Assembly: GCA_902799905.1 (NCBI GenBank)
Contig: CADCCB010000008.1
Coordinates: 19,600 to 83,599 of the forward strand
From: an uncultured Prevotellaceae bacterium
GTDB lineage: Bacteria; Bacteroidota; Bacteroidia; Bacteroidales; Bacteroidaceae
Length of the DNA: 64,000 bases
Reading direction: 5' to 3'
Every line of letters begins with the position of its first letter. Position 1 is the first letter of the stretch. A program made the translations under genes and the position numbers. This document shows, one piece after another, positions 1-64,000 of this stretch. The notes beneath the pieces are model-generated. The model was not told where the DNA came from. It saw nothing but the letters and a program-made list of their open reading frames with translations, and made no database searches.

Positions 1-2108
1 ATATGGCTGAGTTGCTGCGTGCCGGCGAAGACACCCGTCTGTTCTCGCGTATGCTGGACTACTATAGTTTCCCTTACCCCGATTTGGACCTGACCGTTCA
101 GGTGCGTGACGAGTCATCGTCTGCCGCTACGCAGGACACCGTCTATGCTATCCGCTATCTGAGCAGGAATTCTCAAGATAAGGAACTGAAGAGACCCGTC
201 TACGGATCGTCCAATGAAGTGGCCGATAACCAGTTGCTGGTCTTCGATCCAGGATGGAACTACTACAGACCGACCAAGACTGCCGATAAGGATGCAGAGA
301 TTGCTGCCATCCTGGCACCGGATAATAAGGCCATGGAGAACTATTTCATCAACGAGTCGCCCTATATCCTGAAGAACCTCGGCGTCCCCTCGCTTGACAT
401 TACAGCGGCAAACCTCACCGCCCATCTCGATGCTGTCTACAACAACGACCCGTCCATCTTCGCCAGCATCCTGAACAATACATTGAAATACTATATGTCG
501 AAGACCGTGCCCAGCATGTTCTCTACAGTGCAGAACGATGCCTTCGAGGCAATGGGATTGACGATAGACGACATCAATAAAAAGAGCGACGGCACCTACG
601 ATGTCACGATAGCCAACAATGGCGTCATCTATAAGATGAATAAACTTTTCGGCCCGAAACTCTACAACTCCGTGCTTGGTCCGGCTTCTGTCTATCAGGA
701 CATGCGTACTATGGGCCAGATGCTCAACGACCACCAGACCACAGCAGGTGTTCCCTCTAAACTTGGTGCCGATATGTACTACTATCTGCTGTCGATGAAG
801 GCCCGCTATGGCGTGTTCATCCCCACCGACAGCGAGACGCAGTTCATCGTCATTGATCCCGCATCGGTAAAGGATGCTGACGGTATGAAGGGACTTCTCT
901 TCCGTTTCGATCCCACAGTCACTGGCGCATTCAATGTGCTGGTCAACAAGTATAAATACATTGGCGGCCCCTACAACAGTCTGAGTTCCTACGATCCAGA
1001 TCCCATTGCAGAGGATGTCAATATTGAGACTGGTCAGTTCAATACGCAGATTAAGGACCTGCTCAACTATTGTACCATCGTTTTGGCCGATTCCACCGAA
1101 ACTGGTAAGGGTTCCCCCGTCTATGGTCTCTATGGCAACCGCTACTATAAGACAAAGCATGGCGGCGCTATTGTCGTCAACGGCAACAAGGTGGCTGGCG
1201 GCCTGCAAGTGAGCGATCCCTCGCAGTGGTCCACCATCACCGAGACCTTCGATGCCAATAGTCCCGATGCCACCATCGAGAATGGTACCGTTTACCGCCT
1301 CGACTTCCCGATTCAGCCCACGGTAACGAGTGTGCTTAAGGCTATGGAACAGCATCAGGAGTTCTATGACTCGGAGGCTAAGTATAATGAAGGTAATGAT
1401 CCCGAATACGACCATTTCCTCAATTTCTGCCTGGAACTCTCTGAGGAGGGTATCTACAACTGGGCCGGCATCCTTACCGGTGCCGAAGAGTCGCTTGACG
1501 TGAAAGATGCCAAGTTAAAGCCCTATATCGTCATCAACGGCGATAACAACTGGAATATGTTTAGCGCGTACAACTATACTATTTATGCGCCCACGTACGA
1601 GGCCATGATGGATGCCCAGCAAAACAAGGGCCTGCCCAGATGGAAGGATATCTATGCCATCTACAACGACTGGGAAAGCGTAGCCGCTCAGTATGGCTTT
1701 GCCTCTGAGGCCGATGCCAAGGCCTATGTGAAGGAGAAACTGGGTGTCATGGCGAAGTTTGTACGCTATCATACCCAGAACAGTTCGCTCTTTGCCGACG
1801 CGTATTTCAAGAACTTTGATCCTGCTACCGGCAAGACCGAGCCCGAACCTGAGTTCTCTACTTTCTGCACCAACAGTCTTGGTATCGCTGACAAGTTGAT
1901 AGTGACTGGTGGTAACAATCAGTTGATAGTCCAGGATGCCTCTGGCACCAAGGTGACCATCAATGCCTCTTCCAATACGGCCAACATTCTGGCCCGCGAC
2001 ATCACGACGAGTGGCAATGGCGACTTCAAGTCCATTGAGAGTTCATCCTTCGTGAGTATTCACGGCATCAGTGCCCCGCTTTGCTTCAACAAAAACGGAC
2101 AGTATTGA
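1..2108 (+). CDS. Fasciclin (FAS1)-like surface protein, 5' end cut by window
   Basis: The frame is open from the first base, so the true start and signal peptide lie outside the window; about 701 residues remain. Segments of the form A-P-x-N-K-A-M (around residue 103), a V/M-N-K-L-F-G-P block (around 212) and F-I-P-T-D (around 275) are the kind of repeating blocks seen in FAS1 adhesion domains, several of which seem to be present. SusC-1 follows after 40 bp on the same strand, so it is probably co-transcribed with the SusCD genes. The likely location is the outer-membrane surface, as for the two related lipoproteins downstream. The ligand is unknown. Family assignment is by recalled motif pattern only. 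Confidence 0.6.
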   Translation, partial: MAELLRAGEDTRLFSRMLDYYSFPYPDLDLTVQVRDESSSAATQDTVYAIRYLSRNSQDKELKRPVYGSSNEVADNQLLVFDPGWNYYRPTKTADKDAEIAAILAPDNKAMENYFINESPYILKNLGVPSLDITAANLTAHLDAVYNNDPSIFASILNNTLKYYMSKTVPSMFSTVQNDAFEAMGLTIDDINKKSDGTYDVTIANNGVIYKMNKLFGPKLYNSVLGPASVYQDMRTMGQMLNDHQTTAGVPSKLGADMYYYLLSMKARYGVFIPTDSETQFIVIDPASVKDADGMKGLLFRFDPTVTGAFNVLVNKYKYIGGPYNSLSSYDPDPIAEDVNIETGQFNTQIKDLLNYCTIVLADSTETGKGSPVYGLYGNRYYKTKHGGAIVVNGNKVAGGLQVSDPSQWSTITETFDANSPDATIENGTVYRLDFPIQPTVTSVLKAMEQHQEFYDSEAKYNEGNDPEYDHFLNFCLELSEEGIYNWAGILTGAEESLDVKDAKLKPYIVINGDNNWNMFSAYNYTIYAPTYEAMMDAQQNKGLPRWKDIYAIYNDWESVAAQYGFASEADAKAYVKEKLGVMAKFVRYHTQNSSLFADAYFKNFDPATGKTEPEPEFSTFCTNSLGIADKLIVTGGNNQLIVQDASGTKVTINASSNTANILARDITTSGNGDFKSIESSSFVSIHGISAPLCFNKNGQY

Positions 2109-2148
2109 TTAGTGAAAAGTATAACGAAACAAACGAAATAAGATACTT

Positions 2149-5100
2149 ATGTCAAAATCAAGAATCCTATTGACACTCCTGTTTGCCTTCGTCGCCCAGA
2201 TGATGATGGCCCAGGGTATAGTCATATCAGGTTCGGTGGAAGACTCCATGGGACCGGTGATGTTGGCCAATGTCACTGAGCGAGACGCCAACAACCGTAT
2301 CGTGAACCACACCCAGACCGATATGATGGGTAACTTCTCCATGAAGATTACCAACAAGAAGAACAAACTCGTCATCTCTTATGTAGGCAGCAAGGACAAG
2401 GTGCTGACTATCGGTGACCAGAAGAAATTCGTCGTTAAACTCGATGACTCGAAAACCACGCTGAACGAGGTTACCGTGAAAGGCCGTCGCACTAATTCCG
2501 GTGGTCTGAGCATCGACAAGCGCGAGATGTCGGTCTCTCAGCAGACCATGAACATGGCTGATGTGGAAGGTATGGCCTTCACCTCGGCCGATGAGGCCCT
2601 GCAGGGTGAGATTGCCGGTCTGGATATCGTGGCTAACTCAGGTAACCTCGGTGCCGGCACATCGATGCGTCTGCGTGGTGTGTCAACGCTCAATGGCGAT
2701 GCCGAGCCCCTGATCGTGGTCGATGACAAGATCTTCGAATACAACAAAGAAGACTTCGACCCTGAGAATGTCAACGAGGAGCAGTTCTCCTCGATGCTGG
2801 CCATCAGCGTCGACGATATTGCCAGCATCACCGTGCTGAAGGATGCTGCCGCTACGGCTATCTGGGGTAACCAGGGTGCCAATGGTGTCATCCAGATTAC
2901 CACTAAGCGTGGTACGCGCAGCAAGCCCAGGGTGAACCTGAGTTATAAGTTCACCGGCACCTGGATGCCTGCCGGTTATGACCTGCTGAATGGTGACAAC
3001 TACACCATGATGCTCAAGGAGGCCTTCTATAACCCCACGCAGAATCCTGAAGCCACCAACAATATATGGGAGATTGCCTACCGCACACCGGAAGAGTGGG
3101 CCGATGCCAACAACTGGAACAAGAATACCGACTGGGTGGATGCTGTCAAGCAGTTCGGTGAGAAGCACGAGGCCAACTTCAGCATCACCGGTGGTGGTCA
3201 GAAGGCACAGTTCCGTATCTCTGCCGGTTACAACCGTGAGACGGGTACCATCATCAAACAGCGTCTGGATCGTCTGACCACGCGTCTGGTACTCGACTAT
3301 AATGTCAGTGACCGTATCCGCTTCTCTACCAACTTCGCGTTGACCTACACCGACAACCTGAAGAACTATTCCTATGGTAGCAGCAAGAACGGCAACTCGA
3401 ACAATAACCTGCTGGCTATGGCTATGGCCATGGCACCTAATGCTAGCATCTACCGTTACGACCGTTACGGCAACGACACGGGTGAGTTCTTCCTGATGAA
3501 CCCCATTGTCTCAGGAAAATATCCTGTAGATGGTAATTATACCTCTAATGAACTGCAGAATGTGGCAAACATCGGCAACCCCGTTGCCTATGCCTACAAC
3601 TCCTGGCAGAAAGAACAGACCTACAGCATTGTGCCCGACTTCACCCTGAAGTACGAACTGCTGGGTACTGGAAGCGGTCAGCACCGCCTGACCTTCGAAG
3701 GCCGTGTCTGGTTCGACATCTTCGCCTACTCCCTGCCCACCTTTATGCCTGGCAGCCTGTCGAACGGTAACTATTATGACAGTGACTATAACTTCCTGAC
3801 CAATACAGAGAAGAATAATTTCAAGATGAGTTCGCGCCTGCAACTCACCTACACACCGGCATTCAAGAACGAGGACCTCTATCTGACGATGTTGGCCCGT
3901 TACGAAGCCAATACCAATAAGTACACCTACCAGTATCTGGGCCAGAGTTCCATTCCCAATGGCATTGAGTCGTCGACGGTGAATGCCCATCTGTTGAGCA
4001 TGAGCAACCAGACCAGCACGACGAAGTCTGCATCCCAGAACTTCCTCTACAATGCCCACTTCTCCTACAAGTCGCGCTATAATGTCGGCTTCTCGCTGCG
4101 TGGCGACGGCAGTTCGACCTTCGGTCCCAACAACCCCTGGTTCATCTCTCCGTCGGTGTCGTTGCGCTACAACCTCAGTGAAGAGGCCTTCTTCAAACCA
4201 TTGAGGAAGTATGTGTCGATGCTCGGCATCCGCGGCTCGTGGGCTATCACGGGTAGTTCCAATGTCGCTGTTGACAACTACTTCAACCAGTACACCAGTT
4301 CCGGCACTTATGGCAAGGCCACGATGACCACCATGAGCGGCATGAAACTCGACGACCTGCGTCCTGAGAAGAAGACAGGTATGAACCTCGGCTTCAACCT
4401 GGGCCTGTTGGACGACAAGTTGGAGTTCGACCTCAACCTCTATAAGGAGAACAAGAAGGACCTGCTCATGCGTAGCATCCCCATCCCCTCTTCTGCTTCC
4501 TGGAACGGTGGCACTACCATGGCCTGGGGCAACGTAGGTGAGTTGGAGAACAAAGGTTGGGAACTGTCTATCTCAGCCAATAAGTTCATCAAGGTGAAGA
4601 AGTTCTCAGTATCGGCTAACTTCAATATGGCCCAGAACGTCAATAAACTCCTTGACATGGACAGTCGTGTGCTCGAAACACTGAACAAGCGTCCAGAGTA
4701 TGACTGGCGCGGTTCATCGACGGTGCTCAGCCGTGTTGTTGTGGGCGACCCGCTCTGTTCTATCTATGGCTACAACAGCCTTGGCGTGTTCAGCCATTCC
4801 TATGATTACTTGTCGAATATGAATACCAAGCAGCAGCAGTTGCAGCAGTTGGCTGCCGCTCAAGGTGAGAACTACAACTGGGACTATGAGTCGTGGATCA
4901 ACGGCTTCCTCAGTGGTACGCTGCCCGACGAGTGGTATGAGCAGAACAACCTGGAAAAGCGCCCCTATACTGCTCCTGTCGTGACCGATGAAAACGGTCA
5001 TGTCGTGATGACCAGTAATGGCGTGCCTAAGGAGTTGACCTATTATTATGGTGCCACCGATTATAAGTTCAAGGGTGGTGATGCCATCTACGAGGATGTG

Positions 5101-5643
5101 AACCATGATGGTACCATCAACGAACTCGACATTAAGTATCTGGGCAACTCGCTGCCTAAGATGCAGGGTGGTTTCAGCCTGACCATGCAGTATGGCCAGT
5201 GGAAGTTGGTGGCCCGCTTCAACTACCGCTGGGGCAACAAGATTGTCAATGTAGCCCGCATGAACCTGGAGAGCATGTATGGTACCGAGAATCAGACTTC
5301 TACCGTTACCTACCGTTGGCGTAAGGACGGCGATGTCACGCTGATCCCACGCGCCCTTAATGGTGCAGGTTACAACTACCAGATGTCGTCGCGCTTTGTG
5401 GAGGATGGCTCGTTCCTGCGCCTGAACAACCTTCAGATTTCCTACAGCGTGCCTAAGAACACGGTCAAGAAACTCGGTCTGAACTCTCTCTCGGCCTATG
5501 TGACTATGAACAACCTCTTCTGTTGGACGAGGTACACAGGTATCGATCCCGAAATCGCCGCTGGTACCTACACGCCTGCCAAGGACGGCAATTCCACGCC
5601 AAGGTCCAGGTCGGTTACCGCCAGCCTTAGTTTCGGATTCTGA
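2149..5643 (+). CDS. SusC-like TonB-dependent outer-membrane transporter (SusC-1)
   Basis: 1164 residues. A signal peptide (about residues 1-22, ending M-M-A-Q) is followed by a carboxypeptidase-regulatory-like beta domain (about 24-105), then the plug domain with the SusC hallmarks: L-Q-G-x-I-A-G-L-D near 150, R-L-R-G-V-S-T-L-N near 175 and I-T-V-L-K-D-A-A-A-T near 228. The rest is a 22-strand-type barrel ending in S-L-S-F-G-F. SusC proteins import oligosaccharides or peptides with energy from TonB-ExbBD and are capped by a SusD lipoprotein. The partner gene follows after 46 bp. No substrate can be read from the sequence. The ATG at 2149 is the only start that includes the whole signal peptide. 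Confidence 0.95.
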   Translation: MSKSRILLTLLFAFVAQMMMAQGIVISGSVEDSMGPVMLANVTERDANNRIVNHTQTDMMGNFSMKITNKKNKLVISYVGSKDKVLTIGDQKKFVVKLDDSKTTLNEVTVKGRRTNSGGLSIDKREMSVSQQTMNMADVEGMAFTSADEALQGEIAGLDIVANSGNLGAGTSMRLRGVSTLNGDAEPLIVVDDKIFEYNKEDFDPENVNEEQFSSMLAISVDDIASITVLKDAAATAIWGNQGANGVIQITTKRGTRSKPRVNLSYKFTGTWMPAGYDLLNGDNYTMMLKEAFYNPTQNPEATNNIWEIAYRTPEEWADANNWNKNTDWVDAVKQFGEKHEANFSITGGGQKAQFRISAGYNRETGTIIKQRLDRLTTRLVLDYNVSDRIRFSTNFALTYTDNLKNYSYGSSKNGNSNNNLLAMAMAMAPNASIYRYDRYGNDTGEFFLMNPIVSGKYPVDGNYTSNELQNVANIGNPVAYAYNSWQKEQTYSIVPDFTLKYELLGTGSGQHRLTFEGRVWFDIFAYSLPTFMPGSLSNGNYYDSDYNFLTNTEKNNFKMSSRLQLTYTPAFKNEDLYLTMLARYEANTNKYTYQYLGQSSIPNGIESSTVNAHLLSMSNQTSTTKSASQNFLYNAHFSYKSRYNVGFSLRGDGSSTFGPNNPWFISPSVSLRYNLSEEAFFKPLRKYVSMLGIRGSWAITGSSNVAVDNYFNQYTSSGTYGKATMTTMSGMKLDDLRPEKKTGMNLGFNLGLLDDKLEFDLNLYKENKKDLLMRSIPIPSSASWNGGTTMAWGNVGELENKGWELSISANKFIKVKKFSVSANFNMAQNVNKLLDMDSRVLETLNKRPEYDWRGSSTVLSRVVVGDPLCSIYGYNSLGVFSHSYDYLSNMNTKQQQLQQLAAAQGENYNWDYESWINGFLSGTLPDEWYEQNNLEKRPYTAPVVTDENGHVVMTSNGVPKELTYYYGATDYKFKGGDAIYEDVNHDGTINELDIKYLGNSLPKMQGGFSLTMQYGQWKLVARFNYRWGNKIVNVARMNLESMYGTENQTSTVTYRWRKDGDVTLIPRALNGAGYNYQMSSRFVEDGSFLRLNNLQISYSVPKNTVKKLGLNSLSAYVTMNNLFCWTRYTGIDPEIAAGTYTPAKDGNSTPRSRSVTASLSFGF

Positions 5644-5645
5644 GA

Positions 5646-5737
5646 AATGTAAAAATTAAAAAATGAAATAATGCAAAAAAGAAACAGGTATGAAACGAAA
5701 TAATTTTTTAATTTTTAAATTGTTTAATTTTTACATT
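5646..5737 (+). repeat. Inverted repeat linking SusD-1 leader and signal-peptide codons
   Basis: The 15-base arm at 5646-5660 (AATGTAAAAATTAAA) is perfectly complementary to 5723-5737, which lies inside the signal-peptide codons of SusD-1. The start codon (5690) and its ribosome site lie in the loop. The same left arm recurs before the next gene at 7446. Confidence 0.75.
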
Positions 5738-7444
5738 GCGGCAGCAGTTCTGGCGATGACGTCTTGTGTTGATACGGTGATTCTGCCTGACAACAAGACG
5801 GTCGACGACGACTACTGGCAGAACAAGAGTGAGGTGGAAGGTGTCGTGGCAAAAGCCTACGACCAGTTGCGCAACTCTGTTGCCATACGCAATATGATTG
5901 TCTGGGGCGACTTCCGTTCCGACGAGTTCAATGTGTCGAGCGATGTGTCTGCCACCAATGCCGACAAGATTGCCCTGTCGCAGATCTACTCGATGAATAT
6001 CAGCACGGATAACACGTTCACCGGCTGGTATCCCTTCTACTCCGCCATCAACTACTGTAACCTGGTACTTGAGAAGGCAGAGGATGTTATCAAGAATGAT
6101 CCTGACTACGACCGTAATGACTATCTGATCAACAGGTCACAGGTGCTCTCATTGCGTGCTTTCTGCTATTTCTACCTGACACGTGTGTTCCACGACATCC
6201 CCGTGACACCCCATGCCTACCTGAATAGCAGCGATGATCTCAATGCACCGCAACTGGCCCCCGACTCTGTGCTCAATATGTGTATCAGCGACCTGAAGGA
6301 AGCCCTGAACGATGCTATTCCTGGCAATACCTACGCCAGGATTGATGGTGAAGAGTGGCGCGACAAGGCTTTCCTCACCAGAGATGGCATCTGTGCCGTC
6401 CTGGCCGATATCTACCTGTGGCGAGCCTCCATCAACCGTGATGCCAACGACTATCAGGCCTGCGTGGACTATTGCGACAGGGTGATTGCTGCCAAGAAGG
6501 AAGCCTACGAGGCTATGCCTCATCGTGGCAGGGGAGAAGAACAACAGGTACAAGACTATTATCTCTCTTCCTATCTTGAGATGTACAAGGATATCTTTGC
6601 CAATCCTGGTAATCCTGCCGACGAGACCATCTTTGAACTCTCGTTCTACAACTCCAGTAACACTGGCTTGTCTCAGATGTACTATAACCTGACTGGTAGT
6701 ACTGGCCTTATCAAGGCTTCAGACAGGTTTGGCAAAGTCATTGCCCAGAGCGATGGCGTGTGGCACAACACCTATGACCAGCGTCTCTATGAGTTTGTGT
6801 TCGATGCCACCAGTTCTTCCAAGGAAAACTTTGATGTGCGCAAGTTCATCGGTGCCGAATCCGCCGGCGAGGGTAAGATTCAGTCAGCCCCTGGATCCGG
6901 ACGTGCAACGACTTTCGCACCCACTTGGATCTTCTATCGTCTCACCGATGTGATGCTGATGAAGGCTGAGGCTCTCGTGCAACTCTATGAGTTGGGCGGC
7001 AAGGCCGATGGCGACACCCGCAACGAGGAGGCCTTTGCCATCTGCCGCTTCGTCAACGACCGTGCCCTGCCTCTGAACTATCAGGGCGAGGGTAGTGGCA
7101 AAGTCTCTCTGAAGTATTCTACCTATGCTGACAAGATGGAGTCGCTGGTGTTGGAAGAGCGCGTCCGCGAACTGTGCTTCGAGGGTAAGCGCTGGTACGA
7201 CCTGATGCGCTATAACTACCGTCACACCAGCACAAAGGCTGACTTGAAGAAGAAACTCAGCGAGAGTTTTGTGACCAATAATGATGAGTTCCTCGAATTG
7301 GCCCTGCGTAAGTATGCTGTACCTACAGCCATGAAGTCGAAGATACGTGATGAGCGCTATCTCTACATGCCAATCAACCAGGACGAGATGGACCTCAATC
7401 CCAACCTGGTGCAGAACCCGGCCTACAGGTCCTCGAAGAAATGA
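5690..7444 (+). CDS. SusD-like nutrient-binding outer-membrane lipoprotein (SusD-1)
   Basis: 584 residues. The lipoprotein signal ends L-A-M-T-S-C, with the acylated cysteine at residue 26. The mature protein has SusD/RagB features: an N-terminal helical TPR-like region (A-K-A-Y-D-Q-L-R near 50, S-L-R-A-F-C-Y-F-Y-L near 155) and the C-terminal block E-E-R-V-R-E-L-C-F-E-G-K-R-W-Y-D-L near 485, followed by the N-P-x-Y ending. SusD proteins form the hinged lid over the SusC barrel. The hydrophobic core of the signal peptide is coded by an AT-rich stretch complementary to the gene's own leader. It sits between SusC-1 and a fasciclin lipoprotein in one operon. Confidence 0.95.
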   Translation: MKRNNFLIFKLFNFYIAAAVLAMTSCVDTVILPDNKTVDDDYWQNKSEVEGVVAKAYDQLRNSVAIRNMIVWGDFRSDEFNVSSDVSATNADKIALSQIYSMNISTDNTFTGWYPFYSAINYCNLVLEKAEDVIKNDPDYDRNDYLINRSQVLSLRAFCYFYLTRVFHDIPVTPHAYLNSSDDLNAPQLAPDSVLNMCISDLKEALNDAIPGNTYARIDGEEWRDKAFLTRDGICAVLADIYLWRASINRDANDYQACVDYCDRVIAAKKEAYEAMPHRGRGEEQQVQDYYLSSYLEMYKDIFANPGNPADETIFELSFYNSSNTGLSQMYYNLTGSTGLIKASDRFGKVIAQSDGVWHNTYDQRLYEFVFDATSSSKENFDVRKFIGAESAGEGKIQSAPGSGRATTFAPTWIFYRLTDVMLMKAEALVQLYELGGKADGDTRNEEAFAICRFVNDRALPLNYQGEGSGKVSLKYSTYADKMESLVLEERVRELCFEGKRWYDLMRYNYRHTSTKADLKKKLSESFVTNNDEFLELALRKYAVPTAMKSKIRDERYLYMPINQDEMDLNPNLVQNPAYRSSKK

Positions 7445-7445
7445 C

Positions 7446-7529
7446 AATGTAAAAATTAAAAAATGAAAAATGGTAAAATACGATAGCATTATGAAACGAA
7501 AAATATTTTTGTTCTTTAATTTTTGCATT
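7446..7529 (+). repeat. Second copy of the leader/signal-peptide inverted repeat
   Basis: The arm at 7446-7460 is identical to the one at 5646-5660. It is complementary to 7515-7529 at 14 of 15 positions, and the single difference gives a G-U pair in RNA. The start codon at 7491 lies in the loop and the right arm lies in signal-peptide codons. Confidence 0.7.
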
Positions 7530-9737
7530 TTGGCATCAGCCACGCTGATGACAGGTTGCAACGAGGAGCCTGACACCTCCAACCTCTTCTCTGCCACGGA
7601 TAAGACCATCGCCGAGATGCTGCGCGAACGGAGCGACTTGAGTGCCTTCTACCGCATCCTTGACAAAGGCGGCTTTGCCAAGTATATGGGAACCTATGGC
7701 ACCTATACCTGCTTCGCTCCCATGAACGATGGTGTCAGCACCTATCTGGACAGCCTCTATAACGATGAGTCCTATCTCATCTCGAAGGCCAAGCAGAAGC
7801 ACAACGGCATTACCGAGGATGCTAACTGGAACAGCCTCGATGTGATGGCCAAGGTGGAGTTGATGAGTGACTCACTCTGCGAAGATATCTCCCGCTATCA
7901 CCTCTCGGGTGAGGCCCACATGCAGGTGGACAACGACGGTACCGGTTCCAACTGGTCAACCATGAAACTGGGCCGTTCCATCAAGGTCGGCACCTTCGGC
8001 CTGGATGCCTATAAGGAAGAGTTCATCGGCCTGACCAGTCTTAACGAGGCTTCTGCCATCGTCGAAGGTGACATCGAGGCCGTCAACGGCATCCTTCATA
8101 TCTGTTCCGACGTCATACCCCGTTCCGACCGCACCATCGACGACCAGATGCGTGTGTTTGCCGAGAAGGATATGAGCATCTTCTATGAGGCTCTTGAGAA
8201 GACCGGTTATACCGACATGCTTCTTATTGAGAAGAAGACCAATGCCGACGGCTCTGTTATTAAATATGATATGGGTGACGACCATACTGATGGTGACCGC
8301 AATGGTAACAACCCCCTTTATTATCCAAAGGAGTGCCTGATCAAGTGGACGGTCTTTGCCGAGACCGACGATGTGTTCCGTGCTCACGGCATCAACAGTT
8401 TCGACGACCTGAAGGCCAAGTGCATTGAGTGGTATGGCAACTGCGGACAGTGGTACGACTACATCAAGGAGAAGAACATCACCATCAGCACTGGCGACGA
8501 CTACACCAACCAGTTCAACGTGGTCAACATGTTCGTGGCCTACCATATCCTGCGTGCCGGTATGCCTGTCGACAAGATTGTCTATGAGACGAAGGTTGCT
8601 TACTCTGCAGGTACGTGGAACTTCTGCTTCGGCTATGAGCCAAACGAGTATTTCGAGACCCTGCTTCCCAACACGCTGCTGAAGGTGTGGGAGACCAATC
8701 CCAAGACGACGAAGGAATTGTGGATCAACCGTTACCTCACCAACAACACGCTGACCCGTAGGATTGGTATGTTCGGCATCGACGGCGACGGCGACCACAC
8801 CTTGGTTTACAAGGGTGCCCAGATCGACCGCAATGGTGAGAAGGAGTGCGTCAATGGCTATATCCACCGCATCAAAGACATTCTGAAATACGATGAGAAT
8901 GCCCGTGGTGCCCTGAACGAGCGTCTGCGCCTCGACTCATCGACCTTCCTCTATGAGTTGATCAACAACGGCCTGCGCTTTGCCACTAGTACTGAGATCA
9001 GTACACTCAACGATGGCGGCAACGGTGCCCGTATGGCTTTCGAGAATAGTTATTTCGACAATATCGTCTGCTACAACCCGAGCACGGTGCTCCGTTTCTG
9101 TGTCCTGGGCGCCTGGCGTGCACACAACAGTGACCAGTTCCAGGGATGGGATATCTACGACTTCGCCATCAAGTTGCCGCATGTGCCGACTGGCGACTAT
9201 GAGTTGCGCATCATCTATCCCCCGATGAAAAATGGCGGACTGATGCAGTTCTACCTGGGCAATACGTCGAAGCAGTCAGACATGGTAGCCGTCGGTATCC
9301 CCTTCGATGCCTGTGCCGATCCGAATGAAGATCCTTCCTTCGGCTATGAGCCGGAGCCGGAAGCGAAAGACGAGACCTATGACTACGGCATCGAGAGTGA
9401 TCAGACCATGCATGTGCGTGGCTACTTGCGTGCTCCCGCTTCTTTCTCGCGTGGTACTTATAATACTATCACCGACGTGCTGTCCTATGATGAGAGCGAC
9501 CGCTACTCGGCAGCCAAGCAGATTACAGGCAATACCAACTGCCGCACGGAGAGTGGCTATGGCACCATGATGCTGCGCCGCGTCATCACCACCCAGCGCT
9601 TTGAGCAGGGCAAGGACTACTGGCTGCGCATCAAGAACTTGGTGAACGATGTCAACCTCGGCTGGTCGTTCGACTTCATCGAATTCGTGCCGCTGGATGT
9701 TGTCAACAGTCAGGAACTGACCGAAGACTGGTACTAA
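7491..9737 (+). CDS. Fasciclin-domain lipoprotein with C-terminal beta-sandwich-like region
   Basis: 748 residues from the ATG at 7491. An in-frame ATG at 7470 exists, but it only adds residues in front of a clean lipoprotein signal that ends L-M-T-G-C (Cys23). FAS1-like blocks are seen near residues 35-75 (S-D-L-S-A-F-Y-R-I-L, then Y-T-C-F-A-P-M-N-D) and 185-215 (V-N-G-I-L-H-I). The last 250 residues (G-D-Y-E-L-R-I-I-Y-P, then Y-W-L-R-I-K) look like a beta-rich binding domain that I cannot name with certainty. It lies 46 bp after SusD-1 and probably acts with it on the cell surface, as an adhesin or substrate-binding accessory. The function is inferred. Confidence 0.75.
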   Translation: MKRKIFLFFNFCILASATLMTGCNEEPDTSNLFSATDKTIAEMLRERSDLSAFYRILDKGGFAKYMGTYGTYTCFAPMNDGVSTYLDSLYNDESYLISKAKQKHNGITEDANWNSLDVMAKVELMSDSLCEDISRYHLSGEAHMQVDNDGTGSNWSTMKLGRSIKVGTFGLDAYKEEFIGLTSLNEASAIVEGDIEAVNGILHICSDVIPRSDRTIDDQMRVFAEKDMSIFYEALEKTGYTDMLLIEKKTNADGSVIKYDMGDDHTDGDRNGNNPLYYPKECLIKWTVFAETDDVFRAHGINSFDDLKAKCIEWYGNCGQWYDYIKEKNITISTGDDYTNQFNVVNMFVAYHILRAGMPVDKIVYETKVAYSAGTWNFCFGYEPNEYFETLLPNTLLKVWETNPKTTKELWINRYLTNNTLTRRIGMFGIDGDGDHTLVYKGAQIDRNGEKECVNGYIHRIKDILKYDENARGALNERLRLDSSTFLYELINNGLRFATSTEISTLNDGGNGARMAFENSYFDNIVCYNPSTVLRFCVLGAWRAHNSDQFQGWDIYDFAIKLPHVPTGDYELRIIYPPMKNGGLMQFYLGNTSKQSDMVAVGIPFDACADPNEDPSFGYEPEPEAKDETYDYGIESDQTMHVRGYLRAPASFSRGTYNTITDVLSYDESDRYSAAKQITGNTNCRTESGYGTMMLRRVITTQRFEQGKDYWLRIKNLVNDVNLGWSFDFIEFVPLDVVNSQELTEDWY

Positions 9738-9766
9738 TGAAGTGAAAAGTGAAGAGTGAAAAATTC
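9738..9766. repeat. Short degenerate AAGTGAA-type repeats
   Basis: The spacer after the stop codon carries about four degenerate copies of a 7-base unit (AAGTGAA / AGAGTGA). Similar heptamer tracts occur elsewhere in this window with different units (25804-25936, 37277-37300, 63163-63190). Confidence 0.45.
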
Positions 9767-9808
9767 GCTACCGCTTTAAAATAGTTTAATATTTAGATTT
9801 CAATAATT

Positions 9809-11620
9809 ATGAAATATATAAATAAAATAGGTGTAGTGCTGCTGGGAGGCATGGTGCTTGCTGCAGCATCTTGTGCCGACTATTCCGACTACAATACCGC
9901 ACCAGTCGATGAGTTGGCTGGTGCCAACAAGACGCTGTGGGAGAATATTTCCGAAGATCCGCAACTGACCAAGTTTGTCGCGCTGGCTCAGAAGTGCAAG
10001 TACGACAAGGTACTCAGTAGTGCGAATTTCTATACCGTCTGGGCTCCTACCGATGGTTATATCAGCAACGACGAGTACACCCGCCTGCTCAACAGCGACA
10101 GTGCCGTCATCGTCAAGCAGTTCATGCAGCAGCACATCACCGACTACAACCACCCTGTGTCGGCCAACCTCGACAGCATGACGATTATCTCGCTGAACCA
10201 GAAGCACCACCCGTTCACCCAGGCCACGTTCGACGGCTTCACCTATAGTGCCGTCAACCAGCCCTCTACCAACGGTTTGATGCATAAGATCAACGGCTAC
10301 TCGCCCTATCGCACCAATCTCTATGAGAATATCGACTCGCTGGCCGGCTGCGACTCCATCAAGAAGTACCTGCAGCAGTACGACGAGTGGTATCTCGACC
10401 CGCGTGCCTCGGTGCTCGGTAAGATTATCAACGGTGAGCAGACCTACGACGACTCTGTGATGAAGAAGCGCAACACCGTCATCACCAGGATTATGCGTGC
10501 CGACCTGGAGCAGGAAGACAGCACCTATTGTATGCTCGTTCCCAACAACAAGGCCTGGGAAGATGCCTACAAGAAGATAGCCCCCTGCTACGCCTACATC
10601 AAGAAGATGGACTATATGGACCTGTCGAAGAAGACGGCTACTGCCGACCAGTTGAAAGCCACCGATGCCAAGGCCGATAAGGCCTCTGAGACAACGGGTG
10701 AAGTCTATCAGGACTCGCTGACATGCTACAACCTGGTCAACAACCTGGTGTTCTCACATTCCTACCAGCGCAACTATCCTCTCTTCAATGAGGCTGCGGC
10801 CAATGCCGACGACTCGCTCTATAGCACTTCCCGTCGTTATCTGCAGGATGCCGACCAGATACTCGACCATACGGTGTCCTATGAGGAGATGAGTAACGGT
10901 ATCGCCCGTGTCATCGATTCGCTGACGTTCCGTCCTAACCAGACCTACAACCCCATCATCACTTCTTCAATGCCAGCGAAGACGCTGAAGGTGAATAAAC
11001 TCACATCGGTGAATATCCCGCTTGAGAATCTCGCCGACCGCGACACCCTGTTCAGCGAGGTGCCGGCGATGTTCAAGGAGTTGCTCTTCCCCAAGACCTC
11101 GCGTTTCTTCTCCTATGTGGGAGTTGACAGCGCCGACGTGCAGGGAACAACGGGTAAGCCTGAGTTCAACTTCGCCCTGCCCGGTGTGCGCTCTACGACC
11201 TACCACATCTATGTGGTCACCGTGCCTGAGCAGGTGCGCCGTCCCGAGGCTGCCGTGAAGCCCTACTACCTGCGCTTCTACCTCAGTTATACTGATGCCG
11301 ACAACAAGCAGCAGTACATCGTGCTGCCGCAGGGTGCGAAGGCCAATTCCAAGATTACCACTGCCGATGCAGCAAACACCGCTACGGTGGTCAATCTGGG
11401 CAATCCCGGACGTGTCCATGTCATCGACCTGGGTGAGTTCACGTTCCCTGCCTGCTATTATTCCCTTGATGCCTATCCCAGTCTGATGATGATGCACACC
11501 GAGAGTTACACCTCTGCTGCCCGCAGAAAGAGTTACGACCAGCAGATGCGTGTGGCTGGTGTCTATCTCATCCCGAAGGAATACAACGACAAATGGGCTA
11601 ATTCTGATAACGAAGAATAA
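9809..11620 (+). CDS. Fasciclin-domain lipoprotein
   Basis: 603 residues. The lipoprotein signal ends L-A-A-A-S-C (Cys22). A FAS1-type domain is recognisable near residues 35-165 (D-P-Q-L-T-K-F-V-A-L-A, Y-T-V-W-A-P-T-D, then N-G-L-M-H-K-I-N). A second copy is likely near 215-400 (C-M-L-V-P-N-N-K-A-W), and a beta-rich C-terminal part near 400-590 has Y-H-I-Y-V-V-T-V-P. Its stop codon TAA overlaps the ATG of SusC-2 by one base, which implies translational coupling to that transporter. It is probably an exported partner of the second SusCD pair. Ligand unknown. Confidence 0.75.
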   Translation: MKYINKIGVVLLGGMVLAAASCADYSDYNTAPVDELAGANKTLWENISEDPQLTKFVALAQKCKYDKVLSSANFYTVWAPTDGYISNDEYTRLLNSDSAVIVKQFMQQHITDYNHPVSANLDSMTIISLNQKHHPFTQATFDGFTYSAVNQPSTNGLMHKINGYSPYRTNLYENIDSLAGCDSIKKYLQQYDEWYLDPRASVLGKIINGEQTYDDSVMKKRNTVITRIMRADLEQEDSTYCMLVPNNKAWEDAYKKIAPCYAYIKKMDYMDLSKKTATADQLKATDAKADKASETTGEVYQDSLTCYNLVNNLVFSHSYQRNYPLFNEAAANADDSLYSTSRRYLQDADQILDHTVSYEEMSNGIARVIDSLTFRPNQTYNPIITSSMPAKTLKVNKLTSVNIPLENLADRDTLFSEVPAMFKELLFPKTSRFFSYVGVDSADVQGTTGKPEFNFALPGVRSTTYHIYVVTVPEQVRRPEAAVKPYYLRFYLSYTDADNKQQYIVLPQGAKANSKITTADAANTATVVNLGNPGRVHVIDLGEFTFPACYYSLDAYPSLMMMHTESYTSAARRKSYDQQMRVAGVYLIPKEYNDKWANSDNEE

Positions 11621-14600
11621 TGACGACGATGAAAAGTACGATCTATAATTTCCTGCAGCGTCAGAGTCTCAGACTCTCACTCTGTGCCTTTGTCCTGACC
11701 GCAAGCACCACTATGGCTTACGCTCAAGATGATATCGACGACGAACAGGTCGAGGAGACCATCAAGGCTCCCAAGCGCACCAAGGTCGTCGACACCAATC
11801 CCACGATGATGGTGAATGGTATCGTCGTCGACGATGCCACCAAGTCACCGCTGGCTGGCGTGCGTGTCCAGACACTCAGCGACAACCGCTATGTGGCGAT
11901 GACCGACGAGGATGGTAAGTTCTCCATCAAGGTGCCGGTGTTCACCACCGCCCTCTTTGTGCAGTCACCGGAATACCTGTCGCAGCAGGTGGCCATTAAG
12001 GCTGGCGATGAGAGCCAGCAGATACGCGTCTTCATGCTGAGCGATGCCTTCGCCTCGATGTATACCGACGGCACCACCATCACCGCCAAGAACGCTTTCA
12101 TCTCCAATGGCAGCGGTATCACCGTCGATGAGGAGATGACCCAGCGCCTGGGTGGCGACATCCGCATGAATATGCATTCGGGCAACCTCGACCAGGGTGC
12201 TGCCATTTTCATCCGTGGTATCAGTTCCGTCAACGCCAATGCCCAGCCCCTCATCATCCTCGATGGTGTGGAACTCGACATGCAGCGCAACCGTTCGTCG
12301 CTGCACCTGGGCGACATCTTCAATATGCTGTCCACCATCTCTCCCGATGATATCGACAAGGTGACGGTGCTGAAAAATGCCACCGCCCTCTATGGTGCCC
12401 GTGGTGCCAACGGCGTCATCCTCATCGATACCAAGCGCGGCCACTCCATGGCTACCCGTATCGATGCCAACGTCGGTGTGGGCTGGACCTTCGTGCCCAA
12501 CTATCCCACGATGATGGATGCCACGCAGTATCGCAACTATGCCGTGGAGCAACTGGGTACCATCCCCGAAGTGCAGGACCGCATCGGCTCTGCCACCAAC
12601 CCCCTGCAGTTCAACTTCCTCAACGACCAGCCGGGCTACTACTATGAGACCTATCATCAGAATACCGACTGGAGCGACTATGTCTATCGCACGGCGCTGA
12701 CCCACAACTACAGCATCAACGTGCAGGGTGGCGACGACATCGGTATGTACAACCTCTCCGTGGCCTATGTCCAGACCATGAAGAATATCTCGGCTACCAG
12801 TTACGACCGCATCAATGTGCGCTTCAATACTGACATCAGCCTGCTGAGCAACCTCTATACGAAGTTCGACATGTCGTTCTCGCGTTCGAATACCAACCTC
12901 TTCGACGACGGCATCCTGTCCGACCTCAACAGCGGTACCATCACTTCGCCGGCATTCCTGTCGCTCATCAAGAGCCCGCTCATCAGCCCCTATCAGTACA
13001 ACAACAACATCAAGAGTTTCACCTCGCTGCTGGCTGATGCCGACGACCTCTACGGCACGCTGAAGGAAGGCAACTACTCGCTGGCCAACCCCGTGGCCCT
13101 GATCCACAACGGCACCGGCGAGCGCAAGAACCGTAATGAGAACACCTTCTTCAATGTGACCATCACCCCGACCTTTGAGTTCAACCAGAACTGGAAGGTG
13201 ACCTCTCACTTCAGTTACTACCTGAACCGTAACTCTCAGGCCTACTATCGTCCCAACCTCGGACTGCCCTCCTTCGCCATCGAGAACCTCGGTACCGTCT
13301 ATAGCAAGGCGGCCTCCATCTTCTCTAAGGAGAACAATGTGCTGAGCAACACCCATGTGGACTTCAACAAGAAGTTCGGTGCCCACACCGTGGCTGCCAC
13401 TGGCGGCTTCCGCTACAACTATTTCTCCTTCGACAACAGCGACCTGGCTACCGAGTACAAGAACAAGCAGGACAACGACAAGAACCCGACGCTGGCCACT
13501 GGTACGGCAGTCTATTCTACCGTGACCGGTGCCGACGATGTGTGGAAGAACATGCAGTGGTATGTCTCTGGCGACTATAACTACATGAACAAGTATTTCG
13601 CTACTGTCTCTCTGACGGCAGAGGCCAACAGCCGCTTCGGTTCCAATGCCAGCGGCGGCATCAAGGCCTTCGGCACCAAGTGGGCCATCTTCCCCAGCAT
13701 CCAACTGGGCTGGGTGCTCACCAACGAGAAGTGGTTCCCCAAGAATTCAGGCATCGACTACCTGCGCCTCAATGCCGGCTTCGACATGAGCGGTAACGAC
13801 GATATCTCCAACTATGCCGCACGCACCTCTTTCAATACCGTGCGCTACAACAACAACGAGATTGGTATCCAACTCACCAATGTGGGTAACGAGGAGATCA
13901 AGTGGGAGACGACGTCGAAGTGCAATCTCGGTCTGGAGGGCAACTTCCTCCACAACCGTCTGGCTGTGCGTTTCGACTACTTCATGCACAACACCAAGGA
14001 CCTCCTCGTGCTGAAGACCTTCGAGAACCCCGTAGGTGGTATCAACAACTACTGGACCAACGACGGCGAACTGCGCAACACCGGCTTCGAGGTCGGCATC
14101 AGCGGCAAGCCCGTGGCCCTGAAGGACTGGCACCTGGAGATTGGCGCCACCCTCGGCCACTATGTCAACAAGGTCAAGTCGCTGGCTAATGGCGACTACA
14201 CCTCGTCCATCTATGGCGACAACAACATCCTTACCGCCGTGGGCCACTCCGTCGGCGTGTTCTATGGCTATCGCACCAAGGGCATCTTCCGCGACACCGA
14301 GGCAGCCAACAATGCCGGCCTCTACATCGTCGATGAGACGGGTGCCAAACAGTATTTCCAGGCTGGCGACGTCATCTTCGAGGATGTCAATGGCGACCAT
14401 GAGATCAACGAAGCCGACAAGGTCGTCATCGGCGATCCCAATCCCGACATCTACGGCAACCTCTTCCTCAACCTCAACTGGAAGCGCTTCACCCTCAGCA
14501 CCGTCTTCAACTACAGCCTGGGCAACGATGTCTACAACTACCAGCGCTCCGTGCTCAACAGCGGCTCCACGCTCTACAACCAGCAGGTGGCCGAGGTAGG

Positions 14601-14940
14601 CCACTGGCGCTACGAGGGACAGAATGCCGACCTGCCGCGTGTCAACTATGGCGACCCCATGGGCAACAACCGCTTCTCCGACCGCTGGATCGAGGACGGC
14701 TCCTACCTGCGCCTGAAGTCGGTGCGCCTCACCTATCAGGTGCCCATGCCCGAGTCATGGCAGTCTTGGCTCCAGGGCATCTCCGTGTGGGCTGAGGGCC
14801 GCAACCTCTTCACCCTCACCAAGTACACTGGCAGCGATCCCGAATTCTCGGTGGCCAACAGCCAGTTGTATCAGGGCATCGATGCCGGCACGCTGGCTCA
14901 GGGTCGCACCTTCTCCATGGGCGTGAAGATCAACCTGTAG
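11620..14940 (+). CDS. SusC-like TonB-dependent outer-membrane transporter (SusC-2)
   Basis: 1106 residues. The start at 11620 overlaps the previous stop. An ATG three codons on (11629) is equally good and also leaves a signal peptide ending A-Y-A-Q. An acidic linker (D-D-I-D-D-E-Q-V-E-E) precedes the carboxypeptidase-regulatory-like domain (about residues 63-140). The plug follows, with F-I-R-G-I-S-S-V-N-A-N-A-Q-P near 197 and V-T-V-L-K-N-A-T-A-L-Y-G-A-R-G-A-N-G-V near 247, then the barrel. It pairs with SusD-2 downstream. It is diverged from SusC-1, so the two systems probably handle different or successive ligands. Confidence 0.95.
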   Translation: MTTMKSTIYNFLQRQSLRLSLCAFVLTASTTMAYAQDDIDDEQVEETIKAPKRTKVVDTNPTMMVNGIVVDDATKSPLAGVRVQTLSDNRYVAMTDEDGKFSIKVPVFTTALFVQSPEYLSQQVAIKAGDESQQIRVFMLSDAFASMYTDGTTITAKNAFISNGSGITVDEEMTQRLGGDIRMNMHSGNLDQGAAIFIRGISSVNANAQPLIILDGVELDMQRNRSSLHLGDIFNMLSTISPDDIDKVTVLKNATALYGARGANGVILIDTKRGHSMATRIDANVGVGWTFVPNYPTMMDATQYRNYAVEQLGTIPEVQDRIGSATNPLQFNFLNDQPGYYYETYHQNTDWSDYVYRTALTHNYSINVQGGDDIGMYNLSVAYVQTMKNISATSYDRINVRFNTDISLLSNLYTKFDMSFSRSNTNLFDDGILSDLNSGTITSPAFLSLIKSPLISPYQYNNNIKSFTSLLADADDLYGTLKEGNYSLANPVALIHNGTGERKNRNENTFFNVTITPTFEFNQNWKVTSHFSYYLNRNSQAYYRPNLGLPSFAIENLGTVYSKAASIFSKENNVLSNTHVDFNKKFGAHTVAATGGFRYNYFSFDNSDLATEYKNKQDNDKNPTLATGTAVYSTVTGADDVWKNMQWYVSGDYNYMNKYFATVSLTAEANSRFGSNASGGIKAFGTKWAIFPSIQLGWVLTNEKWFPKNSGIDYLRLNAGFDMSGNDDISNYAARTSFNTVRYNNNEIGIQLTNVGNEEIKWETTSKCNLGLEGNFLHNRLAVRFDYFMHNTKDLLVLKTFENPVGGINNYWTNDGELRNTGFEVGISGKPVALKDWHLEIGATLGHYVNKVKSLANGDYTSSIYGDNNILTAVGHSVGVFYGYRTKGIFRDTEAANNAGLYIVDETGAKQYFQAGDVIFEDVNGDHEINEADKVVIGDPNPDIYGNLFLNLNWKRFTLSTVFNYSLGNDVYNYQRSVLNSGSTLYNQQVAEVGHWRYEGQNADLPRVNYGDPMGNNRFSDRWIEDGSYLRLKSVRLTYQVPMPESWQSWLQGISVWAEGRNLFTLTKYTGSDPEFSVANSQLYQGIDAGTLAQGRTFSMGVKINL

Positions 14941-14944
14941 ACCC

Positions 14945-14981
14945 ACCCCCTGCCCCTCCCTGAATGGAGGGGAGTAGTTGG
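14945..14981. repeat. REP-like GC hairpin between SusC-2 and SusD-2
   Basis: A C-rich/G-rich palindrome: CCCCTCC at 14953-14959 pairs with GGAGGGG at 14966-14972 across a 6-base loop, preceded by a run of C. It resembles the element at 15078 in composition and spacing. A RAYT gene, the class of protein that acts on such hairpins, lies 2 kb downstream. It could also act as a weak attenuator after SusC-2. Confidence 0.55.
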
Positions 14982-15018
14982 ATATGCAAATAGAAAATAT
15001 ACTTAATTGATAAAGATT

Positions 15019-17058
15019 ATGAAAGATTATATATATAATAAGACAAAAGAGTTACTTCGTTTTGTGGTCTATATACTCCTCCCCCTCACAGGGGGAGGCT
15101 GGATGGGGGTCTCTTGCTCCGACATGCTCGAGGCTGACAGTTCGCGCCAACTGTTCGAACCGGGGCTTAACGAGAAGACCGACTCCGTCTTCTATGCCTA
15201 CGGCATCATGCAGGCCATGCAGCAGGTGGCCGACCAGTACTATTTCCAGAACGAGTTGCGTGGCGACCTGGTGAAGACCACCGACAAGGCCACCACCCAC
15301 CTGCGGTCGCTGGCAGCCTTCAAGGCCGATGCCAGCAACAAGTACGACAGCGTGTACCTCTACTATAAGGTCATCAACAACTGTAACTACTATCTGGCCC
15401 ATCGCGACTCCACGCTGCGCACGGGTAAGCAGAACGTCGTCATCAACGAGTATGCCGCCGTCGCCTCCTTCCGTGCCTGGTCCTACCTGCAACTGTCGCG
15501 CCAGTATGGCGAGGTGCCCTATATCACCGAGCCTGTGACCACCATCGGCCAGATCAACTCCAGCACCGCCATGACGCCCTGGGAGACCATCCTTGCCGGT
15601 GAGGCCCGTATGCTCGAGAACCTCAAGTCGCACTATACCGACGAGGAACTCTCCGTGCCCACCTTCAACAGGACCACGGCCGTCAATATCGGTACGCTCA
15701 ACAGGGGTGGCGACAAACTCATCTACCCCAGCAAGTGCTTCGTGCCCCTCAATGTGGTGCTGGGCGACATCTATCTCGAGTTGGGACAGTACGACAAGGC
15801 TGCCAAGTGCTACTACGACTATCTGAGATACAACGGCCAACTCGAAGCCGGCAGTATCTCCGTCAACTATACCACGGCGCTCTCTACCAGTTTCAGTCAG
15901 TACAGCCCCATCTTCAAGAACTTCACCGAGTGGCCCGTTGACTACAACTACACCAAGAACGCCACGAACGCCACCCTCGGCGGTTCCACTTGGCTGAACT
16001 CCTTCTTCCATGCCGCTGCCCCTGGCGATGTCATCTCCTACATCCCGATGGCTGTCAACTACACCACCGGCAAGACCACCGATGTCCCCGCCGCCTTCGG
16101 CTACGACTACTACACCACCACCTCGGGCAGCGATGTCTCTTTAGACAATTCCTATACTGTCCCCTTCAACTGTCCCCGTACTGAGAACATCCAGGTGGTG
16201 CCCTCGCAGTCCTATTGCGACTCGGCCCGCACGGCAACCTATTATTACTATGGCGACGAGTTGAGCATCGCCCCCTACTGGGATATGAAGAGCGTGCGCC
16301 TGGGCGATGCCCGTGCCCGTCTTGTGGCCCAGGGCACTGGTGCCGACTCCACCTATGTCTATTGCTACAAGCCCTCCACGGCCTATATCCTGCTCTACCG
16401 CAATGCCACCGTGTGGCTCCATCTGGCTGAGGCCCTCAACCGCATGGGCTATCCCGATGCCGCCTTCGCCGTGCTGAAGAACGGTCTGAACAACGACCTG
16501 CGCAACCGCTACTACTACGAGGTCTATCAGAAGGATGCCGACGGCAACTTCATTCTCGACGACGATCAGAACAAGGTGCTCGATGCCAACCTGTCACACG
16601 TCGATCCCGACAGGCATTATCTCGCACCCGCCACCTATGAGTTGCTCACCACCACGCTGCCCTTCGCCTCTGACGAGAACTCAGAGATCTTCAAGTCCGC
16701 CTATATCGTGGGTATCCACTACCATGGTGCCGGTGCCTGTCAGGATCCCTATTCCCTCTATCGCTACCGTAGTGTCGTCGGTGAGAAGTTGGCAGATATC
16801 AATGCGAAGTTCGGGCTCAACCTGACGCAGTACACCAAGCAAGACTCCATCAATGCCATGGAGGATCTGCTCTGCGACGAGTATGCCATGGAGTTTGCCT
16901 TCGAGGGCACCCGCTTCTCTGACCTGCGCCGTCTGGCCAACCACAAGAATGCTGCCGGTCTCTATGGCGGTAATTTCGGCGATGCCTGGCTCTCCCGCAT
17001 GCTGCAGAACAATGCCGCTGGCATCACCACCAAGAACTGCTACCTGCCGTATAAGTAA
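15019..17058 (+). CDS. SusD-like outer-membrane lipoprotein (SusD-2)
   Basis: 679 residues from the ATG at 15019. An upstream TTG at 15007 only adds four residues. The lipoprotein signal ends G-V-S-C (Cys33). Most of its hydrophobic stretch, L-P-L-T-G-G-G-W-M-G-V, is coded by a GC-rich palindrome that looks like an inserted REP element. The mature part has the helical SusD core (A-S-F-R-A-W-S-Y-L-Q-L near 155, L-A-E-A-L-N near 470) and the C-terminal E-Y-A-M-E-F-A-F-E-G-T-R-F-S-D-L near 620. It is somewhat longer than typical SusD proteins. It is the last gene of the locus, followed by a terminator. Confidence 0.93.
   Translation: MKDYIYNKTKELLRFVVYILLPLTGGGWMGVSCSDMLEADSSRQLFEPGLNEKTDSVFYAYGIMQAMQQVADQYYFQNELRGDLVKTTDKATTHLRSLAAFKADASNKYDSVYLYYKVINNCNYYLAHRDSTLRTGKQNVVINEYAAVASFRAWSYLQLSRQYGEVPYITEPVTTIGQINSSTAMTPWETILAGEARMLENLKSHYTDEELSVPTFNRTTAVNIGTLNRGGDKLIYPSKCFVPLNVVLGDIYLELGQYDKAAKCYYDYLRYNGQLEAGSISVNYTTALSTSFSQYSPIFKNFTEWPVDYNYTKNATNATLGGSTWLNSFFHAAAPGDVISYIPMAVNYTTGKTTDVPAAFGYDYYTTTSGSDVSLDNSYTVPFNCPRTENIQVVPSQSYCDSARTATYYYYGDELSIAPYWDMKSVRLGDARARLVAQGTGADSTYVYCYKPSTAYILLYRNATVWLHLAEALNRMGYPDAAFAVLKNGLNNDLRNRYYYEVYQKDADGNFILDDDQNKVLDANLSHVDPDRHYLAPATYELLTTTLPFASDENSEIFKSAYIVGIHYHGAGACQDPYSLYRYRSVVGEKLADINAKFGLNLTQYTKQDSINAMEDLLCDEYAMEFAFEGTRFSDLRRLANHKNAAGLYGGNFGDAWLSRMLQNNAAGITTKNCYLPYK
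15078..15112. repeat. REP-like palindrome inside the SusD-2 signal-peptide codons
   Basis: A perfect 9-bp stem, 15078-15086 with 15090-15098, closes a 3-base loop and is followed by a G-rich tail to about 15110. It lies fully inside the reading frame of SusD-2 and supplies residues just before the lipobox cysteine. Confidence 0.6.
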
Positions 17059-17085
17059 TCCCCAAAATATACCTGGCAAGAATCT

Positions 17086-17130
17086 GTGCGTCAGCATCCA
17101 GTTTCCCTGGTGCTGACGCACTTTTTTTTG
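17086..17130. terminator. Rho-independent terminator after SusD-2
   Basis: An 11-bp perfect stem (17086-17096 with 17111-17121) with a smaller inner CCAG/CTGG pairing is followed by eight T. It ends the SusCD/fasciclin operon and directly abuts the convergent RAYT gene. Confidence 0.9.
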
Positions 17131-17131
17131 C

Positions 17132-18502
17132 TTAGTACCACCACGTGTCTTTCTGCCTACATATTGCCTGACAGACACAGTTCATAGTCTTACAAAAAGG
17201 AACCGTGATATTCTCTTCCTGAGTCATAAACTGATAAGACCAAGGTGTCAACAATAGCAGATTTCCCGTTGCACAGTCATCCATCCTGTCGGCCGAAGGA
17301 TGATAGATTTCTGGAAAACCGTTATCTTCAATCCTGACAACGGCATATCCCGACAACAGGGCTTGGTCAATGATTTCTTGTTCACCCCTTGCAATGCGTG
17401 CAGAGACCAGCACAGCGCCAGAAGCCGCTTCAGCCAGGCATCGCCTTTTCTGTTGCTCAAACAATTGGGCATCCTTACGATGACAAACCACAGGGAGCAA
17501 CCGTCTGTTCAGTAAGGTCAGGTTTCCATAACTATCACACACCACCCGTCCATTATTCTTCAGCAGTCGCTTCTCTATCAATCCAAAACTGTCAGCAGTC
17601 AACTGCTGAGGGCATTCCCGTTGCAGATACCCTTTCAAGGCTGGTATGCTCACGGCAGTATCCACGGTATGGCATTGCGGATAGAGCCATTCGCGATTGG
17701 TCACCCTCATCAGGCGATTGCGAGGGTTCGCAAGGATATACGCCCGTTGCGTAGCCATCTGCGTCTCATCAACTGGCATCACGTCGCAGTAGCCCGCATC
17801 GAATAGCGGTGGCAGCGCCCCTCCCGATGCAGCATGCTTGACGACTGAATCGCCAAGCGCACTATTGCTTCCCGTTGTGCCTTCGCTCTCGCTTCCCTGC
17901 GTGCTTTCGCTTTCCTGCGTGCTTTTGCTTTCTGGTTTGCTTTCGCTCTTGCTCCCGCGCGTGCTCTCGCTCTTGCTCCCAAGTGTGCTCTCGCTCTTGC
18001 TCCCGCGCGTGCTCTCGCTCTTGCTCCCAAGTGTGCCTGGCGATTCAGTCGCCAGGCCCTCATTCTCCCCGTATCCTTCCTGGGCAATCTTTCCCGTCAT
18101 CTCCCAGTAATGCCTGTTGCACCCCAACTTGAAACCAGCAATCACATGCCCCAGGTGCGTGGCCCTCCCGCTCTGCGACACCACATTGCTATGCGCCATC
18201 AACAGGAAGTGCAGATGCTCAGGCATCACGACATATTCCACTACTTCCAACATAGGATAGTACCGCCGGATGCTCTCTCGCAGTTCCTTCTCCACCATCT
18301 TTCCGATAGGCGATAGTTCCACGTGCGGACCATCGCTGTCGCCATCAGGCTTGTCCAGCCTTCCTGCGATCCTTCCCAAGGGCTGACGCAGCCCCTTCGC
18401 AACACTTATCGTGATATGATAGCAGCCCTTCCTGCTATAGTCATGTGCATGACTGCGCCGTTTCATGCTGTGTATCGTTGGTTTCTTAAAAGCCTCATTC
18501 AT
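17132..18502 (-). CDS. REP-associated tyrosine transposase (RAYT, HUH Y1 type) with DprA-like C-terminal extension
   Basis: 456 residues, two to three times the usual RAYT length. Residues 18-135 match the IS200/RAYT fold: Y-S-R-K-G-C-Y-H-I-T near 22, the HUH motif in M-P-E-H-L-H-F-L-L (His97, His99) and a candidate catalytic Tyr132 in R-H-Y-W. Residues 155-205 are a low-complexity Ser/Lys/Glu insert. The family ending Y-I-L-A-N-P-R-N-R occurs near 255-263. Residues 330-445 form an extra domain whose motif order (V-S-A-R-I-A-R-G-E, then D-N-G-F-P-E-I-Y-H-P) recalls DprA/SLOG proteins. RAYTs nick and join REP hairpin DNA as single strands; such hairpins lie at 14953 and 15078. An in-frame ATG at residue 13 is an alternative start. 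Confidence 0.8.
   Translation of the reverse strand: MNEAFKKPTIHSMKRRSHAHDYSRKGCYHITISVAKGLRQPLGRIAGRLDKPDGDSDGPHVELSPIGKMVEKELRESIRRYYPMLEVVEYVVMPEHLHFLLMAHSNVVSQSGRATHLGHVIAGFKLGCNRHYWEMTGKIAQEGYGENEGLATESPGTLGSKSESTRGSKSESTLGSKSESTRGSKSESKPESKSTQESESTQGSESEGTTGSNSALGDSVVKHAASGGALPPLFDAGYCDVMPVDETQMATQRAYILANPRNRLMRVTNREWLYPQCHTVDTAVSIPALKGYLQRECPQQLTADSFGLIEKRLLKNNGRVVCDSYGNLTLLNRRLLPVVCHRKDAQLFEQQKRRCLAEAASGAVLVSARIARGEQEIIDQALLSGYAVVRIEDNGFPEIYHPSADRMDDCATGNLLLLTPWSYQFMTQEENITVPFCKTMNCVCQAICRQKDTWWY
17937..18032. repeat. 24-bp tandem repeat inside the RAYT gene
   Basis: Four units of 24 bp (units at about 17937, 17961, 17985 and 18009) alternate between two versions that differ in a 5-base block (CGCGC or CAAGT). 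On the coding strand they encode Ser-Lys-Ser-Glu-Ser-Thr-type octapeptides. Frame is kept, so copy-number change would not break the gene. Confidence 0.85.
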
Positions 18503-18525
18503 CGTCAGAAATCATTTCAACACCG

Positions 18526-18533
18526 CAAAGGTA
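18526..18533 (-). promoter_or_regulatory. Predicted -7 promoter element of the RAYT gene
   Basis: On the minus strand this reads TACCTTTG, matching the Bacteroidetes -7 consensus TAnnTTTG. It lies about 24 bases before the ATG. No clear -33 element was found. Confidence 0.6.
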
Positions 18534-18856
18534 ATGAAAATAAGCATGAGGACCAAAGAAAAGCGCGCTTTTTGCTACTTGCTGACGACTGTCCGTGAGG
18601 ATAGCGGCCATTTTAGTGATAGTAATGTGTCAGTCACTTGCTAACGAAAGGTTGCAAGAATGCTTATTGTTATCAACTAATTTTTTGAACATCAAAAAAG
18701 TTACACAAGTTACACTTTTGCTATATCTCTTTGATTTACAGATAGATATTTTAGTGTACCTTTTTTGTAAAGTTACACTAACCTACACCATTGTAAGATT
18801 GGATGTTAAGGTGCTGATAATAAGGTGCTTATATTGAAGGCATGCTCTCTATTGGT

Positions 18857-18942
18857 ACAAAACAACTTGTTTTGTTCTTGTAGAAACTATCTCTACGAGT
18901 GGAAGGAAGCATTCCTTTCGGAACAAAACAAGTTGTTTTGTT
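18857..18942. repeat. Pair of near-identical palindromes in opposite orientation
   Basis: At 18857-18875 a 9-base arm, a central C and its complement form a perfect palindrome. At 18922-18942 the reverse complement of the same sequence occurs, with 10-base arms and a central G. Between them is a short hairpin at 18903-18917. Such paired dyads are typical of protein-binding or recombination sites. Confidence 0.65.
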
Positions 18943-19208
18943 ACTGAAGGTTATATCTCTTCAACTCATAGAAACAATTCTTTCTCTGAGTGTCGCCGTT
19001 CCCATGGTTGGAAAGAACATAAATCTTCATAAATCAAACATAAATCTTTCGCTTCTTGTTATTCTTTATTGGGGGAAGTCTAATTGTGGGAAATTATGGG
19101 AAATTTTATTTAGTATAGTTTCTTACTATTATGGGAGTCTAATTGAGTTGAAGTTGGGCTCTTAACATAGTTTAACTGGCGAAATGACCGCAGGACGGGA
19201 ATTTTATT

Positions 19209-19216
19209 TACTTTTG
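19209..19216 (+). promoter_or_regulatory. Predicted -7 promoter element of the secreted mosaic protein gene
   Basis: TACTTTTG fits the TAnnTTTG consensus and ends 26 bases before the ATG at 19243. Confidence 0.55.
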
Positions 19217-19242
19217 CATGAAAGATTATTACATAAAAAGTC

Positions 19243-20466
19243 ATGTTTAAACGATTCATTTTATTTCTCTTCCTGCCTCTAATAGGCATTCAATCAGTCA
19301 AGGCAACTGACATCTATGTGAAAGTCACCTCGACCAGTGATCTGATCCCAGGTGCAAAATATATCCTAGCGGCAACGGAATCCGGAACACCTTATGTGGC
19401 GACAGGTTATAATTACGAAGGTTATTTAGCTACAACATCTTCGGGTTGTAGTATTAGCATTGATGGCAATGTCATAACCATTAGTACGGCAAATCCTATT
19501 GTATTTACACTTGGTGGTAATTCGTCTGGGTATACTCTTAAAGATAATCTGACGGCAAAGTATTTGGGTTATGGCACTGGTACTTCTTTAAGAGAATCTG
19601 AAACAGACACGGATAGTAGTGAAAAATGGACCTACACCTACAACAATACCAGTAGTTCGTTTCTTTTGAAAAATGTTGGTGAAGACACCAGGATGCTATT
19701 TGGGCGTACATTTGGAACTAAACCGAATGAATATTATGCATTCCGGGCAAATACAACGGCGGCAATAACTAATAAACTTGCTCCAGCAAACCTATACCGC
19801 AAAGTTTCCGCTGTTACCCTTGCCTCTGCTTGTACTGATGGAGTGAAATACTATGGGACATATAGCAATGAGAGTGCTTTTGTGGTACCGAGTGACCTGA
19901 CGGTGTCCGAGATAAAGGTGACCGATGGGAAATTGACGGTGGGTAACTACTCGACAGGTGACGTGGTGCCAGCCAACACGGGTGTGATGATATCTTCCAG
20001 TACAGCGGGAGATCATAGCGTGACGCTGACCAGCGCGGCTGGCAGTTCTGTCTTTGGCTCGGAGAATATGCTGAGACCAACAGGCAGCGGCATCACTGCT
20101 GAGGCGATGGCTGCGGCTGATGGCGGATGTAAGTATTATCGTCTGACGATGCATAACGGCACGGCGCTGGGCTACTACTGGGGAGCCGCCGATGGCGCTG
20201 CCTTCGCATTGGGTGCCAACAAGGCCTATCTGGCCGTGCCAACGGCGAGTGCCCGTCTGACTGGCTTTGATATGGCAGATAGCGAAACAACCGATATAAG
20301 GGTAAAGGGAATAGTGAATAGTGAAAGGCAACGGGTAGGCGACGGAACGTCGGGAATGGAATTTGCTGCCGTCGCGGTGTATGACTTGCAGGGCCGTCGT
20401 GTGGCTGACTCTTCATTGAAGAAGGGACTTTATATCGTGAACGGGAAGAAATATATCATTAAATAA
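19243..20466 (+). CDS. Secreted protein of unknown function with C-terminal sorting-type tail
   Basis: 407 residues. The signal peptide (about 1-21) ends V-K-A. Residues 25-185 look like an all-beta domain. Residues 195-350 form a second module with the phrases F-V-V-P-S-D-L-T-V, G-D-V-V-P-A-N-T-G-V, N-M-L-R-P-T-G-S-G-I-T-A and Y-Y-R-L-T-M-H-N-G-T. The end, V-Y-D-L-Q-G-R-R-V followed by K-G-L-Y-I-V-N-G-K-K, resembles the C-terminal sorting tail (type IX-like) found on many Bacteroidetes secreted proteins. The first half of the gene is AT-rich and the second half GC-rich, as if two modules of different origin were joined. I cannot name a function. Confidence 0.7.
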   Translation: MFKRFILFLFLPLIGIQSVKATDIYVKVTSTSDLIPGAKYILAATESGTPYVATGYNYEGYLATTSSGCSISIDGNVITISTANPIVFTLGGNSSGYTLKDNLTAKYLGYGTGTSLRESETDTDSSEKWTYTYNNTSSSFLLKNVGEDTRMLFGRTFGTKPNEYYAFRANTTAAITNKLAPANLYRKVSAVTLASACTDGVKYYGTYSNESAFVVPSDLTVSEIKVTDGKLTVGNYSTGDVVPANTGVMISSSTAGDHSVTLTSAAGSSVFGSENMLRPTGSGITAEAMAAADGGCKYYRLTMHNGTALGYYWGAADGAAFALGANKAYLAVPTASARLTGFDMADSETTDIRVKGIVNSERQRVGDGTSGMEFAAVAVYDLQGRRVADSSLKKGLYIVNGKKYIIK

Positions 20467-20479
20467 GGTGGAAATGATT

Positions 20480-20647
20480 ATGAAGACATATATAAAACCA
20501 GAAACCAGCCTGTACCAACTGAAAAGTGTCACACTATTAGGTGAATCGCAAGCGGGCGTACAGAACGGCGACTCCGTACAGGACGAGTACAATTCAAGTG
20601 ATGTGTCGTATGGTCGTTCGGCCGGCCTATGGGATGATGGAGAATAA
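20480..20647 (+). CDS. Small Y-I-K-P family protein (55 residues)
   Basis: It begins M-K-T-Y-I-K-P-E-T, continues with a short hydrophobic patch (V-T-L-L-G) and ends in acidic W-D-D-G-E. An in-frame ATG two codons earlier (20474) is possible. The same layout, a basic start with Y-I-K-P, a middle L-x-G/S patch and an Asp/Glu-rich end, occurs in the 62-residue protein at 62857-63045. Similar small proteins are common in Prevotella and Bacteroides next to secreted-protein genes, and none has a role that I know. It follows the sorting-tail protein by 13 bp and probably shares its transcript. Confidence 0.65.
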   Translation: MKTYIKPETSLYQLKSVTLLGESQAGVQNGDSVQDEYNSSDVSYGRSAGLWDDGE

Positions 20648-20656
20648 GCGTGGACT

Positions 20657-21712
20657 ATGAATACAACTCAATACTTAAACGATGCGATTGCTCTGCTGAG
20701 CGACCTGATAGCGACTCCGAGGGTGAGCCGTGAGGAGGGAGCAGCGGCAGACAGGCTGCAGGAGGCAATGGCAGCCTGGGGGCTGGAGCCTCGACGCGAG
20801 AAAAACAACTTGTGGGCCGTGAGCCCGGGGTATGACGAGGGGAAAGAGACGATCATGCTGAACGCACACATCGACACGGTGAAGGCGGTGAAGACATGGA
20901 CGAGAGACCCGCACAAACCGACCATAGAGGACGGACGGCTCTACGGACTGGGGGCTAACGACTGCGGCGGGGGCCTGGTGGCCCTGCTGCAGGCGTTCCG
21001 CATACTGAGGGAGCAAAGGCTGAAGTATAACCTGCTGTTCGTGGCATCGGCCGAAGAGGAGGTGTCAGGAAAGGACGGCATGGAGCGGATGCTGCCCCTG
21101 CTGCCACCGATAGGCGTGGCAATAGTGGGGGAGCCGACGGGCATGCAGCCGGCGATAGCGGAGAAGGGCCTAATGGTGATAGACGGATATGCCAAGGGGG
21201 TGAGCGGACACGCGGCACGCGACGAGGGGGTGAACGCCATCTATGAGGCGCTGGACGACCTGGTGTGGCTGCGCGACTACCGATTCAGGAAGGTGAGCCC
21301 CCTGCTGGGAGCGACGAAGATGACGGTGACACAGGTGGAGAGCGGCACACAGCACAACGTGGTGCCCGACATGCTGCACTTCGTCATCGACGTGAGGACG
21401 AACGAATACTACCAGAACGAGTTCGTGTTCTCCTTCCTGCAGAAGAGGATGACGCGCTGCGAACTGAAGGCACGCTCGTTCCGACTGCACTCGTCGCACA
21501 TTGACGAGGGACACCCGCTGGTGAAACGCTGCAAGGAGATGGGGATGACGCCCTTCGGGTCGCCGACGCTGTCGGACCAGGCGCTGATGGACTTCCCGTC
21601 GCTGAAACTGGGTCCCGGCGACTCGGCACGATCGCACAGCGCCGATGAATTCATCGGGCTGGAAGAGATAAAGAGTGCGATAGAGACCTACGTGGCCCTG
21701 CTCAGCGTCTGA
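20657..21712 (+). CDS. argE: M20-family deacylase, probably N-acetyl/N-succinylornithine deacetylase
   Basis: 351 residues. Metal-ligand and catalytic motifs of M20/ArgE-DapE peptidases are present in order: N-A-H-I-D-T-V (near 72), the A-N-D-C-G-G-G block (near 98), A-S-A-E-E-E-V-S-G (near 132), G-E-P-T (near 158) and a late histidine in A-R-S-H-S-A-D-E-F (near 328). In Bacteroidetes, enzymes of this length usually act on N-acyl-ornithine in arginine synthesis, but a dipeptidase-like role cannot be excluded from sequence alone. No other arg genes are nearby. Its 3' end overlaps the convergent EnvC-like gene by 11 bp. GC content is higher than in the genes before it. Confidence 0.8.
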   Translation: MNTTQYLNDAIALLSDLIATPRVSREEGAAADRLQEAMAAWGLEPRREKNNLWAVSPGYDEGKETIMLNAHIDTVKAVKTWTRDPHKPTIEDGRLYGLGANDCGGGLVALLQAFRILREQRLKYNLLFVASAEEEVSGKDGMERMLPLLPPIGVAIVGEPTGMQPAIAEKGLMVIDGYAKGVSGHAARDEGVNAIYEALDDLVWLRDYRFRKVSPLLGATKMTVTQVESGTQHNVVPDMLHFVIDVRTNEYYQNEFVFSFLQKRMTRCELKARSFRLHSSHIDEGHPLVKRCKEMGMTPFGSPTLSDQALMDFPSLKLGPGDSARSHSADEFIGLEEIKSAIETYVALLSV

Positions 21713-23216
21713 GCCAGGGTCGCGGGTCGAGGAGGTCGGTCCAGTTGCGTAACTGGAACTGCATGGTCTGCGACGAGCCGAGGTTGCCGAGAATCTGATT
21801 GGTGGTGACCTTCTGACCGGCAGCAACGCTGACGGAGGCGAGGTCGCAATAGACGGAGATATAGCGCCCGTGGCGCACCATGACGATGAAACCGGTGGTG
21901 GTGGCGAAGATGCGGCTGACCTCACCATCGAAGACACAACGGGCCTGGGCACCGGGCTGACCCTTGAGGTGGATGCCCTTGCTGGCGAGATGGACACCAC
22001 GGCCCACACCCTCGACGACATTGGCACCGAAGCCGCGCACCACCTGATAGGCACCGGTGATAGGCATGGGCAGACGGCCCTTGTTGCTGGCGAAACTGCC
22101 ACTGAGTTGGCGGTCGGGGTCGGCATCGCGATAGCGCTCGGCATCGCGGCGGGCATTACGGTTATCGTCGGCCACGGCACGCTCCATATTCTTACGCTCG
22201 GTCTCAGCCTGACGGGCACGCTGCTTGGCAGCCTTCTTCTCTTCGGCATTGCGGGCGGCACGGGCCTCCTCGCGAGCCTTCTGCTCACGGGCCTTGGCCT
22301 CGGCCAGACGGCGCTCACGATCGCGGCGCTCACGTTCCTTGCGGGCCTTCTCTTCGGCCAGGCGCTTCTTCTCAGCCTCGATACGGGCTTTTTCTCGTGC
22401 TATCTCTTCGGCAATGAGTTTTTCAATCTTCGCATTGAGGTCGGCCTCCTGCTGCTGCTCCTTGGTGATGAGGTCCTGCACGGTCTTCTGCTGCTTCTGC
22501 AATTGGTCGACGAGCATCTGCTGCTCGCGCTGCTTCGACTCCATCTCGCGACGCTCGGTCTCGCCACGGCTGAGCAGGGCACGTTTCTCGGTGCGGGCGG
22601 CCTCCAGTTGCTGCTGCTTCTGCTCCACCTGCTCCTGCTTCTGCTTGACGGCCTCGCCCTGGGCACGCTGGTAGGTGGCGTACTCGTTCATGAAACGGGT
22701 GCGGCGGTACATCTGGTTGATGGTGGAGGCGCTGAAGACGAACAGGGCCTTGTTCTTGGACTGGCGGTTGCGGCGCATATAGCGCACGGACTGGCGGTAG
22801 TTGTCCTGACGCTCGCGGAGTTCCTGCTTCAGCACGACCATCTCGGAGTCGAGCAGGGCGATATGTCCGTCGAGGGTGTCGATCTCGATCTTGATGGAGT
22901 CGAGGGCCAGCCGCTTCATGTCTATCTCGTTGCCCAGCGAGAGGACGTCCTGCATCTGCTGGCGCACGCGGCGGTCCAGTTCGGCCTTCTGACGTTTGTT
23001 CTTGGCAATGTCGTCACGCACACGCTTACGCTCGGCCTCGGCCTGCTGACGTTGCGTGGGCTGCTGCTGACGCGTGGTGGTCTGCTTCTTCTTGCGTTGC
23101 TGGACGGTGGTTGTGGTGGCCTTGCGACGGGCAGACGTGGTGCGCTGCTTCGACCGCTGGGCCGGAGAGGGTAGGCAGCAGAGTGCCAGGAGGAGACAGA
23201 ATAGAAGTCGCTTCAT
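21702..23216 (-). CDS. EnvC-like murein hydrolase activator (coiled coil plus degenerate M23 domain)
   Basis: 504 residues. A signal peptide (ends S-P-A-Q) is followed by a long Gln/Arg/Glu-rich coiled coil (about 40-375) and a C-terminal LytM/M23 fold (about 385-504). The usual zinc ligands are missing. The HxxxD site reads H-L-A-S-K-G and the final H-x-H is replaced by M-Q-F-Q-L. This is the pattern of EnvC/NlpD-type activators, which regulate amidases during cell separation instead of cutting peptidoglycan themselves. It is the last gene of the TPR / DUF4292 / EnvC group, 29 bp after its neighbour. Confidence 0.85.
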   Translation of the reverse strand: MKRLLFCLLLALCCLPSPAQRSKQRTTSARRKATTTTVQQRKKKQTTTRQQQPTQRQQAEAERKRVRDDIAKNKRQKAELDRRVRQQMQDVLSLGNEIDMKRLALDSIKIEIDTLDGHIALLDSEMVVLKQELRERQDNYRQSVRYMRRNRQSKNKALFVFSASTINQMYRRTRFMNEYATYQRAQGEAVKQKQEQVEQKQQQLEAARTEKRALLSRGETERREMESKQREQQMLVDQLQKQQKTVQDLITKEQQQEADLNAKIEKLIAEEIAREKARIEAEKKRLAEEKARKERERRDRERRLAEAKAREQKAREEARAARNAEEKKAAKQRARQAETERKNMERAVADDNRNARRDAERYRDADPDRQLSGSFASNKGRLPMPITGAYQVVRGFGANVVEGVGRGVHLASKGIHLKGQPGAQARCVFDGEVSRIFATTTGFIVMVRHGRYISVYCDLASVSVAAGQKVTTNQILGNLGSSQTMQFQLRNWTDLLDPRPWLRR

Positions 23217-23245
23217 ATCGGTAGGTTTACGCAGGTGAGAGTGAA

Positions 23246-24094
23246 TCAGAGGGCCATGAAACGGCGCAGGATGTCGTCGATCATCACCTCGCGGTATTTG
23301 TCGGAGACGGTGGTGCGAGGCTCCCAGTCGCTCTCGGTGCCGAGGTAGTTGAGTTTGATGCCCAGTTTGATCTCTTTCTCAGGCGTGGTCAGCGTGACGT
23401 CCATCTGGTTGGGGAACGACTTGGAGGCCAGCGTGCCGAAGGACTTGTAGTCCCAGTTCAACTGGGTGTTGCCCTTGAAGGGGTCGCGGTAGGCGATATT
23501 GGCCATGGTGATGCGCCCGCTGTTCTGGTTGGCCAGCCAACTGTAGTTCATCTTGCCGTCTTCGAGGCTGATGACCACCTCATCGTCGCCAAGGCTGGCG
23601 GCAAAGCGGTCGAGGGCAGCCTGGTCGACACCCTCGCGGCCAGGGACGAACAGTTCGTTCCAGAAGAGAGCCTGGAGGGTGTAGAAGTTGATGCCGCTGT
23701 TGCGCAGGAACGACACGTGGGCATAGGGTGCCTTGAGGTACTGCTTATTGATGCGGTCCATGATGAGCACATAGTCACGGGTGAACTCGATGCGTGCTGC
23801 CTCGACGAAGCCGAAGGCCATGAGTTGCAGGCGGATGACGTCGTCGCGCTTCATCTTGAGGTTACCCGTCAGCGATACCTGCTGGGGGCCGTACTCGACG
23901 GTGAACTTCATCTTCGAGGTGACAAACTGTGTGCTGGCCACGTTGCCGCTGACCTTCTGGAGGAAGGTGGTCTGCTCCAGCGAGTCGGGGGCACCGGTCT
24001 TCACGTTGTTGACAACAGGCTTCTTGGAGTGGCACGATGCCAACAGCAGGGGGATGGCAATGAGGGCCATCATCCATATTTTCACGCTTTTCAT
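23246..24094 (-). CDS. DUF4292-family lipoprotein
   Basis: 282 residues. The lipoprotein signal ends L-L-A-S-C (Cys20). The mature part contains alternating beta segments (V-E-Y-G-P-Q-Q-V-S-L-T-G-N-L, then D-R-I-N-K-Q-Y-L-K) as in the DUF4292 family, which has a LolA/LolB-like look. It may bind lipid or lipoprotein, but that is inference. The gene overlaps the stop of the upstream TPR gene by 4 bp (ATGA), so translation is coupled. The linked TPR and EnvC-like genes suggest an envelope role. Confidence 0.8.
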   Translation of the reverse strand: MKSVKIWMMALIAIPLLLASCHSKKPVVNNVKTGAPDSLEQTTFLQKVSGNVASTQFVTSKMKFTVEYGPQQVSLTGNLKMKRDDVIRLQLMAFGFVEAARIEFTRDYVLIMDRINKQYLKAPYAHVSFLRNSGINFYTLQALFWNELFVPGREGVDQAALDRFAASLGDDEVVISLEDGKMNYSWLANQNSGRITMANIAYRDPFKGNTQLNWDYKSFGTLASKSFPNQMDVTLTTPEKEIKLGIKLNYLGTESDWEPRTTVSDKYREVMIDDILRRFMAL

Positions 24095-25803
24095 TTCCTT
24101 AGGTATTTTTTCTTTTTCAGTTTTCTTGCCAGTAACTTGTTGTTAGGCTCCATGTCGAGAGCCTTCTGCCAGAAGGCCACGGCACCCTCGATGTCGCCAG
24201 CCTGGGCATAGATGTCGCCGGCATGCTCCGTGACAACGGCACCGACGGTAGAGTCGTTCTGCAGGGCCTGATCGATGTAGATGCGGGCCTCGGCATAGCG
24301 TCCCTGCATGAAGAGGATCCAGGCGTAGGTGTCGAGGTAGGTGGCATTCTTGGGCTCTGCCTTGATGGTCTTGAAACTCATCAGTTCAGCCTCGTCGAGA
24401 CGCTCGTTCTCAGTGCTGAGGTAATAGGCGTAGTTGTTGAGGCAGCCGATGTTGTCGGGCTTCCATTGCAGGCAGGAGTCGTAGGCCTCGTAGGCCTCCC
24501 GCTTGCGGTGCTTCTGGAAGAGGAGGTCACCCATGACGGCATAGAAGTCGGACACGATGTCGGGCGAACTGTTGTCGTTGATGACGCTGATACCGTTCTG
24601 GAAGGCCTCGAGGGCGTGGTCGGTATCGTTCTGCCGGTAGTAGGCCATGCCCTGATAATAGTAGAAGGCCATCTCCTCGGGGTTGTACTGGCGGGCTGCC
24701 TGGCAGAGGCTGATGATGCTGTCGTTGTCGTCGGCCTCCCATGCAAACTGCACGAGGTGCAGACGGGGCGAGGTGCGCTCAGGGGCGAGGCGTAGCACCA
24801 GTTCCAGGGCCTGGGCGATGCTGTCGCGCGGCATCTTCTTGAGATCCATGTAGGCAGCGGTGAGTTCGGCGATGTCGGGGTCGGGCTCCGGCTGCTGGAG
24901 CATCTCATGGAAGAGGTTGAGGATGACGGTGCTGTCGCCGCCCATGTCCTCGTTATGGGCAATGAGCGAGCGCATCTGATAGACCTTATCCTCGGTGGTG
25001 GCCTTGGGGTTGAGGAGTATGCGACGTGTGATCTCCATGACGGCGGCAGAGTCCTCCTCGGCATTATAGTAGCCCTTGAGGGCCACCTGTGCGCGGATGT
25101 TGTTTGGCTCTTCGTCGAGCACCTGTTGCAACAGCACCAATGCCTCCTCGCGCTGGGAGTTGATCATCAGCGCATTGGCATAGAGTGTCTTGTAGTTGAG
25201 GTCGTTGGGGTGCTGCTCCATCAGTTCCTTCATCGCGAGGGCCGACTTCTCCTGCTCACCAAGTTGCAGGTAGAGGCGACTCTTGGCCAGCGCGATACGC
25301 TCGGTCTTGCCGTTATTCTGTTCCAGTTGGTCGAGGATGCCGATGGCCTCCTGATACTGTTCCTGGTTGGTGTAGAGGTTGTAGAGCGTCTCGAGCAGAT
25401 CCTCGCGGCTCTTGTCGGCCTCGTAGAGTTTCTTCACCACACGGACGGCATCGTCGTAGCGCTTCTGCATGATGTAGGCATCGGAGAGCGTCTCCATATA
25501 GGTGGCGTTGGTAGGCTCGAGAGCCGCTGCCTTCTCAAAGGCTGCCAGGGCCTGCTCGTTATGCTTCATCGCCGTGTGGTACTGCGCCAGGAAGAAATAG
25601 GTCTCTGAAGCCTCGGGCCGCAGTTCCTGGCACCGCATCAGCAGGTCGAAGGCGGCGTCGTGGTGACTCTGATGCCGCTGCAGCATCGCCTCGTGGAAGA
25701 GCATGTCGTACTCCCGCGAGGCTGCCGACGCACTATCCGTCTGGGCATTAGCGACCAGACTGACACTGAACAGCAGTAATATAAGGATGCTTTTAATTCT
25801 CAC
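24091..25803 (-). CDS. Periplasmic tetratricopeptide-repeat protein
   Basis: 570 residues. The start codon is GTG at 25803, with no better ATG; the signal peptide ends V-A-N-A-Q. TPR units fill the rest, with clear A-x-x-x-Y/F...P-x-N/D spacing near residues 75-110 (A-F-E-K-A-A-A-L-E-P-T-N-A), 490-520 and 545-560 (A-V-A-F-W-Q-K-A-L-D-M-E-P-N-N). TPR arrays are protein-binding scaffolds. The start codon lies at the edge of a TTAATTC repeat tract, so the leader of this mRNA is mostly repeat. It is the first gene of the three-gene group with DUF4292 and EnvC. Confidence 0.85.
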   Translation of the reverse strand: MRIKSILILLLFSVSLVANAQTDSASAASREYDMLFHEAMLQRHQSHHDAAFDLLMRCQELRPEASETYFFLAQYHTAMKHNEQALAAFEKAAALEPTNATYMETLSDAYIMQKRYDDAVRVVKKLYEADKSREDLLETLYNLYTNQEQYQEAIGILDQLEQNNGKTERIALAKSRLYLQLGEQEKSALAMKELMEQHPNDLNYKTLYANALMINSQREEALVLLQQVLDEEPNNIRAQVALKGYYNAEEDSAAVMEITRRILLNPKATTEDKVYQMRSLIAHNEDMGGDSTVILNLFHEMLQQPEPDPDIAELTAAYMDLKKMPRDSIAQALELVLRLAPERTSPRLHLVQFAWEADDNDSIISLCQAARQYNPEEMAFYYYQGMAYYRQNDTDHALEAFQNGISVINDNSSPDIVSDFYAVMGDLLFQKHRKREAYEAYDSCLQWKPDNIGCLNNYAYYLSTENERLDEAELMSFKTIKAEPKNATYLDTYAWILFMQGRYAEARIYIDQALQNDSTVGAVVTEHAGDIYAQAGDIEGAVAFWQKALDMEPNNKLLARKLKKKKYLRK

Positions 25804-25936
25804 CTCTTAATTCTCGCCTTTTAATTCTTAATTCTTAACTCTTATCGGCGCAGCCGATAACTCTTAACTCTTAATTCTTAATTCTTACTCGGCTGAAAGC
25901 CGACACTTCTTAATTCTTAACTCTTAATTCTTAATT
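25804..25936. repeat. TTAATTC/TTAACTC heptamer tract with two hairpins
   Basis: The whole spacer between dut and the TPR gene consists of heptamers of the type TTAATTC or TTAACTC, interrupted by two GC hairpins: 25842-25849 with 25853-25860 (8 bp, loop GCA) and 25889-25894 with 25898-25903 (6 bp, loop GAA). It reaches into the first codons of the TPR gene. It could act as a terminator or attenuator after dut. Confidence 0.8.
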
Positions 25937-26368
25937 CTACACCCCCGTATGCCCATATCCTCCGGCACCGCGCTCCGTCTCATTGAGGACGTCCACCTCG
26001 ATGAATTCGGCTGTTTCGTGACGGGCTATCACCATCTGGGCGATGCGCTCGCCATCGTTGACGACGAAGTCTTCCGACGACAGGTTGATGAGTAGCACAC
26101 CGATCTCGCCACGGTAGTCGGCATCGATGGTGCCAGGTGAGTTGAGCACGGTGATACCTTTCTTCAGGGCCAGTCCGCTGCGGGGACGAACCTGAGCCTC
26201 GTAGCCCTGTGGCAATGCGATGAACAGTCCGGTGGGGATGAGACGACGCTCCATCGGCTTGAGGACGACGGGTGCGTCGATATTGGCACGAAGGTCCATG
26301 CCTGCGCTCTGCGCTGTGGCATAGGCTGGCAATGGCTGGTGACCCTTGTTGATGACTTCTATTCTCAT
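25937..26368 (-). CDS. dut: dUTP diphosphatase
   Basis: 143 residues, the normal length for trimeric dUTPase. The five conserved motifs are present: A-G-M-D-L-R near 22, R-P-R-S-G-L-A near 62, [13 protein letters not shown] near 76, G-E-R-I-A-Q-M near 103 and the C-terminal arm [10 protein letters not shown]. It hydrolyses dUTP to dUMP and pyrophosphate, keeping uracil out of DNA and feeding dTMP synthesis. It is divergent from dgt and close to ung. Confidence 0.97.
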
Positions 26369-26397
26369 AATCTTTTTTACCTTATTAATTTAAGGTG

Positions 26398-26405
26398 CAA
26401 AGGTA
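26398..26405 (-). promoter_or_regulatory. Predicted -7 promoter element of dut
   Basis: The minus strand reads TACCTTTG, followed by CA. It ends 29 bases before the dut ATG. A separate promoter for dgt lies about 100 bp away on the other strand. Confidence 0.7.
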
Positions 26406-26502
26406 GCAATTTCCCATGAATAGACCATACGTTTTGTGCTAAAATGTGTTGCGGCACTCATAATTTCATGAAAAAGATAGTGGCAGACTCATTTTTTTTG
26501 AT

Positions 26503-26510
26503 TACCTTTG
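26503..26510 (+). promoter_or_regulatory. Predicted -7 promoter element of dgt
   Basis: TACCTTTG followed by CA. The expected transcription start falls at or next to the ATG at 26516, so the transcript would have no leader, unless translation starts at the next ATG (26528). Confidence 0.65.
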
Positions 26511-26515
26511 CATCG

Positions 26516-27862
26516 ATGAATAAGAGAATGGACTGGCAGCAACTCATTTCCAACTGCCGACTGGGACAGGAACACCGTCATCTGGAACGGCATGACGACA
26601 GGACGGAGTTCAAGCGTGACTACGACCGACTGATATTCTCGGCCCCCTTCCGTCGCTTGCAGAACAAGACGCAGGTGTTCCCCTTGCCGGGGAGCATCTT
26701 TGTGCATAACCGGCTGACCCACTCGCTGGAGGTGGCCAGCGTGGGCATGTCGCTGGGTAATGACGTGGCCCGTCACCTGTGCTCTAAAAACCGCGATTTC
26801 ATCGATACGATGATACCAGAGATAGGTCAGATAGTGTCTACCGCCTGTCTGGCTCATGACTTAGGTAACCCGCCTTTCGGACATTCAGGAGAGAAGGCCA
26901 TACAGACCTTCTTCACCGAGGGCAAGGGCGCCTATCTGAAGGAACGGGTGTCGCCCGCCTTCTGGAGCGACATCACCTGCTTCGACGGTAATGCCAACGC
27001 CTTCCGACTGCTGACCCATAGTTTCAAGGGGCGCCGCCAGGGTGGCTTTGCCATGACCTACAGCACCCTGGCCAGTATCGTGAAGTATCCCTTCCCCTCT
27101 TATGTCTCGACGAAGAAGAAGTTCGGCTTCTTCACTACCGAGCGTGAACACTACGAGGCATTGGCTGGGCAACTGGGCATCCCCCAACTGTCGGCAGAGC
27201 CCGGTCAGGAGCGGTGGGCCCGCTATCCGCTGGTCTATCTAGTGGAGGCTGCCGATGACATCTGCTATGAGATCATGGATCTGGAAGATGCCTATAAACT
27301 GAAGATACTGACGCTGGACGAGACGATGGAGTTGATGCTCTCTTTCTTCGATGAAACTGGCAAAAAACGTATCGATGAGCGTATCAGCGACGAGCACCTG
27401 AGCGACCCCAACGAGAAGGTGCAGTACCTGCGGGCCTGCGTCATCGGCAAGTTGGAGAACGAGTGCGTGCGTACCTTTATAGAACATGAGGAAGACATCC
27501 TCTGCGGCACCTTCGAAGGCTCGCTCATCGACCATATAGGAGAACAGCAGCGCGAGGCCTATAAGAAATGTACGCAGGTGTCGAAGGCTCGCATCTACCG
27601 CAGTCGCCCCGTGCTGGACGTGGAACTGTCGGGTTATCGTATCATGGCTACCCTGATGGAACTGATGGTAGAGGCGATAGAGCATCCTGAGCGTTACTAC
27701 TCGCAGCAACTGATAGGGCGCGTCAGCAGCCAGTATGACATAGAGAACGACGACCTGGAGACGCGTCTCATGGCTGTCATCGACTACATCAGCGGCATGA
27801 CTGATGTCTATGCCCTGGATGTGTACCAGAAGATTTGTGGCATATCACTGCCTATCATATAA
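26516..27862 (+). CDS. dgt: Deoxyguanosine triphosphate triphosphohydrolase (dGTPase)
   Basis: 448 residues from 26516; the ATG at 26528 (M-D-W-Q-Q-L) is an equally good start. More upstream starts are unlikely because they precede the promoter. HD-domain motifs: R-R-L-Q-N-K-T-Q-V-F near 42, H-N-R-L-T-H-S-L-E-V near 56, H-D-L-G-N-P-P-F-G-H near 105 (HD pair), and the late D in V-E-A-A-D-D-I-C-Y near 235. It cleaves dGTP or other dNTPs to the nucleoside and triphosphate, tuning dNTP pools. The HD hydrolase and ung follow. Confidence 0.92.
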   Translation: MNKRMDWQQLISNCRLGQEHRHLERHDDRTEFKRDYDRLIFSAPFRRLQNKTQVFPLPGSIFVHNRLTHSLEVASVGMSLGNDVARHLCSKNRDFIDTMIPEIGQIVSTACLAHDLGNPPFGHSGEKAIQTFFTEGKGAYLKERVSPAFWSDITCFDGNANAFRLLTHSFKGRRQGGFAMTYSTLASIVKYPFPSYVSTKKKFGFFTTEREHYEALAGQLGIPQLSAEPGQERWARYPLVYLVEAADDICYEIMDLEDAYKLKILTLDETMELMLSFFDETGKKRIDERISDEHLSDPNEKVQYLRACVIGKLENECVRTFIEHEEDILCGTFEGSLIDHIGEQQREAYKKCTQVSKARIYRSRPVLDVELSGYRIMATLMELMVEAIEHPERYYSQQLIGRVSSQYDIENDDLETRLMAVIDYISGMTDVYALDVYQKICGISLPII

Positions 27863-27875
27863 CTCATTAAAAAGC

Positions 27876-28484
27876 ATGACGAAAGAGGAATTCCAGGCCA
27901 TGGTAGAGATACTCAGGCCGACTATCGAGGAAATCAGACAGCGGGCACACCTGCTCCACGACAGCGTGAACCAACGCTATGACAGAGCCCATCCCTACGG
28001 CTTCCATCTGGACATGGTGGCCGACTCCGTGATGAAATACGGACACCTGGTCTGTGCGAGCGAACACGATATCCTGCCCCTGTTCTTCGGAGCCTATTAC
28101 CACGACAGTATAGAGGATGCACGTCTGACCTATAACGACGTGAAACGGGGTGCACGCCTCTTTATGAACGACGATCAGGCGCAGATGGCGGCAGAGATGG
28201 CCTATGCCCTGACGAATGAGAAAGGACGAACACGCGAGGAGCGAGCCAACGACCGCTATTACCAGGGCATCCGTGAGACACCCTATGCCCCGTTCCTGAA
28301 ACTGTCGGACCGCTTGGCTAATATCACCTATTCGTTTACCCACTCCAATAAGAGCAATGCCCACATGAAGGAGGTCTATATCGAGGAACTGCCCCACTTC
28401 CTGGAGGCTATCGATGCCCATTCGGATGACCCCCGCTTTGCCTTGCCGGAGGAAATGATTCATGACATCTTGCACTTGGTATGA
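27876..28484 (+). CDS. HD-domain phosphohydrolase resembling the SpoT/Mesh1 hydrolase domain
   Basis: 202 residues from the ATG at 27876; the longer frame starts inside dgt. The HD metal site is H-L-D-M-V (near 48) and Y-Y-H-D-S-I-E-D-A (near 80). It is followed by the A-L-T-N-E-K segment and F-L-K-L-S-D-R-L-A-N-I (near 150). This last block closely resembles the K-L-A-D-R-L-x-N motif of (p)ppGpp hydrolases. No synthetase or TGS/ACT domain is present, so a stand-alone hydrolase of (p)ppGpp or another nucleotide is likely. Its stop overlaps the ung start by 4 bp (ATGA). Confidence 0.7.
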   Translation: MTKEEFQAMVEILRPTIEEIRQRAHLLHDSVNQRYDRAHPYGFHLDMVADSVMKYGHLVCASEHDILPLFFGAYYHDSIEDARLTYNDVKRGARLFMNDDQAQMAAEMAYALTNEKGRTREERANDRYYQGIRETPYAPFLKLSDRLANITYSFTHSNKSNAHMKEVYIEELPHFLEAIDAHSDDPRFALPEEMIHDILHLV

Positions 28485-29146
28485 ACGTACAGATAGAGGA
28501 GTCGTGGAAACGTCATCTGCAGGGGGAGTTTGAAAAGCCCTACTTCGTGGCACTGACGGAACAGGTGCGGCGGGAGTATGCCGCAGGAACCTGCTACCCG
28601 CCAGGGAAATGGATATTCAATGCCTTCAACCTGTGTCCTTTCGACCAGGTGAAGGTGGTCATTATCGGACAGGATCCCTACCATGAGCCGGGACAGGCCC
28701 ACGGGCTGAGTTTCTCGGTGCAGGACGGGGTGATGTTCCCGCCATCGCTGCAAAACATCTTTAAGGAGATTGAGGCAGACCTGGGTACGCCGATGCCACG
28801 TAACGGCGACTTGACACGCTGGGCCACACAGGGTGTGCTGCTACTCAACGCCACACTGACCGTTCGGGCCCATCAGGCTAACAGCCACGCCACCATAGGA
28901 TGGCAGAACTTCACCGATGCCGCCATCAAGGCACTGGCTCAGGAGCGTGACCATCTTGTCTATATGCTGTGGGGCGGTTTTGCCCGTTCCAAGGCCTATA
29001 TGATAGACAAGAGCCGTAACCTGGTGCTGGAGTCGGTGCATCCGTCACCACTATCAGCCAACCGTGGCGGCTGGTTCGGACAGCACCAGTTCTCGCGCTG
29101 CAATGATTATCTGAGACAAAACGGAATAGAGCCGATAGTATGGTAA
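28481..29146 (+). CDS. ung: Uracil-DNA glycosylase
   Basis: 221 residues, full length for family 1. The catalytic G-Q-D-P-Y-H has its Asp at residue 65, and the DNA-intercalation loop H-P-S-P-L-S-A is near 186. It removes uracil from DNA as the first step of base-excision repair. It overlaps the preceding HD gene by 4 bp and the next gene by 7 bp. Together with dut it limits uracil in DNA from both sides. Confidence 0.97.
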   Translation: MNVQIEESWKRHLQGEFEKPYFVALTEQVRREYAAGTCYPPGKWIFNAFNLCPFDQVKVVIIGQDPYHEPGQAHGLSFSVQDGVMFPPSLQNIFKEIEADLGTPMPRNGDLTRWATQGVLLLNATLTVRAHQANSHATIGWQNFTDAAIKALAQERDHLVYMLWGGFARSKAYMIDKSRNLVLESVHPSPLSANRGGWFGQHQFSRCNDYLRQNGIEPIVW

Positions 29147-29754
29147 AACAGATTCCACCGATATTGGAGATTGCAGGTGTCCTTATCTCCTCAGATATCC
29201 TGACGGAGGAGTTCTGCTGTGATCTTGAGGTGTGCAAGGGGGCCTGCTGTGTGGAAGGCGATGCCGGTGCTCCTGTCACCCTCGACGAGGTGATGGAGAT
29301 AGAGGAACGGGTGGATGATGTATGGGAAGACCTCTCGGCATCGGCCCAGGCCGTCATCGACCGTCAGGGGGTGGCCTATAATGATCAGGAGGGAGACCTG
29401 GTCACCAGCATCGTGGGGGGTAAGGACTGCGTCTTCACGTGTTACGGTGACCTGACGCTATCCGAGGGGGGCGCCGTCGGACACTGTTGCCTTTGCGCCC
29501 TGGAAAAGGTGGCGAGGATAAAGCCCATCAGTTGCGCCCTCTATCCCATCCGCGAAAAAACCTTCAGCGACGGTACCGTCGCCTTGAACTATCACCAGTG
29601 GCATATTTGTCAGTGTGGACGCGAAAAGGGTAGGGCGCTGCACCTGCCTGTCTATCAGTTCCTGAAGCAACCGCTCATCCGCCGGTTTGGCGAGGCATGG
29701 TATCAGGAACTGTGCGATGTCGCTGACGACCTGCGCCGCCAGGGCTATCTGTGA
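29140..29754 (+). CDS. DUF3109-family cysteine-rich protein
   Basis: 204 residues, with conserved cysteine groups C-C-D-L-E-V-C-K-G-A-C-C (26-37), C-V-F-T-C, H-C-C-L-C and C-A-L-Y-P, as in the DUF3109 family (related to YkgJ-type putative Fe-S or zinc proteins). No enzymatic role is established that I know. It overlaps the end of ung by 7 bp, so the two are co-expressed. The spacing of the cysteines suggests metal or Fe-S binding, by inference only. Confidence 0.8.
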   Translation: MVKQIPPILEIAGVLISSDILTEEFCCDLEVCKGACCVEGDAGAPVTLDEVMEIEERVDDVWEDLSASAQAVIDRQGVAYNDQEGDLVTSIVGGKDCVFTCYGDLTLSEGGAVGHCCLCALEKVARIKPISCALYPIREKTFSDGTVALNYHQWHICQCGREKGRALHLPVYQFLKQPLIRRFGEAWYQELCDVADDLRRQGYL

Positions 29755-29781
29755 TAAGGACTCCTAAAACTCAAAAGAAAT

Positions 29782-30417
29782 ATGACACCAACAGAAACAA
29801 GAAACGAGCATCTGGCTCAGACCATCATCAAAAACTTGCAGCGTCGCCATATTCAGGGATTCTACTGCCCAACGGCGGAAGAGGCTGTGAAGAAGGTATC
29901 GGAACTGATAGCCGACGGAGAGTCAGTGACATGGGGCGGAACGATGACCGTCCGCGACTTAGGTATTCCTGCTGCGCTGAAAAGCAGGGGAACCCTGGAA
30001 GTACTAGACCGTGACCTGGTAGAGAGTCCGGAGGAAAAGCAGGCCATGTATCTCAGGGCATTCAGTACCGATGTCTATCTGAGTAGTGCAAATGCCATTT
30101 CCGAGGATGGCGTCATCGTGAATATCGACGGTAACGGCAATCGTGTGGCTGCCATTACCTGGGGACCGAAGAGGGTGATCTTCGTGATAGGATTGAACAA
30201 GGTCGCCAAGACGGTGGAGGATGCCCTGTCGAGGGCAAGGGGGACGGCATCACCGATTAATGCTGCCCGATTCGACATCAAGACCCCATGTCAGGTGGAT
30301 GGCATCTGCCATAACTGCAACTCGGCAGACTCTATCTGCAACTACGTGCACTTCCTGCGTAACTCACCCCGAGGTCGTCATACCGTGGTGCTGGTAGGTG
30401 AATCCCTTGGCTATTGA
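29782..30417 (+). CDS. LUD-domain (LutC-like) protein
   Basis: 211 residues. G-x-S-V-T-W-G-G-T-M-T-V near 51, the S-S-A-N-A-I-S-E-D-G stretch near 101 and V-I-G-L-N-K-V near 134 match the LUD domain of lactate-utilisation proteins. The C-terminus carries a cysteine cluster (P-C-Q-V-D-G-I-C-H-N-C-N, then I-C-N-Y) that could hold a metal centre. LutA and LutB partners are not present nearby, so a lactate oxidase role cannot be assumed. It is the last gene of the plus-strand group, 27 bp after the DUF3109 gene, and is followed by a terminator. Confidence 0.75.
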   Translation: MTPTETRNEHLAQTIIKNLQRRHIQGFYCPTAEEAVKKVSELIADGESVTWGGTMTVRDLGIPAALKSRGTLEVLDRDLVESPEEKQAMYLRAFSTDVYLSSANAISEDGVIVNIDGNGNRVAAITWGPKRVIFVIGLNKVAKTVEDALSRARGTASPINAARFDIKTPCQVDGICHNCNSADSICNYVHFLRNSPRGRHTVVLVGESLGY

Positions 30418-30448
30418 CAAAGTTCACAATGGCTTTCGTCCAGAAAAT

Positions 30449-30477
30449 AAAAGAGCCTCGTTGTGAGGCTCTTTTTT
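30449..30477. terminator. Bidirectional hairpin terminator
   Basis: AAGAGCCTC at 30451-30459 pairs with 30465-30473 across a 5-base loop. There is a T run on the plus side and an A run on the other, so it can end both the LUD gene and the convergent GH35 gene. Confidence 0.92.
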
Positions 30478-30486
30478 GTAGGTTTA

Positions 30487-32820
30487 TTAGTAGAGATAAA
30501 TCTTGAAGTCCTTGACGCTGCCTGGGGCACCTTGCTCAGCGCGTGGCAGGTATTCCAAGGCACTGACGGTCTGCTCTGATCCGAGGTCGATGACCAGCAG
30601 ATGAGGCGTTGAGACACCTTTCTCCGTCTGCCAGTAGGTGCTCTCCTGCAGGTCGAAGACCTTGTCACCCAGGTGGTTGCCGCCCTCATCCTCAGAGTTG
30701 GCGTACTTGGTCTTCCAAGGCTCACGAGAGAGGCGCTTGCCGTCGGCACCCTGCAGATACAGTTCGGCAATAGCCACGCGGTCGTTACTCTTCTGGGTGC
30801 TGAGACACTCAATAGCGAGGTAGCGACCCTTGGCAGCCTTGCCAAACTTGATGGTCTGCCAGCCGTTGCCAGCCTTAAACTGGCCATTAGCTATTGGCTG
30901 TTGGCTGTTCAGGTCGGGCTTGTCGCCGATGTTGTTGTGCTTGTTGCTCTTCTCCAATTGCAGTTTATTGAGTTCTGGTTCGGCCTGGCCCCATACGACG
31001 GCCTCTTTCGGACCTACCACATCGAGGACAATCACTTCATTCTTGCCTTTTTTCAGCCAGCAGCCTGGTACATAAAGCGTCTGCTGCGGACCGATGCTCC
31101 AGATACGGCCCATGGCATTTCCATTCACGTAGACCTGTCCCTTGCCCCAGGTTTCGAAGTTCAGGAAGGTGTCGCCAACCTTCTTCAGCGTGAAGTAGCC
31201 GCGATGGTAGCCAGCTTTTAAGAAATCGCCCTTTGCCGTTTCTGGCATCTTGGTTTCAAATGCTTTCACAGCAGTCTGATAATCATCGGCAATAGTAGCA
31301 TTAACCCATGCCTTGGGTTTCAATGTCATCTCATATTTGTCCAAATCGCTGGTAATCGTCACATTGCCAATAATGCCTTTGAAGTCCTTAATGGCACGTC
31401 CGAAGTTGATGCGACCCATGCCTTCAACGATAATGGAAAGTTCTGCATCTTTCCTCATCGGAGGCAGGGTGAGCGACTTCTCGTTCTTCACACGGTCAAT
31501 CTTACCAATATATTTGCCGTCGATGAACACTTGTGCGAAGTCATGGAACTCGCCGGTAAGAACGCTCTGGCTCTTGATTTCAGGCAGGATAGTCGTGTAG
31601 GACATCGTACCCCAGCCCATATCCATTTCTTCAAAAGTCTTTGGCTCAGGTGATACAACGACTTGGCTTATGCCGGTAATCAGCGGTGCAAACTCCTTCA
31701 TCTCGAACTTGGGAATGGTGATAATCCCCATCGGAGCCTTAGGAACCGACGGAAGTTTCTTGTCCGAGTATTTTTCCATCATCTTGCGCAGTTCCCAGAA
31801 CTTCGGGGTGGCAAGACCATATTCGTTGATGGGGGCATCGTAATCGTAGGAGGTGACATCGGGAGCAAAGCCGGGAGAGTTGGCACCAGCCCAGTGTCCG
31901 AACGACGTGCCACCATGGGTCATATAGAGTGAGAAGGAGATGCCTTTCGACAGCATTTCGTCCATTCCATCGACCATATCCTTGGCTGGACGGGTCTCGT
32001 GACGGGCTCCCCATTTGTCGAACCACCCGCTCCAGAACTCGGAGCACATCTTGGGTGCGTTGGGTCGCAACTCGCCCAGGCGGCGGAACTGGTCGTCGAT
32101 ATTGGCACCCGTGCCGAAGTTCATCGTCCAGGTCAGGTCATCGAGGCCGTTCTTCTCGAAGTTACTACTCCAGTCGCACTGGAAGAGCGAGAGTTCCTTG
32201 CCATAGATAGAACGCAAGCAATCGCGAATCTCGCTAACGTAAGGCTTGTCCTCGCCATACGAGCCATACTCGTTCTCCACCTGAATCATGATGATGGGAC
32301 CGCCGTTCTGGATGGTGAGGGGCTTGAGTTGCTCGCCTACCTTCTCCTCGAAGATCTTCACACGTTCCATGAAGTAGGGATCGCGCTCGCGCAACTTGAT
32401 GTCCTTCTTTTTAAGGAGCCACCAGGGCAGACCGCCCATCTCCCATTCTGCACACACATAGGGACCGGGACGCACGATGACGTACATGCCGTTCTTCTGG
32501 GCAATGCGACAGAACTCTGCCACATCGTTATTTCCCGTGAAATCGAACTGTCCTTCCTTCTGCTCGTGGATGTTCCAGAAAATGTAGATACACACGGCGT
32601 TCATGCCCAGCGCCTTACACATCTGGATGCGATGCTCCCAGTACGGACGAGGGATACGGGGGTAGTGTACTTCGGCTGCCTTTACGATGAAAGGTTCGCC
32701 GTTGAGCAAAAAGGTCTTGTCACCTGTAGTGAACGTGCCAGGCTTGTTGGCTGCCTGCATCATGGCGGGCACTGTCAACAGCAGGACTGTTAGGGCAAAG
32801 GTTTTTAAAAGTGTTTTCAT
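30487..32820 (-). CDS. GH35 beta-galactosidase with C-terminal beta-sandwich
   Basis: 777 residues. The signal peptide (about 1-23) ends M-Q-A-A. The GH35 TIM barrel spans about 30-350: R-P-G-P-Y-V-C-A-E-W near 117, acid/base Glu184 in Q-V-E-N-E-Y-G and nucleophile Glu261 in C-S-E-F-W-S-G-W. Beta-sandwich domains follow; the last part (about 660-777) resembles a discoidin-type (F5/8C) carbohydrate-binding fold. It removes terminal galactose from oligosaccharides, in the periplasm or at the surface. It follows the GH30 gene by 18 bp, so the pair forms one operon. Confidence 0.9.
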   Translation of the reverse strand: MKTLLKTFALTVLLLTVPAMMQAANKPGTFTTGDKTFLLNGEPFIVKAAEVHYPRIPRPYWEHRIQMCKALGMNAVCIYIFWNIHEQKEGQFDFTGNNDVAEFCRIAQKNGMYVIVRPGPYVCAEWEMGGLPWWLLKKKDIKLRERDPYFMERVKIFEEKVGEQLKPLTIQNGGPIIMIQVENEYGSYGEDKPYVSEIRDCLRSIYGKELSLFQCDWSSNFEKNGLDDLTWTMNFGTGANIDDQFRRLGELRPNAPKMCSEFWSGWFDKWGARHETRPAKDMVDGMDEMLSKGISFSLYMTHGGTSFGHWAGANSPGFAPDVTSYDYDAPINEYGLATPKFWELRKMMEKYSDKKLPSVPKAPMGIITIPKFEMKEFAPLITGISQVVVSPEPKTFEEMDMGWGTMSYTTILPEIKSQSVLTGEFHDFAQVFIDGKYIGKIDRVKNEKSLTLPPMRKDAELSIIVEGMGRINFGRAIKDFKGIIGNVTITSDLDKYEMTLKPKAWVNATIADDYQTAVKAFETKMPETAKGDFLKAGYHRGYFTLKKVGDTFLNFETWGKGQVYVNGNAMGRIWSIGPQQTLYVPGCWLKKGKNEVIVLDVVGPKEAVVWGQAEPELNKLQLEKSNKHNNIGDKPDLNSQQPIANGQFKAGNGWQTIKFGKAAKGRYLAIECLSTQKSNDRVAIAELYLQGADGKRLSREPWKTKYANSEDEGGNHLGDKVFDLQESTYWQTEKGVSTPHLLVIDLGSEQTVSALEYLPRAEQGAPGSVKDFKIYLY

Positions 32821-32838
32821 ATGATTAATGTTTAATAA

Positions 32839-34356
32839 TTATTGCTGAATTAACACAAAGGTGGTGATGCTGCGAGGAGACAAAGTGGTGGTCCCGTCGC
32901 AGGGGGCTATAGGTTTCAGTGTTTCGCCCTCGACATCGCTGGTGCGGTAGGGCTGCCAGGTGGCCGAAGCCGAACTTCGGCCCACAGTGAAGGATATGGG
33001 CTTTTCGGCCTCGCTGTAGTTGATGGCTACGAAGACCCACGAGCCGTCTTTATTCTGATAAGCCGACACCATCACGCCGTAGGGGTCTTCCTTTTTCTTG
33101 CTGCTTATCTCATAGCGCACGGCTCCTGGTCGCACAAAGCGGCTGTAGTTGCCCAGTGCCCAGAGCAGACGACTGTCACGGGCCTGATGGCGTCGGTCGA
33201 AGACACGGATGAGGCCGTCCTTGTAGTTACCGCCGCAAGCGCGCCACCACGACCAACTCTCGGCATTGGCATAACACAGGTCATGATGGATGATGCGTGC
33301 TACATAGAGGGCTGTTTTCATAGAGAAGTCGTAGCCCCCGCCACCTCCGATTTCCTTGTCATTTTCCATGATGCAGATTTCTGACTGCCAGAAGCCTATC
33401 TTATGCTGTTCGCACTCCTTGCGCAGTTGTTGGCGAATCTTCTTCATGTAGTTCACGGGGGTGTTAGTCCAGTAACTATGGGCTAATAGCAGTCGGGGTA
33501 CCAGTGGGGTGTCGCCAAGATAGGTGAGTGTGCTGTCCTTTGACCAGAAGGAGGCGATGGTATTGCCGCGCTTCCAAGAAGTCTTATAGATGCCCAACAG
33601 ACAGCGTAGGTCACTCGATTCGTTGACCATGATCTGTGTGGTGAGCCCCTTCTCCTGAAAGGCAGCACTGGTCTTGCGTGCCACTTTGGCTATCTCCCAG
33701 TTCTCGGCTGGCGAGCCTTCCTGCTTAGGTCCCTGCCAGTTCCAGTGGCCGTCGGGCTCGTTCACAGGTGACAGATAGTCGATATGGATGCCGTGTTCGC
33801 GTTCCAGTCCGCTCACGGCTTCAGCCATGAACTGTGCAAAGGCATCATAACAGTCTGTGCGTAGGTTGAGTGTGCCACCCCGTCCTGTGTTGGTGGCCAG
33901 TTTGTTCTCCGTGAAATACACGGGCGGTGAGTTGAGGAAGGCAAGAATATAGGGTACGCCACGCTCCTTGGCCATCTTCATGAACTTGATCTGTCCTGGC
34001 TGGCGATTCCAGTCGTAGGTGCCGTCAGGACGCAGGAAACACTCTGTTCGCGTACCTCTATTAATAAAAGAAGAATCACCCTGTTCGGCACTGCCTGCAC
34101 CAAGGTTAAAACGCCAGAGTGAGAGCCCTATGCCTCGCGGCTTTCCGTTCTCGTCGTTCTCCGTGGAAAAAAGCCAGTCGGCAATCTGTTGCTGCGCCTC
34201 TTCTTCCTCCCATAGTCCAATGGTCTGCATCGACCATGCATCCGAGGCCCCGAAGTGCTCGATGGTCTGTTGCGGTTGGCCCGTCTCTATGGTATAGGTC
34301 TGAGCCTTGCCCTCGAAAGGCAGTAAAAGCAGTAGTAAGGATAGTAGTTTTTTCAT
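32839..34356 (-). CDS. GH30-family glycosidase (possible endo-beta-1,6-galactanase)
   Basis: 505 residues from the ATG at 34356; an upstream in-frame start at 34380 would precede the predicted transcription start. The signal peptide ends F-E-G-K-A-Q. The (beta/alpha)8 barrel has acid/base Glu200 in L-S-P-V-N-E-P and nucleophile Glu326 in F-W-Q-S-E-I-C. A C-terminal beta domain ends V-L-I-Q-Q. The N-E-P-D-G-H-W-N-W...Q-E-G-S-P block is reminiscent of the subfamily that cuts beta-1,6-galactan. With GH35 downstream, side chains of arabinogalactan are a plausible target. Substrate assignment is inference. Confidence 0.8.
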   Translation of the reverse strand: MKKLLSLLLLLLPFEGKAQTYTIETGQPQQTIEHFGASDAWSMQTIGLWEEEEAQQQIADWLFSTENDENGKPRGIGLSLWRFNLGAGSAEQGDSSFINRGTRTECFLRPDGTYDWNRQPGQIKFMKMAKERGVPYILAFLNSPPVYFTENKLATNTGRGGTLNLRTDCYDAFAQFMAEAVSGLEREHGIHIDYLSPVNEPDGHWNWQGPKQEGSPAENWEIAKVARKTSAAFQEKGLTTQIMVNESSDLRCLLGIYKTSWKRGNTIASFWSKDSTLTYLGDTPLVPRLLLAHSYWTNTPVNYMKKIRQQLRKECEQHKIGFWQSEICIMENDKEIGGGGGYDFSMKTALYVARIIHHDLCYANAESWSWWRACGGNYKDGLIRVFDRRHQARDSRLLWALGNYSRFVRPGAVRYEISSKKKEDPYGVMVSAYQNKDGSWVFVAINYSEAEKPISFTVGRSSASATWQPYRTSDVEGETLKPIAPCDGTTTLSPRSITTFVLIQQ

Positions 34357-34377
34357 TGTTATAGTTGTTCTAGATTG

Positions 34378-34385
34378 CAAAGATA
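34378..34385 (-). promoter_or_regulatory. Predicted -7 promoter element of the GH30-GH35 operon
   Basis: The minus strand reads TATCTTTG followed by CA, 21 bases before the ATG at 34356. This supports the shorter start of GH30. Confidence 0.7.
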
Positions 34386-34460
34386 CTATTTTTGTCGGGA
34401 AACTATAGCCGTTTAACTCCTTTTAACTCCTATAGGCTTCCTTTGCTCCCAAAAAAGTCG

Positions 34461-34468
34461 TAACTTTG
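34461..34468 (+). promoter_or_regulatory. Predicted -7 promoter element of ptb-buk
   Basis: TAACTTTG followed by CA, 20 bases before the ptb ATG. It is divergent from the GH30 promoter about 80 bp away. Confidence 0.7.
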
Positions 34469-34488
34469 CAGAAAAACAAAAGAACCCT

Positions 34489-35322
34489 ATGAAAGCCATA
34501 CAATGTTTCGATGAGTTAGTGGCCCACTTGAAAGACAGCGGTAAGTGCTGTCGCGTGGCAGTTGTTTGTCCCGATGAAGGCACGCGCAGTGCTGTGGAGC
34601 GTGCTGCGGAAGCGGGCTTCGCTAATCCAATCTGGGTGGAAGATCCCGATGTCGATGCTGCTGCTGCACGTGCCGTTGCGCTGGTACGTGAAGGTCAGGC
34701 TGATGTCATCATGAAGGGACTCATCAATACCGACAACCTGCTCAAGGCTATCCTTAATAAGGAGACAGGCATCCTGCCCAAGGGACAGGTGCTGACGCAT
34801 TTGACCTGTGCCAAGTTGGCGCAATACGATAAACTGCTTTTCATGACCGATGTGGCAGTCATTCCATATCCCACTAAGGAACAGCGTGAGCAGCAGTTAC
34901 GCTACCTGCTCAACCTCTGTCGCAGGATGGGTGTTGAGGAGCCACGCGTGGCCTTGATCAACTGTTCCGAGAAAGTTAACGCCAAGCACTTCCCATGTAC
35001 TGTGGAGTATCAGGAACTGGTGGAGCAGACACGTCAGGGCATGTTCGGCCCCTGCATCGTCGACGGTCCACTTGACCTGAAGACGGCTCTGTCGCCTGCT
35101 GCCCTTCAAAAGAAAGGACTGCATTCGCCCCTGGAAGGACGGTCCGATGGTCTGATCTTCTCAGATATACAGGCAGGCAATGTCTTCTATAAAACCATCA
35201 CCCTGTTTTGTAATGCCCAGACGGCAGCCATTCTTCAGGGCCCTCAGGTTCCCGTGGTTCTCACCTCACGTGCCGACTCTGCTGACAATAAGTTCTATTC
35301 GCTGGCTCTCGCATGCGTCTAG
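34489..35322 (+). CDS. ptb: Phosphate butyryltransferase
   Basis: 277 residues, right for Ptb and shorter than Pta. Recognisable segments include A-D-V-I-M-K-G-L-I-N-T-D near 75, the M-T-D-V-A-V-I-P-Y-P block near 122 and F-S-D-I-Q-A-G-N-V-F-Y-K near 222. It exchanges CoA of butyryl-CoA, or branched-chain acyl-CoA, for phosphate. The butyrate kinase gene follows after 27 bp, completing substrate-level phosphorylation. No butyryl-CoA synthesis genes are in the window, so isobutyrate or isovalerate from amino acids is as likely as butyrate. Confidence 0.9.
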   Translation: MKAIQCFDELVAHLKDSGKCCRVAVVCPDEGTRSAVERAAEAGFANPIWVEDPDVDAAAARAVALVREGQADVIMKGLINTDNLLKAILNKETGILPKGQVLTHLTCAKLAQYDKLLFMTDVAVIPYPTKEQREQQLRYLLNLCRRMGVEEPRVALINCSEKVNAKHFPCTVEYQELVEQTRQGMFGPCIVDGPLDLKTALSPAALQKKGLHSPLEGRSDGLIFSDIQAGNVFYKTITLFCNAQTAAILQGPQVPVVLTSRADSADNKFYSLALACV

Positions 35323-35349
35323 TTGTTTTTCTGATATATCATTTAGTCT

Positions 35350-36420
35350 ATGTTAATACTTGTCATCAATCCTGGTTCTACGTCTACGAAGATGGCTGTC
35401 TTCGAAGATGAGAAACCCATGATACTGCGCGGTATCTCACACACCAATGAGGAACTGGCACCGTTTGGCGACGATGTGCTCAACCAGATGGACTATCGTA
35501 AGCAACTGGTGTTGGACGAACTGAAACGTATGAATGTGCCTATGCAGTTTGAGGCTGTCATAGGCCGTGGCGGACTGGTGAAACCCATCGCCGGTGGTGT
35601 ATACGAGATTAACCAGCAGATGATTGACGATACACTGAATGGCATAGCCATGCATAACCATGCCTGTAACTTGGGATGCCTCATTGCCCATGACATCGCA
35701 CAGGATATACCTGGTTGTCGCTCGTTTATTGCCGACCCTGGAGTGGTGGATGAGTTGAACGACTATGCACGCATCAGCGGTTCGCCCTTAATGAATCGTA
35801 TATGCATCTGGCATGCCTTGAACCAGCGTGCCATTGCTCGCCGCTTTGCCAACGAGATAGGCAGACGCTATGAGGATCTTAACCTCATCATCTGTCATCT
35901 GGGAGGCGGTATTTCCGTGGCAGCCCATGAGCACGGCAGGGCTGTAGATGCCAATAATGCCCTCGATGGCGAGGGACCTTTCTCGCCAGAGCGTGCCGGC
36001 TCGTTGCCAGCATCCGACCTTATCCGCCTCTCGTTCAGTGGAAAATACACCGAGAAGCAACTCCTCAAACGTCTTGCTGGAAAGGCTGGACTCAATGCTC
36101 ACCTGGGAACCAGCGATGTCAAAGAGATAGAACAGCGTATCACTGCTGGCGACAAGCATGCAGAGACCGTACTTAACGCCATGATTTACCATGTGGCCAA
36201 GAATATATGTGCACTGGGTGCTGTGTTCTGTGGAAAGGTTGATGCCATCCTGCTGACAGGTGGTTTGGCACGATCACAGTATGTCATCAGCCGTTTGCGT
36301 CAGCGCATAGAGTTCCTGGCACCCACATATTGTTTCCCCGGAGAAGACGAGATGGAAGCCCTTGCCCTGAATGCTCTTGCAGTGTTACGCGGTCAGAGAG
36401 AGGTGCTTGAGTACGCTTAA
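35350..36420 (+). CDS. buk: Butyrate kinase
   Basis: 356 residues, full length. ASKHA fold: N-terminal V-I-N-P-G-S-T-S-T-K (phosphate 1 loop), G-R-G-G-L near 72, the central C-H-L-G-G-G-I-S-V-A-A near 181 and L-L-T-G-G-L-A near 300. It transfers the phosphate of acyl phosphate to ADP, giving ATP and the free acid. It is paired with ptb in an operon. Branched acids such as isobutyrate are also accepted by this family. Confidence 0.93.
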   Translation: MLILVINPGSTSTKMAVFEDEKPMILRGISHTNEELAPFGDDVLNQMDYRKQLVLDELKRMNVPMQFEAVIGRGGLVKPIAGGVYEINQQMIDDTLNGIAMHNHACNLGCLIAHDIAQDIPGCRSFIADPGVVDELNDYARISGSPLMNRICIWHALNQRAIARRFANEIGRRYEDLNLIICHLGGGISVAAHEHGRAVDANNALDGEGPFSPERAGSLPASDLIRLSFSGKYTEKQLLKRLAGKAGLNAHLGTSDVKEIEQRITAGDKHAETVLNAMIYHVAKNICALGAVFCGKVDAILLTGGLARSQYVISRLRQRIEFLAPTYCFPGEDEMEALALNALAVLRGQREVLEYA

Positions 36421-36447
36421 GGCAGTCCTACAGAAAAACTGTTCCTT

Positions 36448-37170
36448 TCAGAATAAGTCGTGGAGTACATGTAATGACCGCAGTTCGGGGAACTGAGGCA
36501 GGTGGAGTCTATAGTAAAGGATCAGTATCTCCAGGATGCGGTTGCGGTCGGATCTGTTGAGGCGGAACAGATGCATCGTGGCATAGTTCATGCGCATCAT
36601 CAGTTGGATGTTTGCAGCCTCTTGGGGCATCAGGAAGTCGCGATGCGTGGGTACCTCCTTGCAAAAAGAGGCGGCGCGCAGGTCGAAGTAGCATCCTTCG
36701 TGATAATCGTCCAAATTCGGATAAAACCCCAGGAATCGGCTGAGGTGCATCAAGAATACCAGATGAAAGTTGGCAAACTCTGTCTCACGCTGGTCCAGCC
36801 ATTCAATGCTGTTGCGAATATAGTCAAACAGCGGCTCGTTGTGCTGTTCGTCCCTCAGTGCATGGTAGAGAAATTCGTTGATGAACAGGCTGATGGCAAG
36901 TTTTGAGTAATCGGACAGCAAGGAGGGTAGGGGAGTGAGCAAGGTGGCCTCGTGGAGTTTCTGAAACTGGCTTTGCGGGCGTATGTCGGCCTCTATATAT
37001 AAAAAGGTTAGGGGCTGAAAGTGTTGCTTTTTCAATTTCCCCTTGGATGATCGGGGTAACGGTATCATGAATGTCAGCCGACCATGCTGGCGGCAGAACA
37101 AGTCAGCGACGATTTTGGTGTCGCCATACTTCAGGGTGTGAAGTACTATGGCCTCGGTTTTCTCTAACAT
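36448..37170 (-). CDS. recO: DNA repair and recombination mediator RecO
   Basis: 240 residues. The N-terminal OB fold has E-A-I-V-L-H-T-L-K-Y-G-D-T near residue 6 and G-R-L-T-F-M-I near 30, followed by the helical domain. The four-cysteine zinc site found in many RecO proteins is not seen here. RecO loads RecA onto SSB-coated single strands with RecR. It is convergent with buk and upstream of tRNA-Glu on the other strand. The promoter lies only about 9 bases from the ATG. Confidence 0.9.
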   Translation of the reverse strand: MLEKTEAIVLHTLKYGDTKIVADLFCRQHGRLTFMIPLPRSSKGKLKKQHFQPLTFLYIEADIRPQSQFQKLHEATLLTPLPSLLSDYSKLAISLFINEFLYHALRDEQHNEPLFDYIRNSIEWLDQRETEFANFHLVFLMHLSRFLGFYPNLDDYHEGCYFDLRAASFCKEVPTHRDFLMPQEAANIQLMMRMNYATMHLFRLNRSDRNRILEILILYYRLHLPQFPELRSLHVLHDLF

Positions 37171-37178
37171 GATGGGTG

Positions 37179-37186
37179 CAAAATTA
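37179..37186 (-). promoter_or_regulatory. Predicted -7 promoter element of recO
   Basis: The minus strand reads TAATTTTG followed by CA. Only 8 bases separate it from the ATG, so the mRNA leader would be a few bases or none. Confidence 0.6.
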
Positions 37187-37303
37187 CGAAGAAAAGCAGA
37201 AAGAAATGAATTGTTGGGGGAGAAAAGTGGTGAAAAGATGTTAAATATTGAGTGGCAGTAGCAAATTCTTGATACTTCACTTTACACTTTTCACTTTTTT
37301 TTG

Positions 37304-37311
37304 TACCTTTG
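37304..37311 (+). promoter_or_regulatory. Predicted -7 promoter element of tRNA-Glu
   Basis: TACCTTTG followed by CA, about 54 bases before the mature tRNA. It is preceded by CTTCACTTT-type repeats (37277-37300). Confidence 0.65.
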
Positions 37312-37365
37312 CACCCGCTTTTCTTTCGGTCATGCACGATGCGTGAAGAATGAAGCATGGCAAAT

Positions 37366-37440
37366 GGTCCCTTCGTCTATCGGTTAGGACGAGAGATTTT
37401 CATTCTCTAAAGAGGAGTTCGACTCTCCTAGGGACTACCA
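37366..37440 (+). tRNA. tRNA-Glu (anticodon TTC)
   Basis: The acceptor strand GGTCCCT pairs with AGGGACT, including one G-U, and CCA is encoded (37438-37440). The anticodon stem AGAGA/TCTCT has loop TTTTCAT, giving anticodon TTC. The T arm has the GTTCGA loop. Length is 75 bases. Confidence 0.95.
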
Positions 37441-37626
37441 GCAAAATCCGTCATCTGCGTAGTGATGCGCTACCAATCGAAGACTGGGAAAGGGTGACGG
37501 AGGACTTTCTGAGAAAGGGATTGTCAATACTCTTTGACAGTTTTCAATTGAGGATAGTCCGCTAGGGCTGCTTAAGAGGCTTAAGACCCAAGGCTTTTAT
37601 TAACAATCAAAATTCAATTTTAAAAA
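37441..37626 (+). ncRNA. Structured spacer / candidate leader of rpsT
   Basis: No gene. Several nested complementary segments are visible: CCGTCA 37448-37453 with TGACGG 37495-37500; GGACT 37502-37506 with AGTCC 37556-37560, enclosing CTTTC/GAAAG (37505-37517) and TGTCAA/TTGACA (37522-37539); and CTTAAG 37571-37576 with 37580-37585. It may be tRNA trailer plus S20 leader RNA. This is prediction by eye. Confidence 0.35.
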
Positions 37627-37881
37627 ATGGCAAACCACAAATCATCGGTGAAGAGAATTCGCCAGGACAAGAAAAAGGCACTGCACAACAAGTACTATGC
37701 AAAGACTATGCGTAACGCTGTTCGCAAGTTGCGTGCAATGACCAACAAGGATGAGGCAGCAAAACTCTATCCTAGCGTGCAGAAGATGTTGGACAAACTG
37801 GCAAAGACTAATATTATCCACAAGAACAAGGCTGCCAACTTGAAGTCGAGCCTTGCAAAGTATATCAACAAACTCGGATAA
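37627..37881 (+). CDS. rpsT: 30S ribosomal protein S20
   Basis: 84 residues, Lys-rich, with the typical start [14 protein letters not shown] and the later [15 protein letters not shown] near residue 61. It binds 16S rRNA early in 30S assembly. The gene lies 186 bp after tRNA-Glu and is probably read from the same or a nearby promoter. S20 synthesis is known to be autoregulated in E. coli. Confidence 0.97.
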
Positions 37882-37958
37882 ACATATTCACGCAATAAGA
37901 ATTGACGGCCGTGCAAGCACATGTACTTGTTCGGTCGTCTTTCGTTAACCAGACAAGG

Positions 37959-38765
37959 ATGGGCGATATTATCTCCAGTGTGCAGAACCCTAAGGTCAAG
38001 CGATTACTGACCTTGCAGCAGAAGTCTTCCGAGCGTCGGAAGACAGGGCTGTTTGTGGTTGAAGGGCAGCGTGAATTGGAACACTGTATCGCTGCTGGCT
38101 ACGAAGTGGAGAGTGTATATGTGAGTGAAGCAATATCTCCCAACCTCTCTTCCCTCACTTCCCGTCTCTCGCCTCTTGTTTCTGTCTTCTCAATTACCTC
38201 ACAGGTCTATGAGAAGATGGCCTATCGTGGAAGCACAGAGGGCGTGATAGCCATTGTTAGGGCTCGTCCGATGAGTCTTGGTGATCTCTGCCTGCCGGAA
38301 CATCCGCTTGTCGCTGTTCTCGAGAGTGTTGAAAAGCCAGGAAACTTAGGGGCTATTCTTCGCTCTGCCGATGCTGCACATGCCGATGCTGTCATCGTTT
38401 GCGACCCGTTGACAGACCTCTATAACCCCAACCTTATCCGCAGTAGCATTGGGGCCATCTTCACTGTTCCTTGTGTGGCCTGTACCTCTGCGGAGTGCAT
38501 CGATTTCCTAAAGGGCAACGGCATCCGTATCCTCACCGCCCAGTTGCAGGATTCTCATCTCTATTATGACACCGATATGACCTGCGGCGTTGCTCTCGTC
38601 ATGGGTACAGAGTCGACAGGGCTTACTGACCAATGGCGTCAAGCAGCCGATGCACATATCCGCATCCCTATGCTGGGGCGTCTCGACTCCCTGAATGTTT
38701 CCGTCAGTACAGCCATCCTGCTTTTTGAGGCCGTTCGCCAGCGTCAGGAGGGTGCAAAGAAGTAG
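37959..38765 (+). CDS. TrmH/SpoU-family RNA 2'-O-methyltransferase
   Basis: 268 residues from the ATG at 37959 (M-G-D-I-I-S-S-V-Q-N-P-K-V-K); the longer frame starts with non-standard codons in the rpsT spacer. The N-terminal substrate-binding domain is followed by the SPOUT knot: E-S-V-E-K-P-G-N-L-G-A-I-L-R-S-A-D (motif 1, near 110), V-M-G-T-E-S-T-G-L (motif 2, near 215) and I-P-M-L-G-R-L-D-S-L-N-V-S-V-S (motif 3, near 235). It methylates ribose in rRNA or tRNA; the exact site cannot be told. Confidence 0.9.
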   Translation: MGDIISSVQNPKVKRLLTLQQKSSERRKTGLFVVEGQRELEHCIAAGYEVESVYVSEAISPNLSSLTSRLSPLVSVFSITSQVYEKMAYRGSTEGVIAIVRARPMSLGDLCLPEHPLVAVLESVEKPGNLGAILRSADAAHADAVIVCDPLTDLYNPNLIRSSIGAIFTVPCVACTSAECIDFLKGNGIRILTAQLQDSHLYYDTDMTCGVALVMGTESTGLTDQWRQAADAHIRIPMLGRLDSLNVSVSTAILLFEAVRQRQEGAKK

Positions 38766-38809
38766 TCGTTCGTCTTTATTAACGGGTATTTGGAAAAGCA
38801 TAGAAAAAG

Positions 38810-38835
38810 AAAAGAAAAAGTTATCTTTTTCTTTT
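38810..38835 (+). terminator. Possible weak AT-rich terminator before gyrB
   Basis: An 11-bp stem of A/G against T/C (38810-38820 with 38825-38835) closes the loop TTAT, and T-rich sequence follows. It overlaps the -33 region of the gyrB promoter. Confidence 0.4.
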
Positions 38836-38863
38836 GCTTTTTGCTCTTTTTTTTGTAACTTTG
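38832..38863 (+). promoter_or_regulatory. Predicted gyrB promoter
   Basis: TTTTG at 38832-38836 and TAACTTTG at 38856-38863 are separated by 19 bp, which fits both Bacteroidetes sigma elements. The ATG follows 25 bases later. Confidence 0.75.
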
Positions 38864-38888
38864 CAGCCTATTTAGGACAATAACTAAC

Positions 38889-40865
38889 ATGACAGAAGAT
38901 TTACAGCAAGAACAGCAAAATTATTCCGCGAGTAACATTCAGGTGCTCGAGGGTCTGGAGGCCGTACGTAAACGTCCGGCTATGTATATCGGCGATATCA
39001 GTGAGAAGGGTTTGCACCATCTGGTGAACGAGACTGTCGACAACTCGATAGACGAGGCGATGGCAGGTTTTTGTACGCACATTGAGGTGACTATCAATGA
39101 AGATAACTCTATCACCGTACAGGACAATGGTCGCGGTATTCCCGTAGATGAGCATGAGAAAATGCACAAGTCGGCCCTGGAGGTTGTGATGACGGTGCTT
39201 CATGCTGGCGGTAAGTTCGACAAAGGATCCTACAAGGTGTCGGGCGGTTTGCACGGCGTGGGTGTGAGTTGTGTGAACGCATTGTCTACTCATATGATGT
39301 CGCAGGTATTCCGCAACGGTCATATCTACCAGCAGGAGTATGAGAAGGGAAAACCTCTCTACGACGTGAAAATAGTTGGTGATACGGACCAGACGGGTAC
39401 CCGCCAGCAGTTCTGGCCTGACGGATCTATCTTTACGACGACCATCTATAAATACGATATCATAGCCAAGCGTATGCGGGAGTTGGCATACTTGAATGCT
39501 GGTATCACCATCACGCTCACCGACCTGCGTCCGGATGAGGAAGGCAACCTGCGTGAGCCCGAGGTGTTCCATGCCAAGGAAGGCTTGAAGGAGTTTGTTC
39601 GCTATGTGGATCGTCACCGCACTCACCTCTTTGACGATGTGATCTACCTAAAGACTGAAAAGCAGGGCACTCCCATCGAGGTGGCTGTGATGTACAATAC
39701 CGACTATAGTGAGAATATCCACTCTTATGTGAACAATATCAACACCATTGAGGGTGGTACTCACTTGATGGGCTTCCGTGCTGCGCTCACCCGTACACTG
39801 AAGGCCTACGCCGATGCTGATCCGCAGATCTCCAAGCAGATTGAGAAGGCAAAGATTGAGATTGCCGGTGAGGACTTCCGCGAGGGTCTGACAGCCGTTA
39901 TCTCTATCAAGGTGGCTGAGCCTCAGTTCGAGGGTCAGACCAAGACCAAACTGGGCAACAGCGAGGTGGCAGGTGCTGTACAGCAGGCTGTGGGCGAGGC
40001 ACTCGCCAATTATCTGGAGGAGCATCCGAAAGAGGCCAAGTTGATTTGCGATAAGGTGGTACTGGCTGCTACGGCCCGTATCGCTGCCCGTAAGGCGCGT
40101 GAGAGCGTGCAGCGCAAGAACCCGATGACGGGTGGTGGTCTGCCGGGTAAGTTGGCTGACTGCTCTAATAAGGATCCGAAGAGTTGTGAGATATTCCTCG
40201 TCGAGGGTGACTCGGCAGGTGGTTCGGCTAAGTCAGGTCGTGATCGTCACTTCCAGGCTATCCTGCCTTTGCGTGGTAAGATCCTGAATGTTGAGAAGGT
40301 TCAATGGCATCGCGTCTTTGAGTCAGAGTCAGTGATGAACATCATTCAGAGTATCGGTGTTCGTTTTGGTGTTGAGGGAGAAGGTGACCGTGAGGCTAAT
40401 ATCGAGAAGTTGCGTTATGACAAGATTATTATCATGACCGACGCCGACGTCGATGGTTCTCACATCGACACGCTGATCATGACGCTCTTCTACCGCTTTA
40501 TGCCGCAGGTGATTCAGGGAGGACATCTCTATATCGCTACTCCGCCACTCTACAAATGTACGTACAAGAAGTTCTCGGAGTACTGTTATACCGAGCAGCA
40601 GCGTCAGGCCTTTATCGACAAGTATGTGGCTGGCGACGAGAATAGCAGTGCCTTGCACACACAGCGCTACAAAGGTTTGGGTGAGATGAACCCCGAACAA
40701 TTGTGGGAGACAACCATGAATCCTGAGAATCGCCTGTTGAAGCAGGTGACTATCGAGAATGCCGCTGAGGCAGACGAGATATTCTCCATGCTGATGGGCG
40801 ACGATGTAGAGCCGCGTCGCGAATTCATAGAGAAGAATGCTACATACGCCAATATTGACGCATAA
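38889..40865 (+). CDS. gyrB: DNA gyrase subunit B
   Basis: 658 residues, the normal length without the long insertion of enterobacterial GyrB. The GHKL ATPase start is E-G-L-E-A-V-R-K-R-P-A-M-Y-I-G near 20, with the N-box E-T-V-D-N-S-I-D-E and D-N-G-R-G-I-P-V. The Toprim metal site is V-E-G-D-S-A-G-G-S-A near 440 and D-A-D-V-D-G-S-H-I near 518. The C-terminal Q-R-Y-K-G-L-G-E-M-N-P-E-Q-L-W is clear. With GyrA it introduces negative supercoils. gyrA is not in this window. Confidence 0.97.
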   Translation: MTEDLQQEQQNYSASNIQVLEGLEAVRKRPAMYIGDISEKGLHHLVNETVDNSIDEAMAGFCTHIEVTINEDNSITVQDNGRGIPVDEHEKMHKSALEVVMTVLHAGGKFDKGSYKVSGGLHGVGVSCVNALSTHMMSQVFRNGHIYQQEYEKGKPLYDVKIVGDTDQTGTRQQFWPDGSIFTTTIYKYDIIAKRMRELAYLNAGITITLTDLRPDEEGNLREPEVFHAKEGLKEFVRYVDRHRTHLFDDVIYLKTEKQGTPIEVAVMYNTDYSENIHSYVNNINTIEGGTHLMGFRAALTRTLKAYADADPQISKQIEKAKIEIAGEDFREGLTAVISIKVAEPQFEGQTKTKLGNSEVAGAVQQAVGEALANYLEEHPKEAKLICDKVVLAATARIAARKARESVQRKNPMTGGGLPGKLADCSNKDPKSCEIFLVEGDSAGGSAKSGRDRHFQAILPLRGKILNVEKVQWHRVFESESVMNIIQSIGVRFGVEGEGDREANIEKLRYDKIIIMTDADVDGSHIDTLIMTLFYRFMPQVIQGGHLYIATPPLYKCTYKKFSEYCYTEQQRQAFIDKYVAGDENSSALHTQRYKGLGEMNPEQLWETTMNPENRLLKQVTIENAAEADEIFSMLMGDDVEPRREFIEKNATYANIDA

Positions 40866-40899
40866 AGTCAGAAAAGAAAGCGTATAGCACTAATAGATA

Positions 40900-40929
40900 A
40901 AGGAGAAACATTAATCAATGTTTCTCCTT
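40900..40929. terminator. Bidirectional hairpin between gyrB and glsB
   Basis: A perfect 13-bp stem (40900-40912 with 40917-40929) has loop AATC. It includes the stop codon and last codons of glsB and ends both convergent genes. Confidence 0.8.
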
Positions 40930-41907
40930 ATATATTACCTTGTTGGCACCGCTGGTGATCTTCAATGCTTCTGGATGTTCCTTAATAAAGGAATCAATAT
41001 GCCGTACGCGCTTATCCTCAAGAATCTCATCCATGGCAATGAGGATACCTGTTTCCTCCACGTCACCAAAACCGTAGTTGATGGCAGTTCCGAAGAGTTT
41101 CATAGTGGGTGACAGACTCATATAGGCATTCACTAGTGGTGGGATGTTAAAGCCCAAACGACGTATCTCGCGGTTCAGAATCTTATAGTCTTCCCTGAAG
41201 TCGCTTTCATGGAAAATTTTGGCTAAATCTTCCTCGGAAGCCTCAATTTTTAACGGTTTCATCGGAATTACAAGTCCTTCTTTGTCACCGAAATGCTTAT
41301 TGAGGAAATACAAAATCATGTCACGTCCCTCGCGGATGTAACTAGGGTACATCGTCATTTTTCCGAAGAAATACTTCACATTAGGCATGATGACTGTCAA
41401 GGCGCCTAAACCGTCCCATAGATTGTCGAGGGCAAAAAGACTTTTCGAACCCATCTTGGAACTTTGGTAGGGCAGGCTGACAAAAGAACGTCCCAATTCA
41501 ATCGTGTAGGGCATGTAATCTTTGAGGAACTTTTGTGAGAAATGGAACATATGGCTGGTGGCCAGTTTGGGCTGTCCCTTCTCGTCTATCTCCCATTTCG
41601 TACCCTCTAAATAGCGGTAGCCGCCGATAATCTCCTCGGCCTCAGGATTCCAGACGATGAGTTGCTTGTAGCAATTCTCGCAAGTATCGAACTCATCAAT
41701 GTCTACTTCTTTGCCAGTACCGCCACCGGCTTCACGGAAAGCAATTTCACGCAACCGGCCTATTTCACGCATTACGTTAGGCGCATTGTGGGCTGTGATA
41801 ATGAAAATCTGGTTGTTGCTTTTGTTTGTCATACGCAACTGCAGATCTGGTGTCAGTTCTTTCTTGAGCACCTCAACTGGTACGGGATCGATGATTGGGA
41901 GTTCCAT
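40915..41907 (-). CDS. glsB: Glycine-lipid N-acyltransferase GlsB (OlsB-like)
   Basis: 330 residues from the ATG at 41907; the longer frame reads back into glsA. The GNAT/hemolysin-type acyltransferase region has L-R-E-I-A-F-R-E-A-G-G-G-T-G near 50, I-G-G-Y-R-Y near 90 and I-E-L-G-R-S-F-V near 135. In Bacteroides, GlsB puts a 3-hydroxy fatty acid on glycine and GlsA adds the second chain, giving glycine lipids and precursors of flavolipin-type lipids. The GlsA-like gene sits just upstream, 28 bp away, which supports the assignment. Confidence 0.8.
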   Translation of the reverse strand: MELPIIDPVPVEVLKKELTPDLQLRMTNKSNNQIFIITAHNAPNVMREIGRLREIAFREAGGGTGKEVDIDEFDTCENCYKQLIVWNPEAEEIIGGYRYLEGTKWEIDEKGQPKLATSHMFHFSQKFLKDYMPYTIELGRSFVSLPYQSSKMGSKSLFALDNLWDGLGALTVIMPNVKYFFGKMTMYPSYIREGRDMILYFLNKHFGDKEGLVIPMKPLKIEASEEDLAKIFHESDFREDYKILNREIRRLGFNIPPLVNAYMSLSPTMKLFGTAINYGFGDVEETGILIAMDEILEDKRVRHIDSFIKEHPEALKITSGANKVIYKEKH

Positions 41908-41935
41908 TTCTTTATGTCTGTCTTTGTTTTTGCCC

Positions 41936-42760
41936 TTATTTTTGTGGTAGTCTATATACTTCTTCCTTGACAATTTGTGCCCATTCCTTCGGTGTTTTCT
42001 GGTTTGTGAAGGTTTCCCAGGGGATGGGCTTACCAAAGGTGATAGTGAAGGTTTTTCCTGTATTCTTGAACATCTCGTCTGCTAGGAAAAGCATGGCGAT
42101 GTTGATCTTCTTGACATAACGGTCACTGATGTTTGACAGGCGATAGAAAAAGTTGCTGTTGTGGCCTTCGATGTGAATGGGTACGACATCACGATGGTAC
42201 TCTACACTCTTAGTGATAAAGGTCTTTTTCCATTCCAAGTCCTGGATGATACCTTTTCTCTTGCGTGAGCATAGTCCTGCGGGAAACATCAGTATGTGAG
42301 TGTCCCCTTGAAAACCGGCTTCCACCATTGCGGGGACATTCCTTCCTTGTTTGCCGGTCTTGTTGATGGGAATACAAAGTGGAGCCAATCCAGGCAGGTT
42401 CATTAGCAGGTCGTTGACAAGATAGCGGAAACGTCCATCGTAGTGTTTGCCGATAATTGAGCCGATGGCAACGCCGTCAATACCGCCTAAGGGGTGATTG
42501 CTGACGAAGGTGTATTGTCTGGGGTCATCTTTGTCTGGCAGGTTTTCAATACCTTTGACCTCCAAGGTGACATCGAGAAATTTTATGCAGGCTTCCAACC
42601 ATTCTGTTCCTTTGAGGTCACGTGCGTCCCATAAGAAACCGTTTACCTGATCTTCATGCACGATACGCTTGAGCCACCACACGACGGGACGCGGAACCCA
42701 CCGCGCCTTCTTTCCCATCTTGGATCGAAGAATCTGGGATATGTCAATGGTCTTTTCCAT
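41936..42760 (-). CDS. glsA: Glycine-lipid O-acyltransferase GlsA (PlsC-like)
   Basis: 274 residues. PlsC/LPLAT-type motifs: F-V-S-N-H-P-L-G-G-I-D-G near 88, with one residue more between His and Asp than the usual H-x4-D; I-P-I-N-K near 130; and F-P-A-G-L-C-S-R near 157. It acylates the hydroxyl of the N-acyl-glycine made by GlsB, and it is a membrane-associated enzyme. The gene order glsA-glsB matches the pair known from Bacteroides. It is divergent from mraZ. Confidence 0.78.
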   Translation of the reverse strand: MEKTIDISQILRSKMGKKARWVPRPVVWWLKRIVHEDQVNGFLWDARDLKGTEWLEACIKFLDVTLEVKGIENLPDKDDPRQYTFVSNHPLGGIDGVAIGSIIGKHYDGRFRYLVNDLLMNLPGLAPLCIPINKTGKQGRNVPAMVEAGFQGDTHILMFPAGLCSRKRKGIIQDLEWKKTFITKSVEYHRDVVPIHIEGHNSNFFYRLSNISDRYVKKINIAMLFLADEMFKNTGKTFTITFGKPIPWETFTNQKTPKEWAQIVKEEVYRLPQK

Positions 42761-42801
42761 CTGTGTACTCTTCGCGTCAGCCTTTATAAGTTAATGACAT
42801 G

Positions 42802-42809
42802 CAAAATTA
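42802..42809 (-). promoter_or_regulatory. Predicted -7 promoter element of glsA-glsB
   Basis: The minus strand reads TAATTTTG followed by CA. A TTG on the same strand about 18 bp upstream (42828-42830) may serve as -33. Confidence 0.6.
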
Positions 42810-42999
42810 CTGAAAAACTTTCATTTCCAATACATTTTTTTGATGAAAAAACTCATTTTCACACTTATTTAGTTCTTTTGCTATTTGACAAATTCTCTTG
42901 GAAGGCTAAAAATAGCGTTGCACAAATTAGTCCAAATGTGTAAAAATCGGGTTTTGAGATGTTAAAAAGTAAAAAAACTGCCTTTTTTTGAAAATATTG

Positions 43000-43024
43000 T
43001 GGGGATTTGTGGGGGATTGTGGAG
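43000..43024 (+). promoter_or_regulatory. MraZ operator: three TGGRG repeats
   Basis: TGGGG (43000-43004), TGGGG (43010-43014) and TGGAG (43020-43024) are each separated by exactly 5 bases. This is the layout of TGGGN direct repeats bound by MraZ in E. coli and Mycoplasma. They lie just upstream of the -7 element at 43034, where bound MraZ would block transcription. Confidence 0.85.
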
Positions 43025-43033
43025 TAAAATGAT

Positions 43034-43041
43034 TAACTTTG
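43034..43041 (+). promoter_or_regulatory. Predicted -7 promoter element of the dcw cluster
   Basis: TAACTTTG followed by CA, 31 bases before the mraZ ATG and 9 bases after the MraZ repeats. It is the only promoter recognised before the 13-gene cluster. Confidence 0.75.
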
Positions 43042-43072
43042 CAACCGAAGTTTTCATTATATTAATGTTCGT

Positions 43073-43522
43073 ATGCGTTTTTTAGGTAACATAGAAGCCA
43101 AGACCGACTCTAAGGGCCGTGTTTTTCTGCCTGCCATCTTCCGTAAGGTGCTGCAGGGAGCAGGTGAAGAGGTGCTGGTTCTACGTAAGGATGTGCATCA
43201 GCGCTGTCTGGTGCTCTATCCGGAGAGTACCTGGAATCGCAAGATGGATGCCCTTCTGGCGAAGATTAATGAGTGGGACGACGTGGGTCAGCAAGTACTG
43301 CGACAGTATGTTTCGGAGGTTGAAGTGCTGACACTCGATGGCAATGGGCGTTTCCTTATACCAAAACGCTACATGCAGATGGCGGACATCATCCAAACGG
43401 TACGCTTCATAGGCGTTAATGATGCGATAGAGATATGGGCAGCGGAAAAGACCGCAGAGCCATTCCTCTCACCTGATGACTTTGCGGCGAAACTGAAAGA
43501 GTTGATGACTACGGCCCTCTAA
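43073..43522 (+). CDS. mraZ: Transcriptional repressor MraZ
   Basis: 149 residues. Two SpoVT/AbrB-like halves carry the family signature D-S-K-G-R-V-F-L-P-A near 14 and D-G-N-G-R-F-L-I-P near 90. MraZ forms a ring and binds the TGGGN repeats in front of its own gene, repressing the division and wall cluster. Those repeats are present here. It lies 4 bp before rsmH. Confidence 0.96.
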   Translation: MRFLGNIEAKTDSKGRVFLPAIFRKVLQGAGEEVLVLRKDVHQRCLVLYPESTWNRKMDALLAKINEWDDVGQQVLRQYVSEVEVLTLDGNGRFLIPKRYMQMADIIQTVRFIGVNDAIEIWAAEKTAEPFLSPDDFAAKLKELMTTAL

Positions 43523-43526
43523 CGAA

Positions 43527-44441
43527 ATGATCAAAACAGCAGAGACATATCACGTATCTGTCCTTTTGAAGGAAAGCGTTGACGGGCTGGTAATCCAGCC
43601 CGACGGCATTTATGTTGATGTTACTTTTGGTGGCGGCGGCCATTCTCGGGAGATTCTCTCCCGTCTGAGCAGCAGAGGACATCTTTTTGGCTTCGACCAG
43701 GATGCAGATGCTGAGTTAAATATTGTGAACGATGATAGATTCACGTTCGTACGTAGCAACTTTAGGTATCTGAAACAGTGGATGCGCTATTATGAGGTTG
43801 ATGGTATAGATGGCCTCTTGGCTGATTTGGGCGTTTCGTCGCACCATTTCGACGATGAGTCACGGGGATTCTCGTTCAGGTACGATGCACCACTCGATAT
43901 GAGAATGAACAAACGGGCGGGAATGACGGCAGCAGATGTCGTGAACAACTACACGGAAGAGCAGTTGGCCGATGTGTTCTATCTCTTCGGAGAATTGAAA
44001 AACGCCCGCAGACTGGCTGCTACGTTGGTGAAGGCTCGTCAGCAGTCCCCCGTCGAGACCACGGCACAGTTGCTGGCAGTGACAGAGAAACTCTTTGCCC
44101 GTGAGCGGGAGAAAAAAGAAGTTACCAAGATGTTTCAGGCCCTGCGTATCGAGGTGAACCATGAGATGGATGCCCTGCGTGAGATGCTGTTGGGAGCATG
44201 TGAGTTGCTCAATCCAGGTGGCCGTCTGAGCGTGATAACCTATCATTCGCTGGAAGATCGTATTGTGAAGAATGTGATGCGATGTGGCAATGTAGAGGGA
44301 AAGGCCGATCAGGACTTCTTTGGTCGTGTGAAGTCGCCTTTACACCTTATTAATAATAGGGTCATTTCACCCTCTGATGAGGAACTGGAGAAGAACCCGA
44401 GAAGTCGCAGTGCAAAGTTGAGAATAGCAGAAAAGATATAA
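43527..44441 (+). CDS. rsmH: 16S rRNA (cytosine1402-N4)-methyltransferase
   Basis: 304 residues. S-adenosylmethionine motif D-V-T-F-G-G-G-G-H-S near 31, G-F-D-Q-D near 54, L-A-D-L-G-V-S-S-H-H-F-D near 97, and the C-terminal S-Y-H-S-L-E-D-R-I-V-K type block (here I-T-Y-H-S-L-E-D-R) near 240. It methylates C1402 in the ribosomal P site. It is conserved as the second gene of dcw clusters. Confidence 0.97.
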   Translation: MIKTAETYHVSVLLKESVDGLVIQPDGIYVDVTFGGGGHSREILSRLSSRGHLFGFDQDADAELNIVNDDRFTFVRSNFRYLKQWMRYYEVDGIDGLLADLGVSSHHFDDESRGFSFRYDAPLDMRMNKRAGMTAADVVNNYTEEQLADVFYLFGELKNARRLAATLVKARQQSPVETTAQLLAVTEKLFAREREKKEVTKMFQALRIEVNHEMDALREMLLGACELLNPGGRLSVITYHSLEDRIVKNVMRCGNVEGKADQDFFGRVKSPLHLINNRVISPSDEELEKNPRSRSAKLRIAEKI

Positions 44442-44450
44442 GACAAAAAT

Positions 44451-44945
44451 ATGGCAGATGAAGAGAAAAACCTGCAGCCGGAAATAGAACTGGAGATATC
44501 GGTTGGTGAGGAGTCTGAGGGGCTATCTCAGAAAGAGGAGGTACAGCCCGAGGAAGAGCAGCCGATGACAAAAGAACCCTCAGCGCTGCAGCAGATGAAA
44601 GAACAGATCAGTGAGGACGATGATGCCCCCATTGGTTCGCTCACCCTGCGTCAGATTGTAGGCGGTGATTATCTCTTCACACTTGTACGCCATCATGTGG
44701 TTCTCATCCTGCTGATAGTGCTTATCACAACCGTTTATATTGGTTTCCGCTATCAGTGTCAGCAGGATGTTATTGAGATCAATCGTCTGGAGGGCGAACT
44801 CGTGAAGGCTAAGTATAAAGCCTTGTCAAGTTCGAGTAACCTGACAGAGATGTGCCGCCAGAGCAATGTGCTGCGTCTGAATCAGGACACACTGCTTGAA
44901 ATCAGTGACCAGCCGCCATTTATCATAGAAGTACCCGAGGAATAA
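44451..44945 (+). CDS. ftsL: FtsL-like division protein
   Basis: 164 residues. An acidic, disordered cytoplasmic tail (about 1-75) is followed by a single membrane helix (about 83-102, V-V-L-I-L-L-I-V-L-I-T-T-V) and a short periplasmic coiled coil with E-I-N-R-L-E-G-E-L-V-K near 115. Sequence similarity to FtsL of other phyla is low; topology and its place between rsmH and ftsI make the assignment. FtsL acts with FtsB and FtsQ to activate FtsWI. The long acidic tail is a feature of the Bacteroidetes form. Confidence 0.8.
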   Translation: MADEEKNLQPEIELEISVGEESEGLSQKEEVQPEEEQPMTKEPSALQQMKEQISEDDDAPIGSLTLRQIVGGDYLFTLVRHHVVLILLIVLITTVYIGFRYQCQQDVIEINRLEGELVKAKYKALSSSSNLTEMCRQSNVLRLNQDTLLEISDQPPFIIEVPEE

Positions 44946-44962
44946 AGCAGGAAGAAGAGAGT

Positions 44963-47107
44963 ATGAGCAAGTTTAATAAAGATAAAGTGATGCAGCGCTA
45001 CTTGATAGTGGCAGTGCTTCTGGCGCTAGTGGGCGTGGCAGTGATTGCCAAGGCAGGGTACACGATGACGGCAAAGAAGCATTATTGGGAGGTCGTGGCT
45101 AATAATCTGAAGAGTGATAGTGACAGTGTGCGTCCCAATCGTGGCAATATCCTGAGTTGTGACGGTCAGTTGCTGGCAAGTAGTATTCCAGAGTATAAGA
45201 TCTTTATGGACTTCCAGGCAGGTGGCAATGAGGATACTGCTTGGGTGCACAAGCGTGATACCCTGTGGCGCGAGAATTTGGACAGCCTCTGTGAAGGGCT
45301 TCATGCCATATTCCCCGATTGGACGGCAGAACAGTTCAAGGAGCGTTTGGAGGAAGGTCGCAACAAGGTGATTGTCAGTTCACGCACGGGTGTCAAGACG
45401 ATGGGTGCCCGCCACTGGGCTGTCTGGCCAAGACGTATCAGTTACAGCACCTATTGTGAGGTGGCCGAACTGCCTTTCTTTAATCTGCCAGCCAATAAGG
45501 GTGGCTTCCATTGCGAGAAGTTTGAGGCGCGTCGCCGCCCCTTCGGTTCGTTGGCCGAGCGTACTATTGGTGATATCCGCAGTTTTGAGGGCGGTAAGGA
45601 TACGGCTCGTTTTGGTCTGGAACTATATTACGATTCCATCCTCCGTGGAAAGACAGGTATTCAACGCAAACAGAAGGTTCTCAACAAAGTCGTACCTTTC
45701 ATCGTTACTCCTCCCATAGATGGCGCTGATATCGTGACCACTATCGATGTGGGTATGCAAGATCTTGCGGAACAGGCACTGATAGAAGAACTCAAGAAGT
45801 GGGAGGCCTCAATGGGTGTGACTATTCTGATGGAGGTGAAGACAGGTGACGTAAAGGCTATTGTCAATATGCGTCGTGGTTCCGATGGTGAGTATCATGA
45901 GCGTTATAACGATGCCATCAGTTATCGTTGTGAACCAGGCTCCGTGTTCAAGACGGCTTCATTCCTGGTGGCTCTTGATGATGGTGTGGTAGATACGAGT
46001 TATATCATTCACACTGGTAATGGCCAGTATAGAATGCATGGTGCTAATATGAAAGACCACAACTGGCATCGTGGTGGATATGGCGATATCAATGTGGCTC
46101 GCACGTTGGAGGTCAGTAGTAATATTGGCGTAAGTTATGTCATTGACCATTTCTATGGTACCAATCCCACAAAATATGTGGAAGGCCTCTATCGGGTGGG
46201 AATAGGCGAGGACTTAAAGTTGTCTATCAATGGCTATCTGCCGCCGAATATCCGTATGCCGAATACAACCACGACCAATAGGGCCGAATACTGGAGTAAG
46301 ACCACTTTGCCGTGGATGAGTATCGGCTATGAGACGCAGATTGCCCCTATCAATACGGTAACCTTCTATAATGCCATTGCCAATAATGGAAAGATGATGC
46401 GTCCGCGTTTTGTGAAGGAATTCGTCAAGGATGGTGAAGTTATCATGACTGTTCAGCCAGAGGTGATCAAGGAACAGATCGCAAAGCCTCAGTCGATTAA
46501 GACGATGCAGACCATTCTTCGTCATGTAGTCAGTCAGGGACTGGGTAAGAAGGCTGGTTCGCACTCGTTCCAGGTGGCAGGAAAGACGGGTACGGCACAG
46601 GTGGCCAAGGCAGGTGGCTATAAGTCAGGTACTGTGGAGTACTGGCTGAGTTTCTGTGGCTATTTCCCTGCTGATGATCCTCAGTATACGTGTATTGTCT
46701 GTTTAAAGAAGTCTGGTCTGCCTGCATCAGGTGGTGCTATGTCGGGTGCAGTATTCCATAAAATATCCGAGGGCGTAATGGCCAAGAACCTGAAACTGCG
46801 TGTTGAGGATGCCCGTGACTCTCTCTCGGTCTTTCAGCCTGAAGTGAAGGGTGGGGATGTGAGGTCCGCCAACTTCGTGCTAAATCATCTGAACATCAAT
46901 ACCAGTAATACAAATCTGGAGGCTCCCGAGATTCAGCAGAATGTCATGCCAAACACCATTGGCATGGGAGCCCGTGATGCCGTCTACCAGATAGAGCGTC
47001 AGGGTGTGAAAGTCAATTTGGTAGGTATCGGCAGCGTGAAGCACCAGAGCATTGCCCCAGGTACGGAATTGAAGCCCGGTATGGTCTGTACGTTGGAACT
47101 GAAATAG
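44963..47107 (+). CDS. ftsI: Division-specific transpeptidase (PBP3/FtsI) with C-terminal PASTA domain
   Basis: 714 residues. One membrane helix at about 12-34; dimerisation domain with R-P-N-R-G-N-I-L near 57. The transpeptidase domain has S-V-F-K (Ser327), S-S-N (385-387) and K-T-G near 540. A PASTA domain occupies about 660-714 (P-N-T-I-G-M-G-A-R-D-A), which E. coli FtsI lacks. It cross-links septal peptidoglycan with FtsW. The gene is 17 bp after ftsL and 12 bp before murE. Confidence 0.95.
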   Translation: MSKFNKDKVMQRYLIVAVLLALVGVAVIAKAGYTMTAKKHYWEVVANNLKSDSDSVRPNRGNILSCDGQLLASSIPEYKIFMDFQAGGNEDTAWVHKRDTLWRENLDSLCEGLHAIFPDWTAEQFKERLEEGRNKVIVSSRTGVKTMGARHWAVWPRRISYSTYCEVAELPFFNLPANKGGFHCEKFEARRRPFGSLAERTIGDIRSFEGGKDTARFGLELYYDSILRGKTGIQRKQKVLNKVVPFIVTPPIDGADIVTTIDVGMQDLAEQALIEELKKWEASMGVTILMEVKTGDVKAIVNMRRGSDGEYHERYNDAISYRCEPGSVFKTASFLVALDDGVVDTSYIIHTGNGQYRMHGANMKDHNWHRGGYGDINVARTLEVSSNIGVSYVIDHFYGTNPTKYVEGLYRVGIGEDLKLSINGYLPPNIRMPNTTTTNRAEYWSKTTLPWMSIGYETQIAPINTVTFYNAIANNGKMMRPRFVKEFVKDGEVIMTVQPEVIKEQIAKPQSIKTMQTILRHVVSQGLGKKAGSHSFQVAGKTGTAQVAKAGGYKSGTVEYWLSFCGYFPADDPQYTCIVCLKKSGLPASGGAMSGAVFHKISEGVMAKNLKLRVEDARDSLSVFQPEVKGGDVRSANFVLNHLNINTSNTNLEAPEIQQNVMPNTIGMGARDAVYQIERQGVKVNLVGIGSVKHQSIAPGTELKPGMVCTLELK

Positions 47108-47119
47108 AAAATACGCGAT

Positions 47120-48574
47120 ATGAAACTGAACGAACTGCTACAAAATCTAGTTGTAAAGTCAGTCGAAGGTTCGACCGACATTGAGATTGCTGAGGTTGAC
47201 ATAGACTCCAGACAGGTTGGGGCTGGACATATGTTCGTGGCTATAAAAGGAACCCAGACCGATGGACACCAGTATATTTCCAAGGCCATAGGACAGGGTG
47301 CTGTTGCCATCTTGTGTGAAGACCTTCCTGTGGAGCGTCAGGCCGATGTGACCTATGTGCAGGTGGCATCTACTGAGGCTGTTGTGGGTCAGGTGGCTAC
47401 TATCTTCCAGGGTGACCCGACATCGAAACTGAAACTGGTGGGGGTGACGGGTACCAATGGTAAGACCACTATCGCTACCTTATTATATAATATGTATAGG
47501 AAGTTTGGCTACAAGTGTGGCCTGCTTTCAACGGTGTGTAACTACATTGACGGCGAGCCGGTGCCTGCCAGCCATACGACACCAGACCCCATCGAACTGA
47601 ACCGTCTGCTCCGCAAGATGGTTGATGCAGGCTGCCAGTATGCGTTTATGGAGTGCTCAAGCCATGCTATTGCTCAAAAGCGTATAGGTGGGCTGAAATT
47701 TGCCGGAGGTATCTTCACCAATTTGACGCGTGACCATCTGGACTACCATAAGACCGTAGAGAACTACCGTGATGCCAAAAAGGCTTTCTTCGACATGCTG
47801 CCCAAGGGTGCCTTTGCCATTACCAATGCCGATGACAAGAACGGTTTGTATATGGTGCAGAACACTAAGGCAGTGGTGAAGACGTATTCCACTCGGACGA
47901 TGGCCGACTTCAAGGCTCGTCTCATCGAGTGTCATTTTGAGGGAATGTATCTTGATATAGATGGCCACGAGGTGGGTGTTCAGTTCATTGGGAAGTTCAA
48001 TGTTAGCAACCTGTTGGCCGTATATGGTGCTGCCGTGATGTTGGGCCAGAAGCCTGAAGACATCCTTGTGGTGTTGAGCACCTTGAAGAGTGTGGCAGGC
48101 CGGTTGGAGCCGATACATTCTACAGAGGGATATACTGCCGTGGTAGACTATGCTCATACTCCCGATGCTCTGGAGAATGTGTTGAATGCCATTCATGAGG
48201 TTCTTGAAGGCAAGGAGGGTAAGATTATCACGGTCTGTGGCGCAGGCGGCAACCGTGACAAGGGTAAGCGTCCGCTTATGGCTCAGGAAGCCGTGAAACA
48301 GAGCGATCGTGTGATTATTACCAGTGACAATCCTCGTTTTGAGGAGCCTCAGGATATTATCAATGATATGCTGGCAGGCCTTGACCAAAAGCAGATGAAG
48401 AAGGTCGTCGCCATAGTTGACCGTCGCGAGGCTATCAAGACGGCTGTGATGTTGGCTCAGAAGGGTGATGTGATCCTCATAGCCGGTAAGGGTCATGAAG
48501 ACTATCAGGAAATCAAAGGCGTGAAGCATCATTTCGATGACCGTGAAGTGGTGAAAGAGATTTTTGGGGTGTAA
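47120..48574 (+). CDS. murE: UDP-MurNAc-L-Ala-D-Glu:meso-diaminopimelate ligase
   Basis: 484 residues. P-loop G-T-N-G-K-T-T near 113, and the amino-acid selectivity motif D-N-P-R in T-S-D-N-P-R-F-E near 410. D-N-P-R marks enzymes that add meso-diaminopimelate, so the wall is expected to be A1-gamma type. It acts in the cytoplasm, after MurD. murF, often next to murE, is absent here. Confidence 0.96.
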
Positions 48575-48601
48575 TAAAGAAATAAACGTAATATCTAAGA
48601 T

Positions 48602-49873
48602 ATGCTATACTATATCTTCCGATTTCTAGAGCAGTTCAATATCCCGGGCAGTCACCTGTGGAGTTACATCTCGTTCCGTGCCCTGTTAGCCTTGATCTTG
48701 TCGCTGATGATCTCTGCTTGGTTTGGCGAACGCTTCATTAAGTTCATGAAGCGCAAGAAGTATTTCGAGACAGAGCGTGATCCGTCTATCGATCCATTTG
48801 GCGTGGAAAAGAAAGGCGTACCCACTATGGGCGGTATCATCATCATTGTGTCCATCCTGATTCCTGTGCTGTTGCTTGGTCGTATCCGCAATGTATATCT
48901 CATTTTGATGGTTATCACAACGATATGGCTGGGCTTTCTCGGCTTCATGGATGACTATATTAAGATTTTCCGTCAGAAAAAAGAAGGTCTCAAAGGTAAA
49001 TATAAGATTGTTGGACAGGTCTCAATTGGCTTCATCGTGGGCTTGGTGCTTTACTTAAGCCCCGATGTGGTCATGCGAGAGAACATCAGCGCTCCGCAGC
49101 AATCTCGTACTGAGGTAGTCCAGCATGAGGCCGTGGCTCATAAGTCGCTACAGACGACCATCCCCTTTACGAAACACCATAACCTGAGTTACTCAGAGAT
49201 GATGTCGTTTATTGGCGACCACAAGGTGGCTGCAGGATGGATTGTCTTCGTCATCATGACGATTTTTGTAGTAACAGCCGTCTCAAATGGTGCCAACTTG
49301 AATGATGGTATGGATGGTATGTGTGCCGGCAACTCAGCAGTCATAGGTGTCGCGCTTGGCATCTTAGCCTATGTGTCGTCCCATATCGGCTATGCCTCCT
49401 ACTTTGATATTATGTACATTCCTCATAGCGAGGAACTTGTGGTCTTCCTGTGTGCCTTTGTAGGAGCAATGATTGGCTTCCTTTGGTACAATGCCTACCC
49501 GGCTCAGATATTTATGGGCGATACGGGCTCATTGACCATAGGTGGTATCATCGGTGTCTGTGCTGTTATTATTCACAAGGAACTGTTGTTGCCAATCCTC
49601 TGTGGTATCTTCTTTGTGGAGAGCCTGAGCGTTATCATCCAGACACAGTGGTTCAAGTGGATGAAGAGGAAGGGGCAGCGTGTCCGTGTGTTCCGTGCTA
49701 CGCCAATCCACGATAATTTCCGCAAACTCGACTCGCAACTCGACCAGACGTCGCGTTACATACTGAAGGGCTGGCCCCATCGCCCGTTCCATGAGTCAAA
49801 GATCACCATACGCTTCTGGATAGTTACTATTATCCTGGCTGCATTAACCATCATAACTTTGAAGATAAGATGA
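48602..49873 (+). CDS. mraY: Phospho-MurNAc-pentapeptide transferase MraY
   Basis: 423 residues, about 60 longer than E. coli MraY. Ten-helix membrane enzyme with K-K-G-V-P-T-M-G-G near 75, F-M-D-D-Y near 117 (catalytic Asp pair) and N-L-N-D-G-M-D-G-M near 235. The extra length is mostly a soluble insertion at about 160-200 (R-E-N-I-S-A-P-Q-Q), a known feature of Bacteroidetes MraY. It forms lipid I from UDP-MurNAc-pentapeptide. Its stop overlaps murD by 4 bp. Confidence 0.96.
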   Translation: MLYYIFRFLEQFNIPGSHLWSYISFRALLALILSLMISAWFGERFIKFMKRKKYFETERDPSIDPFGVEKKGVPTMGGIIIIVSILIPVLLLGRIRNVYLILMVITTIWLGFLGFMDDYIKIFRQKKEGLKGKYKIVGQVSIGFIVGLVLYLSPDVVMRENISAPQQSRTEVVQHEAVAHKSLQTTIPFTKHHNLSYSEMMSFIGDHKVAAGWIVFVIMTIFVVTAVSNGANLNDGMDGMCAGNSAVIGVALGILAYVSSHIGYASYFDIMYIPHSEELVVFLCAFVGAMIGFLWYNAYPAQIFMGDTGSLTIGGIIGVCAVIIHKELLLPILCGIFFVESLSVIIQTQWFKWMKRKGQRVRVFRATPIHDNFRKLDSQLDQTSRYILKGWPHRPFHESKITIRFWIVTIILAALTIITLKIR

Positions 49874-51204
49874 AAAAAAGAATCGTTATACTTGGTGCCG
49901 GCGAGAGTGGAGCCGGTGCCGCTGCACTGGCAAAGAAAGAGGGCTTTGACGTATTCGTGTCGGATATGTCGAAAATAGCCCCTCGCTATAAACAGATGCT
50001 CGACGAGCGTCATATTGAATGGGAGGAGGGTCAGCATACTGAGTCCCTTATCCTCAATGCTGATGAGATTATCAAGAGTCCTGGTATTCCCGAAACGGCA
50101 CCTATGGTGCTTAAGGCCAAGGAACAGGGCATCGGTATCATCAGCGAGATTGAGTTTGCAGGTCGTTATACCGACTCGAAGATGATTTGTATTACAGGTT
50201 CTAATGGTAAGACAACGACAACTTCACTTATCTATCATATATTCAAGAAGGCTGGCTATGATGCTGGTCTGGCTGGCAACATCGGCAATTCACTGGCTTT
50301 GCAGGTGGCCGAGTCTCCTCATGCCTACTACATCATAGAGTTGTCTTCGTTCCAACTTGACAATATGTACGACTTCCGTGCCAACATTGCCATCTTGCTG
50401 AATATCACGCCCGATCATTTGGATCGTTATAACTTCGAGATGCAGAATTATGTGGATGCCAAGATGCGTATCATTCAAAACCAGACGCCACAAGATGCAT
50501 TCATCTACTGGAATGATGATCCTATCATCAAGCGTGAACTGAAGAAGTATGACATTAAGGCCATCCAGTATCCGTTTTCGGAACTGAAGGAGAAAGGCTC
50601 CATTGGCTATATCGAGGAGGGACAGTACACAATCGAACAGCCCGAGCCATTCAACATGGAGCAGGAGGCCCTGAGCCTGACAGGCCGTCACAATATCTAT
50701 AATTCACTGGCTGCAGGTATCGCCGGTAATGTTGCAGGCATCAAAAAGGAAGTCATCCGAGAGAGTCTGAGTGATTTCCCTGGTGTGGAACATCGATTGG
50801 AGAAAGTGGCTACGGTGCGTGGCGTCCAATATGTCAACGACTCAAAGGCTACTAACGTGGATGCCTGCTGGTATGCCCTCGACTCCATGAAGACCCGTGT
50901 GGTGCTCATCGTTGGTGGTAAGGACAAAGGCAACGACTATGAGCCAATCAAGCCTCTGATTCGTGAGAAGTGCTCGGCATTGGTCTACCTGGGGGCTGAT
51001 AATCAGAAGTTGCACGATAACTTTGACGGTTTGGGAATCCCTGTTCGTGACACCCATTCAATGCGTGAGTGCGTGGAAGCCTGCTATGCCCTGGCTCAGC
51101 CGGGTGAGACGGTGCTGCTGTCTCCCTGTTGCGCATCGTTCGACTTGTTTAAGAATATGGAAGACCGTGGCGAGCAATTTAAGGAACTGGTAAGAAATCT
51201 TTAA
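49870..51204 (+). CDS. murD: UDP-MurNAc-L-alanine:D-glutamate ligase
   Basis: 444 residues. N-terminal Rossmann G-A-G-E-S-G near 10, P-loop G-S-N-G-K-T-T-T-T near 114, and the Mur motif N-I-T-P-D-H-L-D-R near 177. C-terminal domain K-A-T-N-V-D-A near 322. It adds D-Glu to UDP-MurNAc-L-Ala. It is coupled to mraY by a 4-bp overlap and lies 6 bp before ftsW. Confidence 0.96.
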   Translation: MKKRIVILGAGESGAGAAALAKKEGFDVFVSDMSKIAPRYKQMLDERHIEWEEGQHTESLILNADEIIKSPGIPETAPMVLKAKEQGIGIISEIEFAGRYTDSKMICITGSNGKTTTTSLIYHIFKKAGYDAGLAGNIGNSLALQVAESPHAYYIIELSSFQLDNMYDFRANIAILLNITPDHLDRYNFEMQNYVDAKMRIIQNQTPQDAFIYWNDDPIIKRELKKYDIKAIQYPFSELKEKGSIGYIEEGQYTIEQPEPFNMEQEALSLTGRHNIYNSLAAGIAGNVAGIKKEVIRESLSDFPGVEHRLEKVATVRGVQYVNDSKATNVDACWYALDSMKTRVVLIVGGKDKGNDYEPIKPLIREKCSALVYLGADNQKLHDNFDGLGIPVRDTHSMRECVEACYALAQPGETVLLSPCCASFDLFKNMEDRGEQFKELVRNL

Positions 51205-51210
51205 GAGTGA

Positions 51211-52464
51211 ATGGAAAAGAAAATTGGCAATCTCTTCAAGGGTGACAAAGGCATCTGGACGGTGTTCCTCTTCCTTTGTCTGATCAGCATCATCGAGGTC
51301 TTTTCGGCTTCGAGTACGCTGACCTATAAGACCCATAACTATATGGGGCCCTTGATTTATCATACGACCATGATACTGGTGGGCCTTGTGGTTGTCATCA
51401 TTACGTTGAACATTCCCTGCCGCTACTTTAAGTTGATGACACCTATCATGCTGATTATCACTTATGCCACCTTGTTGTGGGTGCTTGTCGGTGGTGAGAG
51501 CATCAATGGTGCCAACCGCGTCATACAGTTGCCAGGTTTCACCTTCCAGCCCTCCGAGATTGCCAAGGGTACGATGGTGTTGGCAACGGCTCAGGTGCTC
51601 AGCGCTATGCAGCGTGAAGACGGTAATGGTGCTGACCCGCTGGCCATGAAATATGTGTTGTTCCTGGTGGTGCCCGCAGTGGTGCTTATCGGAATGGAGA
51701 ACCTTTCTACGGCACTATTGCTCTTCGGCGTGGTGTTTATCATGATGTTCATTGGTCGTATACCCATGAAGCAGATGGGCAAGTTGACAGGTGTTTGCGT
51801 CTTGTTGGCAGCCCTTTTCCTTGTACTTGTGTTCTCAGTGGCTAAACTCGACAAGGAGGGCCAGCAACTGGAACAGGCCCAGGCTACGGGTGTGGAAATG
51901 GCCAAGCCCGATAAGGAAGACCGCTCGATGTGGGACAAGTTCACCCATCGTTTCTGGACATGGAAGAACCGTATTGCCGGTAAGGAAAAGAAGGCTGTGT
52001 CAGCAGAGGAATACAAGGTTACGGATAAGAATTTCCAGGTGACCCATGCCAACTTGGCGATAGCCTCGTCGGGCATTATTGGCAAAGGACCTGGTAATTC
52101 GCTGGAACGCGACTATCTGCCACAGGCTTTCTCTGATTTTATCTTTGCCATTATCATTGAGGAGATGGGACTCATCGGGGCCATTGCTGTGGTGTTCCTT
52201 TATGTCATCCTGCTGTTCCGTGGTGCACGCATCGCCGGACGCTGCGAGAATAATTTCCCTGCATTCCTCGTCATGGGCCTCGTCTTGCTGTTGGTCATCC
52301 AGGCTACCATCAATATGTGTGTGGCTGTCGACTTCGGCATTGTGACAGGCCAGCCTCTCCCCTTGATCTCCAAGGGTGGAACCTCTACCATCGTCAATTG
52401 TGCCTATATCGGTGTGATCCTAAGCGTTAGTCGAAGTGCCAAGCGCAAGGATGCGACTGCCTAA
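51211..52464 (+). CDS. ftsW: Septal peptidoglycan glycosyltransferase FtsW
   Basis: 417 residues, SEDS family, about ten membrane helices. Family blocks G-A-N-R-V-I-Q-L-P-G near 100, F-Q-P-S-E-I-A-K near 112 and S-K-G-G-T-S near 390. A charged hydrophilic loop of about 60 residues (about 215-275) is longer than in E. coli FtsW. It polymerises lipid II at the septum with FtsI. The position between murD and murG is standard. Confidence 0.95.
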   Translation: MEKKIGNLFKGDKGIWTVFLFLCLISIIEVFSASSTLTYKTHNYMGPLIYHTTMILVGLVVVIITLNIPCRYFKLMTPIMLIITYATLLWVLVGGESINGANRVIQLPGFTFQPSEIAKGTMVLATAQVLSAMQREDGNGADPLAMKYVLFLVVPAVVLIGMENLSTALLLFGVVFIMMFIGRIPMKQMGKLTGVCVLLAALFLVLVFSVAKLDKEGQQLEQAQATGVEMAKPDKEDRSMWDKFTHRFWTWKNRIAGKEKKAVSAEEYKVTDKNFQVTHANLAIASSGIIGKGPGNSLERDYLPQAFSDFIFAIIIEEMGLIGAIAVVFLYVILLFRGARIAGRCENNFPAFLVMGLVLLLVIQATINMCVAVDFGIVTGQPLPLISKGGTSTIVNCAYIGVILSVSRSAKRKDATA

Positions 52465-52482
52465 CCTAAAACCTAAGAAGAA

Positions 52483-53595
52483 ATGAAAGAAGAGTTGCGA
52501 GTTATCATCAGTGGAGGTGGCACGGGAGGCCATATCTTCCCCGCTGTCTCAATAGCCAATGCTATCCGTGAGTTGCGTCCTGACGCCAAGATCCTGTTTG
52601 TTGGTGCCGAGGGTCGTATGGAGATGCAGCGTGTGCCCCAGGCTGGTTATGATATCAAGGGACTGCCCATTCGCGGATTCTTCCGTCCTTTGTGGAAGCC
52701 TGCCAATATAGGTGTAGCCATTGACTATCTGAAGAGTAAGCGTATGGCTAAGAAGATACTCCGCGAGTTCAGACCCCAGGTGGCCGTTGGCGTAGGTGGC
52801 TATGCCAGTAGTGCTGCATTGGGCGCAGCCAATAGCCTGGGCATTCCCACGCTGATTCAGGAACAGAATAGTTATGCCGGTCTGGCCAATAAGAATCTGG
52901 CCAAGCAGGCATCCAAGATATGTGTTGCCTATGAAGGCATGGAACGCTTCTTCCCGAAGGAGAAGATTATGATGACTGGCAACCCTGTACGTCAGACCCT
53001 GCTCCAGTCGAAGGTGACTCGTGATGAGGCCCTAGCCAGTTTTGGTTTGTCACCTGACAGAAAGACCGTCCTGCTGGTGGGTGGTAGCCTGGGTGCACGT
53101 ACCATCAATGAGAGTGTCATGCAGCATTTGGAGGAAATAGAGCGTTCTGGATTACAGTTCATCTGGCAGACGGGCAAATACTACAGCGAGCAGATTGCCG
53201 CAGACTTGAAGCAGAAAGGCCAGCCGAAGAATCTGGTGGTCTGTGACTTTATCGCGGATATGGCAGCCGCCTATCGTGCTGCCGACCTTGTCATCAGCCG
53301 TGCCGGAGCCAGCAGCATCTCTGAGTTCTGCCTTATCGGCAAGCCAGTCATCCTGGTGCCCAGTCCCAATGTGGCCGAGGATCATCAGACGAAGAACGCC
53401 ATGGCACTGGTCAACCGCAATGCCGCTCTCTACGTGAAGGATGCCGAGGCCAAAGAGCAACTTATCCCCTTGGCTATCAAGACCGTGGGAGATGATGCCA
53501 AGTTGAAGTCGTTGAGCGAGAACGTGCTGGCGATGGGTCTGCCCGACTCAGCGCGTATCATAGCCGAGGAAGTGTTGAAATTAGCAAAAGTATAA
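52483..53595 (+). CDS. murG: Lipid II synthase (GlcNAc transferase) MurG
   Basis: 370 residues. GT28 fold with G-G-G-T-G-G-H-I-F-P-A near 12, a C-terminal donor site with V-G-G-S-L-G-A near 205, and I-S-R-A-G-A-S-S-I-S-E near 273. It adds GlcNAc to lipid I on the inner face of the membrane. It lies 18 bp after ftsW and 3 bp before murC. Confidence 0.96.
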   Translation: MKEELRVIISGGGTGGHIFPAVSIANAIRELRPDAKILFVGAEGRMEMQRVPQAGYDIKGLPIRGFFRPLWKPANIGVAIDYLKSKRMAKKILREFRPQVAVGVGGYASSAALGAANSLGIPTLIQEQNSYAGLANKNLAKQASKICVAYEGMERFFPKEKIMMTGNPVRQTLLQSKVTRDEALASFGLSPDRKTVLLVGGSLGARTINESVMQHLEEIERSGLQFIWQTGKYYSEQIAADLKQKGQPKNLVVCDFIADMAAAYRAADLVISRAGASSISEFCLIGKPVILVPSPNVAEDHQTKNAMALVNRNAALYVKDAEAKEQLIPLAIKTVGDDAKLKSLSENVLAMGLPDSARIIAEEVLKLAKV

Positions 53596-53598
53596 GAT

Positions 53599-54981
53599 AT
53601 GTCAATGGAAGCAAAGAATATAAGAGCCGTCTATTTCATCGGTGCCGGAGGCATCGGTATGAGCGCATTGGTGCGTTATTTCAATCATCGCGGGCTTATT
53701 GTGGCAGGTTACGACAAGACCCCTTCTGAACTGACCCGTTGTCTGGAGAAGGAGGGCGTTCTGATTCACTATGAAGAGGATGTTGACCAGATTCCACAGG
53801 CCTGCAAGGACAAGGACCACTGTCTGGTGGTCTATACGCCTGCTATCCCAGCAGATCATAAGGAACTGCAGTATTTTCGTGAACACGGTTTTGAGATCCA
53901 GAAGCGTGCCCAGGTGCTTGGTACGCTGACCCGACAGATGAAGGGCTTGTGTGTGGCTGGCACCCATGGCAAGACTACCACATCGAGCATGTGTGCCCAC
54001 ATCATGCATCAGAGTCACCTCGACTGCAACGCTTTCCTGGGAGGCATCACCAAGAACTATGGTACCAACTATATTGTGTCCGACTCAGAATACGTGGTTA
54101 TCGAAGCCGACGAGTTTGACCGCTCCTTCCACTGGCTCTCTCCGTGGATGACGGTCATTACCTCTACTGACCCAGACCACTTGGATATCTATGGTACCAA
54201 AGAGGCCTACTTGGAGAGTTTCCGTCATTATACGGAACTCATTCAGCAGGGTGGTGCCCTCATTATCCATCGTGACCTGGAAATGAAAGACCATCTGCAG
54301 GAGGGCGTACGCCGCTATGACTATGCGCTCAGCGAAGGCGACTTCCATGCTGAGAACATCAAGATAGAGAACGGCGAGATTACTTTCGACTTTATCTCGC
54401 CCATCGAGAACGTGCCTCATGTAGAGTTGGGACAGCCCATTCCCATCAACATCGAGAATGGTATTGCTGCGATGGCTATGGCCCAACTCAATGGCTGTAC
54501 TGCCGACGAACTGCGCAACGGCATGAAGACCTATGGTGGCGTAGACCGTCGTTTCGACTTTAAGATCAAGACCCCCGAACTGGTGTTCCTCAGCGATTAT
54601 GCCCACCATCCGAAGGAGATCTACCAGAGTGCGCGCAGTATTCGCCAACTCTATCAGAACCGTCATATCACAGCCATCTTCCAGCCCCACCTCTACACCC
54701 GTACCCGCGATTTCTATGAGGACTTCGCTGATGCGCTGAGCCAGTTGGACGAGGTTATCCTGACGGAGATCTATCCTGCCCGCGAACAACCCATCGAGGG
54801 TGTGACCTCTCAACTGATCTATGACCGCCTGGCTCCAGGCGTAGAGAAACAGATGATCAGCAAGGACGAGGTGCTCCCCTTGATCAAGAGCCGCTCGTTC
54901 GATGTGCTCATCGTGCTGGGTGCAGGCGACCTGGACAATCAGGTCCCTGAGATGACAAAGATATTAAAGGAAAAGAATTGA
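53599..54981 (+). CDS. murC: UDP-N-acetylmuramate:L-alanine ligase
   Basis: 460 residues. N-terminal Rossmann G-A-G-G-I-G-M-S-A near 16, P-loop G-T-H-G-K-T-T-T near 120, and the family block D-P-D-H-L-D near 190. An ATG two codons later (53605) is possible. It adds the first amino acid of the stem peptide. It belongs to the mur/fts operon, 22 bp before ftsQ. Confidence 0.96.
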   Translation: MSMEAKNIRAVYFIGAGGIGMSALVRYFNHRGLIVAGYDKTPSELTRCLEKEGVLIHYEEDVDQIPQACKDKDHCLVVYTPAIPADHKELQYFREHGFEIQKRAQVLGTLTRQMKGLCVAGTHGKTTTSSMCAHIMHQSHLDCNAFLGGITKNYGTNYIVSDSEYVVIEADEFDRSFHWLSPWMTVITSTDPDHLDIYGTKEAYLESFRHYTELIQQGGALIIHRDLEMKDHLQEGVRRYDYALSEGDFHAENIKIENGEITFDFISPIENVPHVELGQPIPINIENGIAAMAMAQLNGCTADELRNGMKTYGGVDRRFDFKIKTPELVFLSDYAHHPKEIYQSARSIRQLYQNRHITAIFQPHLYTRTRDFYEDFADALSQLDEVILTEIYPAREQPIEGVTSQLIYDRLAPGVEKQMISKDEVLPLIKSRSFDVLIVLGAGDLDNQVPEMTKILKEKN

Positions 54982-55003
54982 ACACTAATCATAGACGAAC
55001 CGA

Positions 55004-55744
55004 ATGAATTGGAAGACGATACTCACCACTGTATGCACCCTGGCTATGGTTGCCTATCTGGTGTTTGCCTTCGTGGCATTGTCCAAGCCAGCCGAGGATA
55101 AGGTGTGCAGGGAACTGCGCGTCGGCATCGAGGAGTCGTCGGTGGGCGGATTCCTCAGTCCTTCGGAAATACGCACGATGTTGACTGCTGACAACCTCAG
55201 TCCTGTGGGCCGTGCGCTGGACAATGTCGATCTGGGAAAGATTGAGCGGGCATTGGAGGCTAAGGAACTCATCGAGAAGGCAGAGTGCTATACGATGCTC
55301 GACAGTATTGTCATGGTCGAGGTGAAGCAGCGCATACCAGTGGTTCATGTGATCAACAGCGTGGGTGAGAACTACTATGTTGACACCCATGGCCTTCCGA
55401 TGCCAGCCAGTATCTACACACGCGATTTGCTGGTGGCTACGGGAAATATCAGCCGTTCCTATGCCAAGAACGCGCTGGCTCCGATGGCCAATAAGATACA
55501 GGCTGACCCCTTCTGGCGCAGCGAGATTGTGCAGTTGAACATTCTGCATGACGGCTCTGTTGAACTGATACCCCGTGTGGGCAACCATGTGGTCTATCTG
55601 GGCCAGCCCACGGGTATTAGCAAGAAACTGGAACGCCTGCGAAAGTTCTATCTCTATGGCCTGAACGTGGCAGGATGGAACAAATACTCACGGGTAAGTG
55701 TTGAGTTTGACAATCAGATAATTTGCAAACGGAATAAAAAATAG
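55004..55744 (+). CDS. ftsQ: Cell-division protein FtsQ
   Basis: 246 residues. A short cytoplasmic tail and one membrane helix (about 8-27) are followed by a POTRA-like region and beta domain (V-E-V-K-Q-R-I-P-V-V-H-V-I near 105, Y-Y-V-D-T-H-G near 124). FtsQ recruits FtsL/FtsB to the divisome. Sequence conservation is low across phyla, but fold, size and place between murC and ftsA agree. Confidence 0.9.
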   Translation: MNWKTILTTVCTLAMVAYLVFAFVALSKPAEDKVCRELRVGIEESSVGGFLSPSEIRTMLTADNLSPVGRALDNVDLGKIERALEAKELIEKAECYTMLDSIVMVEVKQRIPVVHVINSVGENYYVDTHGLPMPASIYTRDLLVATGNISRSYAKNALAPMANKIQADPFWRSEIVQLNILHDGSVELIPRVGNHVVYLGQPTGISKKLERLRKFYLYGLNVAGWNKYSRVSVEFDNQIICKRNKK

Positions 55745-55749
55745 GATAT

Positions 55750-57216
55750 ATGGCAGAAGTAAAAGATTTTATCGTAGCGATTGAACTCGGTTCATCGAAG
55801 GTGACGGGTATTGCAGGACAGAAGAAGCCGGATGGCAGCATCAGCGTGCTGGCACTGGTAAAGGAAAACTCGTCTTCGTTCATCCGCAAGGGTGTGGTGT
55901 ATAACATTGACAAGACGGCCCAGTGTTTGACAAGCATCGTCAAGAAACTGGAGACACAGATGAAGGCCCGTATCACGCAGGTCTTCGTGGGTGTTGGCGG
56001 ACAGTCCATCCGTAGTGTCAAGAATACTGTTGTGAAAGACCTGCCTGCTGATAGCATTATCACGCAGGAGATGGTTGTGGAACTGATGGATGCTAACTGG
56101 AACCTGGATTATCCTGATCAGAAGATTCTTGATGTGGCCGAGCAGGAGTATCGTGTCGATTCACAACTGCAGATGGATCCTGTCGGCATTCGTGCTGCGC
56201 GCTTGGAGGGCAATTTCCTCAATATCCTCGAACGTACGAGTTTCTTCCAGAACCTCAACAAGTGCTTCGAGACAGCCAATATCAAGGTGGCCGACATGTA
56301 CCTGGCTCCCCTGGCGCTGGCCAATGCCGTGCTGACGGAGGCAGAGAAACGCTCTGGCTGTGCATTGATCGACATAGGTGCCGATACCACGACGGTGACT
56401 GTGTTCTGGAAGAATGTGCTTCGCCATCTGGCCGTCATCCCCTTGGGCTCAAACAATGTGACCAAGGACATTGCCTCTTTGCAGATGGAAGAGAGCGAGG
56501 CCGAGCAGATGAAGTTGAAGTATGCGTCGGCCTATACGGACAACAACGATATCGATCCTAACCTGAAGTACTCCATCGACACGGAGCGTCAGGTGGAGAG
56601 CCGCAAGTTCATCGAGATTGTCGAGGGACGCATGGAGGAGATTATCGAGAATGTGCGCTATCAGATTCCTGCCGACTATTATGACAAGTTGCTGGGCGGC
56701 CTGATTATTACCGGCGGCGGTTCGAACATGAAGAATATCGAGCAGGCTTTCATCTCGCATACGCATATCGACAAGGTGCGTGTGGCTAAGTTTGTCAATA
56801 CTACGATCAACTCGAGCAACGAGCAGGTGAAGGCACGCAACGGCATGCTCAACACCGTGCTGGGTCTGCTGGCAAAGGGCGACATCAACTGTGCAGGCAA
56901 TACCATTGATCCTGGCAACCTCTTTGGCGATGAGGAGCAGACCGCGTCGCAGACTCCTGACCGCAAGCCGCGTCAGGCCTACGAGAAGGAGACGGGCACC
57001 ATCCGCACGGCTCAGGAAGAGGAATTGGCTGCTGAGGCCCAGCGTCGTCAGAAGGAAGAGGAGGAGCGTCTGCGCCAGGAGCAGGAGCGCCTGATTCGTG
57101 AAGAGGAGGCCCGCCGTGCCGAAGAGGAGCGTCAGCGTAAGCGCGAGAACAGTTGGTTTAACAAACTGAAGAAGAAACTCATCAAGGTTGGCAGTGATAT
57201 GGTCAGCGAAGAGTAA
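55750..57216 (+). CDS. ftsA: Cell-division protein FtsA
   Basis: 488 residues. Actin-like fold with I-E-L-G-S-S-K-V near 11, S-G-C-A-L-I-D-I-G-A-D-T-T near 203 and I-T-G-G-G-S near 318. A charged Glu/Arg coiled region (about 415-460) leads to the C-terminal amphipathic helix W-F-N-K-L-K-K-K-L (about 467-475) that anchors FtsZ to the membrane. The coiled linker is longer than in E. coli FtsA. It lies 5 bp after ftsQ and 33 bp before ftsZ. Confidence 0.96.
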   Translation: MAEVKDFIVAIELGSSKVTGIAGQKKPDGSISVLALVKENSSSFIRKGVVYNIDKTAQCLTSIVKKLETQMKARITQVFVGVGGQSIRSVKNTVVKDLPADSIITQEMVVELMDANWNLDYPDQKILDVAEQEYRVDSQLQMDPVGIRAARLEGNFLNILERTSFFQNLNKCFETANIKVADMYLAPLALANAVLTEAEKRSGCALIDIGADTTTVTVFWKNVLRHLAVIPLGSNNVTKDIASLQMEESEAEQMKLKYASAYTDNNDIDPNLKYSIDTERQVESRKFIEIVEGRMEEIIENVRYQIPADYYDKLLGGLIITGGGSNMKNIEQAFISHTHIDKVRVAKFVNTTINSSNEQVKARNGMLNTVLGLLAKGDINCAGNTIDPGNLFGDEEQTASQTPDRKPRQAYEKETGTIRTAQEEELAAEAQRRQKEEEERLRQEQERLIREEEARRAEEERQRKRENSWFNKLKKKLIKVGSDMVSEE

Positions 57217-57249
57217 ACATCAATCGATAACGTAAAAAACGAAAAGAAT

Positions 57250-58566
57250 ATGTTGGACAATAACGAAATACTAGACTTCGGCGTACCCGAAGAGCACCAC
57301 AGCATCATCAAGGTCATCGGCGTGGGCGGTGGCGGCGGCAATGCCGTGAACCATATGTACAGGGAAGGTATCCACGATGTGACCTTCGTAGTGTGCAACA
57401 CAGATAATCAGGCCCTCAACGATTCGCCTGTGCCCATCAAACTCCAGTTGGGCAGCGAGGGACTTGGTGCTGGCAACCGTCCGGCCAAGGCCCGTGCAGC
57501 AGCCGAGGAGAGCATCGACGACATCAAGCGGATGTTCAACGACGGTACCCGCATGGCTTTCATCACAGCAGGCATGGGCGGTGGTACTGGCACAGGAGCA
57601 GCACCCGTCATTGCCCGTGTGTCAAAGGATATGGGCATCCTGACGGTGGGCATTGTCACCATCCCCTTCCGTTTCGAGGGTAACAAGAAGATTGACCAGG
57701 CCCTCGACGGTGTGGAGGAGATGGGTAAGCATGTCGATGCCCTGCTCGTGATCAACAACGAGCGCCTGCGTGAGATCTATCCTGACCTCTCCTTCCTCGA
57801 CGCCTTCGGCAAGGCTGACGACACCCTCAGCGTGGCAGCAAAGTCCATCGCTGAGATCATCACCCTCCATGGTACGATGAACCTCGACTTCAACGATGTG
57901 AAGACCGTGCTTCAGGATGGTGGCGTAGCCATCATGTCCACTGGCTATGGCGAGGGCGAGGATCGTGTGAAGAAGGCTATCGAGGATGCTCTTAATTCGC
58001 CTCTGCTCAACGACAACGATATCTTCAACTCGAAGAAGATCCTGCTCAATATCTCATTCTCGCATCAGAAGGAGTCGAAGGACAACTTTATGATGGAGGA
58101 GATGAACTACGTCCACGAGTTCATGGACAAGTTCGGCGACTTCGAGATCAAGTGGGGTGTCGCCATCGACCCCGAACTTGGCAAGAAGGTCAAGGTCACC
58201 ATCCTGGCTACAGGCTTCGGCATGCAGAATGTCGATGGTATGGAGGAGCGCATGGCTATGCAGCAGACCCGCGAGGAGCAGAACCGTCTGGCCGAGGAGC
58301 AGGAGCGTGCTGCCAAGCGTGAGGAGCGTCGTGGCCATTACTACGGCGAAGGCGATACCGCCAAGCGCTATAAGCGTCGTCCCAACATCTACATCTTCAG
58401 CCCTGAGGATCTCGACAACGACGATGTCATCTCGGCTGTTGAGTCGACGCCCACCTATAAGCGCACCCGTGAGATACTCTCTAGCATCGGTGGACAGAAC
58501 GTGCCCGCTGAACCTCAGCATCAGGATACTACCGACACCCAGCAGGGAGTCATCAGTTTCGTGTAG
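57250..58566 (+). CDS. ftsZ: Cell-division GTPase FtsZ
   Basis: 438 residues. Tubulin signature G-G-G-T-G-T-G-A at 110-117, with N-terminal V-I-G-V-G-G-G-G-G-N near 22. The GTPase core ends near 330. It is followed by an Arg/Glu-rich linker and a C-terminal part with T-P-T-Y-K-R-T-R near 402, which may be the FtsA-binding peptide; about 30 further residues follow it. It polymerises into the Z ring. Confidence 0.97.
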   Translation: MLDNNEILDFGVPEEHHSIIKVIGVGGGGGNAVNHMYREGIHDVTFVVCNTDNQALNDSPVPIKLQLGSEGLGAGNRPAKARAAAEESIDDIKRMFNDGTRMAFITAGMGGGTGTGAAPVIARVSKDMGILTVGIVTIPFRFEGNKKIDQALDGVEEMGKHVDALLVINNERLREIYPDLSFLDAFGKADDTLSVAAKSIAEIITLHGTMNLDFNDVKTVLQDGGVAIMSTGYGEGEDRVKKAIEDALNSPLLNDNDIFNSKKILLNISFSHQKESKDNFMMEEMNYVHEFMDKFGDFEIKWGVAIDPELGKKVKVTILATGFGMQNVDGMEERMAMQQTREEQNRLAEEQERAAKREERRGHYYGEGDTAKRYKRRPNIYIFSPEDLDNDDVISAVESTPTYKRTREILSSIGGQNVPAEPQHQDTTDTQQGVISFV

Positions 58567-58593
58567 GATGTGAGACCATAAGGGGGTATTACT

Positions 58594-60402
58594 ATGCAGA
58601 TAAACAGCCATCTTTCCCGTCTGGTTTTCGATGTGGCAGCCCGCTTTGGTGATCGTGAGGCGCTCATCTACAAGAACTATGGAGGCAAGCAGTGGAAGTC
58701 GTGCTCGTGGAACCAGTTCGCAGGCATTGTCCGTCAGGTGTCCAATGCCATGTTGGCCATGGGCGTTCAGGTGCAGGAGAACGTAGGCATCTTCTCGCAG
58801 AACTCGGTGCAGTATCTGTTTACCGACTTCGGCGCGTGGGGCATCCGTGCCGTCACCATCCCCTTCTATGCCACCAGTAGTGAGCAGCAGATCCAGTTCA
58901 TGATTGGCGATGCTAATATCCGTTTCCTCTTCGTGGGCGAGCAGGATCAGTATGAGAAGGCCCGCCGTGTGTTCCCCACCTGTCAGTCGCTGGAGCGAAT
59001 CATCGTTTTCGACCCAGCAGTCAAGTTGCCTGAGGGCGACCAGACCGTGATGTCGTTCACCGATTTCCTGAAGATGGGCGAGGGACTGGCACGCCAGCAG
59101 GAGGTGGAGCGCCGCCAGCAGGAGGCCACGATGGACGATGTCGCCAATATCCTCTATACCAGTGGCACCACGGGCGACTCGAAGGGCGTCATCCTCTCCA
59201 TGGGACAGTTCCATGCCGCCATGGAGGCCAACCACAAGGATGTGCCGGTTGACGAGCACGACCGTATCATGAACTTCCTGCCCTTCACCCATATCTTCGA
59301 GCGTGGATGGGCCTTGCTGTGCATCACGGTGGGAGCGCGTCTCATAGTGAATACCTACCCGCAGGAGGTGCAGAAGTCGATGCGCGAACAGCACCCCACC
59401 TGCATGTCCAGCGTGCCCCGCTTCTGGGAGAAGGTCTATCATGGCGTTCAGGAGAAGATAGAGAGCAGCGGCTCCGTTCAGCGTTCCGTGTTCAAGCATG
59501 CCCTGGAGGTGGGACGCCGTCATAACATAGAATACCTGGCAGCGGGCAAGCAGCCGCCGTTGGCCTTGCGCCTGGAGTATGAACTGCTCAACAAGACCGT
59601 CTTCTCACTCGTACGCAAGGAACTGGGCCTTGAGAATGCCCATTTCTTCCCCACGGCAGGCGCCACCGTCTCGGCCCATGTCGAGGAGTTCGTCCATAGC
59701 ATCGGCATCAACATGGTGGTGGGCTATGGCCTCACGGAGAGTCTGGCCACGGTCACCTGCGACCATCTGGGCAAGCCCTATCAGGTGGGCTCCGTCGGAC
59801 ACCCCATCCAGGGCATCGACATCCGTATCAGCGAGGAGGGCGAGATTCTGCTCAAGGGTCCCACCATCACCCGCGGCTACTACAACCGCGACGACATCAC
59901 CCGCCAGTCGTTCACTGCCGACGGCTACTTCCGCACGGGCGACTCCGGTTATATGAAGGATGGCGAACTCTTCCTCAAGGACCGTATCAAGGACCTCTTC
60001 AAGACCTCCAACGGCAAGTATATCGCCCCACAGATGATTGAGTCGAAACTCCTCGTGGACAAGTACATCGACCAGATTGCCATCATTGCTGATCAGCGCA
60101 AGTTCGTGTCGGCTCTCATCGTGCCTGAATACAAGTTGCTCGAGGCTTATGCCCGTCAGCACGACATTGCCTTCAACAGTCGCGAGGACCTGTGCCGCGA
60201 CAAGCGTATTGTGCAGATGCTCATGGACCGTATCGACACTTTGCAGCAGCAGTTAGCCCACTACGAGCAGGTGAAGCGTTTCACCCTCCTTCCCCGTCCG
60301 TTCTCCATGGAGCGTGGCGAACTCACCAACACCCTGAAGATCAAGCGCCGTGTGCTCAACGAGAACTACAAGGCCGAGATAGATAAGATGTACGAGGAAT
60401 GA
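58594..60402 (+). CDS. AMP-forming long-chain fatty acid-CoA ligase
   Basis: 602 residues, ANL superfamily. The P-loop-like motif I-L-Y-T-S-G-T-T-G-D-S-K-G is near 186, followed by N-F-L-P-F-T-H-I-F-E-R near 228, G-Y-G-L-T-E-S near 377 and the hinge/C-terminal Y-F-R-T-G-D-S-G-Y near 448 with L-K-D-R-I-K-D-L-F-K-T near 463. This pattern fits long-chain acyl-CoA synthetases, which activate exogenous fatty acids for lipid synthesis. It follows ftsZ by 27 bp and may be read through from the dcw operon. Confidence 0.9.
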   Translation: MQINSHLSRLVFDVAARFGDREALIYKNYGGKQWKSCSWNQFAGIVRQVSNAMLAMGVQVQENVGIFSQNSVQYLFTDFGAWGIRAVTIPFYATSSEQQIQFMIGDANIRFLFVGEQDQYEKARRVFPTCQSLERIIVFDPAVKLPEGDQTVMSFTDFLKMGEGLARQQEVERRQQEATMDDVANILYTSGTTGDSKGVILSMGQFHAAMEANHKDVPVDEHDRIMNFLPFTHIFERGWALLCITVGARLIVNTYPQEVQKSMREQHPTCMSSVPRFWEKVYHGVQEKIESSGSVQRSVFKHALEVGRRHNIEYLAAGKQPPLALRLEYELLNKTVFSLVRKELGLENAHFFPTAGATVSAHVEEFVHSIGINMVVGYGLTESLATVTCDHLGKPYQVGSVGHPIQGIDIRISEEGEILLKGPTITRGYYNRDDITRQSFTADGYFRTGDSGYMKDGELFLKDRIKDLFKTSNGKYIAPQMIESKLLVDKYIDQIAIIADQRKFVSALIVPEYKLLEAYARQHDIAFNSREDLCRDKRIVQMLMDRIDTLQQQLAHYEQVKRFTLLPRPFSMERGELTNTLKIKRRVLNENYKAEIDKMYEE

Positions 60403-60409
60403 TGTAATT

Positions 60410-61498
60410 ATGCGACAGTATTTTCATTTACCCTACGACGCTGCGCTCACTGGCAAACAACTGGCGCAGGTCATGACGGCGGCCTTTCCTGACAAAAAGA
60501 TAGAGGCAAGGGCCGACGAGGTGATTATCAACTACCGGCCTCTGGTGCGCGGCCGGCTGCGCATCCGCCGCAATGACAAGGAGCAGATGGTGACCATCAG
60601 TTACGGCTCCAGCATGCCGTTCGGCATGGGATGGTGGTCGTGGCTCTTTGGCGTGCTGCCTGCTCTGATGCTATGGGGTGCCTATCTGTTTATGAAAGGG
60701 TCGTTTGTGAGGCAGATGACCGAGGCCTTGCGTACGGGGCTGGACGGTCAGTTTGCAGAGCATCCATCACTCTTTCCCTTCCTTCCCAGCGATGAAGAGC
60801 GTCGTGGCTGGCATTGCGGTGCGGCCATGTGGCTGCGGTGGATAGGCATCTTCTGTTTTGTGAAGTTTGTACTGAGCCTGTTGAGCACGCCTCTGAACAT
60901 GATCTATGGCTATTACTTCAGTATAGAAATGCTCTATAAGTTTACAATGTTCCAGACCTATGCCAATCATATTCTCAATTTCGTTATCGGTCTTGCCATT
61001 GGCATGTGCCTGATTCTTATAGGCAGGGGCAGCAAGAGCGGGCGTTGGGCAGGTTGGCTTAGAATCGTGCAGGCACTATGGGGCGTCGTTGTCACCCTCT
61101 TTACGGCCTATTACGTTAGAGCCACGGTGCTGGGCATGACCTCTGAGCAGTTCTCTGAATATGCCAGATCGGGGCATATCACATGGCATTCTGTCGTGTT
61201 CTTCATTATTGGCAGTGCCTTTGCGCTGAGCATCGGCATACTGCTGTGGCGCTCTCTGCGCACGGGGCCTGGGCGCTATCTGCTCATGGCTGCTATCTGG
61301 ACGGTTGGCTTGAATGTGGTTTCGCAATTGCTAGAGAGTTTCATTATTCCCAATATCGATTCTTCCGGCATATATGTGTTCATCGTGATGTTCTCCTATA
61401 TCTTGAATTTGGTGCCTGCCATCCTTATGCTGAAAGCATGGTATCACATGCCCGACTATATGCCGCAATTGTATAGCCGAGACCGTTCCATGTTGTAG
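60410..61498 (+). CDS. Membrane protein of unknown function
   Basis: 362 residues. An N-terminal soluble part (1-75) is followed by about six or seven hydrophobic segments (about 78-95, 145-165, 182-208, 225-243, 265-283, 298-315, 322-345). No catalytic motif was recognised. It begins 7 bp after the acyl-CoA ligase and very likely shares its transcript, so a role linked to membrane lipid handling is possible but unproven. Confidence 0.7.
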   Translation: MRQYFHLPYDAALTGKQLAQVMTAAFPDKKIEARADEVIINYRPLVRGRLRIRRNDKEQMVTISYGSSMPFGMGWWSWLFGVLPALMLWGAYLFMKGSFVRQMTEALRTGLDGQFAEHPSLFPFLPSDEERRGWHCGAAMWLRWIGIFCFVKFVLSLLSTPLNMIYGYYFSIEMLYKFTMFQTYANHILNFVIGLAIGMCLILIGRGSKSGRWAGWLRIVQALWGVVVTLFTAYYVRATVLGMTSEQFSEYARSGHITWHSVVFFIIGSAFALSIGILLWRSLRTGPGRYLLMAAIWTVGLNVVSQLLESFIIPNIDSSGIYVFIVMFSYILNLVPAILMLKAWYHMPDYMPQLYSRDRSML

Positions 61499-61547
61499 CC
61501 GGTCTTAGGTAGGCTGCACCTCGGAAATGAAAATAAAAGGATTTTTA

Positions 61548-61579
61548 TTTTGCATTTCGCTCGATTTGCACTACCTTTG
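61548..61579 (+). promoter_or_regulatory. Predicted prfB promoter
   Basis: TTTTG at 61548-61552 and TACCTTTG at 61572-61579 are separated by 19 bp. The predicted transcription start coincides with the ATG at 61584. Confidence 0.75.
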
Positions 61580-61583
61580 CAGC

Positions 61584-62702
61584 ATGATTACACAAGACCA
61601 ACTGAAAGATATTCTCGACAGAGCAGAAAAACTGCACCACTATCTGAAGATAGACCAAAAGCAGATGGAGTGGGAGGAAGAGGACCTCCGCACCCAGGCC
61701 CCTGATTTCTGGGAAGACCCCAAGCGCGCAGAGGAACAGATGAAGAGGGTGAAAGGCATCAAGAAATGGATCGACGGCTATAACGACGTACGTACCAAGG
61801 CCGACGAACTGCAACTCGCCTTCGACTTCTATAAAGACGAGATGGTCACCGAGCAGGAGGTGGACGAGGACTACCAGAAAGCCATCGAGGCCATCGAGGC
61901 CCTGGAACTCATGAACATGCTGCGCCAGAAGGAGGACCCCATGGAGGCCGTGCTGAAGATCAACAGCGGTGCCGGCGGTACCGAAGCTCAGGACTGGGCC
62001 AGCATGCTCATGCGTATGTATATGCGCTGGGCCGAGGCCCACGGCTATAAGGTGACCATCGCCAACCTGCTCGACGGCGATGAGGCCGGCATCAAGAGCG
62101 TCACCATGCAGATTCAGGGCGGCGACTATGCCTACGGCTTCCTAAAGAGCGAGAATGGCGTCCACCGCCTCGTCCGTGTCAGCCCCTTCAATGCCCAGGG
62201 CAAGCGCATGACCTCCTTCGCCTCCGTCTTCGTCTCGCCCCTGGTCGACGACACCATCGAGGTCTATGTCGATCCTGCCAAACTCTCGTGGGACACCTTC
62301 CGCTCCAGCGGTGCCGGCGGTCAGAACGTGAACAAGGTGGAGTCGGGTGTCCGTCTGCGCTACTGGTACACCGACCCCGATACCGGCGAGGAAGAGGAGA
62401 TACTCATCGAGAATACCGAGACCCGCGACCAGCCCAAGAACAAGGAGCGTGCCATGGCCCTGCTCCGCTCCCAACTCTACGACCGTGCCATGAAGAAGCG
62501 TCTGGAGGCCCAGGCCAAGATAGAGGCTGGCAAGAAGAAGATAGAGTGGGGCTCGCAGATCCGCTCCTACGTCTTCGACGACAAGCGTGTGAAGGACCAT
62601 CGCACCAATTTCGAGACCCGCGATGTAGAAAGCGTCATGAACGGCAAACTCGACGGCTTCATCAAGGCCTATCTCATGGAGTTCCCTGTGACGGAGGAGT
62701 AG
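61584..62702 (+). CDS. prfB: Peptide chain release factor 2
   Basis: 372 residues from the ATG at 61584; the longer frame begins upstream of the promoter. The stop-codon recognition motif S-P-F is at 200-202 (UGA/UAA reading) and the catalytic G-G-Q at 245-247. The region where E. coli prfB needs a +1 frameshift (C-T-T-T-G-A) reads through in frame here as Y-L-K-I-D, so there is no programmed frameshift. It releases finished proteins at UGA and UAA. Confidence 0.97.
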   Translation: MITQDQLKDILDRAEKLHHYLKIDQKQMEWEEEDLRTQAPDFWEDPKRAEEQMKRVKGIKKWIDGYNDVRTKADELQLAFDFYKDEMVTEQEVDEDYQKAIEAIEALELMNMLRQKEDPMEAVLKINSGAGGTEAQDWASMLMRMYMRWAEAHGYKVTIANLLDGDEAGIKSVTMQIQGGDYAYGFLKSENGVHRLVRVSPFNAQGKRMTSFASVFVSPLVDDTIEVYVDPAKLSWDTFRSSGAGGQNVNKVESGVRLRYWYTDPDTGEEEEILIENTETRDQPKNKERAMALLRSQLYDRAMKKRLEAQAKIEAGKKKIEWGSQIRSYVFDDKRVKDHRTNFETRDVESVMNGKLDGFIKAYLMEFPVTEE

Positions 62703-62775
62703 AATCAGCATTTTTGTGACGAAATAACAAAAGTTTTGACATCCTGATTGACGAGACCAAGAATATTTATAAATA

Positions 62776-62816
62776 CGACAGCAGTTACAATCGTTTTCGA
62801 CTGTAACTGCTGTTGT
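62776..62816. terminator. Bidirectional hairpin terminator after prfB
   Basis: A 12-bp perfect stem (62778-62789 with 62802-62813) carries a 3-bp inner stem closing a TTTT loop. It can be extended by two pairs outward. It separates prfB from the convergent small gene. Confidence 0.75.
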
Positions 62817-62856
62817 TATAGAAATTCGGTGTTACTTGCTTATTGATGGACGATGA

Positions 62857-63045
62857 CTAATAATCCTCCTCATCCTCAAAGTCGTCATAGACTGAATGAT
62901 GTTGACGGGCACCAACAATGATGTCGTCTTGAGGTTCGTCATTTAGTTTTTCACTATGCTTGCCACTGGAAGCAATGAACTTGAGCGGTTCCACATACAG
63001 CACCTGGATGTCAGGCTTTATGTAGCTATTTCTTCCCTTTTTCAT
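62857..63045 (-). CDS. Small Y-I-K-P family protein (62 residues)
   Basis: It begins M-K-K-G-R-N-S-Y-I-K-P-D-I-Q-V, has a short middle patch F-I-A-S-S-G and ends in acidic D-D-F-E-D-E-E-D-Y. The layout is the same as in the protein at 20480-20647, although the sequences differ beyond the Y-I-K-P block. No signal peptide, membrane helix or known domain. A ribosome site (GGTGAT) lies a few bases upstream. Its role is unknown. It stands alone, convergent with prfB. Confidence 0.65.
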   Translation of the reverse strand: MKKGRNSYIKPDIQVLYVEPLKFIASSGKHSEKLNDEPQDDIIVGARQHHSVYDDFEDEEDY

Positions 63046-63248
63046 CTTATCACCAGTTTTTTGTTATTCACAATATTGCCTAAATATAATAATTATAGTA
63101 TAAATATACAATTATTAATAGGGATAATTCTTCAATGAATCAGTCAATACCACCTTTTTTTATAACTGTCATCTGTCATTTGTCATTACTCTGTGTCTTT
63201 TCAGGATACAATAAAAGCTGGTCAACTTGTGGCCAGCTCTGTATTTGA

Positions 63249-63371
63249 GTGAAGGAAGCCAAGCGGCAAGGTCGAATTGCTCATCATCACGCAGATGTCA
63301 CCGTTCTTCGACAAGCGAAGCAGCAAAGCCGAGCGCCGCACATCGTGGCTCTACTTGGCTTCTCCTTTCAC
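63249..63371. repeat. 123-bp element with terminal inverted repeats
   Basis: The left end (63249-63263) and right end (63354-63371) are imperfect inverted repeats built on GTGAA-GGA-AGCCAAG. Internal GTCGAA (63271-63276) pairs with TTCGAC (63307-63312). The GC content is much higher than in the flanks. It could be a MITE-like element or a structured RNA. Confidence 0.5.
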
Positions 63372-63447
63372 ACTGCAAAGATTGGAAGTATTTGTGTATA
63401 TTCCAAATTATTGAGCAGAAATCTTTATTTATTCCAAACCTTTTTCG

Positions 63448-63455
63448 TATCTTTG
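63448..63455 (+). promoter_or_regulatory. Predicted -7 promoter element of the KilA-N gene
   Basis: TATCTTTG followed by CA, 56 bases before the ATG at 63512. Confidence 0.6.
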
Positions 63456-63511
63456 CAGTTCCTAATGACTAAAGACCGACATGGCACAGATAACAGGACA
63501 ATAGAACGAAT

Positions 63512-63868
63512 ATGGCAAAGAAGAACGAAATAATTGTCAAGGATGTCAGCATCAAAACGATGACCATCGATGGCGTTGACTATATCTGCATCACAGACAT
63601 TGCCAAGCAGAAGAATGGCATAGACCCTAATGGCGTGGTTGCAAACTGGATGCGTAATCGCAATACCATTGAATATCTTGGGTTGTGGGAGACTCTTCAT
63701 AACGCCAATTTTAACCCCCTCGAATTCGAGGGGTTTAGAAAGGAGGCAGGTTTGAATGCCTTTACCCTGTCGCCCACACGATGGATAGAGGCCACAAATG
63801 CTGTAGGTCTTGTTTCTAAGTCTGGACGAGATGTGGGGAGAGGAGCAACAAGGATGAAAGTATTGTGA
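63512..63868 (+). CDS. Short KilA-N domain protein (probably truncated)
   Basis: 118 residues. The KilA-N DNA-binding region is clear: Y-I-C-I-T-D-I-A near 28, N-W-M-R-N-R-N-T-I-E-Y-L-G-L-W-E near 45, and L-N-A-F-T-L-S-P-T-R-W near 80. Family members usually continue after S-K-S-G-R with a Y/F-A-H-x-D-I-A-F segment and total about 250-280 residues. Here the sequence departs right after S-G-R and stops 12 residues later. The C-terminal half is therefore lost, through deletion or replacement. KilA-N proteins occur in phages and mobile elements. Confidence 0.75.
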   Translation: MAKKNEIIVKDVSIKTMTIDGVDYICITDIAKQKNGIDPNGVVANWMRNRNTIEYLGLWETLHNANFNPLEFEGFRKEAGLNAFTLSPTRWIEATNAVGLVSKSGRDVGRGATRMKVL

Positions 63869-63870
63869 TT

Positions 63871-64000
63871 ATGCAGAATCATTTCTTAAAGCATATTTGG
63901 TTTGATTATAGAGCCGAACTGGAATTCGGAGTGATGGTAACTGCGGTGCTGATGCTCAGTTATTGGGCAACGGGTGTCGTCATACCGGCTGAACTGTCAG
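63871..64000 (+). CDS. Possible start of a further gene, cut by window end
   Basis: An ATG 2 bp after the KilA-N stop opens a frame that runs to the window edge (43 codons). It contains a hydrophobic segment at about 20-38 (G-V-M-V-T-A-V-L-M-L). No clear ribosome site is visible and no family was recognised, so the assignment is tentative. Confidence 0.35.
   Translation, partial: MQNHFLKHIWFDYRAELEFGVMVTAVLMLSYWATGVVIPAELS

Follow-up and report, generated by a model that had tools for sequence, protein, structure and literature searches.

We know of no account of how the single-stranded intermediates of RAYT transposases are handled. An open reading frame at 17132..18502 of the window, the 64,000-nucleotide stretch of DNA analysed here, which lies on contig 8 of a 3.42-Mb draft genome, raises the question of whether a RAYT has acquired a domain of the DprA type, as the initial annotation had proposed, and what the two halves would do together. 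The frame is real, as seen from the ORF and from homologues with both halves; it encodes a 456-aa protein, P0001, on the minus strand, which that annotation had left unstated. The gene is flanked by an ORF pair (11620-14940 and 15007-17058), which we read as SusC/SusD, and by an ORF at 19243 that is unrelated. Its 3' end is separated from the SusD-like gene by 17076-17131, where a hairpin, GTGCGTCAGCA...TGCTGACGCAC, with a T run after it looks like a terminator of the SusCD-like genes.

The extra C-terminal residues of P0001 are also real and conserved, since the HUH half and the C-terminal half were found in one open frame at all eight loci of its own genome that have both, including one on contig 31 where the frame runs off the contig end. 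High-identity multicopy occurrence, with hairpin ends and optionally TnpB, is the mark of IS200/IS605 elements, and the other family loci of this genome are at most 64% identical to P0001 in the aligned pieces; they are therefore not recent copies. A RAYT core fragment on contig 3 of the genome G000 (27596-27762, L256), adjoined by a TGTTGCGTTGCCAACGCAACA palindrome, is apparently a relic.

The transposase core of P0001 is split in two. The upstream half (residues ~12-134, 18101..18469, minus strand) carries the HUH motif, from H96 to H98 at 18209-18217; the initial annotation had recognised this core correctly and placed the pair at His97 and His99. The downstream half (residues 233-275, 17678..17806, minus strand) was delimited by invariant or nearly invariant residues and contains the catalytic tyrosine, Y255 (17738-17740), in the sequence Y-I-L-A-N-P. 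H96, H98, Y255, and N259 are invariant in all 38 proteins of the alignment A1 (38 of 45 matches, the seven short or partial ones being omitted), and P260 is nearly so. In the alignment, the two halves are separated by a variable low-complexity linker with SKSEST repeats (residues ~135-232, 17807..18100, minus strand), whose tandem arrays in P0001 fall within 17885-18036. In the structural model of the relative L068, the linker comes after a long helix and before the strand preceding the tyrosine helix.

The protein combines an HUH motif and a single catalytic tyrosine in a Y---NP context with a TnpA_REP-like fold. The NCBIfam model REP_Tyr_transpos scored 24.3 bits on P0001, against a cut-off of 80, a Pfam scan of the whole protein gave nothing useful, and a PDB sequence search with P0001 gave no match. 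The REP_Tyr_transpos score places P0001 in a divergent RAYT subclass outside the curated equivalog REP_Tyr_transpos.

The C-terminal part (residues ~322-452, 17147..17539, minus strand) was identified as a Rossmann (SLOG) domain of the DprA type by hhalign, hmmsearch, and a model and structure search of L068. The initial annotation had aligned five DprA motifs by eye, and the profile-profile alignment to DprA reproduced them in that order, shifted by one or two residues. Its reading was supported: hhalign to DprA gave E 2.9e-6 over 123 columns, and the structure prediction, run on L068, gave a DprA-type fold. For comparison, 40 ORF families were clustered from the same loci; three of these are RAYTs, small DprA-like proteins, and DprA, and the best of the 37 control families, some of which are probably antisense ORFs rather than genes, reached E 0.038 over 25 columns. 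In hmmsearch, the C-domain profile matched 13 non-RAYT proteins, which had entered the set via searches with A4 (56 of the 93 C-domains) or the small DprA-like relative L173, and it matched no others among 2311 ORFs and none in the reversed set. The Pfam scan of these 13 covered all but L189 and L192.

The close matches found by profile and by fold are all DprA-branch proteins, and the Rossmann core with the GSR motif and the motifs following it was found both by hhalign and in the L068 fold. Chance resemblance in the by-eye alignment is ruled out by hmmsearch, by hhalign against the control families, and by the structure search with L068. These results make it virtually certain that the protein is a RAYT with a C-terminal DprA-type domain.

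The relationship is distant at the level of single sequences. With E values up to 10 allowed, PF02481 matched neither P0001 nor its C-domain; it was found, below the Pfam gathering cut-off, in only two of 56 C-domains searched as single sequences, at best with E 0.042. NCBIfam and Pfam gave no significant DprA match to single C-domains, and a sequence search of the PDB with A4 found no DprA, only ribosomal protein S3 (E 0.06-0.09, 57 positions). The classical DprA profile A5 alone matched the C-domain with Prob 5 and E 0.0074, the stronger DprA E-values depending on broader DprA sets that include proteins fetched with L173.

The same extension was found in other RAYTs of the own genome and of relatives. 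Matches to P0001 were obtained in 24 of 60 genomes of relatives, its own included; among these 60, only the N-terminal half was matched in G038, G039, and G052 and only the C-terminal half in G005, G021, and G027. A scan of GTDB genomes yielded at least 501 relatives, and in 79 of the 80 kept, the match to the 339-residue query extends at least as far as residue 333; that of L122 stops at 251. Those listed are titled Prevotella, Prevotellaceae, Bacteroidaceae, Muribaculaceae, Bacteroidales, Bacteroidia, or Bacteroidetes, and the named relatives are rumen Prevotella and other Bacteroidales. The proteins are 322-570 aa long in the records used.

Nine of 198 same-order genomes (the order being Bacteroidales, to judge by the relatives with names) were matched by the C-domain profile: six with fused RAYTs (own included), one with a broken copy (G174), and two in which the protein stands alone (G147, G156). 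With the HUH core profile, 92 of the 198 gave matches; the fused proteins and the broken copy scored at least 97.7 bits, and short RAYTs, whose open frames span 114-396 aa in the rows listed, at most 67. Across 296 genomes from the phylum, in each of which up to 13 candidates were scored, the C-domain profile gave no matches other than the own genome and a single DprA-like protein. Neither the phage nor the plasmid collection gave a tblastn match to P0001, and viral contigs gave no match. In two genomes, a fused RAYT has a dprA gene or dprA fragment next to it or no more than 5 kb away (G022 contig 20, 97977-99986; G009 contig 16, 63653-68928), against about 0.3 expected by chance on a rough estimate.

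The linker carries a second feature. Hairpins were counted in 93 gene records, namely A1 together with A3 (P0001 and 55 of 81 family ORFs, of length at least 300 and thinned by similarity); these related records do not all represent separate genes, L056 and L092 apparently being the same contig from two collections. Perfect hairpins, defined by a stem of at least 9 and a loop of up to 8, occur in the linkers of 60 of the 93 records (4.71 per kb), compared with 4/93 in the upstream core and 0/93 in both the tyrosine region and the DprA part. Among the 33 records without one are the two that are most closely related to P0001, L002 and L009. When the linkers were resampled with synonymous codons over 40 rounds, hairpins appeared in a mean of 0.5 and a maximum of 2 of the 93.

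In 45 of the 93 genes, outer arms of the type TGTTGY...RCAACA mark 47 sites, and 45 of these are in one reading frame. At the four inner stem positions, 185 of 188 pairs are Watson-Crick, against a mean of 90 and a maximum of 117 after shuffling, and seven fully paired stem types occur. The covariation count on A9, which comprises the 47 sites minus two close to gene starts, was 74 double-changed cells against 22.7 (SD 4.1), a value reached in none of 500 shuffles; because A9 was picked by the outer arms, only the inner pairs count as a test. These results show that a DNA or RNA hairpin in the coding linker of many family members is selected.

P0001 itself has a REP-like hairpin, GCCTGGCGA-CTGAA-TCGCCAGGC (GCCTGGCGACTGAATCGCCAGGC), with a 9-bp perfect stem on the gene strand (18035..18057); resampling of this linker with synonymous codons gave a stem of at least 9 in only 2 of 400 rounds. 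An inverted, imperfect second copy lies at the other end of the repeat array (17836..17858), so that the two copies bracket the SKSEST repeats, one on each side. This version differs from the TGTTG-type hairpins of the family. Allowing up to three mismatches, it has two sites genome-wide, both within the gene, and it was accordingly rejected as a dispersed REP.

We infer that the in-gene hairpin of the family is a REP. Since it lies within the reading frame, it is also present in the transcript and might act there, by attenuation or by affecting translation or transcript stability, instead of serving as a DNA substrate, and covariation is equally expected of either nucleic acid. We regard such an RNA role as a real if doubtful possibility: G-U pairs occupy only 2 of 430 cells, and like hairpins stand beside some of the genes, on either side, and elsewhere in some genomes, both of which argue for DNA.

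Perfect hairpins were found within 200 nt downstream of 20 of 92 genes (1.42 per kb) and within 200 nt upstream of 15 of 93 (0.82 per kb), against 0.10-0.22 per kb further out; some of the flanking ones may be terminators. A TGTTG-type site lies within 300 nt outside the gene at 19 of the 93 records. Among the 14 loci that have such a site both beside and inside the gene, the inner stem types agree in 12, a result seen in 2 of 2000 shuffles. No TGTTG-type palindrome was found more than 1 kb away in 355 kb of the same loci. Genome-wide, 12 of the 60 relative genomes have such sites, 42 in total, some in or at RAYT genes, and the backward control gave none. In G034, three of 11 sites belong to one RAYT locus and eight are on contigs without a RAYT match.

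In 18 site loci that were fetched, the profile detected no RAYT ORF, and some ORF of at least 100 aa spans the site in 14. TGTTGC..GCAACA palindromes lie within long non-RAYT open frames in L247, L248, L251, L253, L254, L257, L258, L260, and L262, around position 1501 (316 in L262). Those of L247, L251, and L253 are translated as VxVxQQQT-type peptides; the frame in L251 is presumably MnmG, and the palindrome of L253 is near a signal peptide.

Upstream of P0001, two perfect 19-nt palindromes, ACAAAACAAsTTGTTTTGT, stand 66 bp apart from start to start (18857-18875 and 18923-18941), 354 nt from the start codon. The own genome has eight such pairs, spaced exactly 66 bp, one of them with a mismatch, and only the pair in the window adjoins one of the eight RAYT loci found in this genome. 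That this pair is cognate to the P0001 RAYT is only suggested, and we do not claim it as a proven REPIN, as the other pairs are not beside these loci. Both palindromes are enclosed by a dispersed non-coding repeat of ~320 bp (18682-19003), of which contigs 15, 3, and 7 in the own genome carry near-full copies (72-83% identity); only three of 35 other genomes have matches, of 30-47 nt. Rfam gave no match to 16500-19500 at E up to 1.

What the C-domain could contribute was considered from the residues that it keeps and loses. G326, V338, G362, E374, P402, G413, L416, and N441, the last being the N of the RN of DprA, are invariant in all 56 aligned C-domains. The GSR arginine, which we take to be Arg52 of HpDprA, is retained in 46 of the 56 (R342 in P0001), and SPxISxGEK occupies the place of DprA's SGLARGID. 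According to passages of PMC4489622, HpDprA binds ssDNA via Arg52, Lys137, and Arg143; in our mapping by alignment spacing, the place of Lys137 holds Arg in 43 of 56 C-domains and Val in P0001, and that of Arg143 holds Leu or Met in 56 of 56.

The domain of P0001 stops shortly past the helix matching RNRIIAGLSD of DprA, and this helix is also the last element of the L068 model. Only 6-33 residues follow N441 in the 56 C-domains, compared with 149-249 after the RN in 19 DprA proteins, so that the C-domain has neither the final strands, which bear the SGSL/KGGxL motif, nor the winged helix; the SAM domain of DprA is replaced by the transposase. Binding of ssDNA by the C-domain is plausible from these residues. 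RecA loading as by full DprA is unlikely because the DprA fold ends after four strands, and RecA mediation by the C-domain was set aside as unsupported, the later DprA segment being absent.

SLOG domains sense nucleotides or ligands in other systems, and the C-domain might likewise be a sensing or partner-binding domain that regulates the transposase without contacting DNA. Two of the DprA relatives, L186 and L199, also match the SLOG family LDcluster4, and L199 weakly matches STALD. Consistent with such a role, the C-domain is not strongly basic (median pI 7.9), and one of the three ssDNA-contact positions described in passages of PMC4489622 is lost in our mapping. On the other hand, the DprA-branch identity of all close matches found and the GSR-type arginine retained in 46 of 56 argue against it, and we consider this reading unlikely.

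Alternatively, the C-domain could be a targeting domain whose protein contacts bring the RAYT to the replication fork, SSB, or RecA. In favour of this, DprA acts as a mediator for RecA, but the part of DprA after the RN helix, which holds much of the dimer and RecA surface, is missing in 56 of 56 C-domains. Added C-terminal domains of TnpA_Y1 proteins, such as DnaA-like tails, have been proposed to target replication forks in the main text of PMC6006769. We judge this tethering quite improbable.

In a tree of the HUH core (64 rows, midpoint root; four of 68 rows, all short RAYTs, were dropped as their core motifs were not found), 44 fused proteins, 42 of them different, form one group with support 100/100. 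The only further row in this group is the broken G174 copy, on a long branch. The simplest reading of the tree would be one gain of the C-domain and one loss. The dN/dS of the C-domain is 0.04-0.15 in seven of nine pairs and that of the core 0.07-0.12 in six of these seven, values that are rough because dS exceeds 1 in most pairs; for two pairs with P0001, dS was saturated and dN/dS not computable. Broken copies (G174 and the relic on G000 contig 3) and the commonness of low-complexity linkers might suggest that the entire gene is a remnant, domesticated or in decay, in which the C-domain is a functionless passenger; this is highly improbable, since selection on the C-domain is near that on the core and the single group of fused proteins is broken only once.

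Overall, we consider it about 60% probable that P0001 is a RAYT of a distinct Bacteroidales clade whose C-terminal DprA-type domain takes part in DNA handling and whose gene carries its own recognition site, as follows. By analogy with the biochemistry of TnpA_REP and IS608, the HUH half would nick and join single-stranded DNA at REP hairpins. The DprA-like half would bind the single strand beside the hairpin or oligomerise the protein on the strand, and the cut intermediate would thereby be held, protected, or handed to host recombination; this mode of ssDNA handling is proposed tentatively, at slightly less than even odds. If the in-gene hairpin is a REP, the protein could recognise its own gene or transcript, for which the balance is about even; such self-recognition would tie the gene to its REP family and could regulate the gene.

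The conserved fusion to the fold of DprA, an ssDNA-binding recombination mediator, offers a concrete partner activity for a RAYT, so that in rumen Prevotella and certain related bacteria a single protein may unite transposon-like editing with DNA recombination. The covarying in-frame hairpin is a REP-like structure kept by selection at the nucleic-acid level within coding sequence, which makes RAYT self-recognition directly testable. In its fullest and rather unlikely form, the protein would be a self-marked editor of single-stranded DNA, with an in-frame REP between the active-site halves, an HUH half that cuts, and a DprA-like half that captures the product for recombination or protection; if so, REP spread, autoregulation, and recombination mediation would be coupled in one polypeptide.

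Compared with known proteins, the fused family is longer than the short class of RAYT/TnpA_REP (E. coli TnpA_REP, PDB 4er8; class 2 of TnpA_Y1) and adds the DprA-like domain. Unlike DprA/Smf (PF02481; PDB 3uqz, 4ljk, 3maj), the C-domain lacks SAM, the winged helix, and the strands past the RN helix, and the GLARGID motif gives way to SPxISxGEK. ShosA, a DprA-like antitoxin (PDB 8zva/9vzo) that is part of a defence system, is a separate protein without HUH, its function being taken here from the PDB names only. The nearest relatives of the C-domain that were found are small stand-alone DprA-like proteins of the same order (~150 aa; L173, L175; hhalign E 2.8e-12), which are unfused and mostly keep the later GG motif. 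Such proteins, mostly of ~150 aa, are represented by L173, L175, and L188-L195; L173 matches 15 of the 198 same-order genomes, in part through DprA proper or through a fused RAYT. The phylum also includes a 662-aa protein (L186:148-2136) with two DprA-like domains (94-314 and 408-583), the second of which is matched by the RAYT C-domain profile.

In the open-access literature searched, no title or displayed abstract described a RAYT-DprA fusion, and the fused clade appears to be undescribed there. Quentin et al. (2018) sorted TnpA_Y1 proteins into 12 subclasses, and the word DprA is absent from the main text of that study (PMC6006769). According to this text, in-frame REPs within the gene are unique to subclass 2.4, which also has flanking REPs and Bacteroidetes among its hosts. 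The fused family resembles this subclass in that a putatively functional REP lies inside the gene between the HUH and Y motifs, as indicated by the 60/93 linkers and the covariation. It differs in length (322-570 aa, against a median of 194 aa in PMC6006769), in the DprA-like domain, where members of subclass 2.4 as described there have no domain after the core, and in the site of the insert, which lies between beta3 and alphaC in subclass 2.4 and after the long helix in the L068 model. Where the main text of PMC6006769 describes large C-terminal domains, these are DnaA-like/HTH or go unnamed, and the subclasses that have them lack REPs. The in-gene REP and the large C-terminal domain, kept separate in that classification, are joined in the fused clade.
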